Part shown: piece by piece, positions 1-64,000 of the stretch
How the letters are laid out: every line of letters starts with the position of its first letter
Position numbering within the stretch: position 1 is the stretch's first letter
Origin: Thermopolyspora flexuosa
GTDB taxonomy: Bacteria; Actinomycetota; Actinomycetes; Streptosporangiales; Streptosporangiaceae
Direction of reading: 5' to 3'
Assembly (NCBI RefSeq): GCF_006716785.1
Contig: NZ_VFPQ01000001.1
Span: 2,790,001-2,854,000 of the forward strand
DNA length: 64,000 bases
Translations under genes and position numbers: made by a program
Notes under the pieces: model-generated
Told to the model about the DNA's origin: nothing
Databases searched by the model: none
Seen by the model: the letters and a program-made list of their open reading frames with translations, nothing else

Positions 1-306
1 AAGCTCGCGTTCCACGACCTCCAGATCCCGGTAGTGGACGTCGACCCGCCTCCCATGGATCGTCAGCCACGCGCCACCGTTGAAGACGCCGCCACCCCAG
101 CCGCCGATCTCCGAAACCTCGCCTTCCCACCCGACGTCGCGCAGCGCCTGCGGGTGGAACTCGCCCCGGTAGTAGACGGCCAGGTCCCAGTCGCTGTCCG
201 GCCGGTTCGTTCCCTGTGCCCGCGATCCACCGAGCGCGACCGCCTTCACTCCGGGGAGCGCCATCAGCGTATCGGCGACCTCATCGAGAAAGCTCGTGCC
301 GTCCAT
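1..306 (-). CDS. Nucleotidyltransferase-domain protein (3' end outside window)
   Basis: The 102 codons present encode the N-terminal half of a MNT/ANT-type nucleotidyltransferase. Around residues 26-40 the chain reads GGSRAQGTNRPDSDWDLAVY, the GS...DxD signature in which two Asp bind the metal of the NTP. A further acidic residue follows in RRVDVHYRD near residue 95. Such proteins transfer a nucleotide to a small molecule, as in aminoglycoside adenylylation, or to a protein as the toxin/antitoxin MNT group. The substrate cannot be read from the sequence. The start is an ATG without a strong Shine-Dalgarno sequence. The stop codon lies beyond base 1, so the length and any C-terminal domain are unknown. 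Confidence 0.8.
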   Translation of the reverse strand, partial: MDGTSFLDEVADTLMALPGVKAVALGGSRAQGTNRPDSDWDLAVYYRGEFHPQALRDVGWEGEVSEIGGWGGGVFNGGAWLTIHGRRVDVHYRDLEVVEREL

Positions 307-580
307 GCCCCGACTCTATTGCGATCATGTTCGCGGTGATCCTGACCTCGCGGAGGCCATCTCGACACCCGCCGCCGATAGCGCGTGCTGCACCATCTGC
401 TCCGCACCCGGCCGCCAACCGCAACCCCATCGACAGGTGGACAAGCGCGCCCGGCCGACCCTGGCCCTGCGCGGCCATCAGGGTGGGTCCCATCCGGCGC
501 ACCAGGTGACAGGGTCGGCCGCACGCCGGCACCCGGCATTTCTCGCGGGAAGTGCCGGGTCGGCCGAACGTCTATGACCG

Positions 581-2443
581 TCATCCGGCGGTCTTCGAGT
601 CGAGCCACTCGACGACGTCCTGGTCGGTGACTTCCCGCATCCTCTCCCTCACCCCGTCGGGATCGAACTCGTAGGCCAAGCGGAGCAGTGCCGCAGCCAC
701 CTCGATGACCGGTGGACCACCCCCAGAAGGCTGTTCTGCGACAGCGGCCGCCTCGACCAGGTAGGGGACCGCCTCGGCGAAGCGGGCTTCCTCGATCTGC
801 AGGCGGCCGAGCACCATCAGGCTCCAAGCGTGCTCCTCCCGGTAGTCGGACGGACTGTCCTCGGCAAGCCGCCGATTGACCTCCACCGCACGCCGAGCGG
901 CTGCCACCGCCTCCTCATACCGCCCCGCCTCTGCCAGATCGATCGCGAGGTTGTGCAGGGATTTGGCCAGGTCGGGCAGGTAGACGTCCGGATCGGCCGC
1001 AACCAGTCGCTCGAAGACCTCCACCGCACGCCGAGAGGCGGCCATTCCCTCCTCACGCCGGCCCAGTTCACCCAGCGCAACCGTGAGATCTTGCAGGGCG
1101 TATCCCAGCGGGGGCAGGGCGACGCCGGGGTCGTCCTCGGCGAGCCGCTCACAGGCCTCGACAGCCTGCTGAAGCGCCGCCACTTCCTCCTCTCGCCGAC
1201 CCAGTTTCTTCAATCGGGTCGCAAGGTGCAGCCAAGACAGGACCCGCTCGCGTGGGTAGAGATCCGGTTTCAGCTCGGCAAACCGGTCAGCAACCTCCAC
1301 GCGGCGCTGAGCGATGACCAGTCCTTCCTCCGGCCGACCCACTGCCTCCAACTGGTTCATCAGGACGCCCAATGACTCGCTCAGGTCAGTCAGGAATGCA
1401 TCGGGGTCGCTCGCGGCCAGCCGTTCGCGGATCTCCACGGCACGCCGGGCGGCGGCCACCGCCTCCTCGCACCGGCCAACCTTCTCCAGATCGATCGCGA
1501 GGTTGTGCAACGACGTTGCCAGCGCAGGAAGGTAGGTGTCCGGGTCGGCCTCTGCCAGCCGTCCGCGAAGCTCCACCGCACCCTTTCCCGCGGCCACCGC
1601 CTCCTCGAACCGCCTCGCATCTGCCAGATCGATCGCGAGGTTGTGCAGCGAAGCGGCCAGGCCAGGCAGGTGAGTGTCCTCATCCGCCGCGGCCAGCCGT
1701 ACACGGATCTCCACAGCACGCGCCCCGGCGGCCACCGCCTCCTCACCCCGGCCCGCTTCTTTCAGGCTCACCGCGAGGTTGTGCAGTGATGCCGCCAGCT
1801 TAGGCAGGTAGGCATCCGGATCGGCCGCGGCCAGCCGCTCGTGGAGCTCCACCGCACGCTCCCCAGCCGCCACCGCCTCCTCACCCCGGCCCAGCTTCTC
1901 CAGCCCCACCGCGAGGTTGTACAGCGATGCGGCCAGGCCAGGCAGGTGAGTGTCCTCATCCGCCGCGGCCAGCCGTTCACGAAGCTCCACCGCACGCCTT
2001 CCGGCGGTCACCGCCTCCTCACTTCGGCCCAGCTTCTCCAGATCGATCGCGAGGTTGTGCAACGATCCGGCCAGGTCAGGCAGGTAGGCATCCGGATCGG
2101 CCTCTGCCAGCCGTTCACGGAGCTCCACCGTACGCTTCCCGGCGGCCACCGCCTCCTCGTACCGCCCCACCTCCGTCAAATCGATCGCGAGATCGTGCAG
2201 CAATCTGGCCAGCCGAGGCAGGAAGTCATCCGGCTCGTCCTCAGCAAGTTCCTCGGCGACCTCCACCGCACGTTTCCTGGCGGTTACCGCCTCTTCACGC
2301 CGTCCCGCTTCCCGCAAAGCCTCCGCGAACCTCTCCAACCAGTACGCCAGGACGGGGAGGTGCACATCCGGCTCGTACTTGGCACGCTTCTCGGTCGACT
2401 CCACTATTCGCCGCCATTGAGCCACCTCCTCGTCTTCCTGCAC
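581..2443 (-). CDS. Tetratricopeptide-repeat protein built of twelve 46-residue units
   Basis: The 620-residue protein is almost wholly repeat: a 28-residue head, twelve consecutive 46-residue units (residues 29-580) and a 40-residue tail. A typical unit carries SLHNLAIDL, then GRxEEAVAAxRRAVE, then ERLAxxDPD, the small/large residue pattern of TPR helices A and B with an added linker. TPR solenoids bind peptides or partner proteins. No enzymatic domain, signal peptide or membrane segment is visible, so it is probably a cytoplasmic scaffold. Related actinobacterial TPR arrays are often fused to CHAT or NB-ARC domains; here the array stands alone. Start is GTG with GGGAGGTG close upstream. Units 2-6 are much more alike than units 7-9, which suggests recent expansion by duplication. 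Confidence 0.85.
   Translation of the reverse strand: MQEDEEVAQWRRIVESTEKRAKYEPDVHLPVLAYWLERFAEALREAGRREEAVTARKRAVEVAEELAEDEPDDFLPRLARLLHDLAIDLTEVGRYEEAVAAGKRTVELRERLAEADPDAYLPDLAGSLHNLAIDLEKLGRSEEAVTAGRRAVELRERLAAADEDTHLPGLAASLYNLAVGLEKLGRGEEAVAAGERAVELHERLAAADPDAYLPKLAASLHNLAVSLKEAGRGEEAVAAGARAVEIRVRLAAADEDTHLPGLAASLHNLAIDLADARRFEEAVAAGKGAVELRGRLAEADPDTYLPALATSLHNLAIDLEKVGRCEEAVAAARRAVEIRERLAASDPDAFLTDLSESLGVLMNQLEAVGRPEEGLVIAQRRVEVADRFAELKPDLYPRERVLSWLHLATRLKKLGRREEEVAALQQAVEACERLAEDDPGVALPPLGYALQDLTVALGELGRREEGMAASRRAVEVFERLVAADPDVYLPDLAKSLHNLAIDLAEAGRYEEAVAAARRAVEVNRRLAEDSPSDYREEHAWSLMVLGRLQIEEARFAEAVPYLVEAAAVAEQPSGGGPPVIEVAAALLRLAYEFDPDGVRERMREVTDQDVVEWLDSKTAG
704..2359 (-). repeat. Tandem array of twelve 138-bp coding repeats
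   Basis: The array encodes TPR units 1-12 exactly in phase. Neighbouring units share long identical stretches, for example the word coding for HNLAIDL recurs at many of the unit starts. This makes the region prone to slippage or unequal crossover and to assembly error in short-read data. Confidence 0.8.
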
Positions 2444-2945
2444 GGTCCACCTCCCTGCCTGAGCACAAGATCCTTCAACGGGCTACGTCACGCTGGGTTG
2501 GCACCGGGAACCTCTGGACTCCGCCGTCTCCCTGCCGCGCCCTCGCGGTCACCGTCCTGCGCATCCGCGTCCGGCCCGACCCCGATGCCTCGCTCCGACG
2601 ACCGGTGGACGAGATCGCGATGCATGTGTGGGCACCGCGCAGCGGCGAGCCGGACCGAACCCCGAAACGCTCCGCCGGACGCGGCACTGGTGCACGACAC
2701 CCTGCCTCGCCGCCAACGCCTCGGACGACCGGGACCGCCGGTCCGCACGTGCGCCAGAAAGCCGATGGGCGTCTCACACTCCTGCCGGCCGAATCGGCGA
2801 TCGGCCGCTTCGCGAGACCCGCGACGCGATCCTCGCGGCGCCAGGTTCCGGCCGTCGGGGCTTGCGGGGTGGGTGGCCGGACCGGCCCCTGCACGCGCCC
2901 GCCGTACCCGGAGCCACTCGCCGCCCGTTGCCGCGTCGCGGCTCG
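2444..2945. other. About 500 bp without a recognisable gene
   Basis: Open frames exist on both strands, but their translations are Arg/Pro/Gly-rich and look like no protein family, as expected for GC-rich non-coding DNA. The stretch holds the promoter side of the TPR gene (which starts at its left edge) and the 3' side of the DinB-like gene. I see no tRNA, clear terminator or repeat. Confidence 0.5.
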
Positions 2946-3494
2946 TCAACCTCGGCTCGCGTGGCGGAGATGTCGCAGCGTCCCGATCTCCGCGGCGTTC
3001 TTCATCAGCTCCACGTTCGCCCAGGCGAGCACATGTCCCAGCGAGAACGACCCGCCGGGGAACCAGCCGGTTCGTTCGGTGGACTCCAGGTCCTTTTCGC
3101 TCGGCGAGCCCAGCGCGCCGCTCCAGCGGTCATGGCATTGGCTGAGCCATATGACGGCCGACGTCACGTCGCCCGGCCAGGGCGTCGACGAGGCGGCCTC
3201 CGGCCGGTCCAGCTGCGTGGCCGACCCGCCGGACCGCCCGAAACAGTGGGCGTACGCCTGTTCCCACCGCAGGCCGATGTGCCACATCACCCACGCGACC
3301 GTCGGCACCGGGGCGGGATCCGGCTCCGGTACGACCCGGTCGGCGTCCTGCGTCCCATCCGGCCGGCGGCGTACGTTCCAGCGGTTCGACGCGGGCTCCC
3401 ACAGGGCTTCCTCGTCGGTCACGTCCTTCAGGTGCGGCTCCGGCAGCGACCGGGACACACCCAGCTGCCGGCGGAGCCGCTCCGGCTCAGACAC
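2946..3494 (-). CDS. DinB-like four-helix protein
   Basis: The 182-residue protein resembles the DinB/YfiT superfamily, metal-binding four-helix bundles that include bacillithiol, mycothiol or maleylpyruvate transferases and many proteins of unknown role. Supporting features are the N-terminal ALWEPASNRWNVR type segment, a helix with VMWHIGLRWEQAYAH, a central QCHDRWSG and a C-terminal GHVLAWANVEL helix. The separated His residues are the usual metal ligands. There is no membrane segment, and no operon partner is evident. Start is GTG after GGGGGTCGCC. The exact substrate is unknown. Confidence 0.7.
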   Translation of the reverse strand: MSEPERLRRQLGVSRSLPEPHLKDVTDEEALWEPASNRWNVRRRPDGTQDADRVVPEPDPAPVPTVAWVMWHIGLRWEQAYAHCFGRSGGSATQLDRPEAASSTPWPGDVTSAVIWLSQCHDRWSGALGSPSEKDLESTERTGWFPGGSFSLGHVLAWANVELMKNAAEIGTLRHLRHASRG

Positions 3495-3880
3495 CGGCGA
3501 CCCCCTGGCTCTCGGCGCGGCGCCTCGGCTCTGCAGTGGTCACGAAACGAACGTAGGCGGTGCGAGCCGGAGATGAGAACCGATTTTCCGTGAGATCGCG
3601 CCGCGCGGCGTCGGCACGTCGTGGCCGGGTCCGGGGTCAGCCGCTCGCCCGGCGAGGCCGGCATCGCCCCGTCGTACCGGCCGGAAGCGGCCGAGGTGGA
3701 TCGGGCCACCTTGGTCGGCGGATCGTCTTTGCTCGGCCCCTGCTCCTGATCGTCTCGGCTCCGCTCCTACAGCGAACCAGCCCGATCCACATCCTCGGCT
3801 CCCGGTGCGACGACCGCTCCACGGGAGGAGGATCGTCAACAACCGAAGGCGGTCATGACCGGCACAAGGCCACCGGAGTG
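3495..3880. other. Intergenic stretch, nothing recognised
   Basis: About 385 bp between the start of the DinB-like gene and the stop of the dehydrogenase gene. Both genes read leftward, so it should carry the promoter of the DinB-like gene. Long open frames in it have random-looking composition. No conserved product, repeat or clear hairpin was found. Confidence 0.45.
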
Positions 3881-4744
3881 TTACGCCGAGTAGTCGTAGA
3901 AGCCCCGGCCCGACTTACGGCCGAGGAAACCGGCCTCGACCATGCGGCACAGCAGCGGCGGAGCGGCGTACTGGGGGTCCTTGAACTCGGCGTACAGGGA
4001 GTCGGCGATGGCCTTGAGCGTGTCGAGGCCGATCAGGTCGCACAGGCGCAGCGGGCCCATCGGGTGGGCGCAGCCGAGCGTCATGCCGGTGTCGATGTCC
4101 TCGGCCGTGGCGTGGCCCGCCTCCACCATGCGGATCGCCGACAGCAGGTACGGCACGAGCAGCGCGTTGACCACGAAGCCCGCCCGGTCGGGCGCGGTGA
4201 TCGCGGTCTTGCCGAGCACCTCGGTGGCGAACACCCGGGTACGGGCGATGGTGCGCTGGTCGGTGAGGAGCGACGGCACGATCTCCACCAGCTTCTGCAC
4301 CGGGGCGGGGTTGAAGAAGTGCAGGCCGATGACCTGGCCGGGGCGGGTGGTGGCCTGGGCGATGCGGACGATGGGGATGGAAGAGGTGTTGGAGGCGAGG
4401 ATGGCGTCGCGGCGCTCGACGATCCGGTCGAGCTCGGCGAACAGCGCGCTCTTCACCTCGGGGTTCTCGGTGGCCGCCTCGATGACGAGGTCGCGGTCGG
4501 CGAGGTCCTCCAGCTTGGTGGTGAAGCCGAGGCGGCCGCGGGCGGCGTCGAACGCCTCCTGGGTGATCTTTCCGGCGTCGAGGGCGCGCTTCAGCGACCT
4601 CTCCAGGCGGGCCCGGCCTGCCGCGAGCGCGTCATCGTCGATCTCACGAATGAGGACGTCGAGGCCGGCGCGAGCACAGACCTCGGCGATCCCGGACCCC
4701 ATGAGGCCACAGCCGACGACCCCCACTCTCGTAATGTCCGACAT
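3881..4744 (-). CDS. 3-hydroxybutyryl-CoA dehydrogenase (FadB2/Hbd type)
   Basis: A soluble NAD(P)-dependent enzyme that interconverts acetoacetyl-CoA and 3-hydroxybutyryl-CoA in fatty-acid or butyrate-type metabolism. The 287 residues match the usual length of the stand-alone enzyme. The Rossmann motif GCGLMG sits at residues 11-16, preceded by ITRVGVVG. The catalytic His lies in GLHFFNPAPVQKLVE, and the C-terminal dimerisation domain contains MTLGCAHPMGPLRLCDLIGLD. A longer reading frame extends upstream, but the ATG chosen has GGAAGAG at good spacing and gives the family N-terminus. It is monocistronic here. Family assignment is secure; the physiological direction is inferred. Confidence 0.93.
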   Translation of the reverse strand: MSDITRVGVVGCGLMGSGIAEVCARAGLDVLIREIDDDALAAGRARLERSLKRALDAGKITQEAFDAARGRLGFTTKLEDLADRDLVIEAATENPEVKSALFAELDRIVERRDAILASNTSSIPIVRIAQATTRPGQVIGLHFFNPAPVQKLVEIVPSLLTDQRTIARTRVFATEVLGKTAITAPDRAGFVVNALLVPYLLSAIRMVEAGHATAEDIDTGMTLGCAHPMGPLRLCDLIGLDTLKAIADSLYAEFKDPQYAAPPLLCRMVEAGFLGRKSGRGFYDYSA

Positions 4745-5062
4745 ATCTCTTCCATCCCTTGCGCGTCTCGTACGGCAATTCGCTTGTCCTGGATTCTTCC
4801 GCGCGGGTCCGTCGGCCTCTCTCGCACCCGGCCCCATAACCGGCCCACACCGTCTGAGCTGCGACTACATTCGACGGCCGAACAAGGCGAAGAGACTGCA
4901 CGAAGACGTTACGATGCCCCGCCGTCGACCGCGACGATCACGAACGTTCCACGCCTCGTCTGCATGGTGATGCCCGATCGGGTGAGATTCTCCCCCCGTT
5001 CGCGCCACTCTCTCACCGGTGACGCGGGCGGCCGAAATCAGCTGCGCCGCAGACGCGTCCTG
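4745..5062. other. Intergenic region upstream of the hydroxybutyryl-CoA dehydrogenase
   Basis: About 318 bp between the FAD oxidase stop and the dehydrogenase start, both read leftward. It presumably carries the dehydrogenase promoter. I see no second gene and no clear terminator hairpin. Confidence 0.4.
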
Positions 5063-6439
5063 TCACCACACCTTTCCGGGGTTCAGGATCCCCTGCGGAT
5101 CGAAGATCCGCTTGATGCCGACCTGCAAAGCCGTAACCCGCGGGCCCAGTTCGGTACTCAGCCATGAGCGCTTCAGCATTCCGACGCCGTGCTCACCGGT
5201 GATCGTGCCGCCGACCGCGAGCCCGGCCGCCATCACGTCGTCGAAGGCGAGCAACGCGCGGTCGCGTGCCTGCTCGTCGTTCCGATCGAAAATGATCGTG
5301 GGGTGGAGGTTCCCGTCGCCCACGTGGCCCGGACAGGCGATGATCACCTTCCTCCGCTCCGCGATCCGGCCCAGCTCCTCGACGAACTCGACCAGACGGC
5401 TGCGCGGGACGGCGACATCCTCGATCAGCGTGGTCCCCAGGCGTTCCACCGCGGGATTCACGAGACGGCGTGCCTCAAGGAGCATCTCGGCCTCCTTGGG
5501 GTCGTCCGTCTCGGCCACCTCGACCGCACCCGCCTCGCGGCAGATACCGGCCATCTCGGTGACGAGCCGCGCCGCGTCGGCCGCATCCGACTGGGCGATC
5601 AGCATCGCCTCCGCCTCCGGCGGCAGCCCCATGTCGCGGTACGCCTGCACGGCCCGGACGGTGACGCCGTCGAGGAACTCCAGCAACGAGGGCTGGATCG
5701 ACGAGCTCATGATCTTCTCTACGGCGGCCATCGCCGCCGACGGCGACGTGAAGAGCGCGGCCGCGGTAAGGGCGGGCCGGGGCGCGGGCCGAAGCGCGAG
5801 GACAGCCTTGGTGATGATGCCCAGCGTCCCCTCCGAGCCGACCATCAGGCCCACCAGGTCCAGCCCCGCCACGCCCTTGGCGGTCCGGCTGCCCAGCGTC
5901 ACCAGCTCGCCGTCCGCCAACACCACCTCAAGCTGACGCACGTACTGGCGGGTGACGCCGTACTTCACGCAGCACAGCCCGCCGGCGTTGGTGGCGATGT
6001 TCCCGCCGATCGTGGACTCCCGCCACGACGACGGATCCGGTGGATAGAACAGCCCCTTCTCCGCCACCGCCTCAGACAGCACCGAATTGACCACACCCGC
6101 CTCGACCACCGCGAGGTGGTTGACGGTGTCGATCTCCAGGATCCGGTTCATCCGGGCCAGCGACAGCAGGATCGAACCGTCGACGGCGTTCGCGGCGCCC
6201 GAGAGCCCGGTCCGGGCGCCCTGCGGCACCACGGGTACACGGTGGCGGTGGGCGATCCGCATGACACGCTGCACCTCATCGGTGATGCGGGGGCGGAGCA
6301 GTACGGCGGGCACGCCCGCGGCGCAGAACGAGGCCCGGTCGTGGCTGTGCGCGGCGAGGATGTCGGGGTCCGTCACGACCGCGTCCTCGCCGAGCGCGCC
6401 GACGAGTTCGGCGAGTACCGTCTCCGGGAGCCCGCTCAT
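5063..6439 (-). CDS. GlcD-like FAD-binding 2-hydroxyacid oxidase/dehydrogenase
   Basis: A 458-residue flavoprotein of the vanillyl-alcohol-oxidase superfamily, close to glycolate oxidase subunit GlcD and D-lactate dehydrogenases. The FAD-binding PCMH domain shows VVPQGARTGLSGAANA, then STIGGNIATNAGG and GSEGTLGIITKA. The C-terminal cap domain shows CPGHVGDGNLHPT with metal/substrate His, TGEHGVGMLKR and FDPQGILNPGK at the very end. It should oxidise a 2-hydroxyacid to the 2-oxoacid, passing electrons to a carrier or O2. The glcE and glcF partners are absent nearby. The ATG used overlaps the stop of a small upstream frame as ATGA, suggesting coupling. Confidence 0.9.
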   Translation of the reverse strand: MSGLPETVLAELVGALGEDAVVTDPDILAAHSHDRASFCAAGVPAVLLRPRITDEVQRVMRIAHRHRVPVVPQGARTGLSGAANAVDGSILLSLARMNRILEIDTVNHLAVVEAGVVNSVLSEAVAEKGLFYPPDPSSWRESTIGGNIATNAGGLCCVKYGVTRQYVRQLEVVLADGELVTLGSRTAKGVAGLDLVGLMVGSEGTLGIITKAVLALRPAPRPALTAAALFTSPSAAMAAVEKIMSSSIQPSLLEFLDGVTVRAVQAYRDMGLPPEAEAMLIAQSDAADAARLVTEMAGICREAGAVEVAETDDPKEAEMLLEARRLVNPAVERLGTTLIEDVAVPRSRLVEFVEELGRIAERRKVIIACPGHVGDGNLHPTIIFDRNDEQARDRALLAFDDVMAAGLAVGGTITGEHGVGMLKRSWLSTELGPRVTALQVGIKRIFDPQGILNPGKVW

Positions 6440-6693
6440 CGCGCACCCGCTCCCGTCGCCCACGTGCCCCGCACGCACCCGATCGTGAGCGCATCGGCCG
6501 CCTGTCCAAGCAGCGGCCGGACCGTGTCGGGGGAAGCGCCGTCGCGCCCGCCGGAGAAGGACGGCCGGTCGCGCAATGGATTCGTCTTCGCGTCGTCGAG
6601 CGCGGCGTCGGCGGCATATCCATTGCTACGAAGGACATGCGCCGTCCCGGCTTCGGCGACGGCCGCCCCCACCATGACGGTCCGGTTCCTCAC
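6436..6693 (-). CDS. Small hypothetical protein coupled to the GlcD-like gene
   Basis: An 85-residue frame begins at GTG with a near-perfect AGGAGG eight bases upstream, and its TGA overlaps the ATG of the oxidase gene. Both features argue for real translation. The product has an Ala-rich head (VMVGAAVAEAGTAHVLRS) and no recognised domain or membrane span. It may be a leader frame for coupling, or a decayed gene remnant. I do not recognise the protein and do not assign a function. Confidence 0.45.
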   Translation of the reverse strand: MRNRTVMVGAAVAEAGTAHVLRSNGYAADAALDDAKTNPLRDRPSFSGGRDGASPDTVRPLLGQAADALTIGCVRGTWATGAGAR

Positions 6694-6817
6694 GCTGCCG
6701 CCTCCTAGGCATTTGTGCCGGTTAGGTCAGATATTGCCCAACGGATTTCGACCGCAAAGAACCGGGGTACGCGCCCGCGGCGGCCGGGATACCGATCCTG
6801 ATCCCGGCCGCCGCGGG

Positions 6818-9115
6818 TCACAGCAGTTTCTCGGGGGTTATCGGAAGGTCGCGGATGCGTTTGCCGGTGGCGTTGTAGACGGCGTTGGCGATGGCGGCGC
6901 CGGTGCCGGTGATGCCGATCTCACCGATGCCGCGGGCGCCCATGGGGGCGTGCGGGTCGGGGATGTCGGTCCAGATCAGGTCGATCTCGGGGACGTCGAG
7001 GTGGACGGGGATGTGGTAGTCGGCGAGGCTCGCGTTCACGACGCGGCCGGTGCGGGGGTCGAGGACGAGTTCCTCGGTCAGGGCGAGGCCGAGGCCCATG
7101 ATGATCCCGCCGCGGAACTGGGAGGCCGCGGTGCGCGGGTTGACGATGCGGCCGCAGTCCATGGAGCCGAGGAAGCGGGTGACGCGGACCTCGCCGGTGA
7201 CGGAGCTGACGCGGACCTCGGCGAACATCGCGCCGAAGGAGTGCATGGAGAGGGTCGTCATCTCCTCCGGGGGCGGGGCGACGGCCTCGGCGACCACGAG
7301 GTCGCGGCCGGCCCGGTCGAGGATGTCCGAGTAGCTCTCGTGGCGGGAGGGGTCGTCGAGGGCGGCGAGGCCGCCGTCGAGGGAGCCGACCTGGTCGGGC
7401 TCGAGGCCGGTGAGCGGGGAGCCGTCGCCGACGAGCTTCAGGAGCCGGGCGAGGAGTTCGCGGTGGGCGGCGGCGACGGCGGCGCCGACGGCCGCGGTCT
7501 GCTGGGAGCCGCCGGCCATGACCAGGCCGGGGAGGCGCGAGTCGCCGAAGCGGAAGGTGACCTGGTGGGGCTCGAGGCCGAGGCGGTCGGCGATGACCTG
7601 GGTCTGGGCGGTGGCGGTGCCCATGCCCATGTCGTGGGCGGCGACCTCGACCTCGGCGCGGCCGTCCCGGTGCAGGATGATCCGGGCCGCGGCGCCGGGC
7701 GAGCGGACGTACGGGTGGGTGGCGGCGGCGCAGCCCATGCCGACGAGCCACTCGCCGTCGCGTACCGCGCCCGGGGTGGGGTTGCGGCGGTCCCAGCCGA
7801 AGCGTTCGGCGCCCGCGCGCCACGCCTGGACGAGGTTGCGCGCGGACAGCGGGCGGCCGTCGAGCGGCTCCTCCCTGGGCTCGTTACGGATGCGCAGCTC
7901 GATGGGGTCCATGCCGAGCTTGACGGCGAGCTCGTCGATCGCGCACTCGAGGGCGAAGTTGCCGACGGCGCCGCCCGGTGCCCGCATGCTGGTGTTCGCC
8001 ATCATGTCCAGGTAGGCCACCTCGACGCCGAGCTTGAAGGTCCGGGCCGCGTACGTGCACTGGGTCGGCAGGATGAACGGCTCGGCGAGGTCGACGCTCC
8101 GGCTGGTCGCGGACGCCCCGGTGTGGATGATCGCCTCGAACCGGCCGTCGGCGGTGGCGCCGATCGCGACCCGCTGCTCGGTCATGGCGCGGGAGCCGAC
8201 CATGCGGAACACGTTCTCGCGGGTGAGCGCGATCCGCACCGGGCGGCCGGCGAGCCGGGACGCGGCGGCGGCGAGCACCTGGTACCACCACAGGCCCTTG
8301 CCGCCGAAGCCGCCGCCCAGGTACGGCGCGGTGATGTGGACCTGCTCCTCGGCGATGCCGAAGATCTTCGCGAGCGACCAGGCGCTGTGCACCACCATCT
8401 GGGTGGTGTCGTGCACGATGAGCTCGTCGCCGTCCCAGCGCACCGTGGCCGCGTGCGGCTCGATCGCGGCGTGGTTGTGGTACGGCGTGCGGTACACCTC
8501 GTCGACCGATACGGCGGCGGCGCGCAGCGCGGCCTCGGCGTCGCCGAGCTCGTGCCGGCCCGGCCCGCCGTAGATCGACGCGTGCGCGGTGCCGTTCGCC
8601 ACGGCCCGATCCCAGGAGGTGACGGCGGGCTCGGGCGCGTAGGTGGCGCGGACGAGCGTGGCGGCGTGGTCGGCCTGCTCCTGGGTCTCGGCGAGCACGA
8701 CGGCGATCGGCTGGCCGTTCCAGTGCACCCGGTCGTCCTGCATGACCGGCAGCTGGTCGAAGCCGCCCGCCTTCGGGTCGGTGCCGAAGCCGGGCATGGG
8801 GTTCAGGCGGGGCGCGTTCTCGTGCGTCATCACCAGCACGACGCCGGGCGCGCGCCCGGCCTCGGTGACGTCGAGGGCGGTGATACGGCCCTTGGGGATC
8901 GTGCTGCAGGCGAGCGCGGCGTACACCATGTCCGGGTAGGCGTACTCGGCGGCGAACCGGATCCGGCCGGTGACCTTCGCCAGGCCCTCGAGGCGCGGCA
9001 TGGGCTCGCCGATCCGCCGGGCGCGTCCGGGGACGGTCAGCGGGTCGGGGGTGGGCCCTGCCCAGTTCTCGGGCGCGGGTCCGACGGGCGCCCGCCCGTG
9101 TGCCGAAGTGGTCAT
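6818..9115 (-). CDS. paoC: Aldehyde/xanthine dehydrogenase family, molybdenum-binding subunit (PaoC-like)
   Basis: The 765-residue large subunit binds the molybdopterin cytosine dinucleotide cofactor and oxidises aldehydes or N-heterocycles with water as oxygen donor. It begins with the small 'a/b hammerhead' domain (GLAKVTGRIRFAAEYAYPDM). Cofactor segments follow: PYLGGGFGGKG, MRAPGGAVGNFALECAIDEL and SQQTAAVGAAV. It ends with GARGIGEIGITG, which contains the conserved catalytic Glu. It is the last gene of a three-gene operon; its ATG overlaps the stop of the FAD-subunit gene by 4 bp. The closest characterised type by subunit layout is E. coli PaoABC. The actual aldehyde or purine substrate is not evident. 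Confidence 0.92.
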   Translation of the reverse strand: MTTSAHGRAPVGPAPENWAGPTPDPLTVPGRARRIGEPMPRLEGLAKVTGRIRFAAEYAYPDMVYAALACSTIPKGRITALDVTEAGRAPGVVLVMTHENAPRLNPMPGFGTDPKAGGFDQLPVMQDDRVHWNGQPIAVVLAETQEQADHAATLVRATYAPEPAVTSWDRAVANGTAHASIYGGPGRHELGDAEAALRAAAVSVDEVYRTPYHNHAAIEPHAATVRWDGDELIVHDTTQMVVHSAWSLAKIFGIAEEQVHITAPYLGGGFGGKGLWWYQVLAAAASRLAGRPVRIALTRENVFRMVGSRAMTEQRVAIGATADGRFEAIIHTGASATSRSVDLAEPFILPTQCTYAARTFKLGVEVAYLDMMANTSMRAPGGAVGNFALECAIDELAVKLGMDPIELRIRNEPREEPLDGRPLSARNLVQAWRAGAERFGWDRRNPTPGAVRDGEWLVGMGCAAATHPYVRSPGAAARIILHRDGRAEVEVAAHDMGMGTATAQTQVIADRLGLEPHQVTFRFGDSRLPGLVMAGGSQQTAAVGAAVAAAHRELLARLLKLVGDGSPLTGLEPDQVGSLDGGLAALDDPSRHESYSDILDRAGRDLVVAEAVAPPPEEMTTLSMHSFGAMFAEVRVSSVTGEVRVTRFLGSMDCGRIVNPRTAASQFRGGIIMGLGLALTEELVLDPRTGRVVNASLADYHIPVHLDVPEIDLIWTDIPDPHAPMGARGIGEIGITGTGAAIANAVYNATGKRIRDLPITPEKLL

Positions 9116-10098
9116 CGGGCCTCCCCTGCGAGGTCGGCGAGTACGGCGGTGATCGTGCGCTCGGCCAGTTCGATCTTGAAGGCGTTGTGCCGCAGCGGTA
9201 CGGCGGCGGCGAGCTCGGCGCGGGCCGCGGCGCGGAACGTGCCCGGGTCGGCTGGCGCGCCGAGCAGGGCCTGCTCGGCGGTGCGGGCGCGCCAGGGTTT
9301 GGGCGCGACGCCGCCGAGCGCGAGCCGTACCGCGGTGATCACCCCTCGCTCCACGCGGAGCACCGCGGCCACCGAGACGAGGGCGAAGGCGTAGCTCGCG
9401 CGGTCGCGCACCTTGCGGTAGCCGGAGGCGGCACCGGGCGGCAGCGGCGGCAGCTCGACCGCGGTGATCAGCTCGCCGTGCTCGAGCTCGGTCTCGATCT
9501 CGGGGTGGTCGCCGGGCAGCCGGTGCAGCTCGGTGAGCGGCAGGGTGCGGGTGCCGCGGCCGCCGCGCAGGTGCACGACCGCGTCGGCGGCGGCGAGCGC
9601 GACGCACATGTCCGAGGGGTGGGTGGCGACGCAGGCGGGCGAGGCGCCGAGGATGGCGTGGTCGCGGTTGTGGCCGTCGATCGCGTCGCAGCCCTGGCCG
9701 GGCTCGCGCCTGTTGCAGCGGGAGCCGGCGACGTCGTAGAAGTACGGGCACCGGGTGCGCTGCAGGATGTTGCCCGCGACCGTGGCCATGTTCCGGATCT
9801 GCGCCGATCCCCCGGCGAGGATCGCCCGGGCCAGCAGCGGGTAGCGTTCGCGGACGGCGCGGTGCTCGGCCACCGCGGTGTTGCGGGCCGCGGCACCGAT
9901 CAGCAGGCCGCCGTCCGGCCGCTCCTCGATCGCCGCCGGCAGGCCGGTGACGTCGACCAGCGTGGCCGGGGCGGCGACGTTGCGGCGCATCAGGTCGACC
10001 AGGTTGGTGCCGCCGCCGAGGTACGCCGCGCGCGGGGCCGCGCCGAGCCGTACGGCGTCGGCCGGGTCGCAGGCCCGCGCGTAGGTGAAGGGGTTCAC
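9112..10098 (-). CDS. paoB: Molybdenum dehydrogenase FAD-binding subunit (PaoB-like)
   Basis: The 328-residue middle subunit carries FAD and relays electrons from the iron-sulfur subunit. The N-terminal FAD-binding part has AYLGGGTNLVDLM, and the C-terminal part is the CO-dehydrogenase flavoprotein domain. Diagnostic is an inserted cysteine cluster, TRCPYFYD...SRCNRREPGQGCDA, which in E. coli PaoB holds an extra [4Fe-4S] cluster; ordinary xanthine dehydrogenase subunits lack it. Start is GTG, sharing GTGA with the stop of the upstream [2Fe-2S] gene; the stop overlaps the next start likewise. All three subunits are therefore probably made in stoichiometric amounts from one mRNA. Confidence 0.9.
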   Translation of the reverse strand: MNPFTYARACDPADAVRLGAAPRAAYLGGGTNLVDLMRRNVAAPATLVDVTGLPAAIEERPDGGLLIGAAARNTAVAEHRAVRERYPLLARAILAGGSAQIRNMATVAGNILQRTRCPYFYDVAGSRCNRREPGQGCDAIDGHNRDHAILGASPACVATHPSDMCVALAAADAVVHLRGGRGTRTLPLTELHRLPGDHPEIETELEHGELITAVELPPLPPGAASGYRKVRDRASYAFALVSVAAVLRVERGVITAVRLALGGVAPKPWRARTAEQALLGAPADPGTFRAAARAELAAAVPLRHNAFKIELAERTITAVLADLAGEAR

Positions 10099-10619
10099 GC
10101 GCCCTCCCCCTGTGCGGCGGCGTAGGTCTCGGCGATCGCGGCGACGATGCCGTTGTGCGCGCCGCACCGGCACAGGTTGCCGCTCATCCGCTCGCGGATC
10201 TCGTCGCGGTCGAGGACGATGCGGTCCGCGGTGAGGTCCGTGGTGACGTAGCTGGGCACGCCGCGCGCGGCCTCGGCGGCCATGGCGACCGCGGAGCAGA
10301 GGTGGCCGGGGGTGCAGTAGCCGCACTGGAAGCCGTCGTGCTCGATGAACGCCCGCTGCAGCGGGTGCGGGCCGTCCGGGCCGGCCAGCCCTTCCACGGT
10401 GGTGATCTCGCGGCCCGCGTACTGCACGGCGAGCGCCAGGCAGGACAGGATGCGCTCGCCGTCCGCAAGGACGGTGCACGCCCCGCAGGCGCCCTGGTCG
10501 CAGCCCTTCTTGGTGCCGGTCAGGTGGAGGGTCTCGCGCAGCAGGTCCAGCAGGGATGTGCGGGGGTCGACGGCCACCCGAACCTCGGCGCCGTTGACCC
10601 GCATCGCGATGTGGTCCAC
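10095..10619 (-). CDS. paoA: Molybdenum dehydrogenase [2Fe-2S] subunit (PaoA-like)
   Basis: The 174-residue small subunit binds two [2Fe-2S] clusters. The plant-ferredoxin-type site is CDQGACGACTV plus a later Cys (ILSCLA). The second site is CGYCTPGHLC and CRCGAHNGI. The start is taken as GTG (VDHIAMRVNGAEV). The frame is open further upstream, but that extension runs through the divergent promoter region and shows no twin-arginine signal, unlike E. coli PaoA, so the complex should be cytoplasmic. It is first gene of the operon and faces a TetR gene across a 185-bp region with three palindromes. Confidence 0.9.
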   Translation of the reverse strand: MDHIAMRVNGAEVRVAVDPRTSLLDLLRETLHLTGTKKGCDQGACGACTVLADGERILSCLALAVQYAGREITTVEGLAGPDGPHPLQRAFIEHDGFQCGYCTPGHLCSAVAMAAEAARGVPSYVTTDLTADRIVLDRDEIRERMSGNLCRCGAHNGIVAAIAETYAAAQGEGA

Positions 10620-10720
10620 TTCGCTCTCGCTTTCCTGGATCGGACGGGAATCACGTGATCGGCCGAGGGTGAGGACAAAGGCATGCGAGTTCCTGGGAAT
10701 GGCGTATCCTGGACGAAACC

Positions 10721-10781
10721 GGAACGCCTTTCCGCTTAGGACTCTACGGAACCGCTTCCGCTCGATCAAGGAACGGCTTCC
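10721..10781. promoter_or_regulatory. Three GGAAC..TTCC palindromes, probable TetR operators
   Basis: Three related palindromes lie just before the TetR start: GGAACGCCTTTCC (10721-10733), GGAACCGCTTCC (10748-10759) and GGAACGGCTTCC (10770-10781). The last two are 22 bp apart centre to centre, about two helical turns. Repeated palindromes between a tetR gene and a divergent operon are the usual arrangement for autoregulation and control of the neighbour. The sites are seen directly; the binding protein is inferred. Confidence 0.65.
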
Positions 10782-10804
10782 GATTGAGCACGTGGAGGAG
10801 CGTC

Positions 10805-11449
10805 GTGTCAGGGAACGTGCCCCCGGTCGAGGGCGGGCCGGCCGGGCCGGCGGAGCCCGGCGCCCACGCGCGCCGCCGGCGGCTCCGCTCCGATGCCCGG
10901 CGCAACATCGACGCGCTGCTCGAGGCGGCGAAGGAGGTGTTCGCCACCACGGGTGTGGACGCCCCCGCCAAGCGGATCTGCGACCTGGCGGGCGTCGGGG
11001 TTGGAACGCTCTACCGGCACTTCCCGCAGCGCGCGGATCTGGTCATGGCCGTGTTCCGGCGCGAGGTGGAGGCCTGCGCCGCGAGCGCCGCCGAGCTGGC
11101 CGCGGCGTACGGGCCCGGGGCGGCGCTGGAGAGGTGGCTGCACCGGTACACCGAGTTCCTCGCGACCAAGCGCGGGCTCGCCGCCGCGCTGCACCGGATC
11201 GATCCGGAGGGCACGGCCCTGTCGGCCTACTTCCGGGAGCGGTTCGAGCCCGTGCTCGGCTCCCTGCTCGAGGGCGCGGCCGCCGCCGGGGAGATCGGCG
11301 GCGACGTCACCGCGCGGGAGCTGCTGCACGCGGTCGCGAACCTGTGCGTGCCGCCGCCGGACGAGAGCGTCGGCTACAGCAGGCGCATGGTCACGCTGCT
11401 CGTCGACGGCCTGCGGTACCGCGCCGCCGGAGACCGGGAGCGCTCCTGA
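10805..11449 (+). CDS. TetR-family transcriptional regulator
   Basis: A 214-residue repressor. The N-terminal helix-turn-helix covers roughly residues 30-80: RRNIDALLEAAKEVF, then AKRICDLAGVGVGTLYRHFP, the recognition-helix signature of TetR proteins. The C-terminal region is the ligand-binding helical domain. Start is GTG with GGAGGAG 5 bp upstream; an in-frame TTG seven codons earlier is less well placed. It reads away from the paoABC-like operon, with three palindromes directly before it, so it probably represses itself and that operon until a substrate-like ligand binds. The C-terminal domain resembles those with YSRRMVTLLVDGLR ends, common in actinomycete regulators. Confidence 0.9.
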   Translation: MSGNVPPVEGGPAGPAEPGAHARRRRLRSDARRNIDALLEAAKEVFATTGVDAPAKRICDLAGVGVGTLYRHFPQRADLVMAVFRREVEACAASAAELAAAYGPGAALERWLHRYTEFLATKRGLAAALHRIDPEGTALSAYFRERFEPVLGSLLEGAAAAGEIGGDVTARELLHAVANLCVPPPDESVGYSRRMVTLLVDGLRYRAAGDRERS

Positions 11450-11494
11450 CCGGCCACGGCCCGGGCGCGGTCCGGGCCGGGCGGCGGCCGCGGG

Positions 11495-12031
11495 TCAGGG
11501 CAGGCGGCCGACGTGGGCGAGGGCCTGCCGGAGCAGGACGCCCTGGCCGCCGGTCATCTCCTGCTGGACCGAGGGCGAGGCGGCCTCCTCCGGGGTGAAC
11601 CAGACCAGGTCGAGCGCGTCCTGGCGCGGGCGGCAGTCCCCGGCGACCGGGACGATGTAGGCGAGGGACACCGCGTGCTGGCGCGGGTCGTGGTACGGCG
11701 TGATCCCCGGCGTCGGGAAGTACTCGGCGATCGTGAACGGCTGGGGCGAGGGCGGGACCTGGGGCAGGGCGACCGGACCGAGATCCTTCTCCAGGTGCCG
11801 CAGCAACGCGTCGCGGACCCGTTCGTGGTAGAGCACCCGGCCGGAGACGAGCGCGCGACTCACCGTTCCGTCGGCCCCGATGCGCAGCAGCAGGCCCACC
11901 CGGGTCACCACCCCGGACTCGTCGACGCGCACCGGTACCGCGTTCACATAGAGGATCGGCATCCGCCCGCGAATGCTCTCCAGCTCTTCCTGGCTGAGCC
12001 AGGCGGACGCGGTTTCGGTCATTTCGGTCAC
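11495..12031 (-). CDS. DUF4916 / NUDIX-hydrolase-family protein
   Basis: This 178-residue cytoplasmic protein matches the actinobacterial DUF4916 group, annotated as NUDIX-related although the GX5EX7REUXEEXGU catalytic box is not present. Recognisable segments are WLSQEELESIRGRMPILYVN near the start, VGLLLRIGADGTVSRALVSG and the C-terminal LDLVWFTPEEA. That last segment is the part that resembles NUDIX domains. Function is unknown. Start may be GTG at the given end or the ATG three codons later. It is transcribed toward the TetR gene end, with no operon partner. Confidence 0.8.
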   Translation of the reverse strand: MTEMTETASAWLSQEELESIRGRMPILYVNAVPVRVDESGVVTRVGLLLRIGADGTVSRALVSGRVLYHERVRDALLRHLEKDLGPVALPQVPPSPQPFTIAEYFPTPGITPYHDPRQHAVSLAYIVPVAGDCRPRQDALDLVWFTPEEAASPSVQQEMTGGQGVLLRQALAHVGRLP

Positions 12032-12135
12032 CCGACCGATGGTACTGGGCGGGCGCCTCGTCCGTTCCCGAAAACGCCCACAGCCGAGCCGTTCGGGTCA
12101 CGGACGCGCACGTGTGCGCCCGGGCCCTGACGAGG

Positions 12136-12938
12136 TCACCCGGACGAGCACTCCGAGACGTCGACGACACTCCCGCCACGCGGTGCATTGATGCCGGCCT
12201 TCGTCCCCCATCCGGTGAAGCGGACCTCGGTGATCGTGGGGGAGGTCTCACGGAAGTACTGGGTGACGATCACCCGTCGAGGCAGGCCGTCCGCCCCCGC
12301 GTGCACGGTGATGACCACTCTTCTGTCGGCGAACACCTCACCGGCCGGACCCCAGCCGCGGAACCACGGGGAGAGCCTGTGGAGCCGCCCGTACGTGGTC
12401 TCGATCCGGTACGGCGAGGTGCGTGACCTCGACCTGGCGAGCAGGGTGCGCAGCAGAGCGGGGTCGGGGACGTTGACGTTGATGGACCCCTCTGATCTGC
12501 CGCTGATGGGCGAGCCCTTGGGGACGCGGATCCACTTCCGGCCCGGGGCCAGGCCGCTCTCGTACTCCTTGCCGGACGTGTAGGCGGTGCCTCGCACCCA
12601 GATCGTCCGTATCGCGCTTTCGTCTGCGTCCGGCCGGCAGATCCAGTCATTGTTGACCCGCGACGCGGAGGTGGTGGTGATATCGGAGGCGATCACGCCG
12701 GAGCGGTCGAACCGGAAGACCCCATGTTGCACGTGACGGAGACCCGGTTGAGCAACCTGCCTCGCGTGATCTGAGTGAACTTCACCCCGCGTCCGGGGAC
12801 GAACTGCCGCTTGAGCGCGTCCGCCGGCTTGGGCGCCGCCGTCGCCGCGGCGGCGGGGCGCCGAGGCCGGGCGCCACCAGGGCCACCACCACAACCCCGG
12901 CAAACCCCACACATTCGATTCATGTCGAATCCCTTCAC
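12136..12938 (-). pseudogene. Secreted-protein gene broken by apparent frameshifts
   Basis: Three frames must be joined to make one sensible protein. A GTG start with GGAGGGG upstream gives MKGFDMNRM. A +1 frame then gives a hydrophobic signal-peptide core (VVVVALVAPGLGA), the first frame resumes with PKPADALKRQFVPGRGVKF, and near 12,725-12,735 a third frame takes over (VFRFDRSGVIASDI) and runs to the stop. The C-terminal part (YETTYG-like ...RIETTYGRLHRLSPWFR, VIVTQYFRETSP) is clearly coding and ends in a Cys-containing tail. At the last junction a single missing base would restore the frame. This is either a pseudogene or sequence error in GC-rich tracts. Intact, it would be an exported protein of about 260 residues with unknown function. 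Confidence 0.65.
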
Positions 12939-13284
12939 AAATCCCCTCCCTTATGCGGAAAGGGCTGCGGGAATTCCGGCCCGCGATGATCACGACGGTC
13001 TCGCCTTCTCCTCGTCCGGGCGGATGTGCGCGAGGAAACGACACGAGCGGGAAAGGGACGGCCGGACGTCTCGCGGGCACGCCCTCGACGACCCGCCGAC
13101 GCGGGATCAGGATGCGCAGGTCACCGGCGGTCCCGCGGCCCGGCGCGGGCGACGTTTGAGGTGGGCGGGACGGGTAGTGGCGAACCGACGGGGGACGAAA
13201 GATCACCCCGTTGACGGTGCCTTCCGCCCGGAAGGCGTGACAGGCGGTCTTCGCGACGCGAGGCCGCCGGATTGGGGGAAGCCG
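12939..13284. other. Divergent intergenic region
   Basis: About 345 bp between the broken secreted-protein gene (leftward) and the WGxxGxxWG gene (rightward). It should hold both promoters. No conserved small protein or RNA fold was recognised. Confidence 0.4.
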
Positions 13285-13542
13285 ATGCGTAAGGCATTTA
13301 CCGGATTGGGCTTGGCGCTTTTCCTGACATTGGTGCCGGCCGCCGCGGCGACCGCCGACTCGGTCGCGGCACCCGTGACGCACAGCCAGGTGGCGGCGCC
13401 GGAACCGCAGCAGCGGGACGAGGGCGGCGGCAACGCCGGCCTGTGGGGCCTGCTCGGTCTGCTGGGTCTTGCCGGCCTCGCCGGGATGCGCAAGACGCGG
13501 GAGCGCGCCCGGGAACACATAGGCGACCGCGGAATGCACTGA
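13285..13542 (+). CDS. WGxxGxxWG-type small secreted/membrane protein
   Basis: The 85-residue protein has a clear signal peptide (MRKAFTGLGLALFLTLVPAAAATA), a short polar spacer with EPQQRDEGGG, then GLWGLLGLLGLAGLAG followed by basic MRKTRERAREH. This layout is the WGxxGxxWG family found in actinobacteria, where the Gly/Leu segment and basic tail resemble C-terminal sorting or anchoring signals such as MYXO-CTERM. It would be exported and held at the membrane. The start ATG has GGGGGAAG upstream. It is a single gene ending at a strong inverted repeat. Function is unknown. Confidence 0.75.
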   Translation: MRKAFTGLGLALFLTLVPAAAATADSVAAPVTHSQVAAPEPQQRDEGGGNAGLWGLLGLLGLAGLAGMRKTRERAREHIGDRGMH

Positions 13543-13554
13543 CCCCGACCTGAC

Positions 13555-13599
13555 GCGGTACGGCACGGCGCCGCGTAGGCCGCCTGCGCGCCGTACCGC
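13555..13599. terminator. Inverted repeat between convergent genes, probable bidirectional terminator
   Basis: GCGGTACGGC and GCCGTACCGC form a perfect 10-bp stem around a 25-nt GC-rich loop, 12 bp after the stop of the WGxxGxxWG gene. The opposing inositol-monophosphatase gene stops 146 bp further on. No T-run follows, as is common for actinobacterial terminators. Confidence 0.55.
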
Positions 13600-13745
13600 T
13601 CCTGAAACGATGAGCGAACGGATGAACGACCGCGTGGAACCAGCACCCCGATCCCCGCCCGGGCGCGGGTGAGGCGACCGCCGCGTACGGAGCCTGCCGC
13701 CCGCCGGTGGACGGGGGCGCGGCAGGCTCCGCCGCATGCGGGCAC

Positions 13746-14621
13746 TCAGTCCTGCGCCTTGGCGTAGGCGTCGGCGAGCGTGGTCATGATGTGCTCGCGC
13801 AGCCCGGGGCAGACGGCGACGGTGACCGCGGAGTCGACCGTGTGGTCGGCGCCGTCGCGGTCGAGCACCGCGCCCCCGGCCTCGCGGACCAGCAGCACGC
13901 CCGCCATGGTGTCCCACGGCAGGTTGGACAGGATGATCGAGGCGTCGAGCTTGCCCTGGGCGACCCAGGCGAGGTCGATCGCAGCGCTGCCGAGCATGCG
14001 CACCCGGTGCACCCGCGCGCCGAGCGCGGCCAGCAGGTTGAGCCGTACCCGGTTGTTGTGCTCGGCCCCGGGGCCGACCGCGAAGTCGCCGATGGAGACG
14101 ACCGCGTCGGACGGCTCCCGCGTCTCGGCGACGTGGATGCGCTCGCCGTCGAGGTACGCGCCCTGCCCGGCCGCCGCGGTGTAGCCGACCTCGAGGAACG
14201 GCAGGTCGATCGCGGCGAGTACGGCATTGCCGCCCGACACCAGCGCGAGCGAGACGCCGCACAGCGGGATGCCCCGGGAGAGGTTCGAGGTGCCGTCGAC
14301 CGGGTCGAGGGTCCACCAGGGGGCGTCGCCGTCCGGGCCGATGCGGCCGTGCTCCTCGCCGAGAAAGCCGATGTGCGGGGTCTCCCGGCTCAGGAACTCG
14401 CGTACCGCCTCCTCGACGGCGAGGTCGATGTCGGTGACGATGTCCCGGTCGCCCTTCGCCCGGATCGCGCCGGGCAGCCGGGAGCGGATGATCCGGCGCG
14501 CGATGCCGAGCGCCTCGGTGGCGATGCCGAGCAGCTCGGGCAGCGACTGCGCGGGCACCGCCGCACCGGGCCGCGGCTCGGCGGGGACGCCGGAGGGGGG
14601 CTGTGTCGGCGGGACGGTCAT
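13746..14621 (-). CDS. Inositol-monophosphatase-family phosphatase
   Basis: A Mg-dependent sugar-phosphate or inositol-phosphate phosphatase of 291 residues. Metal-binding signatures are FLGEEHG (first Glu pair), DPVDGTSN (motif A) and WDTMAGVLLVREAGG (motif B). No signal peptide. The ATG lies 2 bp beyond the stop of the GTP-cyclohydrolase-II-like gene; an alternative GTG three codons earlier would overlap it. It is therefore probably the last gene of a two-gene operon with that enzyme, and may dephosphorylate a pathway intermediate such as a ribityl or ribosyl phosphate. The substrate is inferred from context only. Confidence 0.85.
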   Translation of the reverse strand: MTVPPTQPPSGVPAEPRPGAAVPAQSLPELLGIATEALGIARRIIRSRLPGAIRAKGDRDIVTDIDLAVEEAVREFLSRETPHIGFLGEEHGRIGPDGDAPWWTLDPVDGTSNLSRGIPLCGVSLALVSGGNAVLAAIDLPFLEVGYTAAAGQGAYLDGERIHVAETREPSDAVVSIGDFAVGPGAEHNNRVRLNLLAALGARVHRVRMLGSAAIDLAWVAQGKLDASIILSNLPWDTMAGVLLVREAGGAVLDRDGADHTVDSAVTVAVCPGLREHIMTTLADAYAKAQD

Positions 14622-14623
14622 GC

Positions 14624-15280
14624 TCAGCACCCCGCGGTGCCCAGGCGGCTGTAGGCGTCGTACCCGTCGAGGTGCGGCAGGTCGTGGCCGAGCCGGTCGC
14701 GTTTCGCGGTGAGGTAGCGGATGTTGTGCGCGTTGGCCTCGATCAGCAGCGGCACCCGGGCGGCGACGACGATGCCGTGCGACTCCAGCGCCTTGATCTT
14801 GTCGGCGTTGTTCGACATGAGCCGCACCGAGCGCACGCCGAGGTACTTCAGCACCCGGGCCGCGGGGCCGAAGTCGCGCCGGTCCACCGGGTAGCCGAGC
14901 GCGGTCGCCGAGTCGACGGTGTCGAGGCCCTGCTCGTCCTGGAGCACGTGGGTGCGCACCTTGGCGACGAGCCCGATCCCCCGCCCCTCGTGGCCGCGCA
15001 GGTAGACGAGCACGCCGGCCGGCTCCGCGACGATCGCGTCGAGCGCGGCGGCGAGCTGGTCACCGCACTCGCACCGCATCGCGCCGAAGATGTCGCCGGT
15101 CACGCACTCGGAGTGCACCCTGACGAGCACGTTCTCCTTACCGTGCGGATCGCCGTGGACGAGCGCGATGTGCTCGTTCCCGTCCAGCGGGTCGCGAAAG
15201 GCGACGGTGCGGAACGTGCCTCGCCGGGTCACCAGATCCGCCTCGGCGATGTGCTCGGCCGCGATGCCGTGCTCGCGCAT
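14624..15280 (-). CDS. GTP cyclohydrolase II paralogue with His at the product-switch position
   Basis: A 218-residue RibA-type enzyme opening the imidazole ring of GTP. Zn ligands are Cys59, Cys70 and Cys72 (CVTGDIFGAMRCECG), and the GTP-binding segment RGHEGRGIGL is intact. In canonical GCH II the segment after it reads KxxAYxLQD with a Tyr needed for the late deformylation step. Here it reads KVRTHVLQD, with His111 in that place. In S. coelicolor SCO6655 the same position is Met and the enzyme releases the formylated product FAPy (known from published enzymology, recalled). The enzyme here is therefore likely FAPy-forming rather than a riboflavin enzyme. Start ATG has AGGAGG at 5 bp. Neighbours are a phosphatase (downstream) and, divergent, a creatininase-family hydrolase. 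Confidence 0.88.
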   Translation of the reverse strand: MREHGIAAEHIAEADLVTRRGTFRTVAFRDPLDGNEHIALVHGDPHGKENVLVRVHSECVTGDIFGAMRCECGDQLAAALDAIVAEPAGVLVYLRGHEGRGIGLVAKVRTHVLQDEQGLDTVDSATALGYPVDRRDFGPAARVLKYLGVRSVRLMSNNADKIKALESHGIVVAARVPLLIEANAHNIRYLTAKRDRLGHDLPHLDGYDAYSRLGTAGC

Positions 15281-15383
15281 GTACCCTCCTTGCTTCATTG
15301 CCCTGACATAGGACAGAACGGACGATCCGCCGCCGCGGATCAGTTGTTGCGCGTTCGCCTGCCGCCGGACAGGCTGGTCGGCT

Positions 15384-16163
15384 ATGACACACCCCGATTC
15401 GGCACCCACGGCCGCCGACGGCGGCACCCCCGGTACGGCGGGCCTCCCGGGCGGCGCGTTCCCCCTGCCGACCGCCACCACCGAGGACGAGCGGCGGCGC
15501 GGCGCCACGGTGGCCCTGCTCCCGGTCGGCAGCTTCGAGCAGCACGGGCCGTACCTGCCGCTCGCCACCGACACGGTCGTCGCCTGCACGATCGCCCAGG
15601 CGATCGCGCACGCGTACCCGGTGCTGCTGCTGCCGCCGGTCACCATCTCCTGCTCGCACGAGCACGCCGCCTGGCCGGGCACGGTGAGCATCTCTGCGGC
15701 CACCCTGTACGCGGTCGTCCGGGACGTGGCCGAGTCGCTGCGCCGCTCCGGTGTCGACCGGCTCGTCCTGGTCAACGGGCACGGCGGCAACTACGTGCTC
15801 GGCAACGTGGTGCAGGAGGCGTCCGCGGAGGGGCGGCGCATGGCGCTGTTCCCGCAGGCGGCGGACTGGGAGGCGGCGTTCGCCGCGGCGGGCCTGGAGA
15901 CCTCGGCGTGGGACGACATGCACGCCGGAGAGCTCGAGACCTCGATCCTGCTGCACGCTCATCCACATCTGGTCCGCCCCGGATACGAAACCGGCGATCA
16001 CCTCGCGGGCGACCGCCGGCATCTGCTTACCCTCGGTATGGCCGCCTACACCGGCTCCGGCGTCATCGGCCGCCCGTCACGCGCCTCGGCCCGCAAGGGG
16101 CAGGACGTGATCGACCACCTCGTCGCGGCGTTCGCCGAGGTCCTCGCGGTGCTCGGCCGCTGA
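15384..16163 (+). CDS. Creatininase/ArfB-family metal-dependent amidohydrolase
   Basis: The 259-residue protein has the family's metal and active-site motifs: LPVGSFEQHGPYLPLATD (Glu, His and Asp ligands), VNGHGGN, and DMHAGELETS. The position after HGP is Tyr rather than the common His. Members include creatininase, MftE and the archaeal FAPy deformylase ArfB. Its gene diverges from that of the FAPy-type GTP cyclohydrolase homologue with a 103-bp gap. Deformylation of the formamidopyrimidine is thus the simplest proposal (inference). A 30-residue Ala/Pro/Gly-rich N-terminal extension precedes the domain. Its 3' end overlaps the opposing membrane-protein gene by 87 bp. Confidence 0.87.
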   Translation: MTHPDSAPTAADGGTPGTAGLPGGAFPLPTATTEDERRRGATVALLPVGSFEQHGPYLPLATDTVVACTIAQAIAHAYPVLLLPPVTISCSHEHAAWPGTVSISAATLYAVVRDVAESLRRSGVDRLVLVNGHGGNYVLGNVVQEASAEGRRMALFPQAADWEAAFAAAGLETSAWDDMHAGELETSILLHAHPHLVRPGYETGDHLAGDRRHLLTLGMAAYTGSGVIGRPSRASARKGQDVIDHLVAAFAEVLAVLGR

Positions 16164-17153
16164 CCCCGCGGCCGCCGGTACGGCACGGCCGGAACCGGGA
16201 TCGCCCGCCGCGGCGGGGCGGGTGCCGCGGCGCAGCAGCAGCACCGCCGCCCCGGGCAGGCTCGCCGCGAAGGCGAGCACGCCGTACACGACCGAGGTGG
16301 CGAGCCCCTGTCCGGCGCCGAGCCCGACGGCGCCGAACGCCACCGCGGTGAACGCCTCCCGCGGGCCGAAGCCGCCGACGTTCACCGGCAGGCCCATCAC
16401 GAGCAGCGCGAGCAGCGCCAGCGGCACGAGCGTGCCCGCCGGGGCGTGCGTGCCCGCGGTGCGCGCGGCCACGAGGAACAGCGTCACGTGCCCGGCGAGC
16501 ACCGCGGCGGACAGGCCGAGCACGCCCGGCCAGGTGTTCCGGGCGAGCAGCCCGGCGCGCAGGTCCGCGAGCGTGGCCGCGAGCGTGGCCGCGAGCGACC
16601 GGGCGATCCTGCCGCCGGGCCGGGACCGCCGCACGAGCACGGCGGCGAGCGCGGCGAGCGCGGCCGTCCCGGCGAGCACGGCGACGGCCGCCCCCGCGCC
16701 GGGCAGCAGGCCGCGGGCGAGCGCCGGGACCGGGGCGGCGGCGAGCACCACGGCCCCGGCGGCGAACAGCACGATCTGCCCGGCGGTGCGCTCGAGCACC
16801 ACCGCCCGTACGGCACGGCCGACGTCGCCCGCGCTCCGCCCGTGGGCCACCGCGCGGTGGGCGTCGCCGAGCACCCCGGCCGGGAGCGTGGCGTTGAGGA
16901 AGAGCGAGCGGTAGTAGTCGGCGATCGCGCCCGGCAGCCGCAGCGGCAGGCCGATGCGGTTCGCCACCAGGCACCAGCGCCACGCGCTGAGCACGGTGGT
17001 GAACAGGCCGATGCCGAGCGCGGCGAGCAGCGCCGGGACGGTCACCCGGCGCACCCCGGAGACGAACGCGTCGGTGCCGAGCCGCCATAACAGCGCGGCC
17101 AGGATCGCCACCGCGCACAGCGTGCGCAGCCACGGCCACGGGCTCCGGCTCAT
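16077..17153 (-). CDS. UPF0104 / lysylphosphatidylglycerol-synthase-like integral membrane protein
   Basis: The 358-residue product has about eight hydrophobic helices, beginning LRTLCAVAILAALLW. It contains the family pattern ADYYRSLFLNATLPAGVLGDAHRA, ERTAGQIVLF and the later MGLPVNVGGFGPREA. This matches the LPG_synthase_TM/UPF0104 group, which includes the flippase half of MprF and other proteins thought to move lipid-linked molecules. Lying between a methyltransferase and a hydrolase, it may move or export the product of the cluster (inference). The last 29 codons overlap the opposite-strand hydrolase gene. Start ATG overlaps the methyltransferase stop (ATGA). Confidence 0.82.
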   Translation of the reverse strand: MSRSPWPWLRTLCAVAILAALLWRLGTDAFVSGVRRVTVPALLAALGIGLFTTVLSAWRWCLVANRIGLPLRLPGAIADYYRSLFLNATLPAGVLGDAHRAVAHGRSAGDVGRAVRAVVLERTAGQIVLFAAGAVVLAAAPVPALARGLLPGAGAAVAVLAGTAALAALAAVLVRRSRPGGRIARSLAATLAATLADLRAGLLARNTWPGVLGLSAAVLAGHVTLFLVAARTAGTHAPAGTLVPLALLALLVMGLPVNVGGFGPREAFTAVAFGAVGLGAGQGLATSVVYGVLAFAASLPGAAVLLLRRGTRPAAAGDPGSGRAVPAAAGSAAEHREDLGERRDEVVDHVLPLAGRGA

Positions 17154-18064
17154 CGGCCACCTCCGCCCGGCGGCAGCGCGAGCAGGTCGTCGTGCCCCAC
17201 GACCACGCGCAGCCGCCCCGCCGCGCACTCCGCCAGCCGCCGCCGCAGGTAGGCCTCTCCCTCGGCGGCGAGCTCCGGCCGCTGCTCGCAGGCGGCCGCC
17301 ACCCAGCCGCGCAGCCACTCGGCGACGAGCGCGCGCTCGTCCGGGCCGAGCCGCCACGGGCTGGGCGCGGTCCGCACGACGTAGCCGTGGCGTTCGAACG
17401 CGGCGCGGGCGGCGGGCACCGCGTCGGGGCCGAGCAGGCGGCGGCCGCCGTGCTCGCGGCGCTGGTGGTCGTTGAACGCGGCGGCGAGCTCGGCGTCGAA
17501 CGGCTCGGCCGGGTCGAGCCCCACCCGGCCCACCACGGAGATCGTCAGCAGCGCGGGCAGGCCCGCCGCGGCGCAGGCGTCCGCGAGCGCCTCGACCTCG
17601 GCGGCGGTGAGCAGGTCGAGCAGCGCGGACGCGGTCACCAGCGTGGCCCCGGCGAGGCCGGCGGCGTCGAGCCGGGTGAGGTCGCCGGGCGCGGCCGCGG
17701 CGGTGACCGGCGTGCCGTCCGCCGCGGCGGCGGGAAGCGCGGTGACCGCGTGGGCGAGCAGCCCGGGATCGTGGTCGTGGAGGATCCAGTGCTGCGGCCC
17801 GGGCAGCCGCGGCGCGAGCCAGCGCCCCATCGAGCCGGTGCCGCAGCCGAGGTCGCGCACGACGATCCGGCCGCCGGGCGGTACGGCGGAGGCGAGGTGG
17901 GCGCGCAGCGGGCCGAGCAGCTCGGCGGCGCGCGCCGCGGCGTCGGCGGGCTCGCGCAGGGCGAGCCACTCGGGGGTGTACCGTGGCGCGTCCTCTGGGG
18001 GCGCGTCGGCTAGCGCAGGAGCCGCTCCAGCAGGTCCGCCAGGTGCCGTGATGTTGTCGCCCAC
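17150..18064 (-). CDS. SAM-dependent methyltransferase (class I)
   Basis: About 304 residues with a Rossmann SAM-binding core: VVRDLGCGTGSMGRWLAPRL is motif I, followed by HWILHDHDPGLLAHA (motif II acidic turn) and ATLVTASALLDLLT (motif IV region). No signal peptide. The GTG start chosen lies inside the 3' end of the glycosyltransferase gene (55-bp overlap) and lacks a good Shine-Dalgarno sequence, so it probably depends on translation of the upstream gene. A start further in cannot be excluded. The stop overlaps the flippase-like gene. It belongs to the leftward operon with glycosyltransferase and pterin-synthase-like genes; the methyl acceptor is unknown. Confidence 0.82.
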   Translation of the reverse strand: MGDNITAPGGPAGAAPALADAPPEDAPRYTPEWLALREPADAAARAAELLGPLRAHLASAVPPGGRIVVRDLGCGTGSMGRWLAPRLPGPQHWILHDHDPGLLAHAVTALPAAAADGTPVTAAAAPGDLTRLDAAGLAGATLVTASALLDLLTAAEVEALADACAAAGLPALLTISVVGRVGLDPAEPFDAELAAAFNDHQRREHGGRRLLGPDAVPAARAAFERHGYVVRTAPSPWRLGPDERALVAEWLRGWVAAACEQRPELAAEGEAYLRRRLAECAAGRLRVVVGHDDLLALPPGGGGR

Positions 18065-19134
18065 CCGTGCAGCATGCCACGCCGAAGCCGCGCAGAAGTC
18101 CGGATTCTTACTCTCAAGGCCGGATTTATCAGCCAGCGGCGCAGCGCGGCGGCGAGCGCGTCGGGGTCGTCCGGGGGCACGAGCAGGCCGGGGCGGAACC
18201 CGTCCGGGGTGCGGCCGAGGGTCTCCGGCAGCGCGTCGACCTCGCTCGCCAGCACCGGGATGCCGCGGGCCAGCGCCTCGGTCACCACCATCCCGTACGT
18301 CTCGGCCCGCGACGGCAGCACGAGCAGGTCGGCCGCGGCGTACGCATCCTCGAGCGCGCCGCCGGTGAGCGGCCCGGCGAGCCGTACCCGGTCGACGAGA
18401 CCGCCGGCGGAGATGAGGCCGCGGACGTGCTCGACATAGCCGGGGTCGCGGCCCAGCGGCCCGGCGCACACGCAGGTCCACGGCAGCTCGCGCACCGCGG
18501 TGAGCGCCCGGACGAGCACGTCGTGCCCCTTGCGCGGGGTGACCGAGGCGACGCACAGCAGCCTCGAGCGGCCGTCGGTGCCGGGGGCGAGCGGGGCCGG
18601 GTCGACGCCGGGGGCGGCCACCCCCACCCGGGCCGGGTCGAGCCCGTGCCGGGCGATCAGCGTGGTCGCGGCCCGCGGGCTGGTCGCCACCACGAGCGCG
18701 GCGGCGTGCAGCGTCTCGCGTTCCCGGCGGTCGAGGTCGGCGGCGACCTCGGGCGGCAGCCCGGTCTCGGCGGCGAGCGGCAGGTGCACGAGCACCGCGA
18801 GGCGCAGCCGCCGCGCCTGCGGCACCACGATCTCCGGCACGCCGCAGGCCACCAGCCCGTCGACGAGCACGGCCGCGCCGTCCGGCGCGGCGGCGAGCGC
18901 CCGGGCCAGCCCGTCCCGCGCGTCGGCGCCGGGCAGCGGCCAGTCGCCGGGGACCGCGGTGCGGTGGACGTGCCAGCCGAGCTCGCCGAGCCCGTCACAG
19001 ATCCGCCGGTCGTAGACGTTGCCCCCGCTGGGCAGGCCCGGGTCGTCCACGTCCCCGGGCAGGATCACGTGCACCTGCGCGGCGAGGCCCGCCGCCGGCG
19101 TCTCCACGGCCGTCTCCGCCCCGTACCCGCGCAT
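18010..19134 (-). CDS. GT4-type glycosyltransferase
   Basis: A 374-residue GT-B fold enzyme. The donor-binding half holds RLLCVASVTPRKGHDVLV, then LVLPSRAETYGMVVTEALARGIPV, the E-x7-E motif that binds the nucleotide sugar in family GT4. The N-terminal acceptor half begins VHVILPGDVDDPGLPSGGNVYDRRI, including the GGN loop. Cytoplasmic, likely retaining. The ATG shares a base with the stop of the pterin-synthase-like gene (TGATG). The acceptor is probably the small molecule made by the cluster rather than a wall polymer, but this is inference. Confidence 0.88.
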   Translation of the reverse strand: MRGYGAETAVETPAAGLAAQVHVILPGDVDDPGLPSGGNVYDRRICDGLGELGWHVHRTAVPGDWPLPGADARDGLARALAAAPDGAAVLVDGLVACGVPEIVVPQARRLRLAVLVHLPLAAETGLPPEVAADLDRRERETLHAAALVVATSPRAATTLIARHGLDPARVGVAAPGVDPAPLAPGTDGRSRLLCVASVTPRKGHDVLVRALTAVRELPWTCVCAGPLGRDPGYVEHVRGLISAGGLVDRVRLAGPLTGGALEDAYAAADLLVLPSRAETYGMVVTEALARGIPVLASEVDALPETLGRTPDGFRPGLLVPPDDPDALAAALRRWLINPALRVRIRTSARLRRGMLHGWATTSRHLADLLERLLR

Positions 19135-19532
19135 CACAGCTCTCGCTCGTAGCTCGCCCACGCCGCGTGGGACTCGTGCAGGGTGACGGTGATGCCGGTG
19201 AGGCCGCGGGCCTGCTCGCCGAGGGCGCCCGCGTGCACCCGCTCGGCGAGGCGGTCGGCGATCCACCTGGCGAGGAACTCGGTGGTGGTGTTGACGCCCT
19301 CGAACTCGGGCTCGTCGTCGAGGTTGCGGTAGTTGATCCGGTCGAGCACGGCCTTCAGCTCGCGGGAGGCGAGGCCGATGTCGACGACGACGTTGTCGGA
19401 GTCGAGCTCGGGGCGGCGGAACGTCGCGTCCACGACGAACGTCGCCCCGTGCAGGCGCTGGGCGGGCCCGAAGACCTCGCCCCGGAAGCTGTGCGCGACC
19501 ATGACATGGTCACGGACGGTGACGCTGAACAA
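19134..19532 (-). CDS. 6-pyruvoyl-tetrahydropterin synthase/QueD homologue lacking catalytic Cys
   Basis: The 132 residues follow the PTPS/QueD fold: [15 protein letters not shown] at the start, [55 protein letters not shown] and the terminal [14 protein letters not shown]. Canonical enzymes use three His on Zn and a catalytic Cys in a C-x-R-L-H-G-H segment. Here His14 and His28 remain, but the third His is Ala30 and the Cys position is Ala24 (PAQRLHGA). The protein therefore cannot use normal QueD chemistry. It is the first gene of the leftward operon. It probably acts on a pterin- or pyrimidine-like intermediate derived from the neighbouring GTP cyclohydrolase (inference). Confidence 0.85.
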
Positions 19533-19595
19533 CCGGGTTCCCCCTCTTACCTGCGGTCGGTCGCCGGGCCGACTCGCCCGCCGACGGACGCGAAA

Positions 19596-20585
19596 TCACG
19601 CATCCCCGGCGGAACCGTACACGACGCGGTGGAACAGCGCGGGCGGCTTTCCGGTGGCCAGTTTGGGCATCACCTCCGGCAGCTCGGCGAACGCGCACTC
19701 CCCCGCGACGAGCGCGTCGAACGCGGGGTCGGCGAGCAGGCGCAGCGCGAGCGCGAGCCGGTCGCCGTGGCTCCGCCGGGTACGACGGGCCGGGGCGACC
19801 ATGCCGACCTGGCTGGAGCGCACCACCAGGCGGCGGGAGTGGAACGCCTCGCCGAGCGGCACGCTCACCCGGCGGTCGCCGTACCAGCTCAGCTCGAGCA
19901 GGGTGCCCTCGACGGCGAGCAGCTCGAGCGAGCGGGCGAGCCCGGCCTCGGTGGCGCTGGCGTGCACCACCATGTCGCACTCGCCGAGCGCCTCCTCCGG
20001 GGTGGCGAAGCCGACCCCGAGGGCCTCGGCGACCCTGGCCCGCTCCGGGTTGACGTCGACGAGCTGCACCCGGGTGCCCGGGATGGCGGCGAGCAGCCGG
20101 GCGACGCAGCAGCCGACGATGCCCGCGCCGACCACGGCGATCCGGTCGCCGATGAGCGGCGGCGCGTCCCACAGCGCGTTCACCGCGGTCTCCACCGTGC
20201 CGGCGAGCACCGCGCGGGCGGGCGGGACCTCCGGCGGTACCGGGGTCACCGCCGCGACCGGCACCACGTAGCGGGTCTGGTGCGGGTAGAGGCAGAACAC
20301 GACCGCGCCCGGCCAGCCGGGCGGGCCCTGCTCGACCACGCCCACGTTGAGGTAGCCGTACTTGACCGGGCCGGGGAAGTCGCCCTCCTGGAAGGGTGCC
20401 CGCATCGCCTCGTGCTGGCTCTCCGGCACCCGGCCGAGGAACACCAGCGTCTCGGTGCCGCGGCTCACCCCCGAGTAGAGGGTGCGCACGAGCACCTCAC
20501 CCTCCCCGGGCGGGCGCACATCTGCGCGCCGGATCTCGCCCTCGCCGGGAGAGCGGATCCAAAAGGCATGAGCATCGATCCGCAT
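19596..20585 (-). CDS. MDR-family (zinc-type) dehydrogenase
   Basis: A 329-residue medium-chain dehydrogenase/reductase. The N-terminal GroES-like domain carries VRTLYSGVSRGTE, and the NAD(P) domain has IAVVGAGIVGCCVARLL followed by VQLVDVNPERARVAEALG. The usual structural-Zn Cys cluster is missing, and the layout resembles BchC-like or Streptomyces cluster-associated dehydrogenases. Start is ATG with GGGGA seven bases upstream; two earlier in-frame starts have worse spacing. It lies 63 bp before the PTPS-like gene and is probably co-transcribed, giving a redox step in the same pathway. Confidence 0.86.
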   Translation of the reverse strand: MRIDAHAFWIRSPGEGEIRRADVRPPGEGEVLVRTLYSGVSRGTETLVFLGRVPESQHEAMRAPFQEGDFPGPVKYGYLNVGVVEQGPPGWPGAVVFCLYPHQTRYVVPVAAVTPVPPEVPPARAVLAGTVETAVNALWDAPPLIGDRIAVVGAGIVGCCVARLLAAIPGTRVQLVDVNPERARVAEALGVGFATPEEALGECDMVVHASATEAGLARSLELLAVEGTLLELSWYGDRRVSVPLGEAFHSRRLVVRSSQVGMVAPARRTRRSHGDRLALALRLLADPAFDALVAGECAFAELPEVMPKLATGKPPALFHRVVYGSAGDA

Positions 20586-20693
20586 CGGCATTCCCCGCGT
20601 TACTTCTGAGCGACGGCATGCCCTCATGGCCGGGAGGCCCTGCGGGCATGCCGCACAGCATAGGGAACACGGAGAAGTTCGCTGGGAGGCGCG

Positions 20694-21455
20694 GTGACCG
20701 TTGTGGATTGGCGTGGGACGAGGGCGTCGGTGTGGGAGCCGGCCGCCGGAGTGGGCGCCCAGGCCGTGCTGCTCACCCTGCTCGCGGTGAGCGCGGGCCT
20801 GTATCCGGTGGCGTGGCTCGTCGGCGCCTGCTACGCCCTGGTCGTGTGGGGCCTCCTCGCCGCCGCGATCACCCGCTCGGGCACGCCGCTGGGGCCGGCC
20901 GGGCGGGTCACCCTCGCCCGGGCGATCCTCGTCGGCGGGGTCACCGCGCTCGTCACGATGAACCTGATCGGGCGGGAGGCGCCGGTGGCGGTGCTCGTGG
21001 CGATCGCCGCGGTGGCGCTCGCGCTGGACGCGGTCGACGGGTACGTGGCACGCCGTACCGGGACGGCCTCGGCGCTCGGCGCCCGGTTCGACATGGAGGT
21101 GGACGCGTTCCTCATCCTCGTGCTGAGCGTGAACGTGGCCCGCTCGCTCGGCGCGTGGGTGCTGCTCATCGGCCTGATGCGGTACGGCTTCGCCGCGGCG
21201 GCCTGGGTGGCGCCGTGGCTGCGCGCGCCGCTGCCGCCGAGCTTCGCGCGCAAGACGGTGGCGGCGCTGCAGGGCGTGCTGCTCGTGGCCTGCAGCTCCG
21301 GCCTGCTGCCGGAGCCGGCCGCGGTCGCGGTCGCCGGGGCCGCGCTCGGCTCGCTGTCGTGGTCGTTCGGCCGGGACGTGCGGTGGCTGTGGCGCAACCG
21401 GCCGGCCCGCGCCGTGGTGCCGGCCCCGGCCGTGGCGGAGCGCGCCGCCGCCTGA
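20694..21455 (+). CDS. CDP-alcohol phosphotransferase-family membrane protein
   Basis: The 253 residues contain six or so membrane helices and the complete catalytic signature DG(x)2AR(x)8G(x)3D(x)3D, visible as DAVDGYVARR...GARFDMEVD near residues 112-137. Such enzymes join a CDP-activated alcohol to a second alcohol, making phospholipid head groups or related phosphodiesters. It starts at GTG with GGGAGG and diverges from the MDR dehydrogenase gene. The context suggests that the cluster product is attached to, or passed through, a phosphodiester or lipid carrier (inference). An ordinary phosphatidylinositol- or phosphatidylglycerol-type synthase is the alternative. Confidence 0.87.
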   Translation: MTVVDWRGTRASVWEPAAGVGAQAVLLTLLAVSAGLYPVAWLVGACYALVVWGLLAAAITRSGTPLGPAGRVTLARAILVGGVTALVTMNLIGREAPVAVLVAIAAVALALDAVDGYVARRTGTASALGARFDMEVDAFLILVLSVNVARSLGAWVLLIGLMRYGFAAAAWVAPWLRAPLPPSFARKTVAALQGVLLVACSSGLLPEPAAVAVAGAALGSLSWSFGRDVRWLWRNRPARAVVPAPAVAERAAA

Positions 21456-21557
21456 CCCGCGGCGGCCTCACGGCCGGTCGAGGAGGCCCGCGATGAGCGG
21501 GGCGATCCGGTCGGCACCGGCCCGGCTGACCGCAGGCCGAACCACGGCGAACGTGTT

Positions 21558-21586
21558 TCATGTGATTTTTCATAGATTTCACATGA
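21558..21586. promoter_or_regulatory. AT-rich inverted repeat TCATGTGA-N13-TCACATGA
   Basis: Perfect 8-bp arms stand in a short AT-rich patch within very GC-rich DNA, between the convergent ends of the CDP-alcohol phosphotransferase and DUF3224 genes. It could be an operator of an unseen transcript or a weak terminator hairpin. Only the repeat itself is certain. Confidence 0.35.
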
Positions 21587-21693
21587 CTTGCGCCTAGGCG
21601 GTCGCCGGACCCGCCATGATCATTGGTGGGACGCGTGCCCCGCTGCTCGGGGGCGGGGCACGGTCCCGCTCGCACTCCCCCTCGGCGCGCGCG

Positions 21694-22093
21694 TCAGTCG
21701 TCCGCGAACTCGTAGTCGAGGTGGTAGAGGTGCGTGCCGTCCTCGACGCGCAGCCGCCCCTCGCCGCGGATCCCGCGCAGCGCGCCGGTGCCGGAGTCGG
21801 CCGGGATGCGCCAGGTCAGCCACTCGTCGCCGCGGTCGCCCATCGCGTCATGCCGGAGCACGACGGTGCCCTCCCGCCCGTCCAGGGTGCCGGTGAACCG
21901 CTCGATCCCGACGTATCCGCGGGAGCCCTGCACCCGGGGTGAGCGCGATGAGGATGTCGGTGGTGCTCGTGCCGGTCAGCCCGCCCCGGTAGGTCTTGGT
22001 CAGGTGCGCCTGGGAGATCCGGGCGCCCTCCCGCTCGTCGAGCGGCCTCTCGGCCCAGGAGCCGCCGTCGAAGGTGCCCTCGGCGCGTGGCAT
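21694..22093 (-). pseudogene. DUF3224 protein gene with an apparent frameshift
   Basis: Two frames together give a full DUF3224 protein. The first (ATG with GGGGAAAC upstream) reads MPRAEGTFDGGSW...[12 protein letters not shown]. The second continues [25 protein letters not shown] to a normal C-terminus [12 protein letters not shown]. The break is near 21,930-21,940, where a single lost base in CCCCGGGTGCAGGG would explain it. Intact DUF3224 proteins are about 130 residues and form a small beta-barrel of unknown role. Either a fresh pseudogene or a sequence error. Confidence 0.7.
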
Positions 22094-22288
22094 GCGTTTC
22101 CCCTTCCCAGCGGGCGGCCGTGTGCCGCCGTCTCGGTCATCGCACACCACGATCGCGGCCTAACCTGACATCCCCCGTCACCTTTTACCAAGCCGGTGAC
22201 GATAGACCCTGGTCAAACGGGATGTATTGGCGGATGGTGGAAAACACACCCGAGTCGGCCGTTACGGGCGTGATCGGAGGGCAGCGGG

Positions 22289-22441
22289 ATGAGCAGGCAG
22301 ATCGCCACGGGCTGGCAGCGCCCGTCGGTCACGGAACTCGAGATGCGGATCCGCCGCCTGGAGGAGCAGGTCGAGCATCTCATGGTGACGGTCGAGGAGC
22401 TGCGGCGGGCCGCGAAGGCCCCGGCCGATCCGGTGCGCTGA
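22289..22441 (+). CDS. Small 50-residue coiled-coil protein
   Basis: A short frame starts at ATG with GGAGGG upstream at good spacing and ends before the convergent SDR gene. Its product, beginning MSRQIATGWQRPSVTELEMR, contains a heptad-like stretch IRRLEEQVEHLMVTVEELRRA, so it probably forms a small coiled coil or oligomerising peptide. Similar short proteins occur scattered in actinomycetes, but I know no function. Its length and coherent heptads argue for a gene rather than chance. Confidence 0.55.
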   Translation: MSRQIATGWQRPSVTELEMRIRRLEEQVEHLMVTVEELRRAAKAPADPVR

Positions 22442-22496
22442 CCCGGATCGCGGGGCGCATGCCGCGGCCCCGCCGCACGCAGGTACCGGCCTCCGG

Positions 22497-23240
22497 TCAG
22501 CCCCGGCCGATGAACGGCATCGTCGTGGCCGTGATGGTGAGGAACAGCACGTTGGTGTCGAGCGGCAGGCTCGCCATGTAGAGCACCGCGCTCGCCGCGT
22601 GCCGTACGTCGAACCGCTTCTCGGGCACGATCCGCCCGTCCGCCTGCAGCGCCCCGTGCTCGACCGCCGCGGTCATGTCGGTGGCGGCGTTCCCGATGTC
22701 GATCTGGCCGCACGCGATGTTGTACGGCCGGCCGTCGAGCGAGATCGACTTGGTCAGCCCGGTGATCGCGTGCTTCGACGCGGTGTACGCCACGCTGGCG
22801 GGCCGGGGCGCGTACGCGGCGATCGAGCCGTTGTTGATGATCCGGCCGCCCTGCGGGTCCTGCTCCTTCATGATCCGCACCGCGTGCCGGGCGCACAGGA
22901 ACGCGCCGGTGAGGTTCGTGGCGATCACGCGTTCCCAGTCCTCGAGGCTGACCTCGTCCACCGCGCCGTGGGCGCCGATGCCCGCGTTGTTGAACAGCAG
23001 GTCCACCCGCCCCCACGTGTCCCGCACCCGGTCGAACAGGTTCGCCACCGACGCGGGGGAGGTCACGTCGCACGGCACCACGAGCGCGTCGGCGTACCCC
23101 TCGGCGGTCTCGCGGAGCGCGTCCTCGCGCCGCCCGGCGAGCGCCACCCGGTAGCCCGCCTCGAGCAGCGCGTGCGCGACGGCCCGCCCGATCCCGGATC
23201 CGGCGCCGGTGACCACGGCCACCCCACCCGACACGGTCAT
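22497..23240 (-). CDS. Short-chain dehydrogenase/reductase
   Basis: A 247-residue classical SDR. The NAD(P) motif is [10 protein letters not shown] near the N-terminus, then CDVTSPASV and NNAGIGAHG. The catalytic set is Ser in NNGSIAAY and YTASK (Tyr-x3-Lys). GRRED after the second strand suggests NADP preference. Start ATG has AGGAGAGGGAGAG upstream. It diverges from a phytoene-desaturase-like flavoprotein gene, with 132 bp between. The substrate is unknown; the length and motifs are ordinary. Confidence 0.9.
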
Positions 23241-23372
23241 CTCTCCCTCTCCTCCTGTGACGCGATTGGCACATTCTCGCGCCGAGCCGTACGCGATCTT
23301 TCGCCACCCCTCGTGTTCAATGGTCGGAGGCCGTCCGGCCGCACCGGAAGCGAGCGGGAGGGAGGGAGCGGG

Positions 23373-24872
23373 ATGGCGACCGCCGTCGTGGTGGGCAGCG
23401 GCCCCAACGGGCTCGCCGCCGCCGTCTGCCTGGCGCGCCGCGGGGTGCGGGTGCACGTGGTGGAGGCGGCGCCGGTCCTCGGCGGCGGCGCCCGGTCGGC
23501 GCAGGTCACCCTGCCGGGGCTGGTCCACGACGAGTGCTCGGCGTTCCACCCCGCCGGGGCGGCCTCGCCGCTGTTCCGGGCGCTCCGGCTGGAGCGGTAC
23601 GGCCTGCGCTGGCGGTGGCCGGAGATCGAGATGACCCACCCGCTCGACTCGGGCACGGCCGGGGTGCTGTGGCGGGACATCCACCGCACCGCCGAGGCGA
23701 TGGGCGTGGACGGCGAGGCGTGGCTGCGCGCCTTCGAGCGGCTCGGCCGGGACTTCGACGACCTGACGGCCGACGTGTTCCGGCCGATCCTCCACCTGCC
23801 CGCCCACCCGGTCACGCTCGCCGCGTTCGCCGCCCGGGCGGTGGCCCCGGCGACCTGGGTGGCGCGGGCGTGGCGCCGCCCGGAGACCCGGGCGCTGTTC
23901 GCCGGGGCCGCGGCGCACGCGTACGGCTCGCTGCGGGCGCCGCTCAGCGCCGCGGTGGGCGTGCTGCTGATCGCGGCCGGGCACGCCTACGGCTGGCCGG
24001 TCGCCGAGGGCGGGTCGCAGGCGATCGTGCGGGCGCTCGCCGCGCTGCTCGCCGACCTCGGCGGCACCGTGGAGACCGGGGTGCGCATCGAGTCGCTCGA
24101 CGAGCTCGATGGCTTCGACGTGGTGCTGCTCGACGTCTCGCCGCGGGCCGCGCTGCGCATCGCGGGCCGCCGGCTGCCGCCGCGCGTCGCCCACGCCTAC
24201 CGCCGGTTCCGGTACGGCCCGGCCGCCTACAAGGTGGACTTCGCGGTGGCGGGCGGGGTGCCGTGGCGCGACGAGTACTCCCGCCGGGCCGGGACCGTGC
24301 ACCTGGGCGGCACCCTCGAGGAGGTGGCCGCGGCCGAGGAGGCGGTCGCCCGGGGCCGCATGCCCGCGCGGCCGTTCGTGCTGGTGGGCCAGCAGTACCT
24401 CGCCGACCCGTCGCGCTCGGCGGGGGACCTGCATCCGGTGTGGGCGTACGCGCACGTGCCGCACGGCCACCCGGGCAACGTCACCGAGCTGATCGTCGAC
24501 CAGATCGAGCGGTTCGCCCCCGGGTTCCGGATGCGGGTCGCGGCCCGGCACATCCGCACCGTGGCCCGGATCTCCGCGGCGAACCCCAACTACGTGGGCG
24601 GGGACATCGCCACCGGGGCGATGACCGGCCTGCAGACGCTGTTCCGGCCCCGGATCGCCCTCGACCCGTACGCCACCGGCGTCCCCGGGGTGTTCCTCTG
24701 CTCGGCCGCCACCCCGCCGGGGCCGGGCGTGCACGGCATGTGCGGCTACAACGCGGCGCTCGCCGCGCTGCGGCACCTGCGCCGCGGCGGCCGCACGTGG
24801 CGTCAGGCGGCCAGGTCGCGGGCGTACTGCCAGAAGACCCGCTCCACGCGGGCGCCGACCGCGCGCGAGTAG
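23373..24872 (+). CDS. Phytoene-desaturase-like FAD-dependent oxidoreductase
   Basis: A 499-residue flavoprotein. The FAD-binding site [20 protein letters not shown] is at the extreme N-terminus, and the C-terminal motif [17 protein letters not shown] closes the FAD fold, as in carotenoid desaturases/isomerases and related NAD(P)/FAD oxidoreductases. No signal peptide or full membrane helix. Start is ATG with GGAGGGAG. No carotenoid genes lie nearby, so the substrate is unlikely to be phytoene itself. The last 70 bp run antisense into the GNAT gene, giving a basic tail that may be an extension beyond the family end. Confidence 0.86.
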
Positions 24873-25654
24873 AAGCGCAGCGGGCCGACCCAGCCGATCT
24901 GGGTGGTGGTCATCCCGGCGGCGCGCTGCTCGGCGAGGCAGCGGTGGAGCAGCACCCGGCCGATGCCGAGCCCGCGGGCGCTCGGGGCGGTGCCGGTGGG
25001 GCCGAACCAGCCGGGGCGGGCGCCCCAGGCGGCGAAGCCGAGGATCTCGCCGTCGCGGGCCGCGTAGTACACGCCGACCGCGTTCTCCACCTCCCAGGCC
25101 CACTCGGCGTTCCAGTGCTCGCGCACGAACGCGGCGAGTTCGGCCCGCTCCCCCGGCTCGGCGGAGGCGACGACGACGCCGGGCGGCGGCTCGGGCGTGG
25201 ACAGGTCGCGGGTGAGGTCGGCGGTCATGTTCCACGCCATGCCGTCATGCTCGTAGCCGAGCCGCTCGGCGAGGCAGGCCGCGGGGGTGGCCCGCACGTC
25301 GATGCCCGGCCATGCGTAGCACGGCGGGTTCCCGGCCCACCGGACGCGCCGCACGCCCTCGCCGCGCAGCCACTCCTCGGCCGCCCGCACCAGGGCCTTG
25401 CCGTACCCGCGGCCCTGGACCCGGGGGTGGACGGCGATCAGGTCGATGTGCCCGACCTCCGGGTCGCGGTCGTCGACCGAGGTGAACACCACGCCGTCGT
25501 CCTCGCCGAGCACGAACGCGGCCCAGCGGCGGGCCGGCGGCGGGGTGGCGAGCCGTACCGGAAGCTCGGGGGCCTCGGGGAGGTCGAGGGTGAGCGCGGC
25601 GGCGGCGAGGTCCGCCAGCGCGCGGGCCTCGGCGGGCGTGTGGATGCGCCTCAT
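24803..25654 (-). CDS. Tandem GNAT acetyltransferase
   Basis: The 283 residues hold two GNAT folds. The first has acetyl-CoA loop [14 protein letters not shown] (about residues 75-90), the second [15 protein letters not shown] (about 225-240), each the Q/RxxGxG/A pattern. Two-domain GNATs act on amines of small molecules or proteins. Its ATG overlaps the stop of the LigB-like gene (ATGA), so it is third in the folP2-like operon. No export signal. The C-terminal QYARDLAA end overlaps the opposing flavoprotein gene. Confidence 0.87.
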
Positions 25655-26352
25655 CGTGCCCTCCCCTCGCCCGCCCGTTCCCAGGTGGCCACGAAGTAGG
25701 CCACCCCGAAGGGGTCGGCCTCGTACCGCAGGCGGGCCGTCCACTCGCCGTCGCGGCAGGCGGCGGCCATCGCCTGCCAGGCCGCCCGGCCCGCGACGAG
25801 CAGCTCGGCGCAGCGGGCCGGGTCGAGGGCGAGCAGGGCAGCGGTGTCGGCGCGGGCGAGCGCGTCGCGGATCAGCGCGTCGGTCTCGGGGGCGCGCGGG
25901 TCGACGTAGCCGGGGGCCTTCTCGCCGCGGCGGGCGCTGCCGTCGGCGGCGACCACCAGCCCGGTACGGCCCGGCAGCGCGGCGATCTTCTCGCCGGCCT
26001 CGGCGGCGGCCCGCGCGGACTCGTCGGCGCCGACGCCCTCCAGCCGCCACGGCACCGGGCAGGGCTCGAGCAGGGCGCGGGCGACGGCGAGCGCCACCGG
26101 CAGCGGGTCGGCCTCGGGGCGGCGATCCGGCGCGGGGGCGATCCGGCCGGCCGGGGCGGGCGCGTCCGGCGGGTAGGTGCGGGTGGCCGGGGCGGCGCCG
26201 AGCACGACGATCTCGTCCACGCCCGACTCGGCCACGTCGCGGACCGCGGCGCGGGCGGCCGCGCGCAGCTCCTCGACCTCGGGCACCGGGTGCCCGGTGA
26301 CGCCCGGCAGCAGCAGCGGCGCCTGCGGCACGCAGGCCACGGCGACGATCAT
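25651..26352 (-). CDS. LigB-superfamily (class III extradiol dioxygenase-like) protein
   Basis: A 233-residue protein starting MIVAVACVPQAPLLLPG, the opening typical of actinobacterial 'class III extradiol dioxygenase subunit B-like' proteins. The segment GVDEIVVLGAAPATRTY corresponds to the core of the LigB/MEMO fold, and RTGLVVAADGSARRGEKAPGY to a later loop. The metal-binding His pair of true ring-cleaving enzymes is not evident, so ring cleavage is doubtful. It is translationally coupled on both sides, to folP2-like and GNAT genes. Homologues are widespread beside housekeeping genes, and the function is unknown. Confidence 0.75.
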   Translation of the reverse strand: MIVAVACVPQAPLLLPGVTGHPVPEVEELRAAARAAVRDVAESGVDEIVVLGAAPATRTYPPDAPAPAGRIAPAPDRRPEADPLPVALAVARALLEPCPVPWRLEGVGADESARAAAEAGEKIAALPGRTGLVVAADGSARRGEKAPGYVDPRAPETDALIRDALARADTAALLALDPARCAELLVAGRAAWQAMAAACRDGEWTARLRYEADPFGVAYFVATWERAGEGRAR

Positions 26353-27242
26353 GCCATCCCCCGCACGGCCCGGACCGGGGGCCGCACGCCCCGGGTCACC
26401 GCCACCATGTCGACCACCTGGCGGGTGGGCTTGACGTTGTGCGCACGGAACACCCGCGCCCCCTGCCAGGCGCACAGCGCGCTCACCGCGAGCGTGCCGT
26501 ACATGCGCTCCTCCACCGGCAGGCCGAGGGACTCGCCGACGAAGTCCTTGTTCGACAGCGACACGAGCACCGGCCAGCCGGTGGCGACGAGCTCGTGCAG
26601 CCGCCGGGTCACCTCGAGCGAGTGCCAGGTGTTCTTGGCGAAGTCGTGGCCGGGGTCGATGAGCACCCGCTGCGGGTCGACGCCCACCTCGACCGCGCGC
26701 CGGGCCAGCGCGGTGGTGCGCTCGATCACGTCGGCGACCACGTCCCGGTACGCGACGCGGTGCGGGCGGGTGCGCGGCCGCAGCCCGCCGGCGTGGGTGC
26801 ACACCAGGCCCACGCCGTACTCGGCGGCGACCTCCGCCAGCTTGGGGTCGGCGCCGCCCCAGGCGTCGTTGAGCAGGTCCGCGCCGGCCTGGCACACCTC
26901 GCGGCCCACCTCGTGCCGCCAGGTGTCCACGCTGATGATCAGGTCGGGGTGGCGTTCCCGGACCTCGGCGACGAACGGGGCGGTGCGCTCGATCTCCTCG
27001 GCCACGTCGACCTCGGTGCCCGGGGCCGCCTTGACCCCGCCGATGTCGACGATGTCCGCGCCCTCGGCGACCACCTCGTCCACGCGCTGCAGCGCCTTCT
27101 CCCGGGCGAAGGTCGCGCCGCGGTCGTAGAAGGAGTCGGGGGTGCGGTTGACGATCGCCATCACCAGCGGCTCGTCGCCGAACACGCGGTCGCGCAGCCG
27201 CAGCACCGCACCACCGCCGGGTCCAACGGCAGCCTCACCCAC
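26349..27242 (-). CDS. Dihydropteroate synthase family protein (FolP2 type)
   Basis: A 297-residue TIM-barrel protein. Pterin-site motifs are MAIVNRTPDSFYDRGATF, DIGGVKAAPGTEV, SVDTWRHEVG, NDAWGG, DPGHDFAKN and the C-terminal FRAHNVKPTRQ. The VNRTPDSF(Y/W) form and GGVKA are those of the second actinobacterial paralogue (M. tuberculosis FolP2). That paralogue is reported, as I recall, not to be a functional dihydropteroate synthase. Start is GTG with GGAGG/GGGAG upstream. It heads a three-gene operon with the LigB-like and GNAT genes. A pterin-related but non-folate role is possible. Confidence 0.88.
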   Translation of the reverse strand: MGEAAVGPGGGAVLRLRDRVFGDEPLVMAIVNRTPDSFYDRGATFAREKALQRVDEVVAEGADIVDIGGVKAAPGTEVDVAEEIERTAPFVAEVRERHPDLIISVDTWRHEVGREVCQAGADLLNDAWGGADPKLAEVAAEYGVGLVCTHAGGLRPRTRPHRVAYRDVVADVIERTTALARRAVEVGVDPQRVLIDPGHDFAKNTWHSLEVTRRLHELVATGWPVLVSLSNKDFVGESLGLPVEERMYGTLAVSALCAWQGARVFRAHNVKPTRQVVDMVAVTRGVRPPVRAVRGMA

Positions 27243-27512
27243 GGACTCCCGCCTCCTCGCTCGTCTCGGAAAGCCGTCCCTCGCTCCTGCCTGCCCGCTC
27301 GTCCGCGGTCGTGTCCGCGAAGCCTCACCTCCACACCGCCTCGGCCCGGCTCTCTGGGGGCCCTCTTCGCACTCTAGCCCCACCCCTCCGTGAGGTGATC
27401 TCCACCCCGAGGCAGCCGGGCGGGAATTCGCACGGCATGTCCCGCTGCTTCCGGTTTCGTGGCCGTGCCGTACGCCCGGAGGCGTGCGGCCGTCGAACGA
27501 TGAGGAGTTGGT

Positions 27513-28739
27513 TTGGGAGAGTTGCAGGTCACCTGTGATCCGGCGGAGGTCGGCCTCGACCGGGAGCGGCTGCGGCGGATCGACGCGCATTTCGCCCGGT
27601 ATGTGGACGAGGGGCGGCTGCCCGGCTGGCTGGTGCTGGTGAGCCGGCGCGGCGAGATCGCCCACCTGTCGGCGTACGGGGCGCGCGACCTCGGCTCCGG
27701 CGCGCCGGTCGAGCCGGGCACCCTGTTCCGGATCTTCTCGATGACCAAGCCGGTCGTCTCTGTGGCGCTGATGACCCTGTTCGAGGAGGGGGCGCTCACC
27801 CTCGACGACCCGGTCGCCGACTACATCCCCTCCTTCGCCGACCTGCGGGTCTACGAGTCCGGCCCGGCGTCGGCCCCGGTGACCCGGCCGGCGGAGGAGC
27901 CGGTGCGGATCTGGCATCTGCTCACCCACACCTCCGGCCTGGTGTACGGCTGGCAGCGCCCGGACGCGCTGGGCGAGCTGTACCGGAACGCCGGGCTGGC
28001 GGGCCTGAACCTGCCGGGCGAGAACCTCGCCGACCTCGCCGACCGGGTGGCCGGGCTGCCGCTGCTGTTCGACCCGGGCACCGGGTGGACCTACTCGATC
28101 GCGGTCGACGTGCTCGGCCGGGTGATCGAGGTGGCCTCCGGGCTGCCGCTGGAGCGTTTCCTCGCCGAGCGGATCTTCCGGCCGCTCGGCATGGCCGACA
28201 CCGGGTTCTGGGCCGAGGAGGGCGAGCTGCACCGCGCCGCCTCGCTGTACGCCGTGGGCCCGGACGGGCGGCTGACGCTCACCGACCCGGGGGACGGCAT
28301 GGCGCGGCGCCCGAAGGTGCCCTCCGGCGGCAGCGGGCTGGTCTCCACCGCCGCCGACTACCACCGGTTCCTGCAGCTGCTGCTGCGCGGCGGCGAGCTG
28401 GACGGGGTGCGGCTGCTCGGCCCCCGCACGATCGGCTACATGACCCGCAACCACCTGCCCGGCGGCGCGGACCTGAAGGCGTTCGCGCGCACGCCGTTCG
28501 GTGAGGCGGTGCCGGGCGAGGGCTTCGGCCTGGGCTTCGCCGTGGTGCAGGACCCGGTCGCGGTGCGGACCGTCGCCTCGCCCGGCGAGTACCACTGGGG
28601 CGGCGCGGCGGGCACCGTGTTCTGGGTCGACCCGGCCGAGGAGATCACCGTGATCTTCCTCACCCAGGCGATGGGGTTCGGCACCCGCCGCATCCGCACC
28701 CGGCTGCGCCAGCTCGTGCACCAGGCGATCGTGTCCTGA
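27513..28739 (+). CDS. Serine beta-lactamase-like hydrolase/esterase
   Basis: A 408-residue enzyme of the class C beta-lactamase/EstB family. The nucleophile motif is SMTK (FRIFSMTKPVVSVAL, near residue 85), and the tyrosine motif lies in GWTYSIAVDVLG. A late HWGG-type element (YHWGGAAG) fills the KTG position. No signal peptide, so it is probably a cytoplasmic esterase or peptidase rather than a resistance enzyme. The start is TTG preceded by GAGGAG at six bases; no ATG or GTG fits better. It diverges from the folP2-like gene. Convergent with the DUF5682 gene, 2 bp apart. Confidence 0.87.
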   Translation: MGELQVTCDPAEVGLDRERLRRIDAHFARYVDEGRLPGWLVLVSRRGEIAHLSAYGARDLGSGAPVEPGTLFRIFSMTKPVVSVALMTLFEEGALTLDDPVADYIPSFADLRVYESGPASAPVTRPAEEPVRIWHLLTHTSGLVYGWQRPDALGELYRNAGLAGLNLPGENLADLADRVAGLPLLFDPGTGWTYSIAVDVLGRVIEVASGLPLERFLAERIFRPLGMADTGFWAEEGELHRAASLYAVGPDGRLTLTDPGDGMARRPKVPSGGSGLVSTAADYHRFLQLLLRGGELDGVRLLGPRTIGYMTRNHLPGGADLKAFARTPFGEAVPGEGFGLGFAVVQDPVAVRTVASPGEYHWGGAAGTVFWVDPAEEITVIFLTQAMGFGTRRIRTRLRQLVHQAIVS

Positions 28740-28741
28740 CC

Positions 28742-31642
28742 TCACGCCACCAGGGACGCCACCGCCTCGGCCGTCGCCGGGTGTGCGGCGAGCAGGCCGG
28801 CGAGCGCCGGATGGGTGGCCGGGCCCCCGCCGGCCGGCACGGCCCGCCACCCGGTGCCGCAGCCGAGCAGCCGCGCGACCGCGTCCGTGGCCGCCGGGTG
28901 TCCGGCGAGCAGCCCGGGCACCGGCCCGGACGCCGGCGCGGCCGGGGCGGAGGCGCGGGCGGGCCGGGCGGCCCGCGCCGCCGCCCAGGGCGGCGTCCAG
29001 GCGTCGAGCGCGGCGAGGTCCGCCGGGAAGGTACGGCCCGCCTCCCGGACCAGCAGCGGCACCAGCTCGGCGGCCTGCGCGCGCAGCGTGGCGATCAGCC
29101 GCGGCAGCCAGGGCAGCAGCACCGCGTCCGGGAGCCGGGCGAACGCCTTGGACAGCAGCTCGACGACGAACGGGGTGAGGCCCGGCGCGAGGTCGAGCGC
29201 CTGCACGAACCCGCTCACGTACTCCGGCACGGACGGCACGGTGAGCGGGTTGCCGAGCAGCTCGTCGCAGCGCGCCCGCAGCTCCTCGCGCGGCAGCAGG
29301 CCGAGCTGGGTCCGGGCGGCCCACAGCAGCGCGGTCTTCGCCGCGCCCTCCGGCCGCGCCTGGCGCACGGCGATCTCGAGCTGGGCGCGGTCGCAGCCGA
29401 GGGAGATGGCGAGGTTCTCCAGCGTGACGAGGAAGGAGAGCATCGCCGCGACCTGCCGCACGTTCGCCGCGTCGTCGGCGAACGCGGTGGGCAGCAGGGT
29501 GCAGTAGTGCGCGTACCCGGTGGCGACGAACGCCTGGCACCAGGCGGGCAGCTCCGGCCCGGTCGAGCGGTGGTGGGCGAGCAGGCGGCGGATGCGGCGC
29601 AGCACCTCGGGGGCGTGGTCGACGGTGCGCTCGGCGGCGAGCAGCTCCACCGCCCGCGCGCCCAGCTCGTCGGCGAGCCGCCGGGAGCCGAGGAACACCA
29701 ACGCGTCCTCCACGGCGGCGAGCGCGGTCGCCGCGGTGGCCTTGGGGTCGTGCACCGCGCGGCGCAGCCGCCGCTCGAGCACCTGCTCGACGGTGACGCC
29801 CTCGTACCCCAGCTCGATGATCGCCCGCTGGTTGCGGCCGATGTCGAGGTCCCAGCTCTCCTGGATGGACCGCTCGCCGAGGCGAAGCTCGCCCATGATC
29901 GGGCGGATCGCGCGGTCGGGCAGCAGGTAGCGCAGCATCCACAGCAGCCGCGAGCACGGCTCCAGGTGCGGGTCGGCGCGCAGGTCGAGCAGGGCCCGCT
30001 GGATGGTGCGCTTCTGCAGGTCGAGGCCGAGCGGGGCGAGCCGGTCGTGCACGTCGCGGGCGAGCGGCGGCAGCGCGTCGTAGCCGACCTGCCCGGCCCG
30101 GTCGCCGCCGAGCATGATCTCGCACAGCCGGCGGATGTCGCGGCGGCCGGGCACGGTGTCCTTCTCGATGCAGGTGACCGCGGCGTCCTGGAAGTCGTAC
30201 GGGGTCGGCCGGGCCCGGTCGCGCAGGCCGGCGAGCAGGATCGAGGTCTCGAACACGGCGATCGCGTCCGCGGTGCTCGCCTGGTAGCCGTTGCGGCGGG
30301 CGAGCCGCACGATCTCCACGCACCAGTCGCGCAGCTCGGCCTCGTCGAGCGGGTCGAGTGCGGGCGGCCCGGTGAGGAAGCCGGACAGCCGGTCGGTCAC
30401 CGGCTCCGACGCGGCCGGGGCGGGCGCGGCGGTACGGCGTGCCGCCCGGCCGCGGCCGCCGCCCTTGGCCGCCGCGCCGTCCGTGCCGTCCGTGCCGTCC
30501 TTGCCGCCGCGCAGCCGGAACGGCGTGACCCTGGTGCGCCGTACCGCCTTGGCGAAGGTCGCCGCGGCGATGGAGACCGAGCCGGGGGCGAGCCCGAACT
30601 GGGCCTCGATCGCCGAGTGGCTGGACGGGATGAGCCCGTACAGCCAGCGGGTGCCGGTGCGCGGCGGGATCGCGAACGGTGGCGCGTCGGAGTCGAGGCC
30701 GAACTGCTCGACCCGGCTCGCGGCGTGGAAGGCGCCGCACACGTACATGCAGCGCTCGGGGTCGGCGCCGGTGGCGGCGAGGTGCTCGCGGATCCGGGTC
30801 CACATGTACCGCTCGCGGTCCTCGTCGACCCGCAGCCGCTCGGTGTCGTCGGGCCGCAGCCGCCGGAACAGGCTGCCGATCATGATCATGACCTGGCGGT
30901 AGGTGGCGTAGTCGGCGCCGCTGAGCGGCTGCTCGACGTACTGGTCCCACCACTCCGACCAGTGCCGCACCCGGCCGTGCCGCAGCAGGTGCGCCTCGAG
31001 GTCGGCGAACCGGGGCCGCAGGTCGCCGATCTCCACGCCGACGGCGTCCCCGTGCAGCGCGGCCTCCTCGTCCGGTGCCTCCGCGCCGGGCCCGGCGGCG
31101 GGGCGTCGCGGCTCCCACTGGAAGACGTGGTCGGCGGACCGGTCGACGAGCACCAGCTCGACGCCGGGCGTCTCGAGCGCGTAGGCGATCGCCTGGTACT
31201 CGGCGGACGCCTCGGTGATCGGGGCGACCACGCTGAGCGGCGCCCACTCGGCCGGGAAGCCGTCGATCTCGGCGGCGAACGCCTGGAGCGCCACGGGCAG
31301 GCGGCAGTTGCGCAGCTCGTCGAGGAGCGGCCGCATGTCCTCGCACAGCTCCAGGTAGATGACCTCGGGCCGCTTCTCGCGCAGCCGGCGGGCCATCGCC
31401 AGGGCGGAGGCGGGCGAGTGGTGGCAGACCGGGAAGATCTCGAGCCGCTCGGCGAGGGCCCGGTCGACGTCGTCGACGATCCCGGTGAGGATCCCGGCGA
31501 GCGCGTCGGGCTCGCCGGTGAAGGCCTTGGCGGCGTCGAGGAGCTGGGCGCGCAGCGCGGCGAAGGCGCCGCCGCCGACCGGCCCGCCGCCGGGGCCGGT
31601 CGTCAGCGCGGTGTCCATGTCGGTGTCGATGTCGGTGTCCAT
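28742..31642 (-). CDS. DUF5682-family protein of the MoxR/VWA/SWIM locus
   Basis: The 966-residue protein has an N-terminal domain with FPVCHHSPASALAMARRL (residues 70-87), VIYLELCEDM and a later VCGAFHAASR. These spaced His/Glu motifs recall the TraB/EreA/ChaN hydrolase-like fold, a resemblance I infer. A low-complexity linker (GGKDGTDGTDG, then Ala/Arg-rich) separates it from an all-helical region with LPRLIATLRAQAAELVPLL-type repeats. It ends in repeats LLAGHPAATDAVA/LLAAHPATAEAVA. Cytoplasmic. It is the last of five genes and follows the AAA+ gene by 36 bp. The ATG has no strong Shine-Dalgarno sequence; the MDTDIDTDMD opening is repetitive. Biochemical role unknown. Confidence 0.82.
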   Translation of the reverse strand: MDTDIDTDMDTALTTGPGGGPVGGGAFAALRAQLLDAAKAFTGEPDALAGILTGIVDDVDRALAERLEIFPVCHHSPASALAMARRLREKRPEVIYLELCEDMRPLLDELRNCRLPVALQAFAAEIDGFPAEWAPLSVVAPITEASAEYQAIAYALETPGVELVLVDRSADHVFQWEPRRPAAGPGAEAPDEEAALHGDAVGVEIGDLRPRFADLEAHLLRHGRVRHWSEWWDQYVEQPLSGADYATYRQVMIMIGSLFRRLRPDDTERLRVDEDRERYMWTRIREHLAATGADPERCMYVCGAFHAASRVEQFGLDSDAPPFAIPPRTGTRWLYGLIPSSHSAIEAQFGLAPGSVSIAAATFAKAVRRTRVTPFRLRGGKDGTDGTDGAAAKGGGRGRAARRTAAPAPAASEPVTDRLSGFLTGPPALDPLDEAELRDWCVEIVRLARRNGYQASTADAIAVFETSILLAGLRDRARPTPYDFQDAAVTCIEKDTVPGRRDIRRLCEIMLGGDRAGQVGYDALPPLARDVHDRLAPLGLDLQKRTIQRALLDLRADPHLEPCSRLLWMLRYLLPDRAIRPIMGELRLGERSIQESWDLDIGRNQRAIIELGYEGVTVEQVLERRLRRAVHDPKATAATALAAVEDALVFLGSRRLADELGARAVELLAAERTVDHAPEVLRRIRRLLAHHRSTGPELPAWCQAFVATGYAHYCTLLPTAFADDAANVRQVAAMLSFLVTLENLAISLGCDRAQLEIAVRQARPEGAAKTALLWAARTQLGLLPREELRARCDELLGNPLTVPSVPEYVSGFVQALDLAPGLTPFVVELLSKAFARLPDAVLLPWLPRLIATLRAQAAELVPLLVREAGRTFPADLAALDAWTPPWAAARAARPARASAPAAPASGPVPGLLAGHPAATDAVARLLGCGTGWRAVPAGGGPATHPALAGLLAAHPATAEAVASLVA

Positions 31643-31678
31643 GCGGGGCAGGTCCGTCTCCGGTGTCCGCGTGCGTGG

Positions 31679-32788
31679 TCAGGACAGGGTGGCGAGCGCC
31701 TGGCGGCCGCCCTCGAGGAACTCCTGCCACGGCCCGCCCTCCCGGCCGCGCGGCTCGACGACGCCGTGCCAGTACTTGTTGAGGATCGCCAGGTCCTCCG
31801 GGCTGCGCCGGGCGAGGCAGCCGACGAGCGACCCGGCGAGGGTCTCCGGCCGCAGGGTGCGGTCGCCGAAGAAGTGGCTGTGCAGGATCGCGTCCTCCAG
31901 CACGCCGATCTGCTCGGCGGTGGACAGCGACGACTCCAGCCGCTCCTCGTCGCTCTTCGCCGAGGCGGCCGCGGCGCGCAGGTCGGCGAAGCTCTGCAGC
32001 AGGATGTCGAGCAGGCTGGGCGGCACCTCGAGCTCGATGCGGTGCCGGCGCAGCAGCTCGGAGGTGCGGAACCGGACGATCTCCGCCTCGCTCCGCTTGT
32101 TCGCGACCACCGGGATGCGGACGAAGTTGAACCGCCGCTTCAGCGCCGAGGACAGGTCGTTGACGCCGCGGTCGCGGCTGTTGGCGGTGGCGATGATGGA
32201 GAAGCCGGGCTTGGCGAAGACGATGTTGTCCTCGTCGAGCTCGGGGATGGCGACGTACTTCTCCGACAGGATCGAGATCAGCGCGTCCTGCACGTCGCTG
32301 GTGGCCCGGGTGAGCTCCTCGAACCGGCCGATCACGCCCTGCTCCATCGCGGTCATGATCGGCGAGGGGATGAGCGCCTCGCGGGACTGGCCGCGGGCGA
32401 TCACCATCGAGATGTTCCAGGAGTACTTGATGTGGTCCTCGGTGGTGCCGGCCGTGCCCTGCACCACGAGCGTGGAGTTGCGGCAGATCGCCGCGGCGAG
32501 CAGCTCGGCGAGCCAGCTCTTGCCGGTGCCCGGGTCGCCGATGAGCAGCAGCCCCCGGTCGGAGGCGAGGGTGACGATGCTGCGCTCGACGAAGGAGCGG
32601 TCGCCGAACCACTTCTGCGGGATCTCGCGGTCGAGCCCGTCGGACGGCTCGGAACCGAGGATGAACAGCCGCACCATGCGCGGGCTGAGCCGCCAGGAGA
32701 AGGGCTTGGGGCCGGTGTCGATCGACTCCAGGTAGTCGAGCTCGTCGGCGTACTTGATCTCGGCCGGCGCCCGCAGCATGTCAGACAT
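31679..32788 (-). CDS. MoxR-like AAA+ ATPase
   Basis: A 369-residue AAA+ ATPase. Walker A is GDPGTGKSW at residues 84-92. The Walker B position reads GVIGRFEELTRA, with Glu in place of the usual Asp before the catalytic Glu. Sensor 1 is IIATANSRDRG, and the arginine-finger region is LSSALKRRFNFVRIP. MoxR ATPases work with VWA-domain partners to remodel or load metal into client proteins. The VWA gene is immediately upstream (13 bp) and the DUF5682 gene downstream, which fits a dedicated chaperone complex. Start ATG is preceded by AGGAGAG. Confidence 0.9.
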   Translation of the reverse strand: MSDMLRAPAEIKYADELDYLESIDTGPKPFSWRLSPRMVRLFILGSEPSDGLDREIPQKWFGDRSFVERSIVTLASDRGLLLIGDPGTGKSWLAELLAAAICRNSTLVVQGTAGTTEDHIKYSWNISMVIARGQSREALIPSPIMTAMEQGVIGRFEELTRATSDVQDALISILSEKYVAIPELDEDNIVFAKPGFSIIATANSRDRGVNDLSSALKRRFNFVRIPVVANKRSEAEIVRFRTSELLRRHRIELEVPPSLLDILLQSFADLRAAAASAKSDEERLESSLSTAEQIGVLEDAILHSHFFGDRTLRPETLAGSLVGCLARRSPEDLAILNKYWHGVVEPRGREGGPWQEFLEGGRQALATLS

Positions 32789-32801
32789 ATGGTGATCTCT
32801 C

Positions 32802-34172
32802 CTAACCGAGGCTGAGGAAGGTCTTGAGTTCGGCGACGAGCTTGCGGATGTGCCCGGAGATCACCGGGGTGCCCATCGCCTTGAGCCGGTCGCGGAACCA
32901 GGAGTCGACGCTCTGGTGGCCGGAGCTGTTGACCGAGCCGACCGGGATGAAGCGCACCCCGGAGCGGTGCACGGCCTCGAACTCGGCCATCAGCGCCCGA
33001 TCGTCGTAGAAGTCGGAGATCCACACCATCGCGGTGTTCCGCGGGTCGGCGATCTTCTCGCGGGCGAGCCGCATCGCGACGGTGCCGTCGGTGCCGCCGC
33101 CGAGGTCGGTGCGCAGCAGCACCTCGAAGGGGTCGTTCACCCAGGGGGTGAGGTCGAGCGCCCGGGTGTCGTACGCGATCAGGTGCACGTCCACCTTGGG
33201 CAGCCCGGCGAAGATCGACGCGAGGATGGTGCAGTTGACCATCGCGTCGACCATGGAGCCCGACTGGTCCACCACCACGATCAGCCGCGCCGGCGTGGTA
33301 CGGCGGGCGGTGTGGCGGAAGTAGAGCCGGTCGACGTACAGCCGCTGGTCCTCCGGGCTCCAGTTGACGAGGTTCTTCCAGATCGTGCGCCGCAGGTCGA
33401 GGTTGCGGAACACCCGCTTGGGCGGCACCGAGCGGTCGATCTGGCCGACGCTGGTCTTCTCCACCTGGGTGCGCAGCACCTCGGCCACCTCGTCCACGTA
33501 CCGGCGGATGAGCGCCTTGGCGTTGGCGAGCGCGACGCCGGACAGGTTCGCCTTGTCCCGCAGCAGCTGCTCGACCAGGGTGATCGTGGGGGTGAGGCGG
33601 CGGGCGAGCTTCGGGTCGGCGAGCACCTCCCGCAGGTGCATGCGCCGGACCAGCTCGCCCTCGAGCCCGGCGAGCACCCCGCCGAGCTCGCCGCGCGCGG
33701 GGTGGCCGCGCAGCTCGCCCGGCGCGCAGCCGACCGCGCGCTCCAGCCAGCCGGCGTCCTGCTGCCAGCGGGCGAGCTGGGTCGCCGTGACGTTGCCGTC
33801 GCCGGTGGCGAACACGTTGAGCAGCAGCTTCGACACGAGCGCGGCGCGGCGCACCTCGGCCGGGCCGGGCCCGGCGCCGGGCTCGTCCGGCCCGAGGTTC
33901 TCCGGGACCATGAGGCCGGGCAGCTCGCCGGCGAGCTCGGGGAAGCGCTGCACCACGGTGTCGACCGAGGTCGCCGGGTCGAGCAGGGCCGCGGGCAGGC
34001 CGATGTCGGTGAGCACCGCGACGCTCGCCCGCTCGAGGGACGGCTGCTCCTCGTGGTCGAACAGGTGGGCGAGCAGCCGCCAGTAGAGCACCTGCCGCCG
34101 GTTGGCGTGCGGGTTGACGGACGGCGCCGCCGGTGCGGCCTGGGTGGTCGGTTCGCTCATGGTCTCGCTCAC
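32802..34172 (-). CDS. VWA-domain protein (partner of MoxR-like ATPase)
   Basis: A 456-residue cytoplasmic protein. A helical N-terminal region of about 290 residues is followed by a von Willebrand A domain. The metal-ion site DxSxS is VVDQSGSM (Asp302), with GGGTDGT supplying the Thr and WISDFYDD the later Asp. VWA domains bind partner proteins through the metal. Its GTG overlaps the stop of the unknown upstream gene (GTGA), and an ATG four codons in is an alternative start. Together with the next gene it forms the MoxR-VWA core pair. Confidence 0.9.
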   Translation of the reverse strand: MSETMSEPTTQAAPAAPSVNPHANRRQVLYWRLLAHLFDHEEQPSLERASVAVLTDIGLPAALLDPATSVDTVVQRFPELAGELPGLMVPENLGPDEPGAGPGPAEVRRAALVSKLLLNVFATGDGNVTATQLARWQQDAGWLERAVGCAPGELRGHPARGELGGVLAGLEGELVRRMHLREVLADPKLARRLTPTITLVEQLLRDKANLSGVALANAKALIRRYVDEVAEVLRTQVEKTSVGQIDRSVPPKRVFRNLDLRRTIWKNLVNWSPEDQRLYVDRLYFRHTARRTTPARLIVVVDQSGSMVDAMVNCTILASIFAGLPKVDVHLIAYDTRALDLTPWVNDPFEVLLRTDLGGGTDGTVAMRLAREKIADPRNTAMVWISDFYDDRALMAEFEAVHRSGVRFIPVGSVNSSGHQSVDSWFRDRLKAMGTPVISGHIRKLVAELKTFLSLG

Positions 34173-35590
34173 CGCCGCAGCAGTCGTCCCGCCCGTTCGC
34201 GCAGCACCGCGACGGGGTTGCCGTGCCGGGCGGCGGCCTTGGCGGCCTTGGGGTCGGTGGGGCCCTGCGCCCAGTCGCCGGTGTGCGTCCCGGTCACCCC
34301 GCCCTTGGCGCGGACCTGGACCGCGAGCGGCTGCAGGGACCATCGGCCGGCGTCCCAGCGGAGCAGGCCGATGCAGGCCTTCGACCGGGCGACGAGCTTC
34401 GGGGTGAGCGGGCCGCACGAGGGCAGCCGGTCGACCGCGACCGGCAGGGCGCCGTCCGGGTCGTCCCCGTCGAGCACGAAGGTGAGCGTGTCGTCCTCGC
34501 CGGTCACCGCGGTGTAGCCCTCGAGCAGCACCGGCTCGGCGATGCGCACCGGGTGCCGCTCCAGCGGCGGTACGGCGGGCGCGGTCGCCCCGGCGAGCCC
34601 GACCCGGGCGGTGACGAACGGGTCGGCGGGCTCGCCGGCCCGCGCCCGGTCGTCGTGCCAGATAAGGTCCCCGCCGGGGAGCAGGGGGAGGTCGGTGACC
34701 TCGAGGGTGAGCCGCCCGGCGAGCGCGCCCAGCAGCACCGGGTGGGCGTCGAACAGCTGCCACAGCGCCGGGCCGACGACCGTGTCCACCTTCGTCGCGC
34801 CCACCGCGGTGCGCACCAGGCGGGGCGGGCCGTCGCCCGCCTCGAGCAGCGCGTGCACCTGAAGCTGCACGGCGGTGGGGTGCTCGTGCACGTCCACGCC
34901 GAGGACGAGCAGCCGCCCCGACACGGTGCCGGCGGGCTCGGCGGCGAGCGGCGACCGGCCGTCCGGCCCGACGTGGGTGAGCAGCAGCGCCCGCGCCCAC
35001 AGGTCGGCCCAGCGGCGGGCGGGGATCCGGTCGAGCACGCCGCAGGCGGCGTACAGCTCCGCGGCGAGGCCGTCGGCGAGCACCGCCGCCCGGCGCAGCC
35101 CGGGCTCGGCGAGCATCGCCTCGATCACCTGGCTCGAGGCCGCGGCGAGGTCGTGGTCGACGCCGCGCCATCCGGCGACGGCGAGCTCGTGCAGCCACGA
35201 CCGCAGCCCGGCGAGCAGGTTCTCCGAGCCGTACGGCCCGGCCGCGGCGGGCTCCCGCCACTCCGCGCGGGTCCGGCCGAGCACGGCGTCGAGGCGGGCG
35301 AGCAGCGCGTCGTGGACCGCGCCGAAGAGCGCGGTGCGCGCCCCCGCCAGCGCCACGAGGTGCTCCTCGGCCGCGGCCCCGGCGGCGACCTTGGTCACCG
35401 CCTCGGCGACCCGGTCGCCGAGCGGGGTGGCCGCCATGGCGGCGGCAAGCGCCTCGAGGGCGGCGACGTGTTCCTCGCCGAGCCGGCCGAGGCCGTGCGC
35501 GAGCGCCCGGTCGAAGCCGTCGGCGAGCTGGAGGGCCTCGGTCACGCCCGGCGGCACGGCGCCGGTGAGCTCGCTCCACACGCCCGGCAT
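34169..35590 (-). CDS. Unrecognised 473-residue protein of the MoxR/VWA/SWIM locus
   Basis: Alpha-rich in its first half (ALQLADGFDRALAHGLGRLGEEHVAALEALA), then a mixed region with GRLLVLGVDVHEHP and ALWQLFDAHPVLLGALAGRLTLEV, and a basic C-terminus. No signal peptide, membrane span or catalytic motif stands out. It may correspond to the DUF5691 group that travels with such loci, but I am not certain. The ATG shares a base with the SWIM gene stop, and its stop overlaps the VWA gene start, so all are translated together. A substrate-adaptor role for the AAA+ machine is a guess from position. Confidence 0.78.
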   Translation of the reverse strand: MPGVWSELTGAVPPGVTEALQLADGFDRALAHGLGRLGEEHVAALEALAAAMAATPLGDRVAEAVTKVAAGAAAEEHLVALAGARTALFGAVHDALLARLDAVLGRTRAEWREPAAAGPYGSENLLAGLRSWLHELAVAGWRGVDHDLAAASSQVIEAMLAEPGLRRAAVLADGLAAELYAACGVLDRIPARRWADLWARALLLTHVGPDGRSPLAAEPAGTVSGRLLVLGVDVHEHPTAVQLQVHALLEAGDGPPRLVRTAVGATKVDTVVGPALWQLFDAHPVLLGALAGRLTLEVTDLPLLPGGDLIWHDDRARAGEPADPFVTARVGLAGATAPAVPPLERHPVRIAEPVLLEGYTAVTGEDDTLTFVLDGDDPDGALPVAVDRLPSCGPLTPKLVARSKACIGLLRWDAGRWSLQPLAVQVRAKGGVTGTHTGDWAQGPTDPKAAKAAARHGNPVAVLRERAGRLLRR

Positions 35591-36117
35591 CAGCCCACCG
35601 CCCCCGTGGCCGGGAACCAGTGCATCTCCGGCAGCGGCGCGGTGGTGCCGGGCAGCTCCAGGTAGGCGAGGTGGCGCAGGAAGCGGCTGAACACCGTCTC
35701 CGCCTGCGCCTGCTCGGGACGCCCGTTCATCCGGGCGATCAGGTCCGACCCGGTGCTCACCTCGGCGTCCACCTCGACCCGCAGGTAGCGGGCGACCCGG
35801 TCCACGCCGTACTGCAGGACGGCCTCGTTGGCCAGGGCGTGCAGGTGCTTGCACGGCGAGCCGCCGAGGCCGCCGCACCACCGGTTGTTGTTCGTGCTGC
35901 AGCTGTATGCGTGGGTGCGGGCGGCGATCGACGACACGTACACGCGGCTCTCGTCCGAGCCGCTCGACACGACGCCCTGCAGGCACCCGCCCGCGAGCTC
36001 GACGAAGGGGACCTTCGCGAGCTTGCGCGGCCGGGCCGGCGAGACGACCCTCGCCGTGCTGCTGCGCTCCCACGATGACGACGACCACGCCTCCGGCGCG
36101 GTCGAATCCGCGATCAC
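35590..36117 (-). CDS. SWIM zinc-finger protein, first gene of the MoxR/VWA operon
   Basis: The 175 residues contain one SWIM-like zinc-binding element: YSCSTNNNRWCGGLGGSPCKHLHAL near residues 70-95, ending in the characteristic CxH. The spacing before it differs from the textbook CxC...CxH. SWIM fingers bind DNA or proteins. Start is GTG with GGAGG nine bases upstream; a 16-bp palindrome stands about 24 bp above it. It opens a five-gene leftward operon in which genes 1-3 overlap and genes 4 and 5 follow closely. A sensor or specificity role is plausible but unproven. Confidence 0.8.
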   Translation of the reverse strand: MIADSTAPEAWSSSSWERSSTARVVSPARPRKLAKVPFVELAGGCLQGVVSSGSDESRVYVSSIAARTHAYSCSTNNNRWCGGLGGSPCKHLHALANEAVLQYGVDRVARYLRVEVDAEVSTGSDLIARMNGRPEQAQAETVFSRFLRHLAYLELPGTTAPLPEMHWFPATGAVG

Positions 36118-36140
36118 TGTTGTCGACCTCCGGGGTTGAG

Positions 36141-36156
36141 GCGATCAAGTGATCGC
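36141..36156. promoter_or_regulatory. Palindrome GCGATCA-AG-TGATCGC upstream of the SWIM operon
   Basis: Perfect 7-bp arms around 2 bp lie just upstream of the operon's first start codon, in the only non-coding gap before it. Likely an operator. Directly beyond are two GC-only palindromic words (GGGGCGCCCC and GGGCGCCCC, about 36,165-36,195) that may terminate the preceding menB transcript. Confidence 0.45.
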
Positions 36157-36233
36157 GAATGTAGCGGGGCGCCCCGACAAAACCGGGCGCCCCGGAAAGC
36201 TCACCTGAAGGCGGGCTCACCGCCCGCGCCGGG

Positions 36234-37109
36234 TCACGGCCGGCGCGGGAACCTGCCGAAGTCGGGGGTGCGCTTCGCCTTGAACGCCTCGCGGCCCTCC
36301 TTCGCCTCCTCGGTGGCGTAGAAGAGCAGGTTGGCGTCGTGGGCGAGCTGCTGGATGCCGGCCATGCCGTCGGTGGCGGCGTTGAAGCTCGCCTTCATCA
36401 GCCGCAGCGCGGTCGGCGACATGCGCAGCATCTCGCGGCACCAGGCGACCGTCTCCCGCTCCAGGTCGGCGAGCGGCACCACGGCGTTGACCAGGCCCAT
36501 CTCCAAGGCCTGCTGCGCGTCGTACTGCCGGCACAGGAACCAGATCTCCTTGGCCTTCTTCACGCCGACGAGCTCGGCGAGCAGCCCGGCCCCGTACCCG
36601 CCGTCGAACGAGCCGACCTTCGGGCCGACCTGGCCGAACCTCGCGTTGTCCGCCGCGATCGTCAGGTCGCAGACCAGGTGCAGCACGTGGCCGCCGCCGA
36701 TCGCGTACCCGGCGACCATGGCGACCACCGGCTTGGGCAGCCGCCGGATCTGGATCTGCAGGTCGGTGACGTGGAACCGGCCCACGCCCCGGGGGTCGGT
36801 GGGGTCGGTGAGGTAGCCGGTGTCCCCGCGCACCCGCTGGTCGCCGCCGGAGCAGAACGCCTTGTCGCCCTCACCGGTGAGAATGATCACACCGATGCCC
36901 GGGTCCTCCCGCGCGATGACCAGCGCGTCCGACATCTCGATCAGCGTCTGCGGCCGGAAGGCGTTGCGCACCTCCGGGCGGCAGATGGTGATCTTGGCGA
37001 TGCCGTCCCCGCTGTACTCGAGGCGGATGTCCTCGTACTCGCCGACCTGCGACCACTTCACCGGCGCGTACAGATCCCGCGCGGCGTCACCCGACCCGAT
37101 GTCCGTCAT
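36234..37109 (-). CDS. menB: 1,4-dihydroxy-2-naphthoyl-CoA synthase
   Basis: The 291-residue crotonase-fold enzyme closes the second ring of menaquinone from o-succinylbenzoyl-CoA. MenB-specific features are [32 protein letters not shown], the oxyanion-hole [20 protein letters not shown] and [11 protein letters not shown], plus the C-terminal [15 protein letters not shown] and KRTPDF. No other men genes are in the window. Its presence implies the classical (not futalosine) menaquinone route. The ATG has a weak Shine-Dalgarno sequence, and an in-frame start 13 codons upstream is possible. Confidence 0.95.
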
Positions 37110-37167
37110 GGCACCGCAGCGTACTCCACCCGCTCCGGTGCCGTTCATCGGGCTCGGCCGGGGCGGG

Positions 37168-38220
37168 TCAGCCGATGCCGGGGTGGCGCGGCCGGGGCGA
37201 CAGCCCGGCGGCGCGGTAGCAGTCGTCGATGAGCGCCATCGTGGCCACCGCGTCGTCGGCGTCGATCGGCAGCGGGACGCCGTGCCGTACCCGGGCGGCG
37301 AACGCCTCGAGCTGGTAGTGGTACGTGGTGCGGTCGCCGTGCCGTTCCTCCCGCTCCCCCTCGGGCGTGCGGATCACGATCCGGTTGTCCTGGTGGGCCA
37401 GCGGGAAGTTCGGCACGGTCGCCTCGCCGCGCGTCCCGGTCACCGTGATGCTCATGTCGCGCCCGTCGAACGCCATGTGGCAGCGGGCCGTCGCGGTCGC
37501 GCCGCCGGGGAACTCCAGATCGGCGTCGAGCCACTCGTCCACCCCGGGCGCGCCCGCCCGCTCCCCCGCGCGGGCCGCCACCACGCGCGGCTCGCCGCCG
37601 AGGTACGGCGCGAGCATGCGCAGCGCGTGCAGGCAATAGCAGCCGAGGTCCATGAGCGCGCCGCCGGCGAGCTCGAGCGACCAGCGCGGGTCGTCCGGGC
37701 CGGGCCCCGGCACGCGGAAGGCGGCCGTCAAGTGCCGCACCTCGCCGAGCTCGCCGCTCGCCACCAGCTCGCGCAGCCGCCGGTTGACCGGGTGGAACAG
37801 GTAGTGGAAGCCCTCCATGAAGGCCACGCCCGCCTTGGCCACGGCGTCGCGCACCTCGGCGGCCTCCTCGCGGTTGGCCGCGGACGGCTTCTCGGTGAGC
37901 ACGTGCTTGCCCGCGGCGACCGCGGCGAGGTTCCACGGGGCGTGCAGGCCGTTCACCAGCGGGTTGTAGACGACGTCGACCTCGGGGTCGGCCACCACCT
38001 CGGCGTAGGAGCCGGCCACCCGCTCGATGCCGTGCCGTTCGGCGAACTCCTTGGCCCGCGTCCGGTCGCGCGCCGCGACCACGACGATCCGGTGCCCGCC
38101 GGCCTGCGCGGGCTTGACGATCGCCTCCGGTGCGATCCGCGCGGCGCCGAGCAGCCCGATCCGCAACGGGGCCGCGCCCTCGGACCTCGGCGCACCGCCA
38201 CCCGCCGGGACATCCGCCAT
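37168..38220 (-). CDS. Gfo/Idh/MocA-family oxidoreductase
   Basis: A 350-residue NAD(P)-dependent sugar or polyol dehydrogenase-type protein. The Rossmann domain opens [13 protein letters not shown], the nicotinamide-side motif is [11 protein letters not shown] (the EKP signature), and the C-terminal beta-sheet domain includes [10 protein letters not shown] and [16 protein letters not shown] with the family's conserved Asp and His. Cytoplasmic. It reads in the same direction as menB, 58 bp upstream of it, but no functional link is evident. Substrate unknown. Confidence 0.9.
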
Positions 38221-38432
38221 GCCGTACCCACCTCCGGGCCTGCGTCGAGGGACACGTGTACGGCCGACGGGATCGGCGGCTGCGCGCGAGGCCGAGCCAC
38301 TCCAGGCCGCAAGACGGATATATCGCGAATTTGGCGATGGATCGACCGGTTATGGAAACGGCCTGGTGCCCGGTGCCGCGGTCCCGGCGGTCTTCCGCCA
38401 GACGGAAGCCTTCGAGGGGCGGTCCGCCGGAG

Positions 38433-39617
38433 TCAGGCCGCCCCGGCGGCGGCGAGGGCGCGCTCGAAGTCGGCGACGAGGTCGTCGGGGTTCTCCAAAC
38501 CCACCGCGACGCGGATCAGCGCGGGCGGCACCCCGGCCTCGGTGAGCTCCTCGTCGCTGAGCTCGAGGGCCCACATGGCGGCGGGCCGTACCGCGAGCGT
38601 GCGGTAGCCGCCGAGGCTGGGCGAGCGGCGCACGAGCCGGAGGGCGGACAGCAGCCGCTCGGCCGCCTCGCGGCCGCCGTGCGGCTCGAAGCTCAGCAGC
38701 CCGCCGAAGCCGCGCATCTGGCGGACGGCGAGCCCGTGCTGCGGGTGCTCGGGCAGGCCGGGGTGGTTGACCGCGGCCACACCGGGGTGGGCCTGCAGGA
38801 AGCGGGCGAGCGCGAGGGCGCCCGCGTTCTGGCGCTCCACCCGCATGACCAGGGTGCGCAGGCCGCGTAGCGCGAGCCAGGCGTCGTACGGCGAGACCAC
38901 CGCGCCGACGAGGATGTGGGTCTGCCAGATGCGCTCGATCAGCTCGCGGGAGCCCGCGACGATCCCGGCGAGCACGTCGGAGTGGCCGGACAGCGACTTG
39001 GTGACGCTGTGCATGACCAGGTCCACGCCGCACTCGAGCGGGCGCTGGTTGACCGGGGTGGCGACGGTGTTGTCGGCCATGGTGAGGATGCCGCGGTCGC
39101 GGGCGAGCTCGGCCACGGCCCGCAGGTCGGTCACCCGCAGCAGCGGGTTGCTCGGGGTCTCGAGCATGACCAGGCGGGTGTTCGGCCGCAGCGCGCGGGC
39201 GAAGGCCGGCGTGTCGGCCTGGTCGACGAAGGTCACCTCGATCCCGAGCCGGGGGGCGACGTCCCTGAGGAAGCCGAGCGTTCCGCCGTACATGCTGTGC
39301 TGGGCGACCACGTGGTCCCCGGCGGAGAGCAGGGTGAGCAGCGTGGTGGAGACCGCGCCCATGCCGGAGGCGGTGGCGAGCGCGGCCTCGGCGCCCTCCG
39401 CCTCGGCGATGAGCCGCTCCAGCCTCGCCTGGGTCGGGTTGCCGTACCGGCGGTAGAAGCGCTCGTGCCGGGGTTCGGCGCTCAGCTCGGCGAACTCCTC
39501 CGCAGTGGCCGCCGAGAACGGCACCGACGCGTGGATCGGGGGCGCGATCCCGGGCTCGGCGTCGTCGTCGGCGTCGGCGTGCAGCAGCAGGGTTTCCAGC
39601 GTGAAGGAGTCGTCCAT
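38433..39617 (-). CDS. Trans-sulfuration-family PLP enzyme (cystathionine/methionine gamma-lyase type)
   Basis: A 394-residue Cys/Met-metabolism PLP enzyme. Active-site parts are RYGNPTQARLE, the phosphate-binding SGMGAVSTT, MLETPSNPLLRVTDL and the PLP lysine in VMHSVTKSLSGHSDV. The length and layout suit cystathionine gamma-synthase/lyase, O-acylhomoserine sulfhydrylase or methionine gamma-lyase, and the sequence alone does not separate them. Its promoter faces the aldolase gene across a 196-bp gap with two ATTGTTGACA words. That is an odd partner for sulfur metabolism and suggests shared regulation. Confidence 0.9.
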   Translation of the reverse strand: MDDSFTLETLLLHADADDDAEPGIAPPIHASVPFSAATAEEFAELSAEPRHERFYRRYGNPTQARLERLIAEAEGAEAALATASGMGAVSTTLLTLLSAGDHVVAQHSMYGGTLGFLRDVAPRLGIEVTFVDQADTPAFARALRPNTRLVMLETPSNPLLRVTDLRAVAELARDRGILTMADNTVATPVNQRPLECGVDLVMHSVTKSLSGHSDVLAGIVAGSRELIERIWQTHILVGAVVSPYDAWLALRGLRTLVMRVERQNAGALALARFLQAHPGVAAVNHPGLPEHPQHGLAVRQMRGFGGLLSFEPHGGREAAERLLSALRLVRRSPSLGGYRTLAVRPAAMWALELSDEELTEAGVPPALIRVAVGLENPDDLVADFERALAAAGAA

Positions 39618-39656
39618 GAAGGAAGCCTGTCACACATCGCCCCGCCGATCGACATG

Positions 39657-39686
39657 ATTGTTGACAGTGCCAAAATTGTTGACAAT
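39657..39686. promoter_or_regulatory. Paired ATTGTTGACA operator words
   Basis: ATTGTTGACAGT (39,657) and ATTGTTGACAAT (39,675) repeat with an 18-bp period; the second is a palindrome ATTGT-TG-ACAAT. The form resembles operators of FadR/VanR-type GntR repressors (TTGT..ACAA). They sit between the PLP-enzyme and aldolase genes. A related ATTGGCGACAAT lies at 42,587 before the DUF1932-type dehydrogenase gene. Confidence 0.55.
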
Positions 39687-39813
39687 ATCGGCGACAGGCA
39701 GCAAGGTGGGAGCCGGACGCGGGCGGGGACACCGGCCCGCGTCCGCCCGCCCGCAGACCGCATGAGAGGGTACGGGCGTCCGGTTTGGTACCGCAGGTGA
39801 CGGAGGTGGTGGC

Positions 39814-40521
39814 ATGAGAGGCGTCGTGGTGACCAACCCCGAGCGGGCACCGCTCGACCAGGTCGACGCCCTTGCGAAGTACGGCGTGGCGACCGTGCAC
39901 GAGGCGCTCGGCCGCGAGGGATACCTCGGGCCGCACCTGCGCCCGGTGAACCGCGGCCACCGGATCGCGGGGACCGCGGTGACCGTGCTGTGCTGGCCCG
40001 GTGACAACCTGATGATCCATGTGGCCGTCGAGCAGTGCCGGCCCGGGGACATCCTGGTGGTGACCACCACCTCCCCGTCCACCGACGGCATGTTCGGGGA
40101 GCTGTTCGCCACCGCGCTGCAGCACCGCGGGGTGCGCGGCGCGGTGATCAACGCCGGGTCGCGGGACTCGGCCGAGCTGGGCGAGATGGGCTTCCCGGTG
40201 TGGTCGGCCGCGATCAGCGCCCAGGGCACGGTGAAGGCCACCGCCGGGTCGGTGAACGTGCCGATCGTGATCGGCGGCCAGGTGATCCGGCCGGGCGACG
40301 TGATCCTCGCCGACGACGACGGCGTGATGGTCGTGCCGCGCCAGGACCTGCCGCGCGCCCTGCAGGCCGCGCAGGCCCGCACCGACAAGGAGGAGGCCAC
40401 CCGCCAGGCGTTCCGCCAGGGCGAGCTGGGCCTCGACCGGTACGGCATGCGCCCGCTGCTGGAGAAGCTGGGCGTCGAGTACATCACCGCCGAGGAATAC
40501 GCCCGCCGTACGGGCGCCTGA
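39814..40521 (+). CDS. 4-carboxy-4-hydroxy-2-oxoadipate / HMG aldolase (LigK/GalC, RraA fold)
   Basis: The 235-residue protein belongs to the RraA-like class II pyruvate aldolases that split 4-carboxy-4-hydroxy-2-oxoadipate into pyruvate and oxaloacetate in the 4,5-cleavage pathways of gallate and protocatechuate. The core reads RPGDILVVTTTS, GVRGAVINAGSRDSAE (with catalytic Arg and Asp) and GDVILADDDGVMVVP. Start is ATG with GGAGGTG. It is followed after 18 bp by the tautomerase gene, the expected pathway neighbour. RraA RNase E inhibitors are shorter and lack the long C-terminal helix seen here. Confidence 0.88.
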   Translation: MRGVVVTNPERAPLDQVDALAKYGVATVHEALGREGYLGPHLRPVNRGHRIAGTAVTVLCWPGDNLMIHVAVEQCRPGDILVVTTTSPSTDGMFGELFATALQHRGVRGAVINAGSRDSAELGEMGFPVWSAAISAQGTVKATAGSVNVPIVIGGQVIRPGDVILADDDGVMVVPRQDLPRALQAAQARTDKEEATRQAFRQGELGLDRYGMRPLLEKLGVEYITAEEYARRTGA

Positions 40522-40539
40522 GCCGCGAAGGGAGCTGCG

Positions 40540-41646
40540 ATGGCCGCGACCCCCCACCCGGTGATCGAGAAGGCGATCCGCGAGGGCGTGCGCTGCATGC
40601 TCATGCGCGGCGGCACCTCCAAGGGCGCCTACTTCCTCGCCGAGGACCTGCCCGAGGACCCCGCGCTCCGCGACGAGCTGCTGCTGCGCATCATGGGCAC
40701 GCCCGACCCGCGGCAGATCGACGGCATCGGCGGCGCGACCACGCTCACCAGCAAGGTCGCGATCGTCTCGCGCTCGGCCACGCCGGACGCCGACGTCGAC
40801 TACCTGTTCCTGCAGCTCGGCGTGGAGGAGCCGACCGTCTCCGACAAGCAGAACTGCGGGAACATCCTCGCGGGCATCGGCCCGTTCGCGGTCGAGCGGG
40901 GCCTGGTGCCGGCCGGTCAGGAGACGACCCGGGTGCGGATCCGGATGGTGAACTCGGGCAGCCTCGCCACGGCCACCTTCCCCACCCCGGGCGGGGTCGT
41001 GGAGTACCGCGGCGACACGGCGATCTCCGGCGTGCCGGGCACGGCCGCCGCGGTCGACCTGGAGTTCGCCGACACCGAGGGCTCGGTCACCGGGAGCCTG
41101 CTGCCCACCGGCAACGTCCGCGACGTGATCGACGGCATCGAGGTCACCTGCATCGACAACGGCATGCCGGTGGTGGTGGCCCGGGCCTCCGACTTCGGCC
41201 TCACCGGCTACGAGTCGCCCGAGGAGCTCGCCGCGGACGAGGCGCTGCGCGAGCGCATCCAGTCGCTGCGGCTGCAGGCGGGCAAGCTGATGGGGCTCGG
41301 CGACGTCAGCGCCGCCTCGGTGCCGAAGACCACGCTCGTCGCGCCGCCGCGGGCGGGCGGCATCATCAGCACCCGGACGTTCATCCCGCTCAAGCCGCAC
41401 ACCGCGATCGGCGTGCTCGGCGCGGTCACCGTGGCCACCGCGCTGCTGATCGAGGACGCGGTCGGCCACGAGCTCGCGGTGCTCCCCGAGCCGGGCACCC
41501 CGCTCAAGGTCGAGCACCCCACCGGCACGTTCGAGGTCGGCGTCGAACTCGACTCGAGCGCCACGCCGCCGCGGGTGCGCCGGTCCAGCCTGGTGCGCAC
41601 GGCCCGCAAGCTGTTCGACGGGATCGTGTACGCGCGCGGCTGGTAG
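40540..41646 (+). CDS. 4-oxalomesaconate tautomerase (PrpF/GalD/LigU family)
   Basis: A 368-residue diaminopimelate-epimerase-fold isomerase. Diagnostic segments are CMLMRGGTSKGAYFLAEDLP, QIDGIGGATTLTSKVAIV, SDKQNCGNILAGIGPFA (with an active-site Cys) and GIISTRTFIPLKPHTAIGVLGA. In gallate and protocatechuate degradation it interconverts 4-oxalomesaconate isomers ahead of hydration and the aldolase step, which matches the gene just upstream. PrpF (methylaconitate isomerase) is the alternative. Start ATG has AAGGGAG. The hydratase and dioxygenase of the pathway are not in the window. Confidence 0.88.
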   Translation: MAATPHPVIEKAIREGVRCMLMRGGTSKGAYFLAEDLPEDPALRDELLLRIMGTPDPRQIDGIGGATTLTSKVAIVSRSATPDADVDYLFLQLGVEEPTVSDKQNCGNILAGIGPFAVERGLVPAGQETTRVRIRMVNSGSLATATFPTPGGVVEYRGDTAISGVPGTAAAVDLEFADTEGSVTGSLLPTGNVRDVIDGIEVTCIDNGMPVVVARASDFGLTGYESPEELAADEALRERIQSLRLQAGKLMGLGDVSAASVPKTTLVAPPRAGGIISTRTFIPLKPHTAIGVLGAVTVATALLIEDAVGHELAVLPEPGTPLKVEHPTGTFEVGVELDSSATPPRVRRSSLVRTARKLFDGIVYARGW

Positions 41647-41719
41647 GCCGCTCGGACGTGCGGTGCCGCCGGGCGGCGCCGGCCGGTGGACCGGCCCGGC
41701 CCGCCCGGCGGCACCGTTG

Positions 41720-42523
41720 TCATGCCTTGTCCTGCTCCGCCTGCGCGGCGAGCCGGACCAGCAGGTCGCGGCTCGCGGTCGCGACCAGCGGCGGAACCCC
41801 CAGCTCCTCGAGCATCGCCGCGGCGGCCTCCATCTCGTGCGTCCGCCGTACGGCGTGGCGGTGGCTGCCCTCGACGAGCCGGTCGACGGTGGCCGGACCG
41901 GCCGCGGTGAGCTCGTCGATGATGTTCTGGCGCAGCCACTCCTCGAGGCCCGCGGCGCGGGCCGCCTCGAGGGCCTCCACCACGGCGGCGGCCATGCCCT
42001 TGAAGAACACGCTGCGCAGCAGCTTGCGCCGGGCGGCGCTGCCCGGCTCGCCCTCGAGCACCCTGACGTTCCCGCCGAGCGGGTTGAGCAGGCGGGCCAC
42101 GTCCTCGGCGCCCTCGCCGCTGACGAGCATCGGCACCCGCAGGCCCTTGCCCGGCACCGGGGCCATGATCGCCACATCGGCGAAGCGCACCCCGCGCTCG
42201 CGTGCGGCGGCGGCGAGGTCGGCCTTCAGACCGGGCGAGGCGGTGTTGAGGTCGGCCCACACCGCGCCCTCGCCGACCCCCTCGGCCCCGGCGAGCAGCG
42301 CGTCCATGGCGTCGTGCGCGCTGTTGACGCTGAGCACCAGGTCGGCGCCGCGGGCCGCGTCGGCCTCCCCCGTGCAGGCGACGAGCGGCGGCTCGGCCGG
42401 CACCTTGGGGTCGTAGCCGCGCACGGTCGCCCCGGCGGCGGCGAGGTCGCGGGAGATCGCGCCGCCCGCCTCGCCGAGGCCGAGCACGGCGATGACGGGG
42501 CCCCCACCGCTGGCTGCTGACAT
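41720..42523 (-). CDS. 6-phosphogluconate-dehydrogenase-like NAD-binding protein with DUF1932 domain
   Basis: The 267 residues begin with a Rossmann fold (VIAVLGLGEAGGAISRDLAAAG) of the beta-hydroxyacid dehydrogenase type, then DLVLSVNSAHD, the APVPGKGLRVPML segment and RKLLRSVFFKGMAAAVVEAL. The C-terminal helical part corresponds to DUF1932. Such proteins occur in aromatic and phthalate-type degradation clusters. The ATG used has GGGAGGA upstream; a 16-codon extension is possible. It is convergent with the tautomerase gene and has its own palindromic operator, related to that before the aldolase, so it is probably a pathway member. Confidence 0.84.
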   Translation of the reverse strand: MSAASGGGPVIAVLGLGEAGGAISRDLAAAGATVRGYDPKVPAEPPLVACTGEADAARGADLVLSVNSAHDAMDALLAGAEGVGEGAVWADLNTASPGLKADLAAAARERGVRFADVAIMAPVPGKGLRVPMLVSGEGAEDVARLLNPLGGNVRVLEGEPGSAARRKLLRSVFFKGMAAAVVEALEAARAAGLEEWLRQNIIDELTAAGPATVDRLVEGSHRHAVRRTHEMEAAAAMLEELGVPPLVATASRDLLVRLAAQAEQDKA

Positions 42524-42578
42524 TTCGGCATTCCTCCCAGATACAGCTTCATACGAGTCGTACAGGCTCACCGTATCA

Positions 42579-42606
42579 TTAACAAAATTGGCGACAATTT
42601 TTGTAA
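42579..42606. promoter_or_regulatory. AT-rich operator-like inverted repeat before the DUF1932-type gene
   Basis: TTAACAAAATTG and CAATTTTTGTAA form arms matching at 10 of 12 positions around GCGA. The inner ATTGGCGACAAT matches ATTGTTGACAAT at 39,675 in 10 of 12 bases. This suggests that one regulator controls both promoters. The regulator is not in this window's cluster. Confidence 0.5.
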
Positions 42607-42623
42607 CCTGGTGATTCTGTAGT

Positions 42624-42674
42624 GAACGTTGCGTTCCCTACCTTTGCGGCGTAGCGTTAGAGAACGAAGCGTTC
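42624..42674. promoter_or_regulatory. Two GAACG-N3-CGTTC palindromes around a possible promoter
   Basis: GAACGTTGCGTTC (42,624-42,636) and GAACGAAGCGTTC (42,662-42,674) have identical 5-bp arms, 38 bp apart. Between them TTGCGT and TAGCGT at 17-bp spacing could be -35 and -10 boxes reading rightward. The downstream operon carries a TetR gene, the obvious candidate binder. This is followed by about 200 bp of untranslated DNA before the kinase-like gene. Confidence 0.55.
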
Positions 42675-42874
42675 CTAATCGCGCCGAGGGGGCGGCATGG
42701 ACCACGGCCGCAAGCCGTACGACCTGGGCCGACGCGGGAGCCGCGGGATAGTGGGGAACTCGCCTGCGGCAGCTGCGGCGGTCGCCGGCAGGCCCGCCGT
42801 ACCCGCTCGCCCCGGGCCCCGGTGCTCGCGGATGCCCGCCCCGGCGGCACCCCGCCGAACCCGAAGGAGCCGAC

Positions 42875-45325
42875 GTGACGCCACTCGTGGTGCCGCTCAC
42901 CGCGGTCGGGCGCGACGACCTCGCGCGCGCCGGCGGCAAGGGCGCCAATCTCGGTGAACTGGTCGCGGCGGGCCTGCCGGTCCCCGACGGCTTCGTGGTG
43001 ACCACCGCCGCCTACGCGGAGCTGATCGACCGGTGCGGGCTCGCCGCGCGCATCCCCCGCCTGCTCGACGCCGGGGACGGCGCGGCCATCCGCGCGGAGT
43101 TCGCGGCCGCGGAGATCCCCGCCGCGACGGCCGAGGCGATCACGGCCGCGTACCGCGGGCTGGGCGGCGGCCCGGTCGCCGTGCGCTCCAGCGCCACCGC
43201 CGAGGACCTGCCCGGGGCCGCGTTCGCCGGGCAGCAGGACACCTACCTCAACGTCGAGGGCGAGGACGCGCTGCTCGACGCGGTGCGCCGCTGCTGGGGC
43301 TCGCTGTGGACCGACCGCGCCATCGCCTACCGCCGCCGCCTCGGCATCGGCCCCGAGCAGGTGCGGATCGCGGTCGTCGTGCAGCGCATGGTGGACGCCG
43401 AGGCCGCCGGGGTGATGTTCACCGCCGACCCGGTGAGCGGAGACCGGGACCGGCTCGTGGTCGACGCCTCCCCCGGGCTCGGCGAGGCCGTGGTCTCCGG
43501 CCGGGTCACCCCCGACCACTACGAGCTCGACCGCCGCGGCAGGCTGCTCGGCTGGACGCCGGGCCGGGCCGAGGTGGTGGTCCGCGGGGCCGCGGGCGGC
43601 GGGGTCGTCGAGGAGGCCGGGAAGGCCACCGGGGAACGGCTGCTCGGCGACGCCGCGCTCGCCGAGCTCGCCCGGCTCGGCGTCGCCGTGCAGGACCGGT
43701 ACGGCAGGCCGATGGACATCGAGTGGGCGCTCGCGGGCGGCCGGGTCTGGCTGGTGCAGGCCCGCCCGATGACCGCGCTGCCGCCGCCCCCGGTACGGCT
43801 CGGCTTCATCCAGCGGCGGCTCGGCGAGATGCTGCTCGACTACCTGCCGCGCCGGCCGTACCCGATGGACATGAGCACCTGGGTGCCGTACGGCCCGGTC
43901 GGGATGATGGTCGAGGTCGCCCGCAGCGTCGGGGTGCGCGGCCTGTTCGAGGGCGCGATCGAGGAGCAGGACGGGGTGGTGTACCGCATCCTGCCCCACC
44001 GCCCGCACCCCACGCCGAAGGCGCTCACCGCGCCGTTCCGGCTGCTGTACCGGGCCCACCGGTACGACCCGGCGCGGTGGACCGAGGACCCCCGGTTCGC
44101 CGGGTTCCTCCGCGAGGTGGAACGGCTGTGCGGGCTCGACCCGGCCGCGATGCCCTGGCCAGAGCTGATCCGCCTGCCGCGGCGGGCGCTGGCCGCGGTG
44201 CGGCCGATCACCGAGCTGCGCCGCGACTACCTGCCCGGCTGCGCCCTCAGCGTGCTCCGGATGGTGGTGGCGCTGCTGCCGCTCGGCGCGGTCCGTATGT
44301 GGGGTGACCTGCTGGCCGGTGGGCGGACCCGCACCGAGGACGGCAACCGCGCCCTGGAGGCGCTCGCGGCCAGGGTGCGCGAGGACCCGCGGCTGAAGGA
44401 GGCGGTGGACGCGCTCGACCTCGATCGGGTGAAGGGGTTCACCGGCTTCTGGGCCGAGTTCACCGCGTTCCTCGCCGAGTACGGCCACCGGGAGACCGGC
44501 AGCCCGGTGCTCGCCTCCTCACCCACCTGGGAGGAGGCGCCGGAGGTGGTGCTCGGCCTGCTCAAGGTGCTCGCGGCGGCGCCGCCGTCCCCGCCCGGAG
44601 ACCGCGTCGGCGAGGCCGTACGGCGGCTGCGCGCCCACCCGCGGCTGCGCTCCCCGCGGCGGTGGGCCCGGATGGAGCGCCGGATCGCCGCGGCGCGCGT
44701 CGCGTGGGCGTTCCGCGAGGACACCCACTTCTACTTCACGATGCCGTTGCCGGTGCTGCGCCGCGCGCTGCTCGAGATCGGCGCCCGGCTGCGCGACGCC
44801 GGCGTGCTGGAGACCGCCGAGGACGTGTTCCACCTGCGGCTGGAGGAGGTGGAGGCGGCGGGCGACCCGGCCGTCATGCCGCAGGAGCGGCGGGAGGAGC
44901 TGGCCGCCACGGCGCGGGCGCGGGCGGCCCGGCGGCAGGAGCTGGCTGGCGTGCGGCTCATCGACCCCCGCGCGGTCTATCCGGACCGCGGTGAGGCGGG
45001 GGATGCGCTGGTGCGCGGCACGCCCGGGGGCGGCGGAACGGCGACCGGCCCGGTGCGGATCATCCGCGACCCGTCGGAGTTCGGCCGCCTCGCCGAGGGC
45101 GAGGTGCTCGTCTGCCCGAACACGAACCCCGCCTGGACTCCGCTGTTCCAGCGCGCGGCGGCGGTCGTGGTCGACGCGGGCGGCGTCGGCTCGCACGCCG
45201 CGATCGTCGCCCGCGAGTACGGCCTGCCCGCCGTACTGGGCACGGTCACCGGCACCGCCGTACTGGCCGACGGACAGGTCGTCACCGTGGACGGCGACGC
45301 GGGCGTGGTCAGGAGTGCGTCATGA
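42875..45325 (+). CDS. PEP-synthase/rifampin-phosphotransferase-like dikinase
   Basis: An 816-residue protein with the three-part layout of PEP synthase and rifampin phosphotransferase (RPH): an N-terminal ATP-grasp domain (GGKGANLGELVAAGLPVPDG, AVRSSATAEDLPGAAFAGQQ, MFTADPVSGDRDRLVVDAS), a large divergent middle domain, and a C-terminal swivelling domain whose phospho-histidine is His774 in GGVGSHAAIVAREYGLPAV. RPH passes the ATP beta-phosphate through this His to rifamycins. The middle domain decides the acceptor and is not PEP-like here. Start is GTG with AAGGAG. The TetR gene follows 52 bp later. Rifamycin inactivation is possible, but another acceptor is as likely. Confidence 0.85.
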   Translation: MTPLVVPLTAVGRDDLARAGGKGANLGELVAAGLPVPDGFVVTTAAYAELIDRCGLAARIPRLLDAGDGAAIRAEFAAAEIPAATAEAITAAYRGLGGGPVAVRSSATAEDLPGAAFAGQQDTYLNVEGEDALLDAVRRCWGSLWTDRAIAYRRRLGIGPEQVRIAVVVQRMVDAEAAGVMFTADPVSGDRDRLVVDASPGLGEAVVSGRVTPDHYELDRRGRLLGWTPGRAEVVVRGAAGGGVVEEAGKATGERLLGDAALAELARLGVAVQDRYGRPMDIEWALAGGRVWLVQARPMTALPPPPVRLGFIQRRLGEMLLDYLPRRPYPMDMSTWVPYGPVGMMVEVARSVGVRGLFEGAIEEQDGVVYRILPHRPHPTPKALTAPFRLLYRAHRYDPARWTEDPRFAGFLREVERLCGLDPAAMPWPELIRLPRRALAAVRPITELRRDYLPGCALSVLRMVVALLPLGAVRMWGDLLAGGRTRTEDGNRALEALAARVREDPRLKEAVDALDLDRVKGFTGFWAEFTAFLAEYGHRETGSPVLASSPTWEEAPEVVLGLLKVLAAAPPSPPGDRVGEAVRRLRAHPRLRSPRRWARMERRIAAARVAWAFREDTHFYFTMPLPVLRRALLEIGARLRDAGVLETAEDVFHLRLEEVEAAGDPAVMPQERREELAATARARAARRQELAGVRLIDPRAVYPDRGEAGDALVRGTPGGGGTATGPVRIIRDPSEFGRLAEGEVLVCPNTNPAWTPLFQRAAAVVVDAGGVGSHAAIVAREYGLPAVLGTVTGTAVLADGQVVTVDGDAGVVRSAS

Positions 45326-45377
45326 TCGCCGTGTCCCGTGACCGCGCCCTTCGCGAGATCGCCCGTGGAGGTGAACG

Positions 45378-46022
45378 GTGACCGCCGGGCAGGAGACCGA
45401 CCACCGCAGGCGGCCGCGCCGCCGCGGCCCCGCCCTCGACGAGGCCATCTTCCAGGCCGTGCTCGACGAGCTCGCCGAGGTGGGCTACGCGCGGCTGACC
45501 ATGGAGGGCGTCGCCCAGCGGGCGCGGGCGGGCAAGGCGTCCCTGTACCGCCGCTGGCCCACCCGGATCGAGCTCGTCATGGACGCGGTGTACAGCCGGC
45601 TGCCCGACCCGTCGGCCCCGCCGGACACGGGCAGCCTGCGCGGCGACCTGCTCGCGCTGCTGCGCGCCAACGCCGAGGCGCTCGCCGGGCCGGCCGGGGA
45701 GGCGATGCGCGGCCTGCTCAGCGAGGCGCTCGCCGACTCCGAGGTGATCGCCCGGGTCCGGCGCAACTCGCAGGGGGCGACCCTGCGCACCATGCGGGAG
45801 ATCCTCCGCCGTGCCGTCGGCCGCGGCGAGATCGACCCCGCCGCGGTCACCGACCGCCGCATGGAGGCCGGGCACGCCCTGCTGCGCTACCACTTCCTCT
45901 TCAACGGCACCCCGATCCCCGACCAGGTGATCACCCAGATCGTGGACGAGGTCCTGCTCCCCCTGTTCCGGTCCCCCACGTGCCCGCCGTCCACCGGCCG
46001 GGCCCCGGCCGCCGACGGCTAG
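45378..46022 (+). CDS. TetR-family transcriptional regulator
   Basis: A 214-residue regulator. The helix-turn-helix is LTMEGVAQRARAGKASLYRRWPTRIELV near residues 40-67, with the TetR recognition helix. The C-terminal domain resembles the TetR_C_11-type ligand pocket (GEAMRGLLSEALADSEV; later HALLRYHFLFNGTPI). Start is GTG with GGAGGTG. It follows the RPH/PEP-synthase-like gene in the same direction and probably represses that operon through the paired GAACG...CGTTC sites. Confidence 0.9.
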   Translation: MTAGQETDHRRRPRRRGPALDEAIFQAVLDELAEVGYARLTMEGVAQRARAGKASLYRRWPTRIELVMDAVYSRLPDPSAPPDTGSLRGDLLALLRANAEALAGPAGEAMRGLLSEALADSEVIARVRRNSQGATLRTMREILRRAVGRGEIDPAAVTDRRMEAGHALLRYHFLFNGTPIPDQVITQIVDEVLLPLFRSPTCPPSTGRAPAADG

Positions 46023-46615
46023 CCGTACTCGGGCATCGGGTCGGTGACACGCGGCCGCCGGTGCTTGATCGGCAAAGGTTCCCGGATGTGGCGGAGACAT
46101 CCTCCCCGTCGCATCCGGGGGTCTTGGGCTGACGCTCATGACGCCGGGCTTTTCACCTGCGGAGTCGCCGGCCCAGCGCCCCGGCGGGGACAGCGGTCAC
46201 GTCACCCGCATCGCCGAGCATCCGGCCGTCTCCCGCCCACCGGCACGGCGGCCCCGATCGCCGGCGCTCCCGGGTCGGTGACATGCGGCGACCGGTGTTC
46301 GATCAGGTCTCCGGCCCGGTGGCGACGCCGTGTTCCCCGAACCGGAGGACCCCATGCCGTCCGGCCGTTCCCGGGAGATCCTGCTGCGACGGCGCGAGCT
46401 TGTGGCGGCAGGTGTCGCTACATCGCCGAGGAACCCGCCGGGCGCTGCGCGGCGTTGCCCTCGCCGTACCCGTCGCCGGCCTCACCTCGCCGCCGACACG
46501 GGACGCGGACGTGCCGGTGCCCGGCACAGCCGACGAACAGACCGGTCAGATCCCGTCCGGAGAACCGCGGCCGTTTCCGGCCACGCTCAGGAGGTCCGGC
46601 ACCGGCCACCGGCAC
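46023..46615. other. About 590 bp without a gene, containing a degenerate direct repeat
   Basis: No frame here codes for a recognisable protein. Two 35-bp words, 46,038-46,072 and 46,272-46,306, agree at 29 positions (both begin GGGTCGGTGACA and contain CCGGTG..TGATC or CCGGTG..CGATC). They may be remnants of an internal duplication or paired binding sites. The stretch separates the TetR gene from a convergent hypothetical gene. Confidence 0.45.
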
Positions 46616-47473
46616 CTATGAGCAGGCGAGAGCCCTAGCGCGTTTCCGATGGCGGCGCGCCCGGACCAGGCTGTTGTACGCCCAGATCCTCTCGTTGATC
46701 TGTTCCGGAGGAAGCCGCGCCGTATCCGCGTCACCGAGGATTTCCCGGCGGGAGACCGTGGCAACCGAAACTCTCTGCCGGTAGTTCCGGAAAATCTGCA
46801 CCTCACCGTCGGTCGGCCCGATCGGCCAGATGGTCTCCAGGTAGACGTAGTCCATTCCGTCGCGTCGTCCGGAGTCGAGCATGGCCACGTACACGGCCCA
46901 CTCGCGCAGGCGTTTCGGCAGGCCGCGCAGCACCAGCATGCCGCCGATCCGTTCGACGGCGCTCCTGCGGTCATCCGGCCTCGGCTCCCAGGCAGGCCAC
47001 TCCCCGGTCTCCCGGAATCGGTGGAAGCGGGCGGCCTCCTGGTCGAGTCCCCAGGCGTGCCAGCGCACCGTGCCGTCCGGCTTCGCGGGGGCCGTGAGCA
47101 GGTGACGCAGCCGCCGCGCCGCCTCCGGCGTCAGCACGGTGAGGTCGGCGTGCACCAGTGCGATCGGCGTAGCGGGCTCGGCGTCGAACGGGTTGGGATC
47201 CAGATGGGGCGGGCCGATGACGACGATCGTCCCGGGTCTGCGCTGGAAGGACAACCCCCACAGCAGCCGTCCGAGCACGCGGGCGCCGTGGTCGTCCGAC
47301 AGGATGTGCCAGGTTTCGTGGTAGCGGTTGGTGGAGAATCGCACGCGGGCGTCCGGCCGTAGCGAAATGACCGTGTACTCGCGGCCGTCCGCCCACAGAA
47401 CGCGGCGATGAAGCTTGAGCCTGTCCCCCGTGTCCCTCGCGGATCGGGGCCTGGTGTGCTTACGCGTCGCCAC
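46616..47473 (-). CDS. Hypothetical 285-residue protein
   Basis: I do not recognise this family. The protein is soluble, with a basic start (MATRKHTRPRSARD) and a basic end (RARRHRKRARALACS). Coherent segments are VLWADGREYTVISLRPDARVRFSTNRYHETWHIL, RRPGTIVVIGPPHLDPNPFDAEPATPIALVHADL (split here only as description), GGMLVLRGLPKRLREWAVYVAML and INERIWAYNSLVRA. The composition is protein-like throughout and codon third positions are GC-rich, so it is a real gene. Start is GTG with a weak GGTGGT upstream. The neighbourhood looks like variable accessory DNA. Confidence 0.65.
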   Translation of the reverse strand: MATRKHTRPRSARDTGDRLKLHRRVLWADGREYTVISLRPDARVRFSTNRYHETWHILSDDHGARVLGRLLWGLSFQRRPGTIVVIGPPHLDPNPFDAEPATPIALVHADLTVLTPEAARRLRHLLTAPAKPDGTVRWHAWGLDQEAARFHRFRETGEWPAWEPRPDDRRSAVERIGGMLVLRGLPKRLREWAVYVAMLDSGRRDGMDYVYLETIWPIGPTDGEVQIFRNYRQRVSVATVSRREILGDADTARLPPEQINERIWAYNSLVRARRHRKRARALACS

Positions 47474-47859
47474 GTACCACCGTCATTCCCTCTCCTTCGG
47501 CCGCATCGCGGCTCATGGAATCGCATTCGCAACGCTCGACGCAACCGATTTGGCACACGGGGACGGGGGCACGGATGCCGCCATCGGCAGTGCGGTCTGC
47601 CCGGCCCACTGCGCGCGCTGGACGCTCAACCCGCAACACCGGGCGCACCGACGGCACCGGACGGATGTCGGCGATGGCAGGCCGGATCCCGGCTTCACGG
47701 TCACGGCGCTGCCACGCGGGGTCGGCCGGCGAGCTGGGTGCGGGGTCGTACGCGGGGCGGCAACGAACGCCTTGGCGCTCTTGGCCACGGCCACGATCAC
47801 CTTGCCCCGCACCCGGCCGTGGCCACGCGGTGCCCGCCGGCGGCGCGGTGCCGTACCAC
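47474..47859. other. Accessory intergenic stretch, nothing recognised
   Basis: About 385 bp between two leftward genes. Frames on both strands give Arg/Ala/Pro-rich translations with scattered Cys and no family resemblance. It may include decayed coding DNA, but I cannot name it. Confidence 0.4.
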
Positions 47860-48105
47860 CTAGCCTGCGGAATCCTTCCCTTTCTTCGGATGCAGCGCCG
47901 ACGGCTTGTGCACGGCGCTCTTGCCGCTCTTGTCGCTGCGCACCCGGTACTGCGGGTCCTCAGGCGAGGCGTTCACGGTACGGCCCGCCTCCTCGGTCCG
48001 CTCGGTGAGCTTCTTCTCCACCTTGCCCGAGGTCGTGGAGCCGTGGCTCCGCCACGTCACCTCGTCCCCGACGCCGGGTTCCTCTCGCTTCCGTCTGCCG
48101 GCCAT
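47860..48105 (-). CDS. DUF2945 / hypervirulence-associated TUDOR-domain protein
   Basis: An 81-residue protein matching the small TUDOR-like DUF2945 family. It opens with GVGDEVTWRSHGSTTSGKVEKKL, a beta strand-turn pattern typical of the family. Then come DPQYRVRSDKSGKSAVHKPSAL, the conserved YxVxSDKSGK...A.HK motif, and a Lys-rich tail. Members are widespread in soil bacteria and their function is unknown; nucleic-acid or protein binding is inferred from the fold. Its start lies just after the end of a kinase-domain remnant. Confidence 0.85.
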   Translation of the reverse strand: MAGRRKREEPGVGDEVTWRSHGSTTSGKVEKKLTERTEEAGRTVNASPEDPQYRVRSDKSGKSAVHKPSALHPKKGKDSAG

Positions 48106-48119
48106 GCCCCTCGACTACC

Positions 48120-48358
48120 CGAGGCGGCAGGCGGAACGCGGCACGGCCCTGCCGGGGCGGCCAGGTCAGGTCTCCGCCGAGTTCGCGCAGCCGGTCCCTC
48201 AGCCGGGCGAGGCTGCGGTACACGGGCCTTTCCGGGAACCCGGCGCCGTGATCGGTCACCGTGACCACGGCCCTCCCCTCCCTGATATCGGCCCGCACGT
48301 ACGCGTGGTCGACGCGGGCGTGGTCGGCGACGTCGGCGAGCACCGCGCGGAGCGCGGA
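48120..48358 (-). pseudogene. Remnant of a histidine-kinase ATPase domain
   Basis: The frame reads ALRAVLADVADHARVDHAYV (N-box-like), VVTVTDHGAGF (G1 box) and LRDRLRELGGDLTW...RAAFRLPP, the closing strands of a HATPase_c domain. A stop codon lies directly upstream in frame, and no sensor or dimerisation region precedes it. The frame then runs into the next gene without its own stop. It is therefore a truncated relic, not a working kinase. Confidence 0.6.
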
Positions 48359-48470
48359 TCACGCTTGGCCCCGGCCGGTGCGCCACCGGATGCAGCAGGG
48401 GCGGACGCGTGGTCACGTCACCGTCGATGGGGCGTGCGGCGCCGTACCGGGCCGGACGCGGGCATGCCCG

Positions 48471-49079
48471 TCAGGTCCGCGCCGGGCCGCCCCGATCGCG
48501 GGTCCGCAGCCAGTCGATGAACATGCGGACCTCGGCCTCCTGGGCCTCGGTGAGGCGCGGGCCGCCGTAGGTGATCGACGGCGGCTCGTCGTCCCGGGGC
48601 CGGGCCGGTGGCGTGGCGTACGGGCGGGGCGCAACGTCGGTCATGCCGCGCAGCGCGTTGTCGAGGTCGGCGAGGGCGGCCCGGACGGCGTCAGGACCGG
48701 CGGCGAGCGCCCCGTACAGCCGGGGCAGGATCGTGACGAGGATGCCCGCGGCCTTCGCGGTCACGCGCCGGCCGTCGTCGCTGAGGCGCAGCAGGCGGGA
48801 GCGCGCGTCCTCGGGGTTCGGCACCTGCACGAGGTGCCCGCGGGCGGTGAGCCGCCGGATCATGCCCGAGACCGTGGTGGGGGCCATGCCGGTGAGCCGG
48901 GAGATCCGTCCCGGGGCGATCGGCTCGAAGGTGTGGACCAGCGAGTACAGCCCGAACTCGTCTCCGGTGAGCCCGAGCGGACGCAGATGGTCGTCGAGCA
49001 GGCGGCTGGTGAGGTGGGTGACCAGCCACACGTCGAAGAGGAGGGTGCACTCCTCCAAATTACTACTGTCTCGTTCCAT
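48471..49079 (-). CDS. MarR-family transcriptional regulator
   Basis: A 202-residue winged-helix repressor. The DNA-binding part reads PIAPGRISRLTGMAPTTVSGMIRRLTARGHL, followed by the wing NPEDARSRLLRLSDDGRRV. A C-terminal extension of about 60 residues (Pro-rich, then TEAQEAEVRMFIDWL) is longer than in a minimal MarR. The ATG lies inside an inverted repeat and has no Shine-Dalgarno sequence, so the mRNA may be leaderless, or a slightly later start may be used. It diverges from a membrane-protein gene 42 bp away, and both are probably controlled through that repeat. Confidence 0.88.
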   Translation of the reverse strand: MERDSSNLEECTLLFDVWLVTHLTSRLLDDHLRPLGLTGDEFGLYSLVHTFEPIAPGRISRLTGMAPTTVSGMIRRLTARGHLVQVPNPEDARSRLLRLSDDGRRVTAKAAGILVTILPRLYGALAAGPDAVRAALADLDNALRGMTDVAPRPYATPPARPRDDEPPSITYGGPRLTEAQEAEVRMFIDWLRTRDRGGPART

Positions 49080-49100
49080 ATATAGTACGTTACAGCAGTA
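49061..49100. promoter_or_regulatory. Inverted repeat spanning the marR start, probable MarR operator
   Basis: TACTACTGTCTCGT and, inverted, TACTGCTGTAACGT match at 11 of 14 positions around a 12-bp AT-rich centre that includes the marR start codon and TATATA. It lies in the divergent gap shared with the membrane-protein gene. This position would block both promoters. Confidence 0.6.
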
Positions 49101-49121
49101 ACTTGGCCTCGGAGGTCTTCC

Positions 49122-49739
49122 GTGTTGCGATCCCTGATCACCGAACGCGCGCGTGGCGTGCACCTGCTCTGGGCCGTGCTGGCGTACCTTCCGCCGGCCG
49201 CGGCGATGTTCGGCCCGATGGTCGTCCCGTGGCCGGGCCTGCTCGGCCGGGTCAGCGAGGCGTGCGGCGGGCTCGCGCCGTTTGACGTCCGCGGCCGGTG
49301 GACGGCCGCCGAGGCCCGGGAGATGCTGCACGCCTGCGGCGCGACCGGCCGCGAGGCCTACCTCCACCAGCAGCTTCTCGACCTGGTGTATCCGCTGGCC
49401 GTCGGCGCCGTGCTGCTGCTCGCGACCGCCCTCCTGCTGCGCCGGTACGGCGGCCGCGCCTGGCCGCTGCTGCTGCCGGTCGTGGCGATGACCGTGCTCG
49501 ACTACGCCGAGAACGCGGGCATCTGGTTCATGCTGCTCAACTGGCCCGACCTGAACGCGGCGGTGGCCGACGCGACCGGCCTGGTGACCGGGATGAAGCG
49601 CATGACCGGGTTCGCCGCCTTCACCCTGCCCATCGTGCTCGCCGTCATCGCGCTGCCCGGGTACGTGCGGCGGCTCCGCGCCCGGCGGTCCGGCGTCACC
49701 CCTCCGCCCGCGGCGGCGCCTACCGGGAACGCACGGTGA
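49122..49739 (+). CDS. Four-helix integral membrane protein under probable MarR control
   Basis: A 205-residue protein with four hydrophobic helices: VHLLWAVLAYLPPAAAMFGPMVV, PLAVGAVLLLATALLL, LLLPVVAMTVLDYAENAGIWF and FTLPIVLAVIALPGYV. A large outside loop follows helix 1. No transport motif is visible; similar proteins are annotated only as hypothetical membrane proteins. Start is GTG with GGAGG six bases upstream. The divergent MarR gene suggests induction by a small molecule, as for many MarR-linked membrane proteins. Confidence 0.78.
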   Translation: MLRSLITERARGVHLLWAVLAYLPPAAAMFGPMVVPWPGLLGRVSEACGGLAPFDVRGRWTAAEAREMLHACGATGREAYLHQQLLDLVYPLAVGAVLLLATALLLRRYGGRAWPLLLPVVAMTVLDYAENAGIWFMLLNWPDLNAAVADATGLVTGMKRMTGFAAFTLPIVLAVIALPGYVRRLRARRSGVTPPPAAAPTGNAR

Positions 49740-50004
49740 GGATCGCCGGGCCGAGGCGCGGCTCGCCGTCGTCGAGCGGCACACACCGCACGCCGCCGCG
49801 CCCGCGCAGCCCGCGGAACGCATACGGGGCGAGCACGGCGTCCATCCAGGCGCACGGGTTCGCCGGGCGGTACGCCTGGCACCGCACCTCCCCACCGCCC
49901 GAGTCGAGCCCGGACACCGCCCCGGACGTGCAGGCCCCGCTGCGGTCGCGGCGGGCGGCGAGCTCGTCCACCGGAGGCCGCGCAGCACGATGTTGCCCGC
50001 TCAC
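49720..50004 (-). CDS. Doubtful small frame
   Basis: A 94-residue frame in an otherwise empty 324-bp gap, with its last 20 bp antisense to the membrane-protein gene. The second half (EVRCQAYRPANPCAWMDAVL, GGVRCVPLDDGEPRLGPAIL) looks more protein-like than random, with four Cys, but no family is recognised. It could be a degraded gene end. The rest of the gap shows nothing. Confidence 0.25.
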   Translation of the reverse strand: MSGQHRAARPPVDELAARRDRSGACTSGAVSGLDSGGGEVRCQAYRPANPCAWMDAVLAPYAFRGLRGRGGVRCVPLDDGEPRLGPAILTVRSR

Positions 50005-50063
50005 CCCTCGCCCCTACCGCGATCGGTCGTCCCGCTCCCTCGGCCGCAGCGCCGACGCGCGGC

Positions 50064-51026
50064 TCAGCCGCACAGCTCCGCGAACCGCCCGGCGTCGACG
50101 TTGCCCCCCGAGATGACGATCCCGACCCGCCCGGACACGTTCTCCAGGCGGCCCGCCAGCAGCGCGGCGAGCCCGGTGGCACCGCTCGGCTCCACGACGA
50201 TCTTCAGCCGTTGGAAGGCGAAACGCATCGCCTCCCGGATCTCGTCGTCGCTGACGAGCACGATCCCGTCGAGCAGCCTCCGGTTGATGGAGAAGGTCAG
50301 CTCGCCCGGGGTCGGGATGGCCTGCCCGTCCGCGATCGTGCGCGGCACGTCGATGGTGACGCGGCGCCCCTCCTCCAAAGAGCGCTTGGTATCGTCCCCG
50401 GCCTCCGGCTCGACGCCGATCACCCGGACGTCCGGGTACAGCCCCTTGGCCGCGACAGCGGTTCCGGCGATCAGCCCGCCACCACCGACCGGCACGACCA
50501 GCAGGTCGAGGCGGCCTGTCTCCTCGAGGAGCTCGAGCGCCGCGGTGCCCTGACCGGCGATCACGTGTGGGTGGTCGTACGGCGGGATGAGGGCGAGCCC
50601 GCGCTCGGCGGCTAGCGCCTCCCCCAGCGCCGTGCGGTCCTCGGTGTACCGGTCGTAGGTGACGATCTCGGCCCCGTACCCGGCGGTCGCCTCCAGCTTC
50701 GACCGCGGGGCGTCCTCGGGCATCAGGATCACCGCGCTGGTGCCCAGCTCCCGGGCGGCGAGGGCGACGGCCTGGGCGTGATTGCCCGACGAGTACGCGG
50801 CGACGCCCTTGGCCAGTTGTTCCGGCGACAGCCGCGAGGCCGCGTTGTACGCGCCGCGGAACTTGAACGCCCCCACCCGCTGGAAGTTCTCGCACTTGAG
50901 GAACACCTCGGCGCCCACCAGCCGGTCGAGCGTACGTGAGCGAAGCACCGGGGTGCGGTGCGCGACGCCCGCGAGCCGTGCGGCGGCGTCGCGAACGTCG
51001 TCGAGGGTGACCGGGCGCTCGGCCAT
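50064..51026 (-). CDS. Threonine/serine dehydratase (PLP fold type II)
   Basis: A 320-residue enzyme that deaminates threonine or serine. The PLP lysine is in FKFRGAYN, preceded by FLKCENFQRVGAF. YSSGNHAQAVALAA is the substrate loop, VPVGGGGLIAGTAVA the phosphate-binding Gly loop, and ISGGNVDAGRF the closing Ser/Gly motif. No C-terminal ACT regulatory domain, so it is of the catabolic TdcB/serine-racemase-like class rather than the feedback-inhibited IlvA. Start ATG has GAAGGAGG. Single gene. Confidence 0.92.
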   Translation of the reverse strand: MAERPVTLDDVRDAAARLAGVAHRTPVLRSRTLDRLVGAEVFLKCENFQRVGAFKFRGAYNAASRLSPEQLAKGVAAYSSGNHAQAVALAARELGTSAVILMPEDAPRSKLEATAGYGAEIVTYDRYTEDRTALGEALAAERGLALIPPYDHPHVIAGQGTAALELLEETGRLDLLVVPVGGGGLIAGTAVAAKGLYPDVRVIGVEPEAGDDTKRSLEEGRRVTIDVPRTIADGQAIPTPGELTFSINRRLLDGIVLVSDDEIREAMRFAFQRLKIVVEPSGATGLAALLAGRLENVSGRVGIVISGGNVDAGRFAELCG

Positions 51027-51364
51027 GGTGTTCCTCCTTCGCCGGTTCGAGCCCTCCGACCGCCGACGGCGAGGCGCGTGGTATCCAGGCCGCGTCGGTG
51101 ATCGGGCATCGACAACTGTAGGCGTGGAGCGAACCGCGTGGCGGACGAGGGACGGCCGGCAGCCGGTGTCTCCTTCGCCGCCCGTGGTACCCCCGCTCCT
51201 GGCGCGGATGACGATCGCGAACGGCGAGGCCGACCTCACCACCCAAGCGCCTGCGCCCCGACGATGACGTCCGAGTCCGGCTCGACCTGCGAGGATCACC
51301 CACGCCGACCTGGGCGGCGGCGAGCCGGAGCGATCTCTCGCGTGCCTTGCCTCGGGTTCTGGCG
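51027..51364. other. Gap downstream of the histidine kinase, no response regulator seen
   Basis: About 338 bp between the kinase stop and the dehydratase start, both leftward, so it carries the dehydratase promoter. In related loci a LuxR-type response-regulator gene would follow the kinase here. None of the three leftward frames gives a receiver or LuxR domain. Confidence 0.5.
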
Positions 51365-52522
51365 TCACTCCACCGCGGGCGCGGCGGCGTGCACGAAGAA
51401 CCCGCCCTCCGGGCGTGTCCCCGCCTCCAGCGTCCCGTCCACCGCGCGCAGGCGTTCCGCCAGCCCGCGCAGGCCGTTCCCCCAGCGCGCGGCGTTCGCG
51501 CCCACGCCGTCGTCCTCGACCCGCAGCCAGTTCCGCCCGACGGCCACCGTGACCCGCCGGGCCGACGAGTGCCGTACCGCGTTGGTGACCGCCTCGCGCA
51601 CGATGTGCCCGAAGACCTCGTGCAGCGCCGGATCCACGTGGTCGACCGCCCGCGGCAGCTCCGCCTCCATCCCGGCCGCGCGCAGCACCTCACGCGCCGA
51701 GGCCAGCTCCCCGGCGAGCGTGATCTGCCGGTACCCGGACACGGTGGCCCGCACGTCGGCGAGCGACCGCCGCGACAGCCGCTCCACGTCGCCGATCTCC
51801 CGGACCGCCACGTCGAGGTCGCCGCCGCTCTCCAGCAGCCGCCGTACCAGACCGGCCTTCACCGTGATCGTGGTGAGGCTGTGGCCGAGGATGTCGTGCA
51901 GGTCACGGGCGACCCGCTCGCGTTCCCGGTCCACCGCGAGCAGGGCGACCTGGTCGCGGGTACGGCGCAGCTCCTCGTTCGTGTCGATCAGCCACACCAG
52001 CAGCGCGGTGGCCGTGGTGACCGAGCCGAGGATGACGATGTTGCTCAGCTGCTCCGCGGATCCGCCGGTCAGCAGGGCGCCGACGGCGAGCCCGGCGAGG
52101 GCCAGCACCGTCGCGGCCACGGTGACCTCGCGGCGGGCCGTCACCGCGATCACGCACAGGGCGAACACCAGCACCCACGAGTTCGCCAGCCCCATGAGGA
52201 CGACGAGGAACCCGCCCAGCCCGATGAGGGCCAGGCACAGCACGGCCCGCACAACCCAGGCCTGCCACGACCCGATGGCGACGAAGAGCAAATACGCCAT
52301 CGTATAGGCGATGCCCACCCCGGTCGCCACGGACGCCGGCCGCGGTTCCAGCTCCGCCAGCGCCCGCGCCCACGCCGGGATCATGAAGGCGCTGAACAGC
52401 ATGGTCAGCCCCATCGAGATCGCCATGCCCCGCCGATCCCACCGGGACGCAGGGAGGAACAGCCGCTCGCCCAGGCTCGTCAGCGGCCCGCGCCGCGGGG
52501 TGTTCGCACCGCGCTGAGCCAG
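51365..52522 (-). CDS. DesK-type sensor histidine kinase (possible CTG start)
   Basis: About 385 residues. Six hydrophobic helices (first MGLTMLFSAFMIPAWA) precede the HisKA_3 phospho-acceptor ERVARDLHDILGHSLTTI and an ATPase domain with REAVTNAVRHSSA, VEDDGVGAN and NGLRGLAERL. The first ATG would leave almost no residues before helix 1. A frame open upstream supplies GERLFLPASRWDRRG, and a CTG codon there has a perfect AAGGAGG seven bases before it, so CTG is taken as start. It follows an ABC permease gene by 23 bp. It probably senses the exported compound or membrane stress; its response regulator is not visible. Confidence 0.85.
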   Translation of the reverse strand: MAQRGANTPRRGPLTSLGERLFLPASRWDRRGMAISMGLTMLFSAFMIPAWARALAELEPRPASVATGVGIAYTMAYLLFVAIGSWQAWVVRAVLCLALIGLGGFLVVLMGLANSWVLVFALCVIAVTARREVTVAATVLALAGLAVGALLTGGSAEQLSNIVILGSVTTATALLVWLIDTNEELRRTRDQVALLAVDRERERVARDLHDILGHSLTTITVKAGLVRRLLESGGDLDVAVREIGDVERLSRRSLADVRATVSGYRQITLAGELASAREVLRAAGMEAELPRAVDHVDPALHEVFGHIVREAVTNAVRHSSARRVTVAVGRNWLRVEDDGVGANAARWGNGLRGLAERLRAVDGTLEAGTRPEGGFFVHAAAPAVE

Positions 52523-52545
52523 TTGAACCCCTCCTTGCCGAACGC

Positions 52546-53283
52546 TCAGTTCCGCCCTGAGTCACGCCGGTAGCGGTACGTCACGGCGGCCGCGAGGATC
52601 ACCGCCCACCCTACGAGCGCCAGCGCGGCCACCGGCACCGACCGGCCCGGCAGAACCACCGACCGGGCGAGCTCGACCAGCCAGTACCCGGGCGTGGCGT
52701 GGCCGACGTACGTGAACCACTGGGGCAGCGAGTCCAGCGGTATGAACACGCCACCGAAGATCGCCACCGCGAGCATCGCGACGATGGTGACCTCCTGGAC
52801 GTTGCCCTTGCCCGAGACCTGCCCGATCAGCAGCCCGAAGATGGCGAACGGCAGCCCGCCGATCCACACCGACGCGACCAGCGCGAGCCACGTGAGGGGT
52901 TCGAGCCGTACCCCGCGGACGAACGCCGCGAGCACCGCGACCACGATCGGCGGCGGCAACGCCACCAGCATGCCCACGGTCGCCTTGCCCACCAGGTACC
53001 CGGTGCCGGACAACGGGGTCAGCCGAAGCTGCCGCTGCCATCCCGACGCCCGCTCGTTCACCACCTGCGTGCCCACGAGCATGCCCGCCAGCAGCACACC
53101 CCACGCCGCCATCGCCGGCAGGATGATCAGCGCGGCCGGATAGGGCACGTTCTCCGGCATCTGCGACTCGAAGATCAGCGCCTCGAGCAGGTAGAACCCG
53201 CCCGGAAACCCCAGCACGAACAGCAGCGTGCCGGGATTACGCAGCGCCCTGCGCACCTCCAGCGCCAGATATCCGACCCTCAC
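52546..53283 (-). CDS. ABC-2 type transporter permease
   Basis: The 245-residue integral membrane protein has six helices of the ABC-2 exporter type. It begins with the amphipathic LALEVRRALRNPGTLLFVLGFP and includes VVNERASGWQRQLRLTPLSG, the cytoplasmic loop that contacts the ATPase, and IFGGVFIPLDSLPQWF. The GTG chosen overlaps the ATPase stop as GTGA; a GTG three codons upstream is possible. It forms an exporter with the ATPase gene just before it, and the kinase gene follows. Confidence 0.9.
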   Translation of the reverse strand: MRVGYLALEVRRALRNPGTLLFVLGFPGGFYLLEALIFESQMPENVPYPAALIILPAMAAWGVLLAGMLVGTQVVNERASGWQRQLRLTPLSGTGYLVGKATVGMLVALPPPIVVAVLAAFVRGVRLEPLTWLALVASVWIGGLPFAIFGLLIGQVSGKGNVQEVTIVAMLAVAIFGGVFIPLDSLPQWFTYVGHATPGYWLVELARSVVLPGRSVPVAALALVGWAVILAAAVTYRYRRDSGRN

Positions 53284-54242
53284 CGCCGCCACCCCCGTTC
53301 ACCCGCGAGCGTCTCCCCCGTGGCCGTACCGTCGCCGCCCGCGATGGCGAGGAACACCTCGTCCAGCCCGACCGCGCTCACCTCGATCCCCCGCGCCTGC
53401 GGAAACGCGGGCAGCATCGCGTGCAACGTCGCATCGGAATCCGCGCTGACGATCCGCACCTTGTCGTGCCGGACCTCCACGTTCAGCACCCCCGGCAGCC
53501 CGAGCACCGCGTCCCTCGTGACCCCGGGGATCACCGCCCGCACGGTACGACCGGCCGCCAGCCTGCGCATCTGCTCGACCGACCCGTCGGCGACCACACG
53601 CCCCCGCTTGAGAAAGATCACGCGGTCGGCGTACTCCTCGGCCTCCTCCAGATAGTGGGTCGCAAAGATCACCGTGCGCCCCGATGCGGTGAACTCCCCC
53701 ATGGCCTGCCAGAAGTCCCGGCGAGTGGCCACGTCCATCCCCGCCGTCGGCTCGTCGAGCAACAGCAGATCCGGGTCGGACACCAACGCGACCGCGAACC
53801 GCACCCGCTGCTTCTGACCACCCGACAGCCTGGTCGACCGCCTCTTGGCCAGATCCTCGATCCCGGCCCGCCGCAACGCCTCCCGCACCGAAAGCGGCCT
53901 GCGATGCAACGAGGCCACCATGCCCACGATCTCCGCAACGGTGGCGTCATCGAGCAGCCCGCCTTCCTGGAGCATCGCCCCGATGCGCCCTTCCTTGACG
54001 GCCTCCCCGGGCGACAGCCCGAACACCCGGACCTCACCGTCGTCCGGCCTGGTCAACCCGAGGATCATGTCCATGGTCGTGGACTTGCCCGCGCCGTTCG
54101 GCCCAAGCAGCGCGACGATCTCTCCCGGCGCGATCGAGAAATTCACCTGATCCACCGCATGGACGTCTCCATAGCGTTTGCGCAGCCCGATCACCTGAAC
54201 AGCCGGGGCTCGCTCGCCCGTTCCTGATATGGGCGCCTTCAT
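53280..54242 (-). CDS. ABC transporter ATP-binding protein
   Basis: About 320 residues. Walker A is GPNGAGKST, the Q-loop is in MLQEGGLLDD, the signature is LSGGQKQRVRFA, Walker B is LLLLDEPTAGMD, and the switch His is in IFATHYLEEAEEYADR. The C-terminal extension with VRAVIPGVTRDAVLGLPGV is that of drug- or antibiotic-exporting DrrA-like ATPases. It starts at ATG (an in-frame GTG lies two codons before) without a clear Shine-Dalgarno sequence. It is first gene of the ATPase-permease-kinase operon, and an 8-bp inverted repeat stands about 55 bp upstream. Confidence 0.92.
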   Translation of the reverse strand: MKAPISGTGERAPAVQVIGLRKRYGDVHAVDQVNFSIAPGEIVALLGPNGAGKSTTMDMILGLTRPDDGEVRVFGLSPGEAVKEGRIGAMLQEGGLLDDATVAEIVGMVASLHRRPLSVREALRRAGIEDLAKRRSTRLSGGQKQRVRFAVALVSDPDLLLLDEPTAGMDVATRRDFWQAMGEFTASGRTVIFATHYLEEAEEYADRVIFLKRGRVVADGSVEQMRRLAAGRTVRAVIPGVTRDAVLGLPGVLNVEVRHDKVRIVSADSDATLHAMLPAFPQARGIEVSAVGLDEVFLAIAGGDGTATGETLAGERGWRR

Positions 54243-54297
54243 ATACACAGAATTTCCGATGCGGAATGCGAATACATAGCTCGCGTGTCACGACCTC

Positions 54298-54317
54298 ACC
54301 GTGACGACTGTCACGGT
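54298..54317. promoter_or_regulatory. Inverted repeat ACCGTGAC-GACT-GTCACGGT upstream of the ABC operon
   Basis: Perfect 8-bp arms with a 4-bp centre lie 50-75 bp before the ATPase start. That is a natural place for binding by the response regulator of the operon's kinase. It is also within the 190-bp gap after the leftward ADP-ribosylglycohydrolase-like gene, but no T-run follows, so an operator is likelier than a terminator. Confidence 0.45.
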
Positions 54318-54436
54318 TCGCGAGGGACCCGGCCAGGCTGGGCCGTACACAACACCGAAATTGTTTGCGAAAAGCAATAACGGGAATCGGTATGCGTTGC
54401 CGATTCCTGACCGTTAGACGTACGGTCCCGCGGTGA

Positions 54437-55507
54437 TTACCACCCTGGGTAGCGGTCCCACCAGTAGGGATCCTTCGGCGGTTCGTACTCTCCCCCGCCG
54501 GGGCTCTCGGTGAGTTGCAGGACCAGGTCGCGCGCAAGGGTGTCCATGACCCAGACGAGTTCCAGCCTGCTGAGCAGCTCGACCGGCCAGATGTCGACGC
54601 CGTGCAGCGCGCCGAGCAGGGCACCGGTGACGGCGGCGACCGAATCGCCGTCGGGAGCGGTGGCGGCGAAGGTGAGCGCGTCCATCGCCTCCCTGGATGT
54701 CACGGCCGATGCCCGGGAGAGGCGGTTCGAGGCCGTGACGTACACGCCGCCGAGGAGGGCTGAGGGGGCGGTGGCGTCGGGGGCGAGGTGGGCGAGGCGG
54801 TCGGGGCGCATGGGCGACAGCCGGGCCTCGTCGAACGCCTCGCGGATTCGGGCGTCGAACTCGGCCAGGTCCGGCAGGTGGGGCTGGGAGGCGACCGCCT
54901 CGTCGAAGGAGCCGACGGCAAGACACCGGCCGAGCAGGAGCACCGCGGCCGCGGTCGCCCGGTGAGCCTGCGGGTCGCCGTGGGTCAGCGCCGCCACGTC
55001 GCGGGCGAGATCGGCCAGCCGGTCCGCGGGCGTGCCCTCCGCCAGGGCCGCCAGGGGGAGGGAGCGGGTGAGGGCGTGGCAGCCGCGGCTGGAGGTGACC
55101 GGCCGGTCGGCGGTGGGCTGCTGCGGCTGCCGCAGCGCCGCCACGGTGGCGGGCGCCGAGCCGCGCCGCTCCCGAAGCTGCGGTACCGCGGCGAGCCAGC
55201 CGTCCGGCCACCGCTCCCTTCCCTCCGCCCAGTGCCGGTGCGCTTCGTGGACGCCGACGCCCTGCAGGACACCCCACCGGCAGTAGGCGTGCCAGACGAC
55301 CGACGGCGGATGGCAGATGCCCCGGTGGGCTAACCGTACGGCGGCGCGGATGACGCCCTCGATGGTGAACGCCGCGAGCTGGGTGGTGACGCCGACGCGG
55401 ATGGGCCCGGACGGCGGGATGCCGCCGGAGCCGACGGCGTCGCCAAGCATGAGTCCCAGCACCAGGCCGCGGACCCGGTTCGCCCACGTGGCAGGCCCGT
55501 TACGCAT
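54437..55507 (-). CDS. ADP-ribosylglycohydrolase-like protein with altered active site
   Basis: The 356-residue all-helical protein starts with NRVRGLVLGLMLGDAVGSGG and later has APDGDSVAAVTGALLGALHGVD, the two ends of the ARH/DraG fold. Active members bind two Mg ions through a Thr-Asp-Asp near the first motif and an Asp-x-Asp near the second. Here the first site reads VGVTTQLAAFTIEG without the Asp pair, and only one Asp (GDSVA) is clear in the second. It may therefore bind but not cleave ADP-ribose, or act on something else. Start ATG has GGGAGG. It follows an acyl-CoA dehydrogenase gene by 54 bp. Confidence 0.82.
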   Translation of the reverse strand: MRNGPATWANRVRGLVLGLMLGDAVGSGGIPPSGPIRVGVTTQLAAFTIEGVIRAAVRLAHRGICHPPSVVWHAYCRWGVLQGVGVHEAHRHWAEGRERWPDGWLAAVPQLRERRGSAPATVAALRQPQQPTADRPVTSSRGCHALTRSLPLAALAEGTPADRLADLARDVAALTHGDPQAHRATAAAVLLLGRCLAVGSFDEAVASQPHLPDLAEFDARIREAFDEARLSPMRPDRLAHLAPDATAPSALLGGVYVTASNRLSRASAVTSREAMDALTFAATAPDGDSVAAVTGALLGALHGVDIWPVELLSRLELVWVMDTLARDLVLQLTESPGGGEYEPPKDPYWWDRYPGW

Positions 55508-55561
55508 CGTTCGCCTCCCGCACGATCGCCAGGGGAAGGCCGGCCCGCCGCCGTGGGGCCG

Positions 55562-56788
55562 TCAGCGGACGGGCAGGCCGGTGACCGCGCGGCCGATGAT
55601 AAGGCGCTGGATCTCGGAGGTGCCCTCGAAGATGGTGAAGATCTTGGCGTCGCGGTGGAAGCGTTCGACGGGGTGGTCGCGGGTGTAGCCGGCGCCGCCG
55701 AGGACCTGGATGGCCTGTTCGGTGACCCAGACGGCGGTCTCGCCGGCGACGAGCTTGCTCATCGAGCCCTCGGCCTGGCTGAACGGCATGCCGTGGCGGG
55801 CCATCCACGCGGCGCGCCAGGTGAGCAGGCGGGCGATGTCGACGCGGGTGGCCATGTCGGCGAGCAGGAACGCGATCGCCTGGTTCTCGCCGATCTTGCG
55901 GCCGAACTGCTCGCGTTCCCGCGCGTAGTCGCGGGCGTACTCGTACGCGGCCCGGGCCACGCCGACGGCCATCGCGGCGACCGTGGGCCGGGTGGCCTCG
56001 AAGGTGCGCATGGCCGCGTGGTCGCCGCTGCGCTTGCCCTCGCGGGCCCGGGCGAGCCGGGCGTCGAGCCGTTCCTTGCCGCCGAGCAGGCAGGAGCCGG
56101 GGATGCGGACGTCCTCGAGGACCACCTCGGCGGTGTGCGAGGCGCGGATGCCGTGCTTGCGGAACTTCTGGCCCTGGTAGAGCCCGCGGGTGCCGGGTGG
56201 CACGATGAACGTGGCCTGCCCGCGGGTGCCGAGTTCGGGGTCGACCGAGGCGACGACCACGTGCACGTTGGCGATGCCGCCGTTGGTGGCCCAGGTCTTC
56301 ACCCCGTTGAGCACCCAGTCGCCGGTGGCCTCGTCGTACACCGCCCGGGTGCGGATGCCGCCGAGGTCGCTGCCGGCCTCGGGCTCGGAGACGCAGAACG
56401 CGCCGAGCTTGACGTCGTCCACGGTGCCGAACATCTCCGGCAGCCACTGCGCCGCCTGCTCGGGGGTGCCGCTGCCGGAGACGGCCGCGGCGGCGAGGCC
56501 GGTGCCGACGAGCGACAACCCGATGCCCGCGTCGCCCCAGAACAGCTCCTCGAAGGTGACCGGGATGCCGAGGCCGCTCTCCTCGAACCACTGCTCGATG
56601 AAGAAGTCGAGCGAGTACAGCCCGATCTTGGCCGCCTCCTGGAGGATCGGCCAGGGGGTCTCCTCGCGTTCGTCCCATTCGGCCGCGGCCGGGCGGATCA
56701 CCGACTCCGCGAACCCGTGCACCCAGTCGCGGATCTGCCGCACGTCCTCGCTCGGTTCCGGGCAGAACCCGATCGCGCTGTCGCTCAT
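55562..56788 (-). CDS. Acyl-CoA dehydrogenase
   Basis: A 408-residue flavoenzyme of normal length for the family, catalysing alpha,beta-oxidation of an acyl-CoA. FAD- and substrate-contacting segments are AFCVSEPEAGSDLGGIRT, KTWATNGGIANVHVV, the GLYQGQKFRKHGIRAS region and the C-terminal IQVLGGAGYTRDHPVERFHRDAKIFTIFEGTSEIQR. The catalytic Glu is the one in IFEGTSE, the usual position for short- and medium-chain types. Start ATG with GGGGGG. Together with the hydroxybutyryl-CoA dehydrogenase and glyoxylate genes it fits acyl-CoA catabolism; the chain length is unknown. Confidence 0.92.
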   Translation of the reverse strand: MSDSAIGFCPEPSEDVRQIRDWVHGFAESVIRPAAAEWDEREETPWPILQEAAKIGLYSLDFFIEQWFEESGLGIPVTFEELFWGDAGIGLSLVGTGLAAAAVSGSGTPEQAAQWLPEMFGTVDDVKLGAFCVSEPEAGSDLGGIRTRAVYDEATGDWVLNGVKTWATNGGIANVHVVVASVDPELGTRGQATFIVPPGTRGLYQGQKFRKHGIRASHTAEVVLEDVRIPGSCLLGGKERLDARLARAREGKRSGDHAAMRTFEATRPTVAAMAVGVARAAYEYARDYAREREQFGRKIGENQAIAFLLADMATRVDIARLLTWRAAWMARHGMPFSQAEGSMSKLVAGETAVWVTEQAIQVLGGAGYTRDHPVERFHRDAKIFTIFEGTSEIQRLIIGRAVTGLPVR

Positions 56789-56945
56789 CGCAATCCCCCC
56801 GCAGGTTCCGCGCCCGCCGTCGGGCGCCGCCCGCCCCGCCGTACGGCCCGGCGGTGCACGCCGGGAGCACCGGGCGCCCGGGCCGACGGGGCCGCGTCCG
56901 GACTATCCCCCAAATAGGGACGATTAGTCGGCGGCGGGCACGCGG

Positions 56946-58415
56946 TCAGTCCTGCGAGTGGCGCTCGAGGAAGGTGTAGACGTCGGTGTCGTCGACGCCG
57001 GGGAACGAGCCGGGCGGCAGCGCGGCGAGCACGTGCGAGTTGGCGCGGGCCGACGGCCACACGTAGCCCTCCCAGCGCTGGGCGAGCTCGGCGGGCGGGC
57101 GGCGGCAGCAGTCGCCGGTGGGGCAGTTCGACTTGGTGCGGAGGGTGGTCTCCCGGCCGCGGAACCAGCGGGACTCCTTGTACGGCACGCCGAGCGTGAT
57201 GGCGAAGTCGCGCTCCCGCGACGGGTCGACGTGCGCCACGCAGAAGTACGTGCCGGTCGGCGCGTCGCAGTACTGGTAGTAGACCGAGAACCGGTCCGGC
57301 GACCGGAACACCTGCCGGCCCGCCCACTGCTGGCAGAGCCGCTGCCCCTCGATCGCGCCCTGCTCGTCGGCGGGGAACACGATCCCGTCGTTCTCGTACG
57401 CCTTGTAGATGATGCCCTCGGCGTCGTTGCGCACGAAGTGGCAGGTGAGGTCGAGGTGGTGGGTGGCGAGGTTGGTGAACCGGTGCGCCGCCATCTCGTA
57501 GGAGACCGCGAAAACGTCCCGCAGGTCCTCCACCGACAGCGCCCGGTTCTGCTTCGCCTCCTTCAGGTACGGCACGGCCGCCTGCTCGGGCACGAGCACG
57601 GCGGCGGCGAAGTAGTTCGCCTCGGTGCGCTGGCGCAGGAAGTCGGCGAAGTCCCGCGGCTTGCGGTGGCCGAGCACGAGGTGGCCGAGGGTCTGCAGCA
57701 GGATCGTGCGCGGGCTGTGCATGCCGACCTGCTGGTGCTTGACGTAGATGCGCCGGTTGCGCAGGTCCATGATGGCGCGGACCGAGCGGGGCAGGTCCTG
57801 CACCGTGTGCACGGTGTAGCCGAAGTGGCTGACCAGCGCCATCACCATGCTCTGGGAGAGCGCGCCGGAGCGGTAGCCGACCGCGGCGAGCGCTCCGGCC
57901 GCGGCCTTCTCGATCTCGGCGAAGTAGTTGCCCTGCTCGCGCATGCGGCGGCGCAGCTCGGCGTTGGCGACCCGCGCCTCCTCGGGCGTGGCGGTGCCCT
58001 TGGCGGCGCGCGCCTTCAGCTCCTCGTAGAGGGCGAGGATGTGCTCGAGCACGTCGTTGGGGACCCGCGCGGAGACCTTCAGCTTCGGCAGGCCGAGGCT
58101 CTGGTAGATCGGGTCGCGCTGCGCCTCCTCCAGCGCGATCTCGAGCTGGGCCCGCCGGTTGGGCGGCTGCCGGCGCAGCAGCTCCTCCACCGGTACGTTG
58201 AGCGCGGCGGCGAGCGACTTCAGCAGCGACAGCTTCGGCTCGCGTTTGCCGTTCTCCAGCAGCGAGAGCTGACTCGGCGCCCTGGAGACGCGCTCGCCGA
58301 GCTCGGACAGGGTCAGCCCGCGCTGCTTGCGCAGGTGGCGCAGGCGCTGGCCGAACGCCAGGAGGTCCAGCTCCTGCGTCAAAGAAAGCGGTTCTTCGCT
58401 CACCAACGACCCCAT
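56946..58415 (-). CDS. ramB: RamB-type regulator of acetate/glyoxylate metabolism
   Basis: A 489-residue regulator divergent from isocitrate lyase. An XRE helix-turn-helix (LRHLRKQRGLTLSELGERVSRAPSQLSLLENG, described in part, residues 25-75) is followed by an IrrE/ImmA-like DUF955 domain. The C-terminal ScfR-type DUF2083 region contains Cys pairs (YQYCDAPTGTYFC, NCPTGDCCRRPP). In corynebacteria and mycobacteria RamB controls aceA/icl and ack-pta. The metallopeptidase motif HExxH is degenerate here (LLQTLGHLVLGH). A TAAGAT box ends six bases before the ATG, suggesting a leaderless transcript and supporting this start. Confidence 0.9.
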   Translation of the reverse strand: MGSLVSEEPLSLTQELDLLAFGQRLRHLRKQRGLTLSELGERVSRAPSQLSLLENGKREPKLSLLKSLAAALNVPVEELLRRQPPNRRAQLEIALEEAQRDPIYQSLGLPKLKVSARVPNDVLEHILALYEELKARAAKGTATPEEARVANAELRRRMREQGNYFAEIEKAAAGALAAVGYRSGALSQSMVMALVSHFGYTVHTVQDLPRSVRAIMDLRNRRIYVKHQQVGMHSPRTILLQTLGHLVLGHRKPRDFADFLRQRTEANYFAAAVLVPEQAAVPYLKEAKQNRALSVEDLRDVFAVSYEMAAHRFTNLATHHLDLTCHFVRNDAEGIIYKAYENDGIVFPADEQGAIEGQRLCQQWAGRQVFRSPDRFSVYYQYCDAPTGTYFCVAHVDPSRERDFAITLGVPYKESRWFRGRETTLRTKSNCPTGDCCRRPPAELAQRWEGYVWPSARANSHVLAALPPGSFPGVDDTDVYTFLERHSQD

Positions 58416-58815
58416 GCAGGGATCTTATGCGAAAAATCCTGATTTCTTCTAGCCGGAGGACGGCCTCGGCACCGGCCGAGGGCGGCCCCGGCACGCCGTA
58501 CCGCCGCCCGCCGGCTCGCACCCCCGGTCCGGCCGTCCCGGCCCGCCCCTCGCCGCCGCACTCCCCCGCCACCCCCCGCCCGCCGCGCCCGCCGACCCGG
58601 CCTGGCCACGGCGGATTGATCGACAAAGTGATCGCCGTCACATGGAATTGGTCTAGTCCACAGCAGAAACTTCGCAGTTCTTCTCCGTCGAAGACGGCAC
58701 GATCTTTCCGATTAGAGAAGAAAGTCCCTCCTTCTGCACTGGTCACCTTGATGTAGTGACTCGCCGGTACACACACTCGAAACAGGCCCCAGGGGACGAC
58801 CAGAGGGAGTAACCG
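58416..58815. promoter_or_regulatory. Divergent ramB-aceA control region with a RamB-like site
   Basis: The 400-bp gap holds two AT-richer patches. At 58,668-58,679 AACTTCGCAGTT is a small palindrome resembling the published RamB box (RRTTTGCRAA type) and lies about 140 bp before aceA. Near ramB, on its own strand, TTTTTCGCATAAGAT combines a similar GC-AAA word with a -10-like TAAGAT (plus-strand positions 58,422-58,427). Recognition of the box by eye is approximate; no third gene is seen in the gap. Confidence 0.5.
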
Positions 58816-60126
58816 ATGAATGATCGCCTCAAGGTGGCCGCAGACGAGCTGCGGCGAGAGTGGGAAACCGACCCGCGTTGGAAGGGCATCGAACGGACCT
58901 ACACGGCCGAGGACGTTGTCCGGCTGCGCGGCTCCATCCAGGAGGAGTTCACTCTCGCCCGGCTCGGCGCCAAGCGGCTGTGGCACCTGCTGAAGACCGA
59001 GGACTACGTCCACGCGCTCGGCGCGCTCACCGGCAACCAGGCCGTGCAGCAGGTGAAGGCGGGTCTGAAGGCCATCTACCTGTCGGGGTGGCAGGTCGCG
59101 GCGGACGCCAACCTCGCCGGCCACACCTACCCGGACCAGAGCCTGTACCCGGCCAACTCGGTGCCCGCCGTGGTTCGCCGGATCAACAACGCGCTGCTGC
59201 GCGCCGACCAGATCGCCTGGGCCGAGGCGGCCGACTCGCCGAACGGCGGTGAGCGGCAGACCTACTGGCTCGCGCCGATCGTGGCCGACGCCGAGGCCGG
59301 TTTCGGCGGTGTGCTCAACGCGTTCGAGCTGATGAAGGCGATGATCGCCGCCGGCGCGGCGGGCGTGCACTTCGAGGACCAGCTCGCGTCCGAGAAGAAG
59401 TGCGGCCACCTGGGCGGCAAGGTGCTGGTCCCCACCTCCCAGCACATCAAGACGCTCAACGCCGCGCGGCTCGCCGCCGACATCTGCGGGGTGCCCACGC
59501 TGATCATCGCGCGGACCGACGCCCAGGCCGCGACGCTGCTCACCAGCGACATCGACCCGCGGGACCAGAAGTTCCTCACCGGCGAGCGCAGCCCCGAGGG
59601 CTTCTTCCGGGTGCGCAACGGCATCGAGGCGTGCATCGCCCGCGGCCTCGCCTACGCGCCGTACGCCGACCTGCTGTGGATGGAGACCTCCACGCCCGAC
59701 CTCACCGTGGCGAAGGAGTTCGCCGAGGCGATCAAGGCCGAGTACCCGGACAAGATGCTCGCCTACAACTGCTCGCCCTCGTTCAACTGGAAGCGGCACC
59801 TGGACGACTCCACCATCGCCAAGTTCCAGCGCGAGCTCGGCCACATGGGGTACAAGTTCCAGTTCATCACCCTGGCCGGCTTCCACTCGCTCAACTACTC
59901 GATGTTCGAGCTCGCCCAGGGGTACGCACACGAGGGCATGACCGCGTACGTCGAGCTGCAGCAGCGCGAGTTCGCGGCCGAGCAGCGCGGCTACACCGCC
60001 ACCCGCCACCAGCGCGAGGTCGGCACCGGTTACTTCGACCTGGTGAGCACGGCGATCTCGCCCGACTCCTCGACCACGGCCCTGAAGGGCTCCACCGAGG
60101 AGGAGCAGTTCGTCACGGCGCACTGA
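58816..60126 (+). CDS. aceA: Isocitrate lyase
   Basis: The 436-residue enzyme of the glyoxylate bypass splits isocitrate into glyoxylate and succinate, allowing growth on acetate or fatty acids. The catalytic loop is [14 protein letters not shown] with its active Cys. Other hallmarks are [34 protein letters not shown] and [13 protein letters not shown]. It is of the short bacterial class (like M. tuberculosis Icl1). Start ATG has GAGGGAG. Malate synthase is not in the window. It faces ramB and ends at a strong hairpin. Confidence 0.97.
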
Positions 60127-60190
60127 CGGTCCTCGGGCTCGCCACACCGCTTCGACCGACGTCGCCATTCTGAGCTGGCTCCCAGGCGAC

Positions 60191-60224
60191 CGGCCCGGCC
60201 GGGACTTTCCCGGCCGGGCCGTTT
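60191..60224 (+). terminator. Strong intrinsic terminator after aceA
   Basis: CGGCCCGGCCGGG and CCCGGCCGGGCCG form a perfect 13-bp stem with loop ACTTT, followed by TTT. It lies 65 bp beyond the aceA stop and between convergent genes, so it can serve the kinase gene from the other side too. Confidence 0.85.
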
Positions 60225-60293
60225 CGCGTCCCGGGCCGCACGGCCGCACCCCGCCCGGCCCGGGGTGGCGCGGGCCCGGGACGGGGTGCGGGC

Positions 60294-61973
<1,680 letters not shown>

Positions 61974-62351
61974 CGGGAATGTCGACCTCTCTCCGGACGG
62001 GTGTCCCGCTCTGGACACTCTGGCCCGGCCCGATGCCGTGGGTGGCCTGCCGGTGACAATCGGCATCGAAAGGTAAGCGGATTATCTCCTCAAAGTAAGG
62101 TCACGATGTAATGAAAAGCAGTGCTTGATGGCGAAATGCCACCTGTGCCAGACGTAGGCCGAATATCCCCTAGGCGAAGATCGCATCCGGGTACGGCCAT
62201 CGGCCGCGACACCGGCGTCCAGCAGGGACATCAGGGCACACCAAAGCTCAGGACGCCGGTTACCGGACAACACCGGTAAATGCGGCGAGAAAAGCCCAAA
62301 AAAGACGTTGAAGGCAACTCGCCAGGAGCCAGGACGCCGATCAGCGGGACG
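61974..62351. other. Intergenic region upstream of the kinase gene
   Basis: About 378 bp between two leftward genes. A 63-codon frame (about 62,082-62,273) lacks a ribosome site and looks accidental. The stretch is somewhat AT-richer near 62,080-62,130, as expected for the kinase promoter. Nothing else seen. Confidence 0.4.
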
Positions 62352-62819
62352 TCAGAAATAGGACTCGGTCTCGTCGTAGTCCTCGTCCTCGTCCGGGCGC
62401 GCCCACCGCGACGGCATGAGCACCGGGATGAACAGCGCGATGCCCAGCATCAGATAGACGCCCGAGGTGAGCAGGGCCTGCATGCCACGGCCGGCCAGGA
62501 TGAGGTCCTGCGGCAGGTTGCCGGCGACCGGGGCGAGGCTCATCGCCCGGTCGACGTCGAGGACGTACACCACGGTCCAGGCGAGCAGCACGATCGACGG
62601 CACGAACACCGCCAACGGCGACACGCGGGTGGCGATGACCACGCCGAGGATCAGGCCGACGACCGCCAGCACGCCCAGGCCGATGAGCACCTGCTGCTGG
62701 TTGAGCAAGGTGGGATCCTCCGGGGCCCGCTGCGCGATGGCGTGCCCGGCCCAGCCCGTGCCGACCAGCAGGGCCGCCGTGAGCAGGACGCCGCCCAGGA
62801 GGCCGAATACGTGCCGCAT
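62352..62819 (-). CDS. Small four-helix membrane protein
   Basis: The 155-residue protein has four hydrophobic segments: LLGGVLLTAALLVGTGWAGHAIA, VLIGLGVLAVVGLILGVVIA, LAVFVPSIVLLAWTVVYVL and SGVYLMLGIALFIPVLM. It ends in an acidic tail DEDEDYDETESYF. No domain or motif of known function; similar short membrane proteins are common hypotheticals in actinomycetes. Start ATG has GGTGGAG. No operon partner. Confidence 0.75.
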   Translation of the reverse strand: MRHVFGLLGGVLLTAALLVGTGWAGHAIAQRAPEDPTLLNQQQVLIGLGVLAVVGLILGVVIATRVSPLAVFVPSIVLLAWTVVYVLDVDRAMSLAPVAGNLPQDLILAGRGMQALLTSGVYLMLGIALFIPVLMPSRWARPDEDEDYDETESYF

Positions 62820-63265
62820 CTCCACCACCTCGCGAACGAGCACCCGGGGTGCGCCCGTGTGGCCGCGGCCCCAGTGGCGACAAACACCCCAAACCGCTGG
62901 TGTTACGAAAGCCTGGGCAATTCTGCCATCACACCGATCAGGCCGGTAGGAAGATCGACAGGAAGAGGAATTTCCCCGGGGCGCATCGGAGGAACGGCAC
63001 GGCGGAGCCGTACGGCGTGCGGCGCGGTCCCGGCACAGGCGGTGAAAGTGCGGCAAGGTACGGCCTGCCGCGCGCGCCGTGGCGAGGCATGACCGGATCG
63101 ACGGGACGGCCTCGGCGCGGAACGGCCGCCCCGTCGGTCACATCCTCCCACCCGGCACCCGGTGGCCTCCGCCGTACCGGCGGACCATGCCCAGAGGGTC
63201 TTGAAACGGTCCAAAATCGACCGGCTCCGCGGACCCGCCCCGGGCGGCTCCGGGGGGAGGCGGGG
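62820..63265. other. Intergenic stretch, nothing recognised
   Basis: About 446 bp between the small membrane-protein start and the LysR stop, both leftward. Open frames are low-complexity or Arg-rich. It presumably includes the promoter of the membrane-protein gene; no hairpin or repeat stood out. Confidence 0.4.
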
Positions 63266-64000
63266 CTAGGCGGCGGAGCCCCGCTCCACGAGCGCCAGGA
63301 AGTTCTGCGCGGCCGTGGGGAGCCGGCGCCGGGCGTGCACGATCGCGATCACCTTGCGGATCGGCGGATCGAGCGACCGGATGGCGAGACCGGCCCGCTT
63401 CGCCTGTTCGGACAGGCCGCGGTGACCGAGGAGCGCGGCCTGCCCGGAGCGCACCGCCCCGACCCAGCCGATCCGCTCGTCGGGCTCGGGGGCGGGCGCG
63501 GGGACCACCCTGTGGTGGGCGAGAAGCTGGTCCAGCTCCCTGCGGCGGGGGGTTCCCGGAGGGGGCAGGATCAGCTTCATCCCGTTGAGACGGGACAACG
63601 GGACCGGCTCTGGAAGGTTCCAATCCGCCGCCGCGATGAGCACCATCTCCTGACACTTCACCGGGCGGCCGACCAGGTCGGGGGGCACCGGCAGGTCGGT
63701 GAGCCCGAGCTCGGCACGCTGCCTGCGGATCGCGTTGACCACGGCGTCCCGGCCCTCGCACGGGACCGGCACGACGCGGACGGCCGGGTGCTCCTCGTTG
63801 TACCTCGGCACCAGGACCCTCGCCAGCCCGGGCTGGAGGGCGGGTGTGGTGGCGATGCGGAGTTCGGCACCGGCGCCGCCGGAGACGCTCGCGGCCAGGT
63901 CCGCGATCTGCTGGACCGCGCCCAGCGCCTCGCGGGCGAGACGCACGACCTTTCGCCCTTCCGGCGTCACGACGACGCCCCGCCCGGAACGGGCGAACAG
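63266..64000 (-). CDS. LysR-family transcriptional regulator (N-terminus outside window)
   Basis: The 244 residues present begin inside the DNA-binding domain: LFARSGRGVVVTPEGRKVV is the wing that ends the LysR helix-turn-helix region. The periplasmic-binding-protein-like effector domain follows (GAELRIATTPALQPGLARVLVPRYNEEHPAVRV, in part; AELGLTDLPVPP; ALLGHRGLSEQAKRAGL). LysR proteins act as tetramers and often control the gene divergent from their own, which would lie beyond base 64,000. The effector is unknown. The start and first 60 or so residues are missing. Confidence 0.88.
   Translation of the reverse strand: MFARSGRGVVVTPEGRKVVRLAREALGAVQQIADLAASVSGGAGAELRIATTPALQPGLARVLVPRYNEEHPAVRVVPVPCEGRDAVVNAIRRQRAELGLTDLPVPPDLVGRPVKCQEMVLIAAADWNLPEPVPLSRLNGMKLILPPPGTPRRRELDQLLAHHRVVPAPAPEPDERIGWVGAVRSGQAALLGHRGLSEQAKRAGLAIRSLDPPIRKVIAIVHARRRLPTAAQNFLALVERGSAA

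Follow-up and report, generated by a model that had tools for sequence, protein, structure and literature searches.

The regulation of the protocatechuate 4,5-cleavage (lignin-acid) pathway is described, in the part of PMC8431788 consulted here, as scarcely studied. The same portion of that paper reports, for the actinobacterium Pseudarthrobacter phenanthrenivorans Sphe3, a LysR-type gene, pcaR, adjoining the 4,5-cleavage operon. In Pseudomonas sp. NGC7, the galBCD genes are under the LysR activator GalR, with 4-oxalomesaconate as a strong inducer, and a GntR-type repressor, VanR2, controls the upstream vanA1B1-mga operon (PMC12314914, sections consulted). On the side of the regulators, the operators of the FadR subfamily (GntR/FCD) are palindromes with TKGT/ACMA boxes, as given in the consulted text of PMC4494728, and the words 'aromatic' and 'protocatechuate' are absent from the main text of that paper. 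Among the titles and abstract openings listed in our literature search, which covered only a minority of subscription papers, none dealt with GntR control of protocatechuate 4,5-cleavage or of galBCD in an actinobacterium.

The window analysed here, a stretch of 64,000 nucleotides from Thermopolyspora flexuosa, carries galC and galD, whose products would catalyse the final reactions of protocatechuate 4,5-cleavage. The features under discussion are these:

38433..39617, minus strand: Cys/Met-metabolism PLP enzyme (PF01053), with a divergent operator region in common with galC
39657..39668, plus strand: putative operator copy 1, ATTGTTGACAGT, tandem partner of copy 2, overlooked in the preliminary description
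39675..39686, plus strand: putative operator copy 2, ATTGTTGACAAT, which holds TTGACA (39679-39684), a possible -35 box of galC
39814..40521, plus strand: galC/ligK, 4-carboxy-4-hydroxy-2-oxoadipate aldolase (NF006731, 335.8 bits, cut-off 179; TIGR02798, 307.4 bits, cut-off 304.5)
40540..41646, plus strand: galD/ligU, 4-oxalomesaconate tautomerase (NF033377, 522.4 bits, cut-off 440)
41720..42523, minus strand: DUF1932 dehydrogenase, beta-hydroxyacid/6-phosphogluconate dehydrogenase-like (PF03446 and PF09130)
42575..42586, plus strand: possible weak flanking half-site, ATCATTAACAAA (matrix score 13.2), 12 bp from the main DUF1932 site
42587..42598, minus strand: putative operator of the DUF1932 gene, ATTGGCGACAAT at 42587 and ATTGTCGCCAAT when read towards the gene (matrix score 31.9)
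G000:C1:2184521-2185198, elsewhere in the genome: gntR, with GntR and FCD domains

Two similar 12-mers in AT-rich gaps, at 39675 and 42587, had been pointed out in the preliminary description, and both are indeed there, in surroundings with a GC content of 0.508 (39640-39700) and 0.433 (42524-42620) as compared to 0.735 for the window. With a matrix trained without this genus, copy 2 was the top match (score 36.9). Its partner at 39657 is spaced 18 bp from it, a tandem layout and spacing retained in the same-genus genome G001 (L151:618 and 636). The first base of copy 2 is 139 bp from the galC start, and the operator copy nearer the PLP gene is 51 bp from that gene. The 42587 site is found 64 bp from the likely ATG of the DUF1932 gene (42523; a longer listed form of the ORF starts with GTG at 42571), in the gap to a divergent PEP-synthase-like gene, and the half-site next to it may do no more than echo the CAA next to the main site. 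A simple promoter scan gave two promoter-like pairs in the galC gap, each with 9/12 matches (0.0 in shuffles), and none in the DUF1932 gap; within the window, the TTGACA inside the motif was not among the -35 boxes that the scan picked.

A chance match is ruled out by window shuffles, by the genome scan and by the over-representation of the motif in named galD loci. In the window, ATTGNNGACAAT has two matches, where 100 shuffles had a mean of 0.01 and none reached two. With at most one mismatch, WTTGTYGACAAT was found in 10 places of the 5.77-Mb genome (13 rows, against 2 rows for the reversed control), three of them in the galC and DUF1932 gaps, and the exact ATTGTTGACAAT occurs once, at 39675. 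The many random genome hits that the preliminary description had named as evidence against its proposal were thus not seen.

For the wider comparison, 80 named actinobacterial loci were fetched by galD alone, together with flanking DNA of up to 6 kb, and every inverted repeat of the form N5-NN-rcN5 was evaluated de novo. The most over-represented repeat of its kind was ATTGTNNACAAT, present in 67 of the 80 loci (0.1 expected; 58 against 10.75 expected for the second-ranked repeat), and the other 19 permutations of its arm occurred in 0 or 1 loci each, although such counts overstate independence because the loci are related, many of them from Streptomyces, Actinomadura and Amycolatopsis. This set overlaps with that of the relatives, as at least L178, L209, L210 and L218 are the contigs of L033, L039, L038 and L042, respectively. 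A gntR homologue is encoded in 68 of the 80 loci, all of which contain the site (at most one mismatch) somewhere in the locus, and of the 12 loci lacking the homologue, eight have the site and four do not. Within 300 bp upstream of gntR, galB, galC, galD, ligJ or the DUF1932 gene, the site (again with up to one mismatch) is found in 74 of the 80 loci, and in 67 of the 68 with gntR. Among 74 exact-arm sites, 67 precede the estimated start of gntR, galB, galC, galD or ligJ by 24-216 bp (median 42, shorter than the distance to galC in the window), start positions in relatives being approximate because the gene calls came from a GC-bias script and tblastn instead of a trained gene finder; for 29 of the 74, the next gene is gntR, the position that autoregulation would call for. 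In four of the six named loci that include the ligJ start, a site precedes it by 65-68 bp. Across 149 genomes, galD and gntR were found together in 18, galD only in three, gntR only in six and neither in 122. Two genomes with both genes (G037 and G042) showed no site on the galD contig, with 6-10 kb covered, and in a third one (G054) the site, gntR and galC sit on a different contig from galD.

Of 35 GntR-domain matches in the genome, none lies inside the window. The idea of a GntR-type regulator encoded elsewhere, already put forward before this analysis, is supported in silico by a gene at 2.18 Mb, 0.65 Mb from the gal genes of the window, whose relatives throughout actinobacteria are encoded near galD and the motif. 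Its product carries both domains (PF00392, 56.4 bits, cut-off 27; PF07729, 93.6 bits, cut-off 24.3), it clearly outranks the other genes of this genome as a match to a gal-linked gntR (E 2.1e-69 versus 5.7e-19 for the next one), and it groups with two Nocardia gntR genes from galC-galD loci with a support of 0.934. The promoter of this gene contains two degenerate tandem copies, AATGTCAACAGA and TTTGTCAACAGA (scores 8.1 and 7.0), within a block conserved in G001, and it resembles the galC promoter in that the copies are 18 bp apart. The site, TTGT-TG-ACAA, agrees with the palindromic TKGT/ACMA form, in which GT and AC are 2-3 nt apart. The sites, their conservation, their linkage to and co-occurrence with gntR and, in relatives, their overlap with promoters are matters of sequence; as to what they do, we give a probability of roughly 0.8 to their being operators of one GntR/FCD repressor, the product of the 2.18-Mb gene, acting on a 4,5-cleavage pathway of the protocatechuate/gallate type. 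Points that count against this are the degenerate copies before gntR, the low score of the lig site given below, the occurrence of the motif at another cluster, the long distance to galC, the galD contigs of G037 and G042, and the outcome of the promoter scan.

The operator would overlap the -35 box, because the TTGACA within the motif is directed at the gene in 63 of 67 sites, and in 38 of these 63 a TAnnnT follows 18 bp beyond it. The same figures could speak for a strong -35 box that is palindromic by accident and no operator at all. A plain -35 box does not need the outer arms, however, which are retained, and the ATTG/CAAT arms persist even in variants without TTGACA (ATTGTTAACAAT and ATTGTCGCCAAT). 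Together with the near absence of arm permutations, the orientation data and a site that never fails in gntR-bearing loci, in contrast with a third of those without gntR, this led us to reject the -35 box as sole cause, and we regard such an explanation as very unlikely. Somewhat less improbable, but still with long odds against it, is that the sites serve a different GntR/FCD paralogue. The identical 12-mer also marks a DUF3830/amidase/aminotransferase cluster in other genomes, in one case (L156) accompanied by another gntR, the operators of the FadR subfamily look alike in the consulted text of PMC4494728, and GntR-domain matches number 35 in this genome. Against this possibility, it is the gal-linked type that most named galD loci encode, and the 2.18-Mb gene is clearly the best counterpart here of a gntR of that type. 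When the L156 gntR is compared over its first 110 residues, its best match in this genome is just 41% identical.

The precedents of GalR and, perhaps, PcaR would favour a LysR-type activator controlling the pathway, with an incidental palindrome, and a LysR-like ORF was seen by eye in one gal locus (L035). Nevertheless, homologues of this ORF, a single query that could miss other LysR types, are found in two of the 80 named loci versus 68 for gntR. LysR operators have the form T-N11-A, and the arms of the motif give T-N8-A in a site with the GT-N2-AC geometry of GntR operators. This is the explanation to which we attach the least weight, hardly any, and operators of the GntR/FCD repressor remain our preferred reading.

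With galC-galD as ligK and ligU, the genome holds a full predicted 4,5-cleavage gene set (ligA, ligB, ligC, ligI, ligJ, ligK and ligU), in which ligA and ligB are above the NCBIfam cut-offs and ligJ (6dxq, E 4.9e-177), ligC (as PmdC, 9azo, E 2.3e-158) and ligI (4d8l, E 8.5e-104) have structure matches. The ligJ-I-A-B-C genes are 2.26 Mb from galC-galD, behind a weaker operator copy, TTAGTTGACAAT (score 17.0), and we infer that both this operon and gntR, with their weaker sites, belong to the regulon. A gallate GalB-GalC-GalD operon as in relatives, with a PIG-L GalB and a ring-cleavage dioxygenase, was also considered and was not found in this genome: the PIG-L protein and the catechol-2,3-dioxygenase-like protein, encoded in 62 and 69 of the 80 named loci, have best matches here of E 2.4e-5 and 24% identity, respectively. 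Extending the regulon by the motif alone was rejected, as other clusters have the same 12-mer and some sites of this genome lack a visible pathway link. No pathway genes were found, with ORFs read by eye, beside the sites at C1:262108, C1:2264291, C1:4282945 and C2:104168, and three sites without a shown link (L054, 32.2; L002, 21.8; L052, 18.8) outscore the lig one.

The single regulon of the preliminary description would hold in silico for galC-galD and the DUF1932 gene under one operator, and would reach further than proposed, to the lig genes and gntR, with a motif that is not exclusive to it; the trans-sulfuration-type PLP gene is not supported as a conserved member. This gene adjoins galC, with a divergent promoter in common, in this genome and in G001. 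By tblastn it was not detected in the 19 further gal loci of relatives (several of them short contigs), nor did it have a match in the 80 named loci with their flanks. Its product is below the cut-off of every NCBIfam family among the 25 listed of 56 matched. A core pathway role is not supported, the gene having had no match in the gal loci compared outside the genus, and its regulon membership is doubtful. The DUF1932 dehydrogenase, whose nearest solved chain is 3qsg (E 4.4e-26), has homologues in 27 of the 80 named gal loci. Of 40 DUF1932-bearing loci, 14 have the 12-mer ATTGGCGACAAT before this gene, at a distance of 44-78 bp, and in 13 of these 14 the gene is divergent from gntR; an alignment of seven loci is in line with a site there. 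At the sequence level, ATTGGCGACAAT is a fixed variant of the motif. Nothing relevant on DUF1932 was found in the literature searched.

Binding, the sign of regulation and the inducer are what we infer in the following scheme. A GntR dimer sitting on ATTGTTGACAAT would overlap the -35 box of the promoter that it controls and so shut RNA polymerase out. Repression would end when the FCD domain takes up an acid of the pathway, for which 4-oxalomesaconate or a compound next to it in the route is the most likely candidate. The set so regulated would be a scattered one: galC-galD and the gene of the DUF1932 dehydrogenase are in the window, and ligJ-I-A-B-C and gntR itself are far from it. A broader proposal, which we hold only tentatively and at somewhat less than even odds, is an actinobacteria-wide GntR/FCD regulon of gallate/protocatechuate 4,5-cleavage with the operator fused to the -35 box, where DUF1932 would be an unrecognised step with the fixed variant ATTGTCGCCAAT and where, in most named loci, a type I extradiol enzyme similar to catechol-2,3-dioxygenase, and not one of the LigAB/GalA type, would feed the galB-galC-galD operon.

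One repressor type in many soil actinobacteria thus probably links, judging from the genomes compared, far-apart genes for the breakdown of plant-type aromatic acids. A likely regulator and its operator can be named for the lignin-acid pathway, the motif offers a sequence tag helpful for finding further members, and the scheme would account for the joint induction of a pathway whose genes lie at distant points of the chromosome. The DUF1932 dehydrogenase also comes to attention, as does the possibility that type I ring cleavage leads to the same intermediates. In comparison with the operators of the FadR subfamily, in the consulted part of PMC4494728, the palindrome is of the same type, but it differs here in its overlap with the -35 box and in its putative targets, the genes of 4,5-cleavage. 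With strain NGC7 (PMC12314914, as consulted), the lower pathway enzymes GalB, GalC and GalD are in common, and VanR2 is likewise a GntR-type repressor of genes for aromatic degradation; the differences are its upstream target and the LysR control of galBCD. Finally, Sphe3 (PMC8431788, in the part consulted) is also an actinobacterium with 4,5-cleavage and a pathway-linked regulator, which there is LysR-type and adjacent, whereas here a GntR/FCD regulator is predicted and the operons are scattered over the genome.

The preliminary description had pointed to two 12-mers, alike in 10 of 12 bases, lying in two promoter gaps, and both are indeed present, one between the aldolase gene galC and a PLP-enzyme gene (39675) and the other between a DUF1932 dehydrogenase gene and a PEP-synthase-like gene (42587). 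The genes around these sites are the following:

38433-39617, Cys/Met-metabolism PLP enzyme; 56 NCBIfam families matched, the 25 shown all below their cut-offs
39814-40521, 4-carboxy-4-hydroxy-2-oxoadipate aldolase (galC), exceeding the curated cut-off
40540-41646, 4-oxalomesaconate tautomerase (galD), exceeding the curated cut-off
41720-42523, minus strand, dehydrogenase with NAD_binding_2 and DUF1932 domains, nearest PDB entry 3qsg
42875-45325, PPDK-type gene (PEP-synthase-like), with a TetR gene coming next
45378-46022, TetR gene, after the PPDK-type gene

The pattern ATTGNNGACAAT matches twice in the window, against a mean of 0.01 in 100 shuffles, none of which had two matches, and the main site (39675) has a third copy, ATTGTTGACAGT, in tandem with it at a spacing of 18 bp (39657). 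The exact 12-mer has a single occurrence in the own genome, the window site at 39675; with one mismatch, WTTGTYGACAAT gave 10 places in 13 rows genome-wide versus 2 rows for the reversed control, and with two mismatches, ATTGTTGACAAT gave 42 rows versus 14. A scoring matrix built from 23 sites, this genus left out, assigned 36.9 to the site at 39675, 31.9 to 42587 and 14.2 to 39657; the own stretches scanned with it (214,921 bases) were selected for holding candidates, and ranks within them are not genome-wide.

With no motif chosen beforehand, inverted repeats were then compared in the best 80 named loci (L178-L257). These were retrieved by galD alone, at least four of them being contigs also contained in our set of relatives; identity exceeds 78% in none, which means that the own genus is unrepresented. 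In these loci ATTGTNNACAAT tops all inverted repeats built of two 5-bp arms around a 2-bp gap, occurring in 67 of the 80 against 0.1 expected from first-order Markov sequences, with the next-ranked repeat in 58 loci against 10.75 expected, and each of the other 19 permutations of its arm in 0 or 1. When one mismatch is allowed, the site is found anywhere in the locus in 76/80, and at most 300 bp upstream of galB, galC, galD, ligJ, DUF1932 or gntR, the gene of a GntR/FCD regulator proposed as repressor, in 74/80. All 68 loci with an internal gntR homologue carry the site (67 within those 300 bp), and the 12 without gntR have it in eight cases and lack it in four. Loci in which an exact-arm site precedes a pathway gene belong to Streptomyces, Actinomadura, Amycolatopsis, Streptacidiphilus, Actinoallomurus, Sphaerisporangium, Pseudonocardia, Arthrobacter and Streptomonospora, and those with one-mismatch sites to Nonomuraea, Nocardia and Naasia.

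The position of these sites points to a role at the promoter. Of 74 exact-arm sites, 67 precede the estimated start of gntR, galB, galC, galD or ligJ by 24-216 bp (median 42). In 63 of those 67 the TTGACA of the motif is oriented to the gene, followed by TAnnnT after 18 bp in 38 and after 12 bp in 25; any other spacing between 8 and 25 is seen 0-3 times, in counts that include many promoters from related species. By this arrangement the predicted operator would cover the -35 box. A GntR/FCD dimer bound there would repress transcription, and a pathway acid would be the likely inducer by analogy with Pseudomonas galBCD, since 4-oxalomesaconate is described as a strong inducer of those genes in an excerpt of PMC12314914. 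In the window this distance is 139 bp for galC, and 51 bp separate the PLP gene from the copy nearer to it. The layout of this gap is nearly the same in G001, a relative of the same genus (locus L151), and both directions may respond; conservation supports only galC-galD and the DUF1932 gene as targets.

The site at 42587, which oriented to the DUF1932 gene reads ATTGTCGCCAAT, is not a sloppy copy. We examined 40 DUF1932 loci (all 27 bearing the gene among the best 80 named, plus 13 relatives preselected for it), and 14 of them, eight named and six relatives including G001, carry exactly ATTGTCGCCAAT at a distance of 44-78 bp before the estimated start of DUF1932; eight others have TTTGTTGACAAT, six have other variants and 12 have no site among the patterns searched. 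In 13 of the 14 loci ATTGTCGCCAAT lies at the divergence point of DUF1932 and gntR. When seven loci selected for having ATTGTCGCCAAT are aligned, four extra columns next to it are invariant in a flank that is otherwise mostly different. A related cluster of DUF1932, gntR, DUF6282, PIG-L and RraA with ATTGTTAACAAT occurs in L159, L162, L165 and L166, the first and last two also having an ABC-transporter-ATPase-like gene (by eye). On the PPDK-type side of the DUF1932/PEP-synthase-like gap there are in addition two GAACG-N3-CGTTC inverted repeats (42624-42636 and 42662-42674); this type, GAACGNNNCGTTCY, gives 33 rows genome-wide versus 1 for the reversed control, and G001 retains the arms of both copies and the spacer of the first only.

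The preliminary description had also proposed one GntR-type regulator encoded elsewhere. Among 149 relatives, own genome counted, a close galD is present in 21 and a protein closely related to one GntR/FCD regulator in 24, both occurring in 18, galD only in three, gntR only in six and neither in 122 (Fisher p 2e-15, which is only indicative, as the genomes are related); in 11 of the 18, gntR is within about 3 kb of galD. The site lies in or beside the gal locus in 15 of the 18 galD genomes with gntR versus 0 of 3 without (p 0.015); in G001 it is on another contig (L151), in G004 about 7 kb from galD, and in G054, scored as a miss, site, gntR and galC are together on a different contig. The own gntR, with GntR and FCD domains, is at G000:C1:2184521-2185198, 0.65 Mb from the window, and its promoter has two degenerate copies, AATGTCAACAGA and TTTGTCAACAGA, 18 bp apart, in a block kept in G001, the DNA farther upstream having diverged. 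In the tree it groups (support 0.934, 71-73% identity) with the Nocardia vaccinii and N. jiangxiensis gntRs, whose galC-galD loci also contain a one-mismatch site; identity to the gntRs of searched relatives from other genera is 61% or less. This nearness to the Nocardia proteins, together with the lack of any GntR-domain match beside the DUF1932 gene in the window, hints that the own gntR was replaced or transferred.

A regulator encoded elsewhere and linked to galD is supported in silico. The motif alone does not name it, because identical copies of the 12-mer are also found at a DUF3830/hydroxyacid dehydrogenase/amidase/aminotransferase cluster of several relatives, L156 having a different GntR there. 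In all, 50/149 genomes contain the exact 12-mer, many without gal-type gntR, and several have two copies about 5-8 kb apart at the DUF3830 cluster. Genes for DUF3830, a maleate-isomerase-like protein, D-2-hydroxyacid dehydrogenase, amidase and aminotransferase accompany it in L129, L131, L137, L142, L146, L150 and L156 (DUF3830 tested in L156, other labels by eye). Within the own genome the copies at lig and gntR are weak, and stronger matches are in L054 (32.2), L002 (21.8) and L052 (18.8). That in L054, ATTGTGAACAAT at G000:C2:444560 (L054:8561), lies in a UGSC-family/IclR gap, with ABC-transporter-like genes after IclR (by eye), and may belong to IclR or to the same GntR. Another copy, ATTGCCGACAAT at G000:C1:3478792 (L006, L052), is about 120 bp upstream of a formate-dehydrogenase/molybdopterin-oxidoreductase-like ORF (by eye). 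In two relatives that have gntR the exact motif precedes branched-chain-amino-acid-type ABC transporter genes (L153:4851 and L155:7089, Pfam-checked in L155), possibly for aromatic acid uptake.

The remaining pathway genes, ligJ, ligI, ligA, ligB and a ligC/PmdC-type dehydrogenase, lie on one strand at about 5.084-5.089 Mb of G000:C1 (L068). A one-mismatch site, TTAGTTGACAAT, about 145 bp upstream of ligJ is unchanged in G001, with about 88% identity across the region as a whole. Seven of the best 80 loci have ligJ, its start contained in six; four of these, all Amycolatopsis (L191, L208, L214, L220), have ATTGTTAACAAT or ATTGTCAACAAT 65-68 bp upstream of that start, and L194 and L210 have no site there. 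A type I extradiol (catechol-2,3-dioxygenase-like) gene, mostly directly after galD, is found in 69/80 loci and a PIG-L gene in 62/80, which suggests that a ring-cleavage enzyme of a family other than LigAB feeds the same intermediates there. Since good matches to the PIG-L galB or type I dioxygenase of relatives' gal operons are lacking in the own genome, we infer that galC-galD there have to act together with the distant lig genes. A second LigB at G000:C1:1880774 (L083, L115), with LigA-like and folD-like ORFs (both by eye) and a GCV_T-domain gene, possibly a tetrahydrofolate O-demethylase, suggests vanillate/syringate use; the motif is absent from L083 at up to two mismatches.

Among the literature matches listed, no paper dealt with control of these genes by a GntR regulator in actinobacteria. 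For the equivalent genes, excerpts describe LysR-type regulators, GalR in Pseudomonas (PMC12314914) and PcaR in Pseudarthrobacter (PMC8431788), and the LysR-like ORF of L035 has homologues in 2/80 of the best named loci. The candidate operator matches the FadR-subfamily consensus TKGT/ACMA with its 2-nt spacing, as given in an excerpt of PMC4494728.
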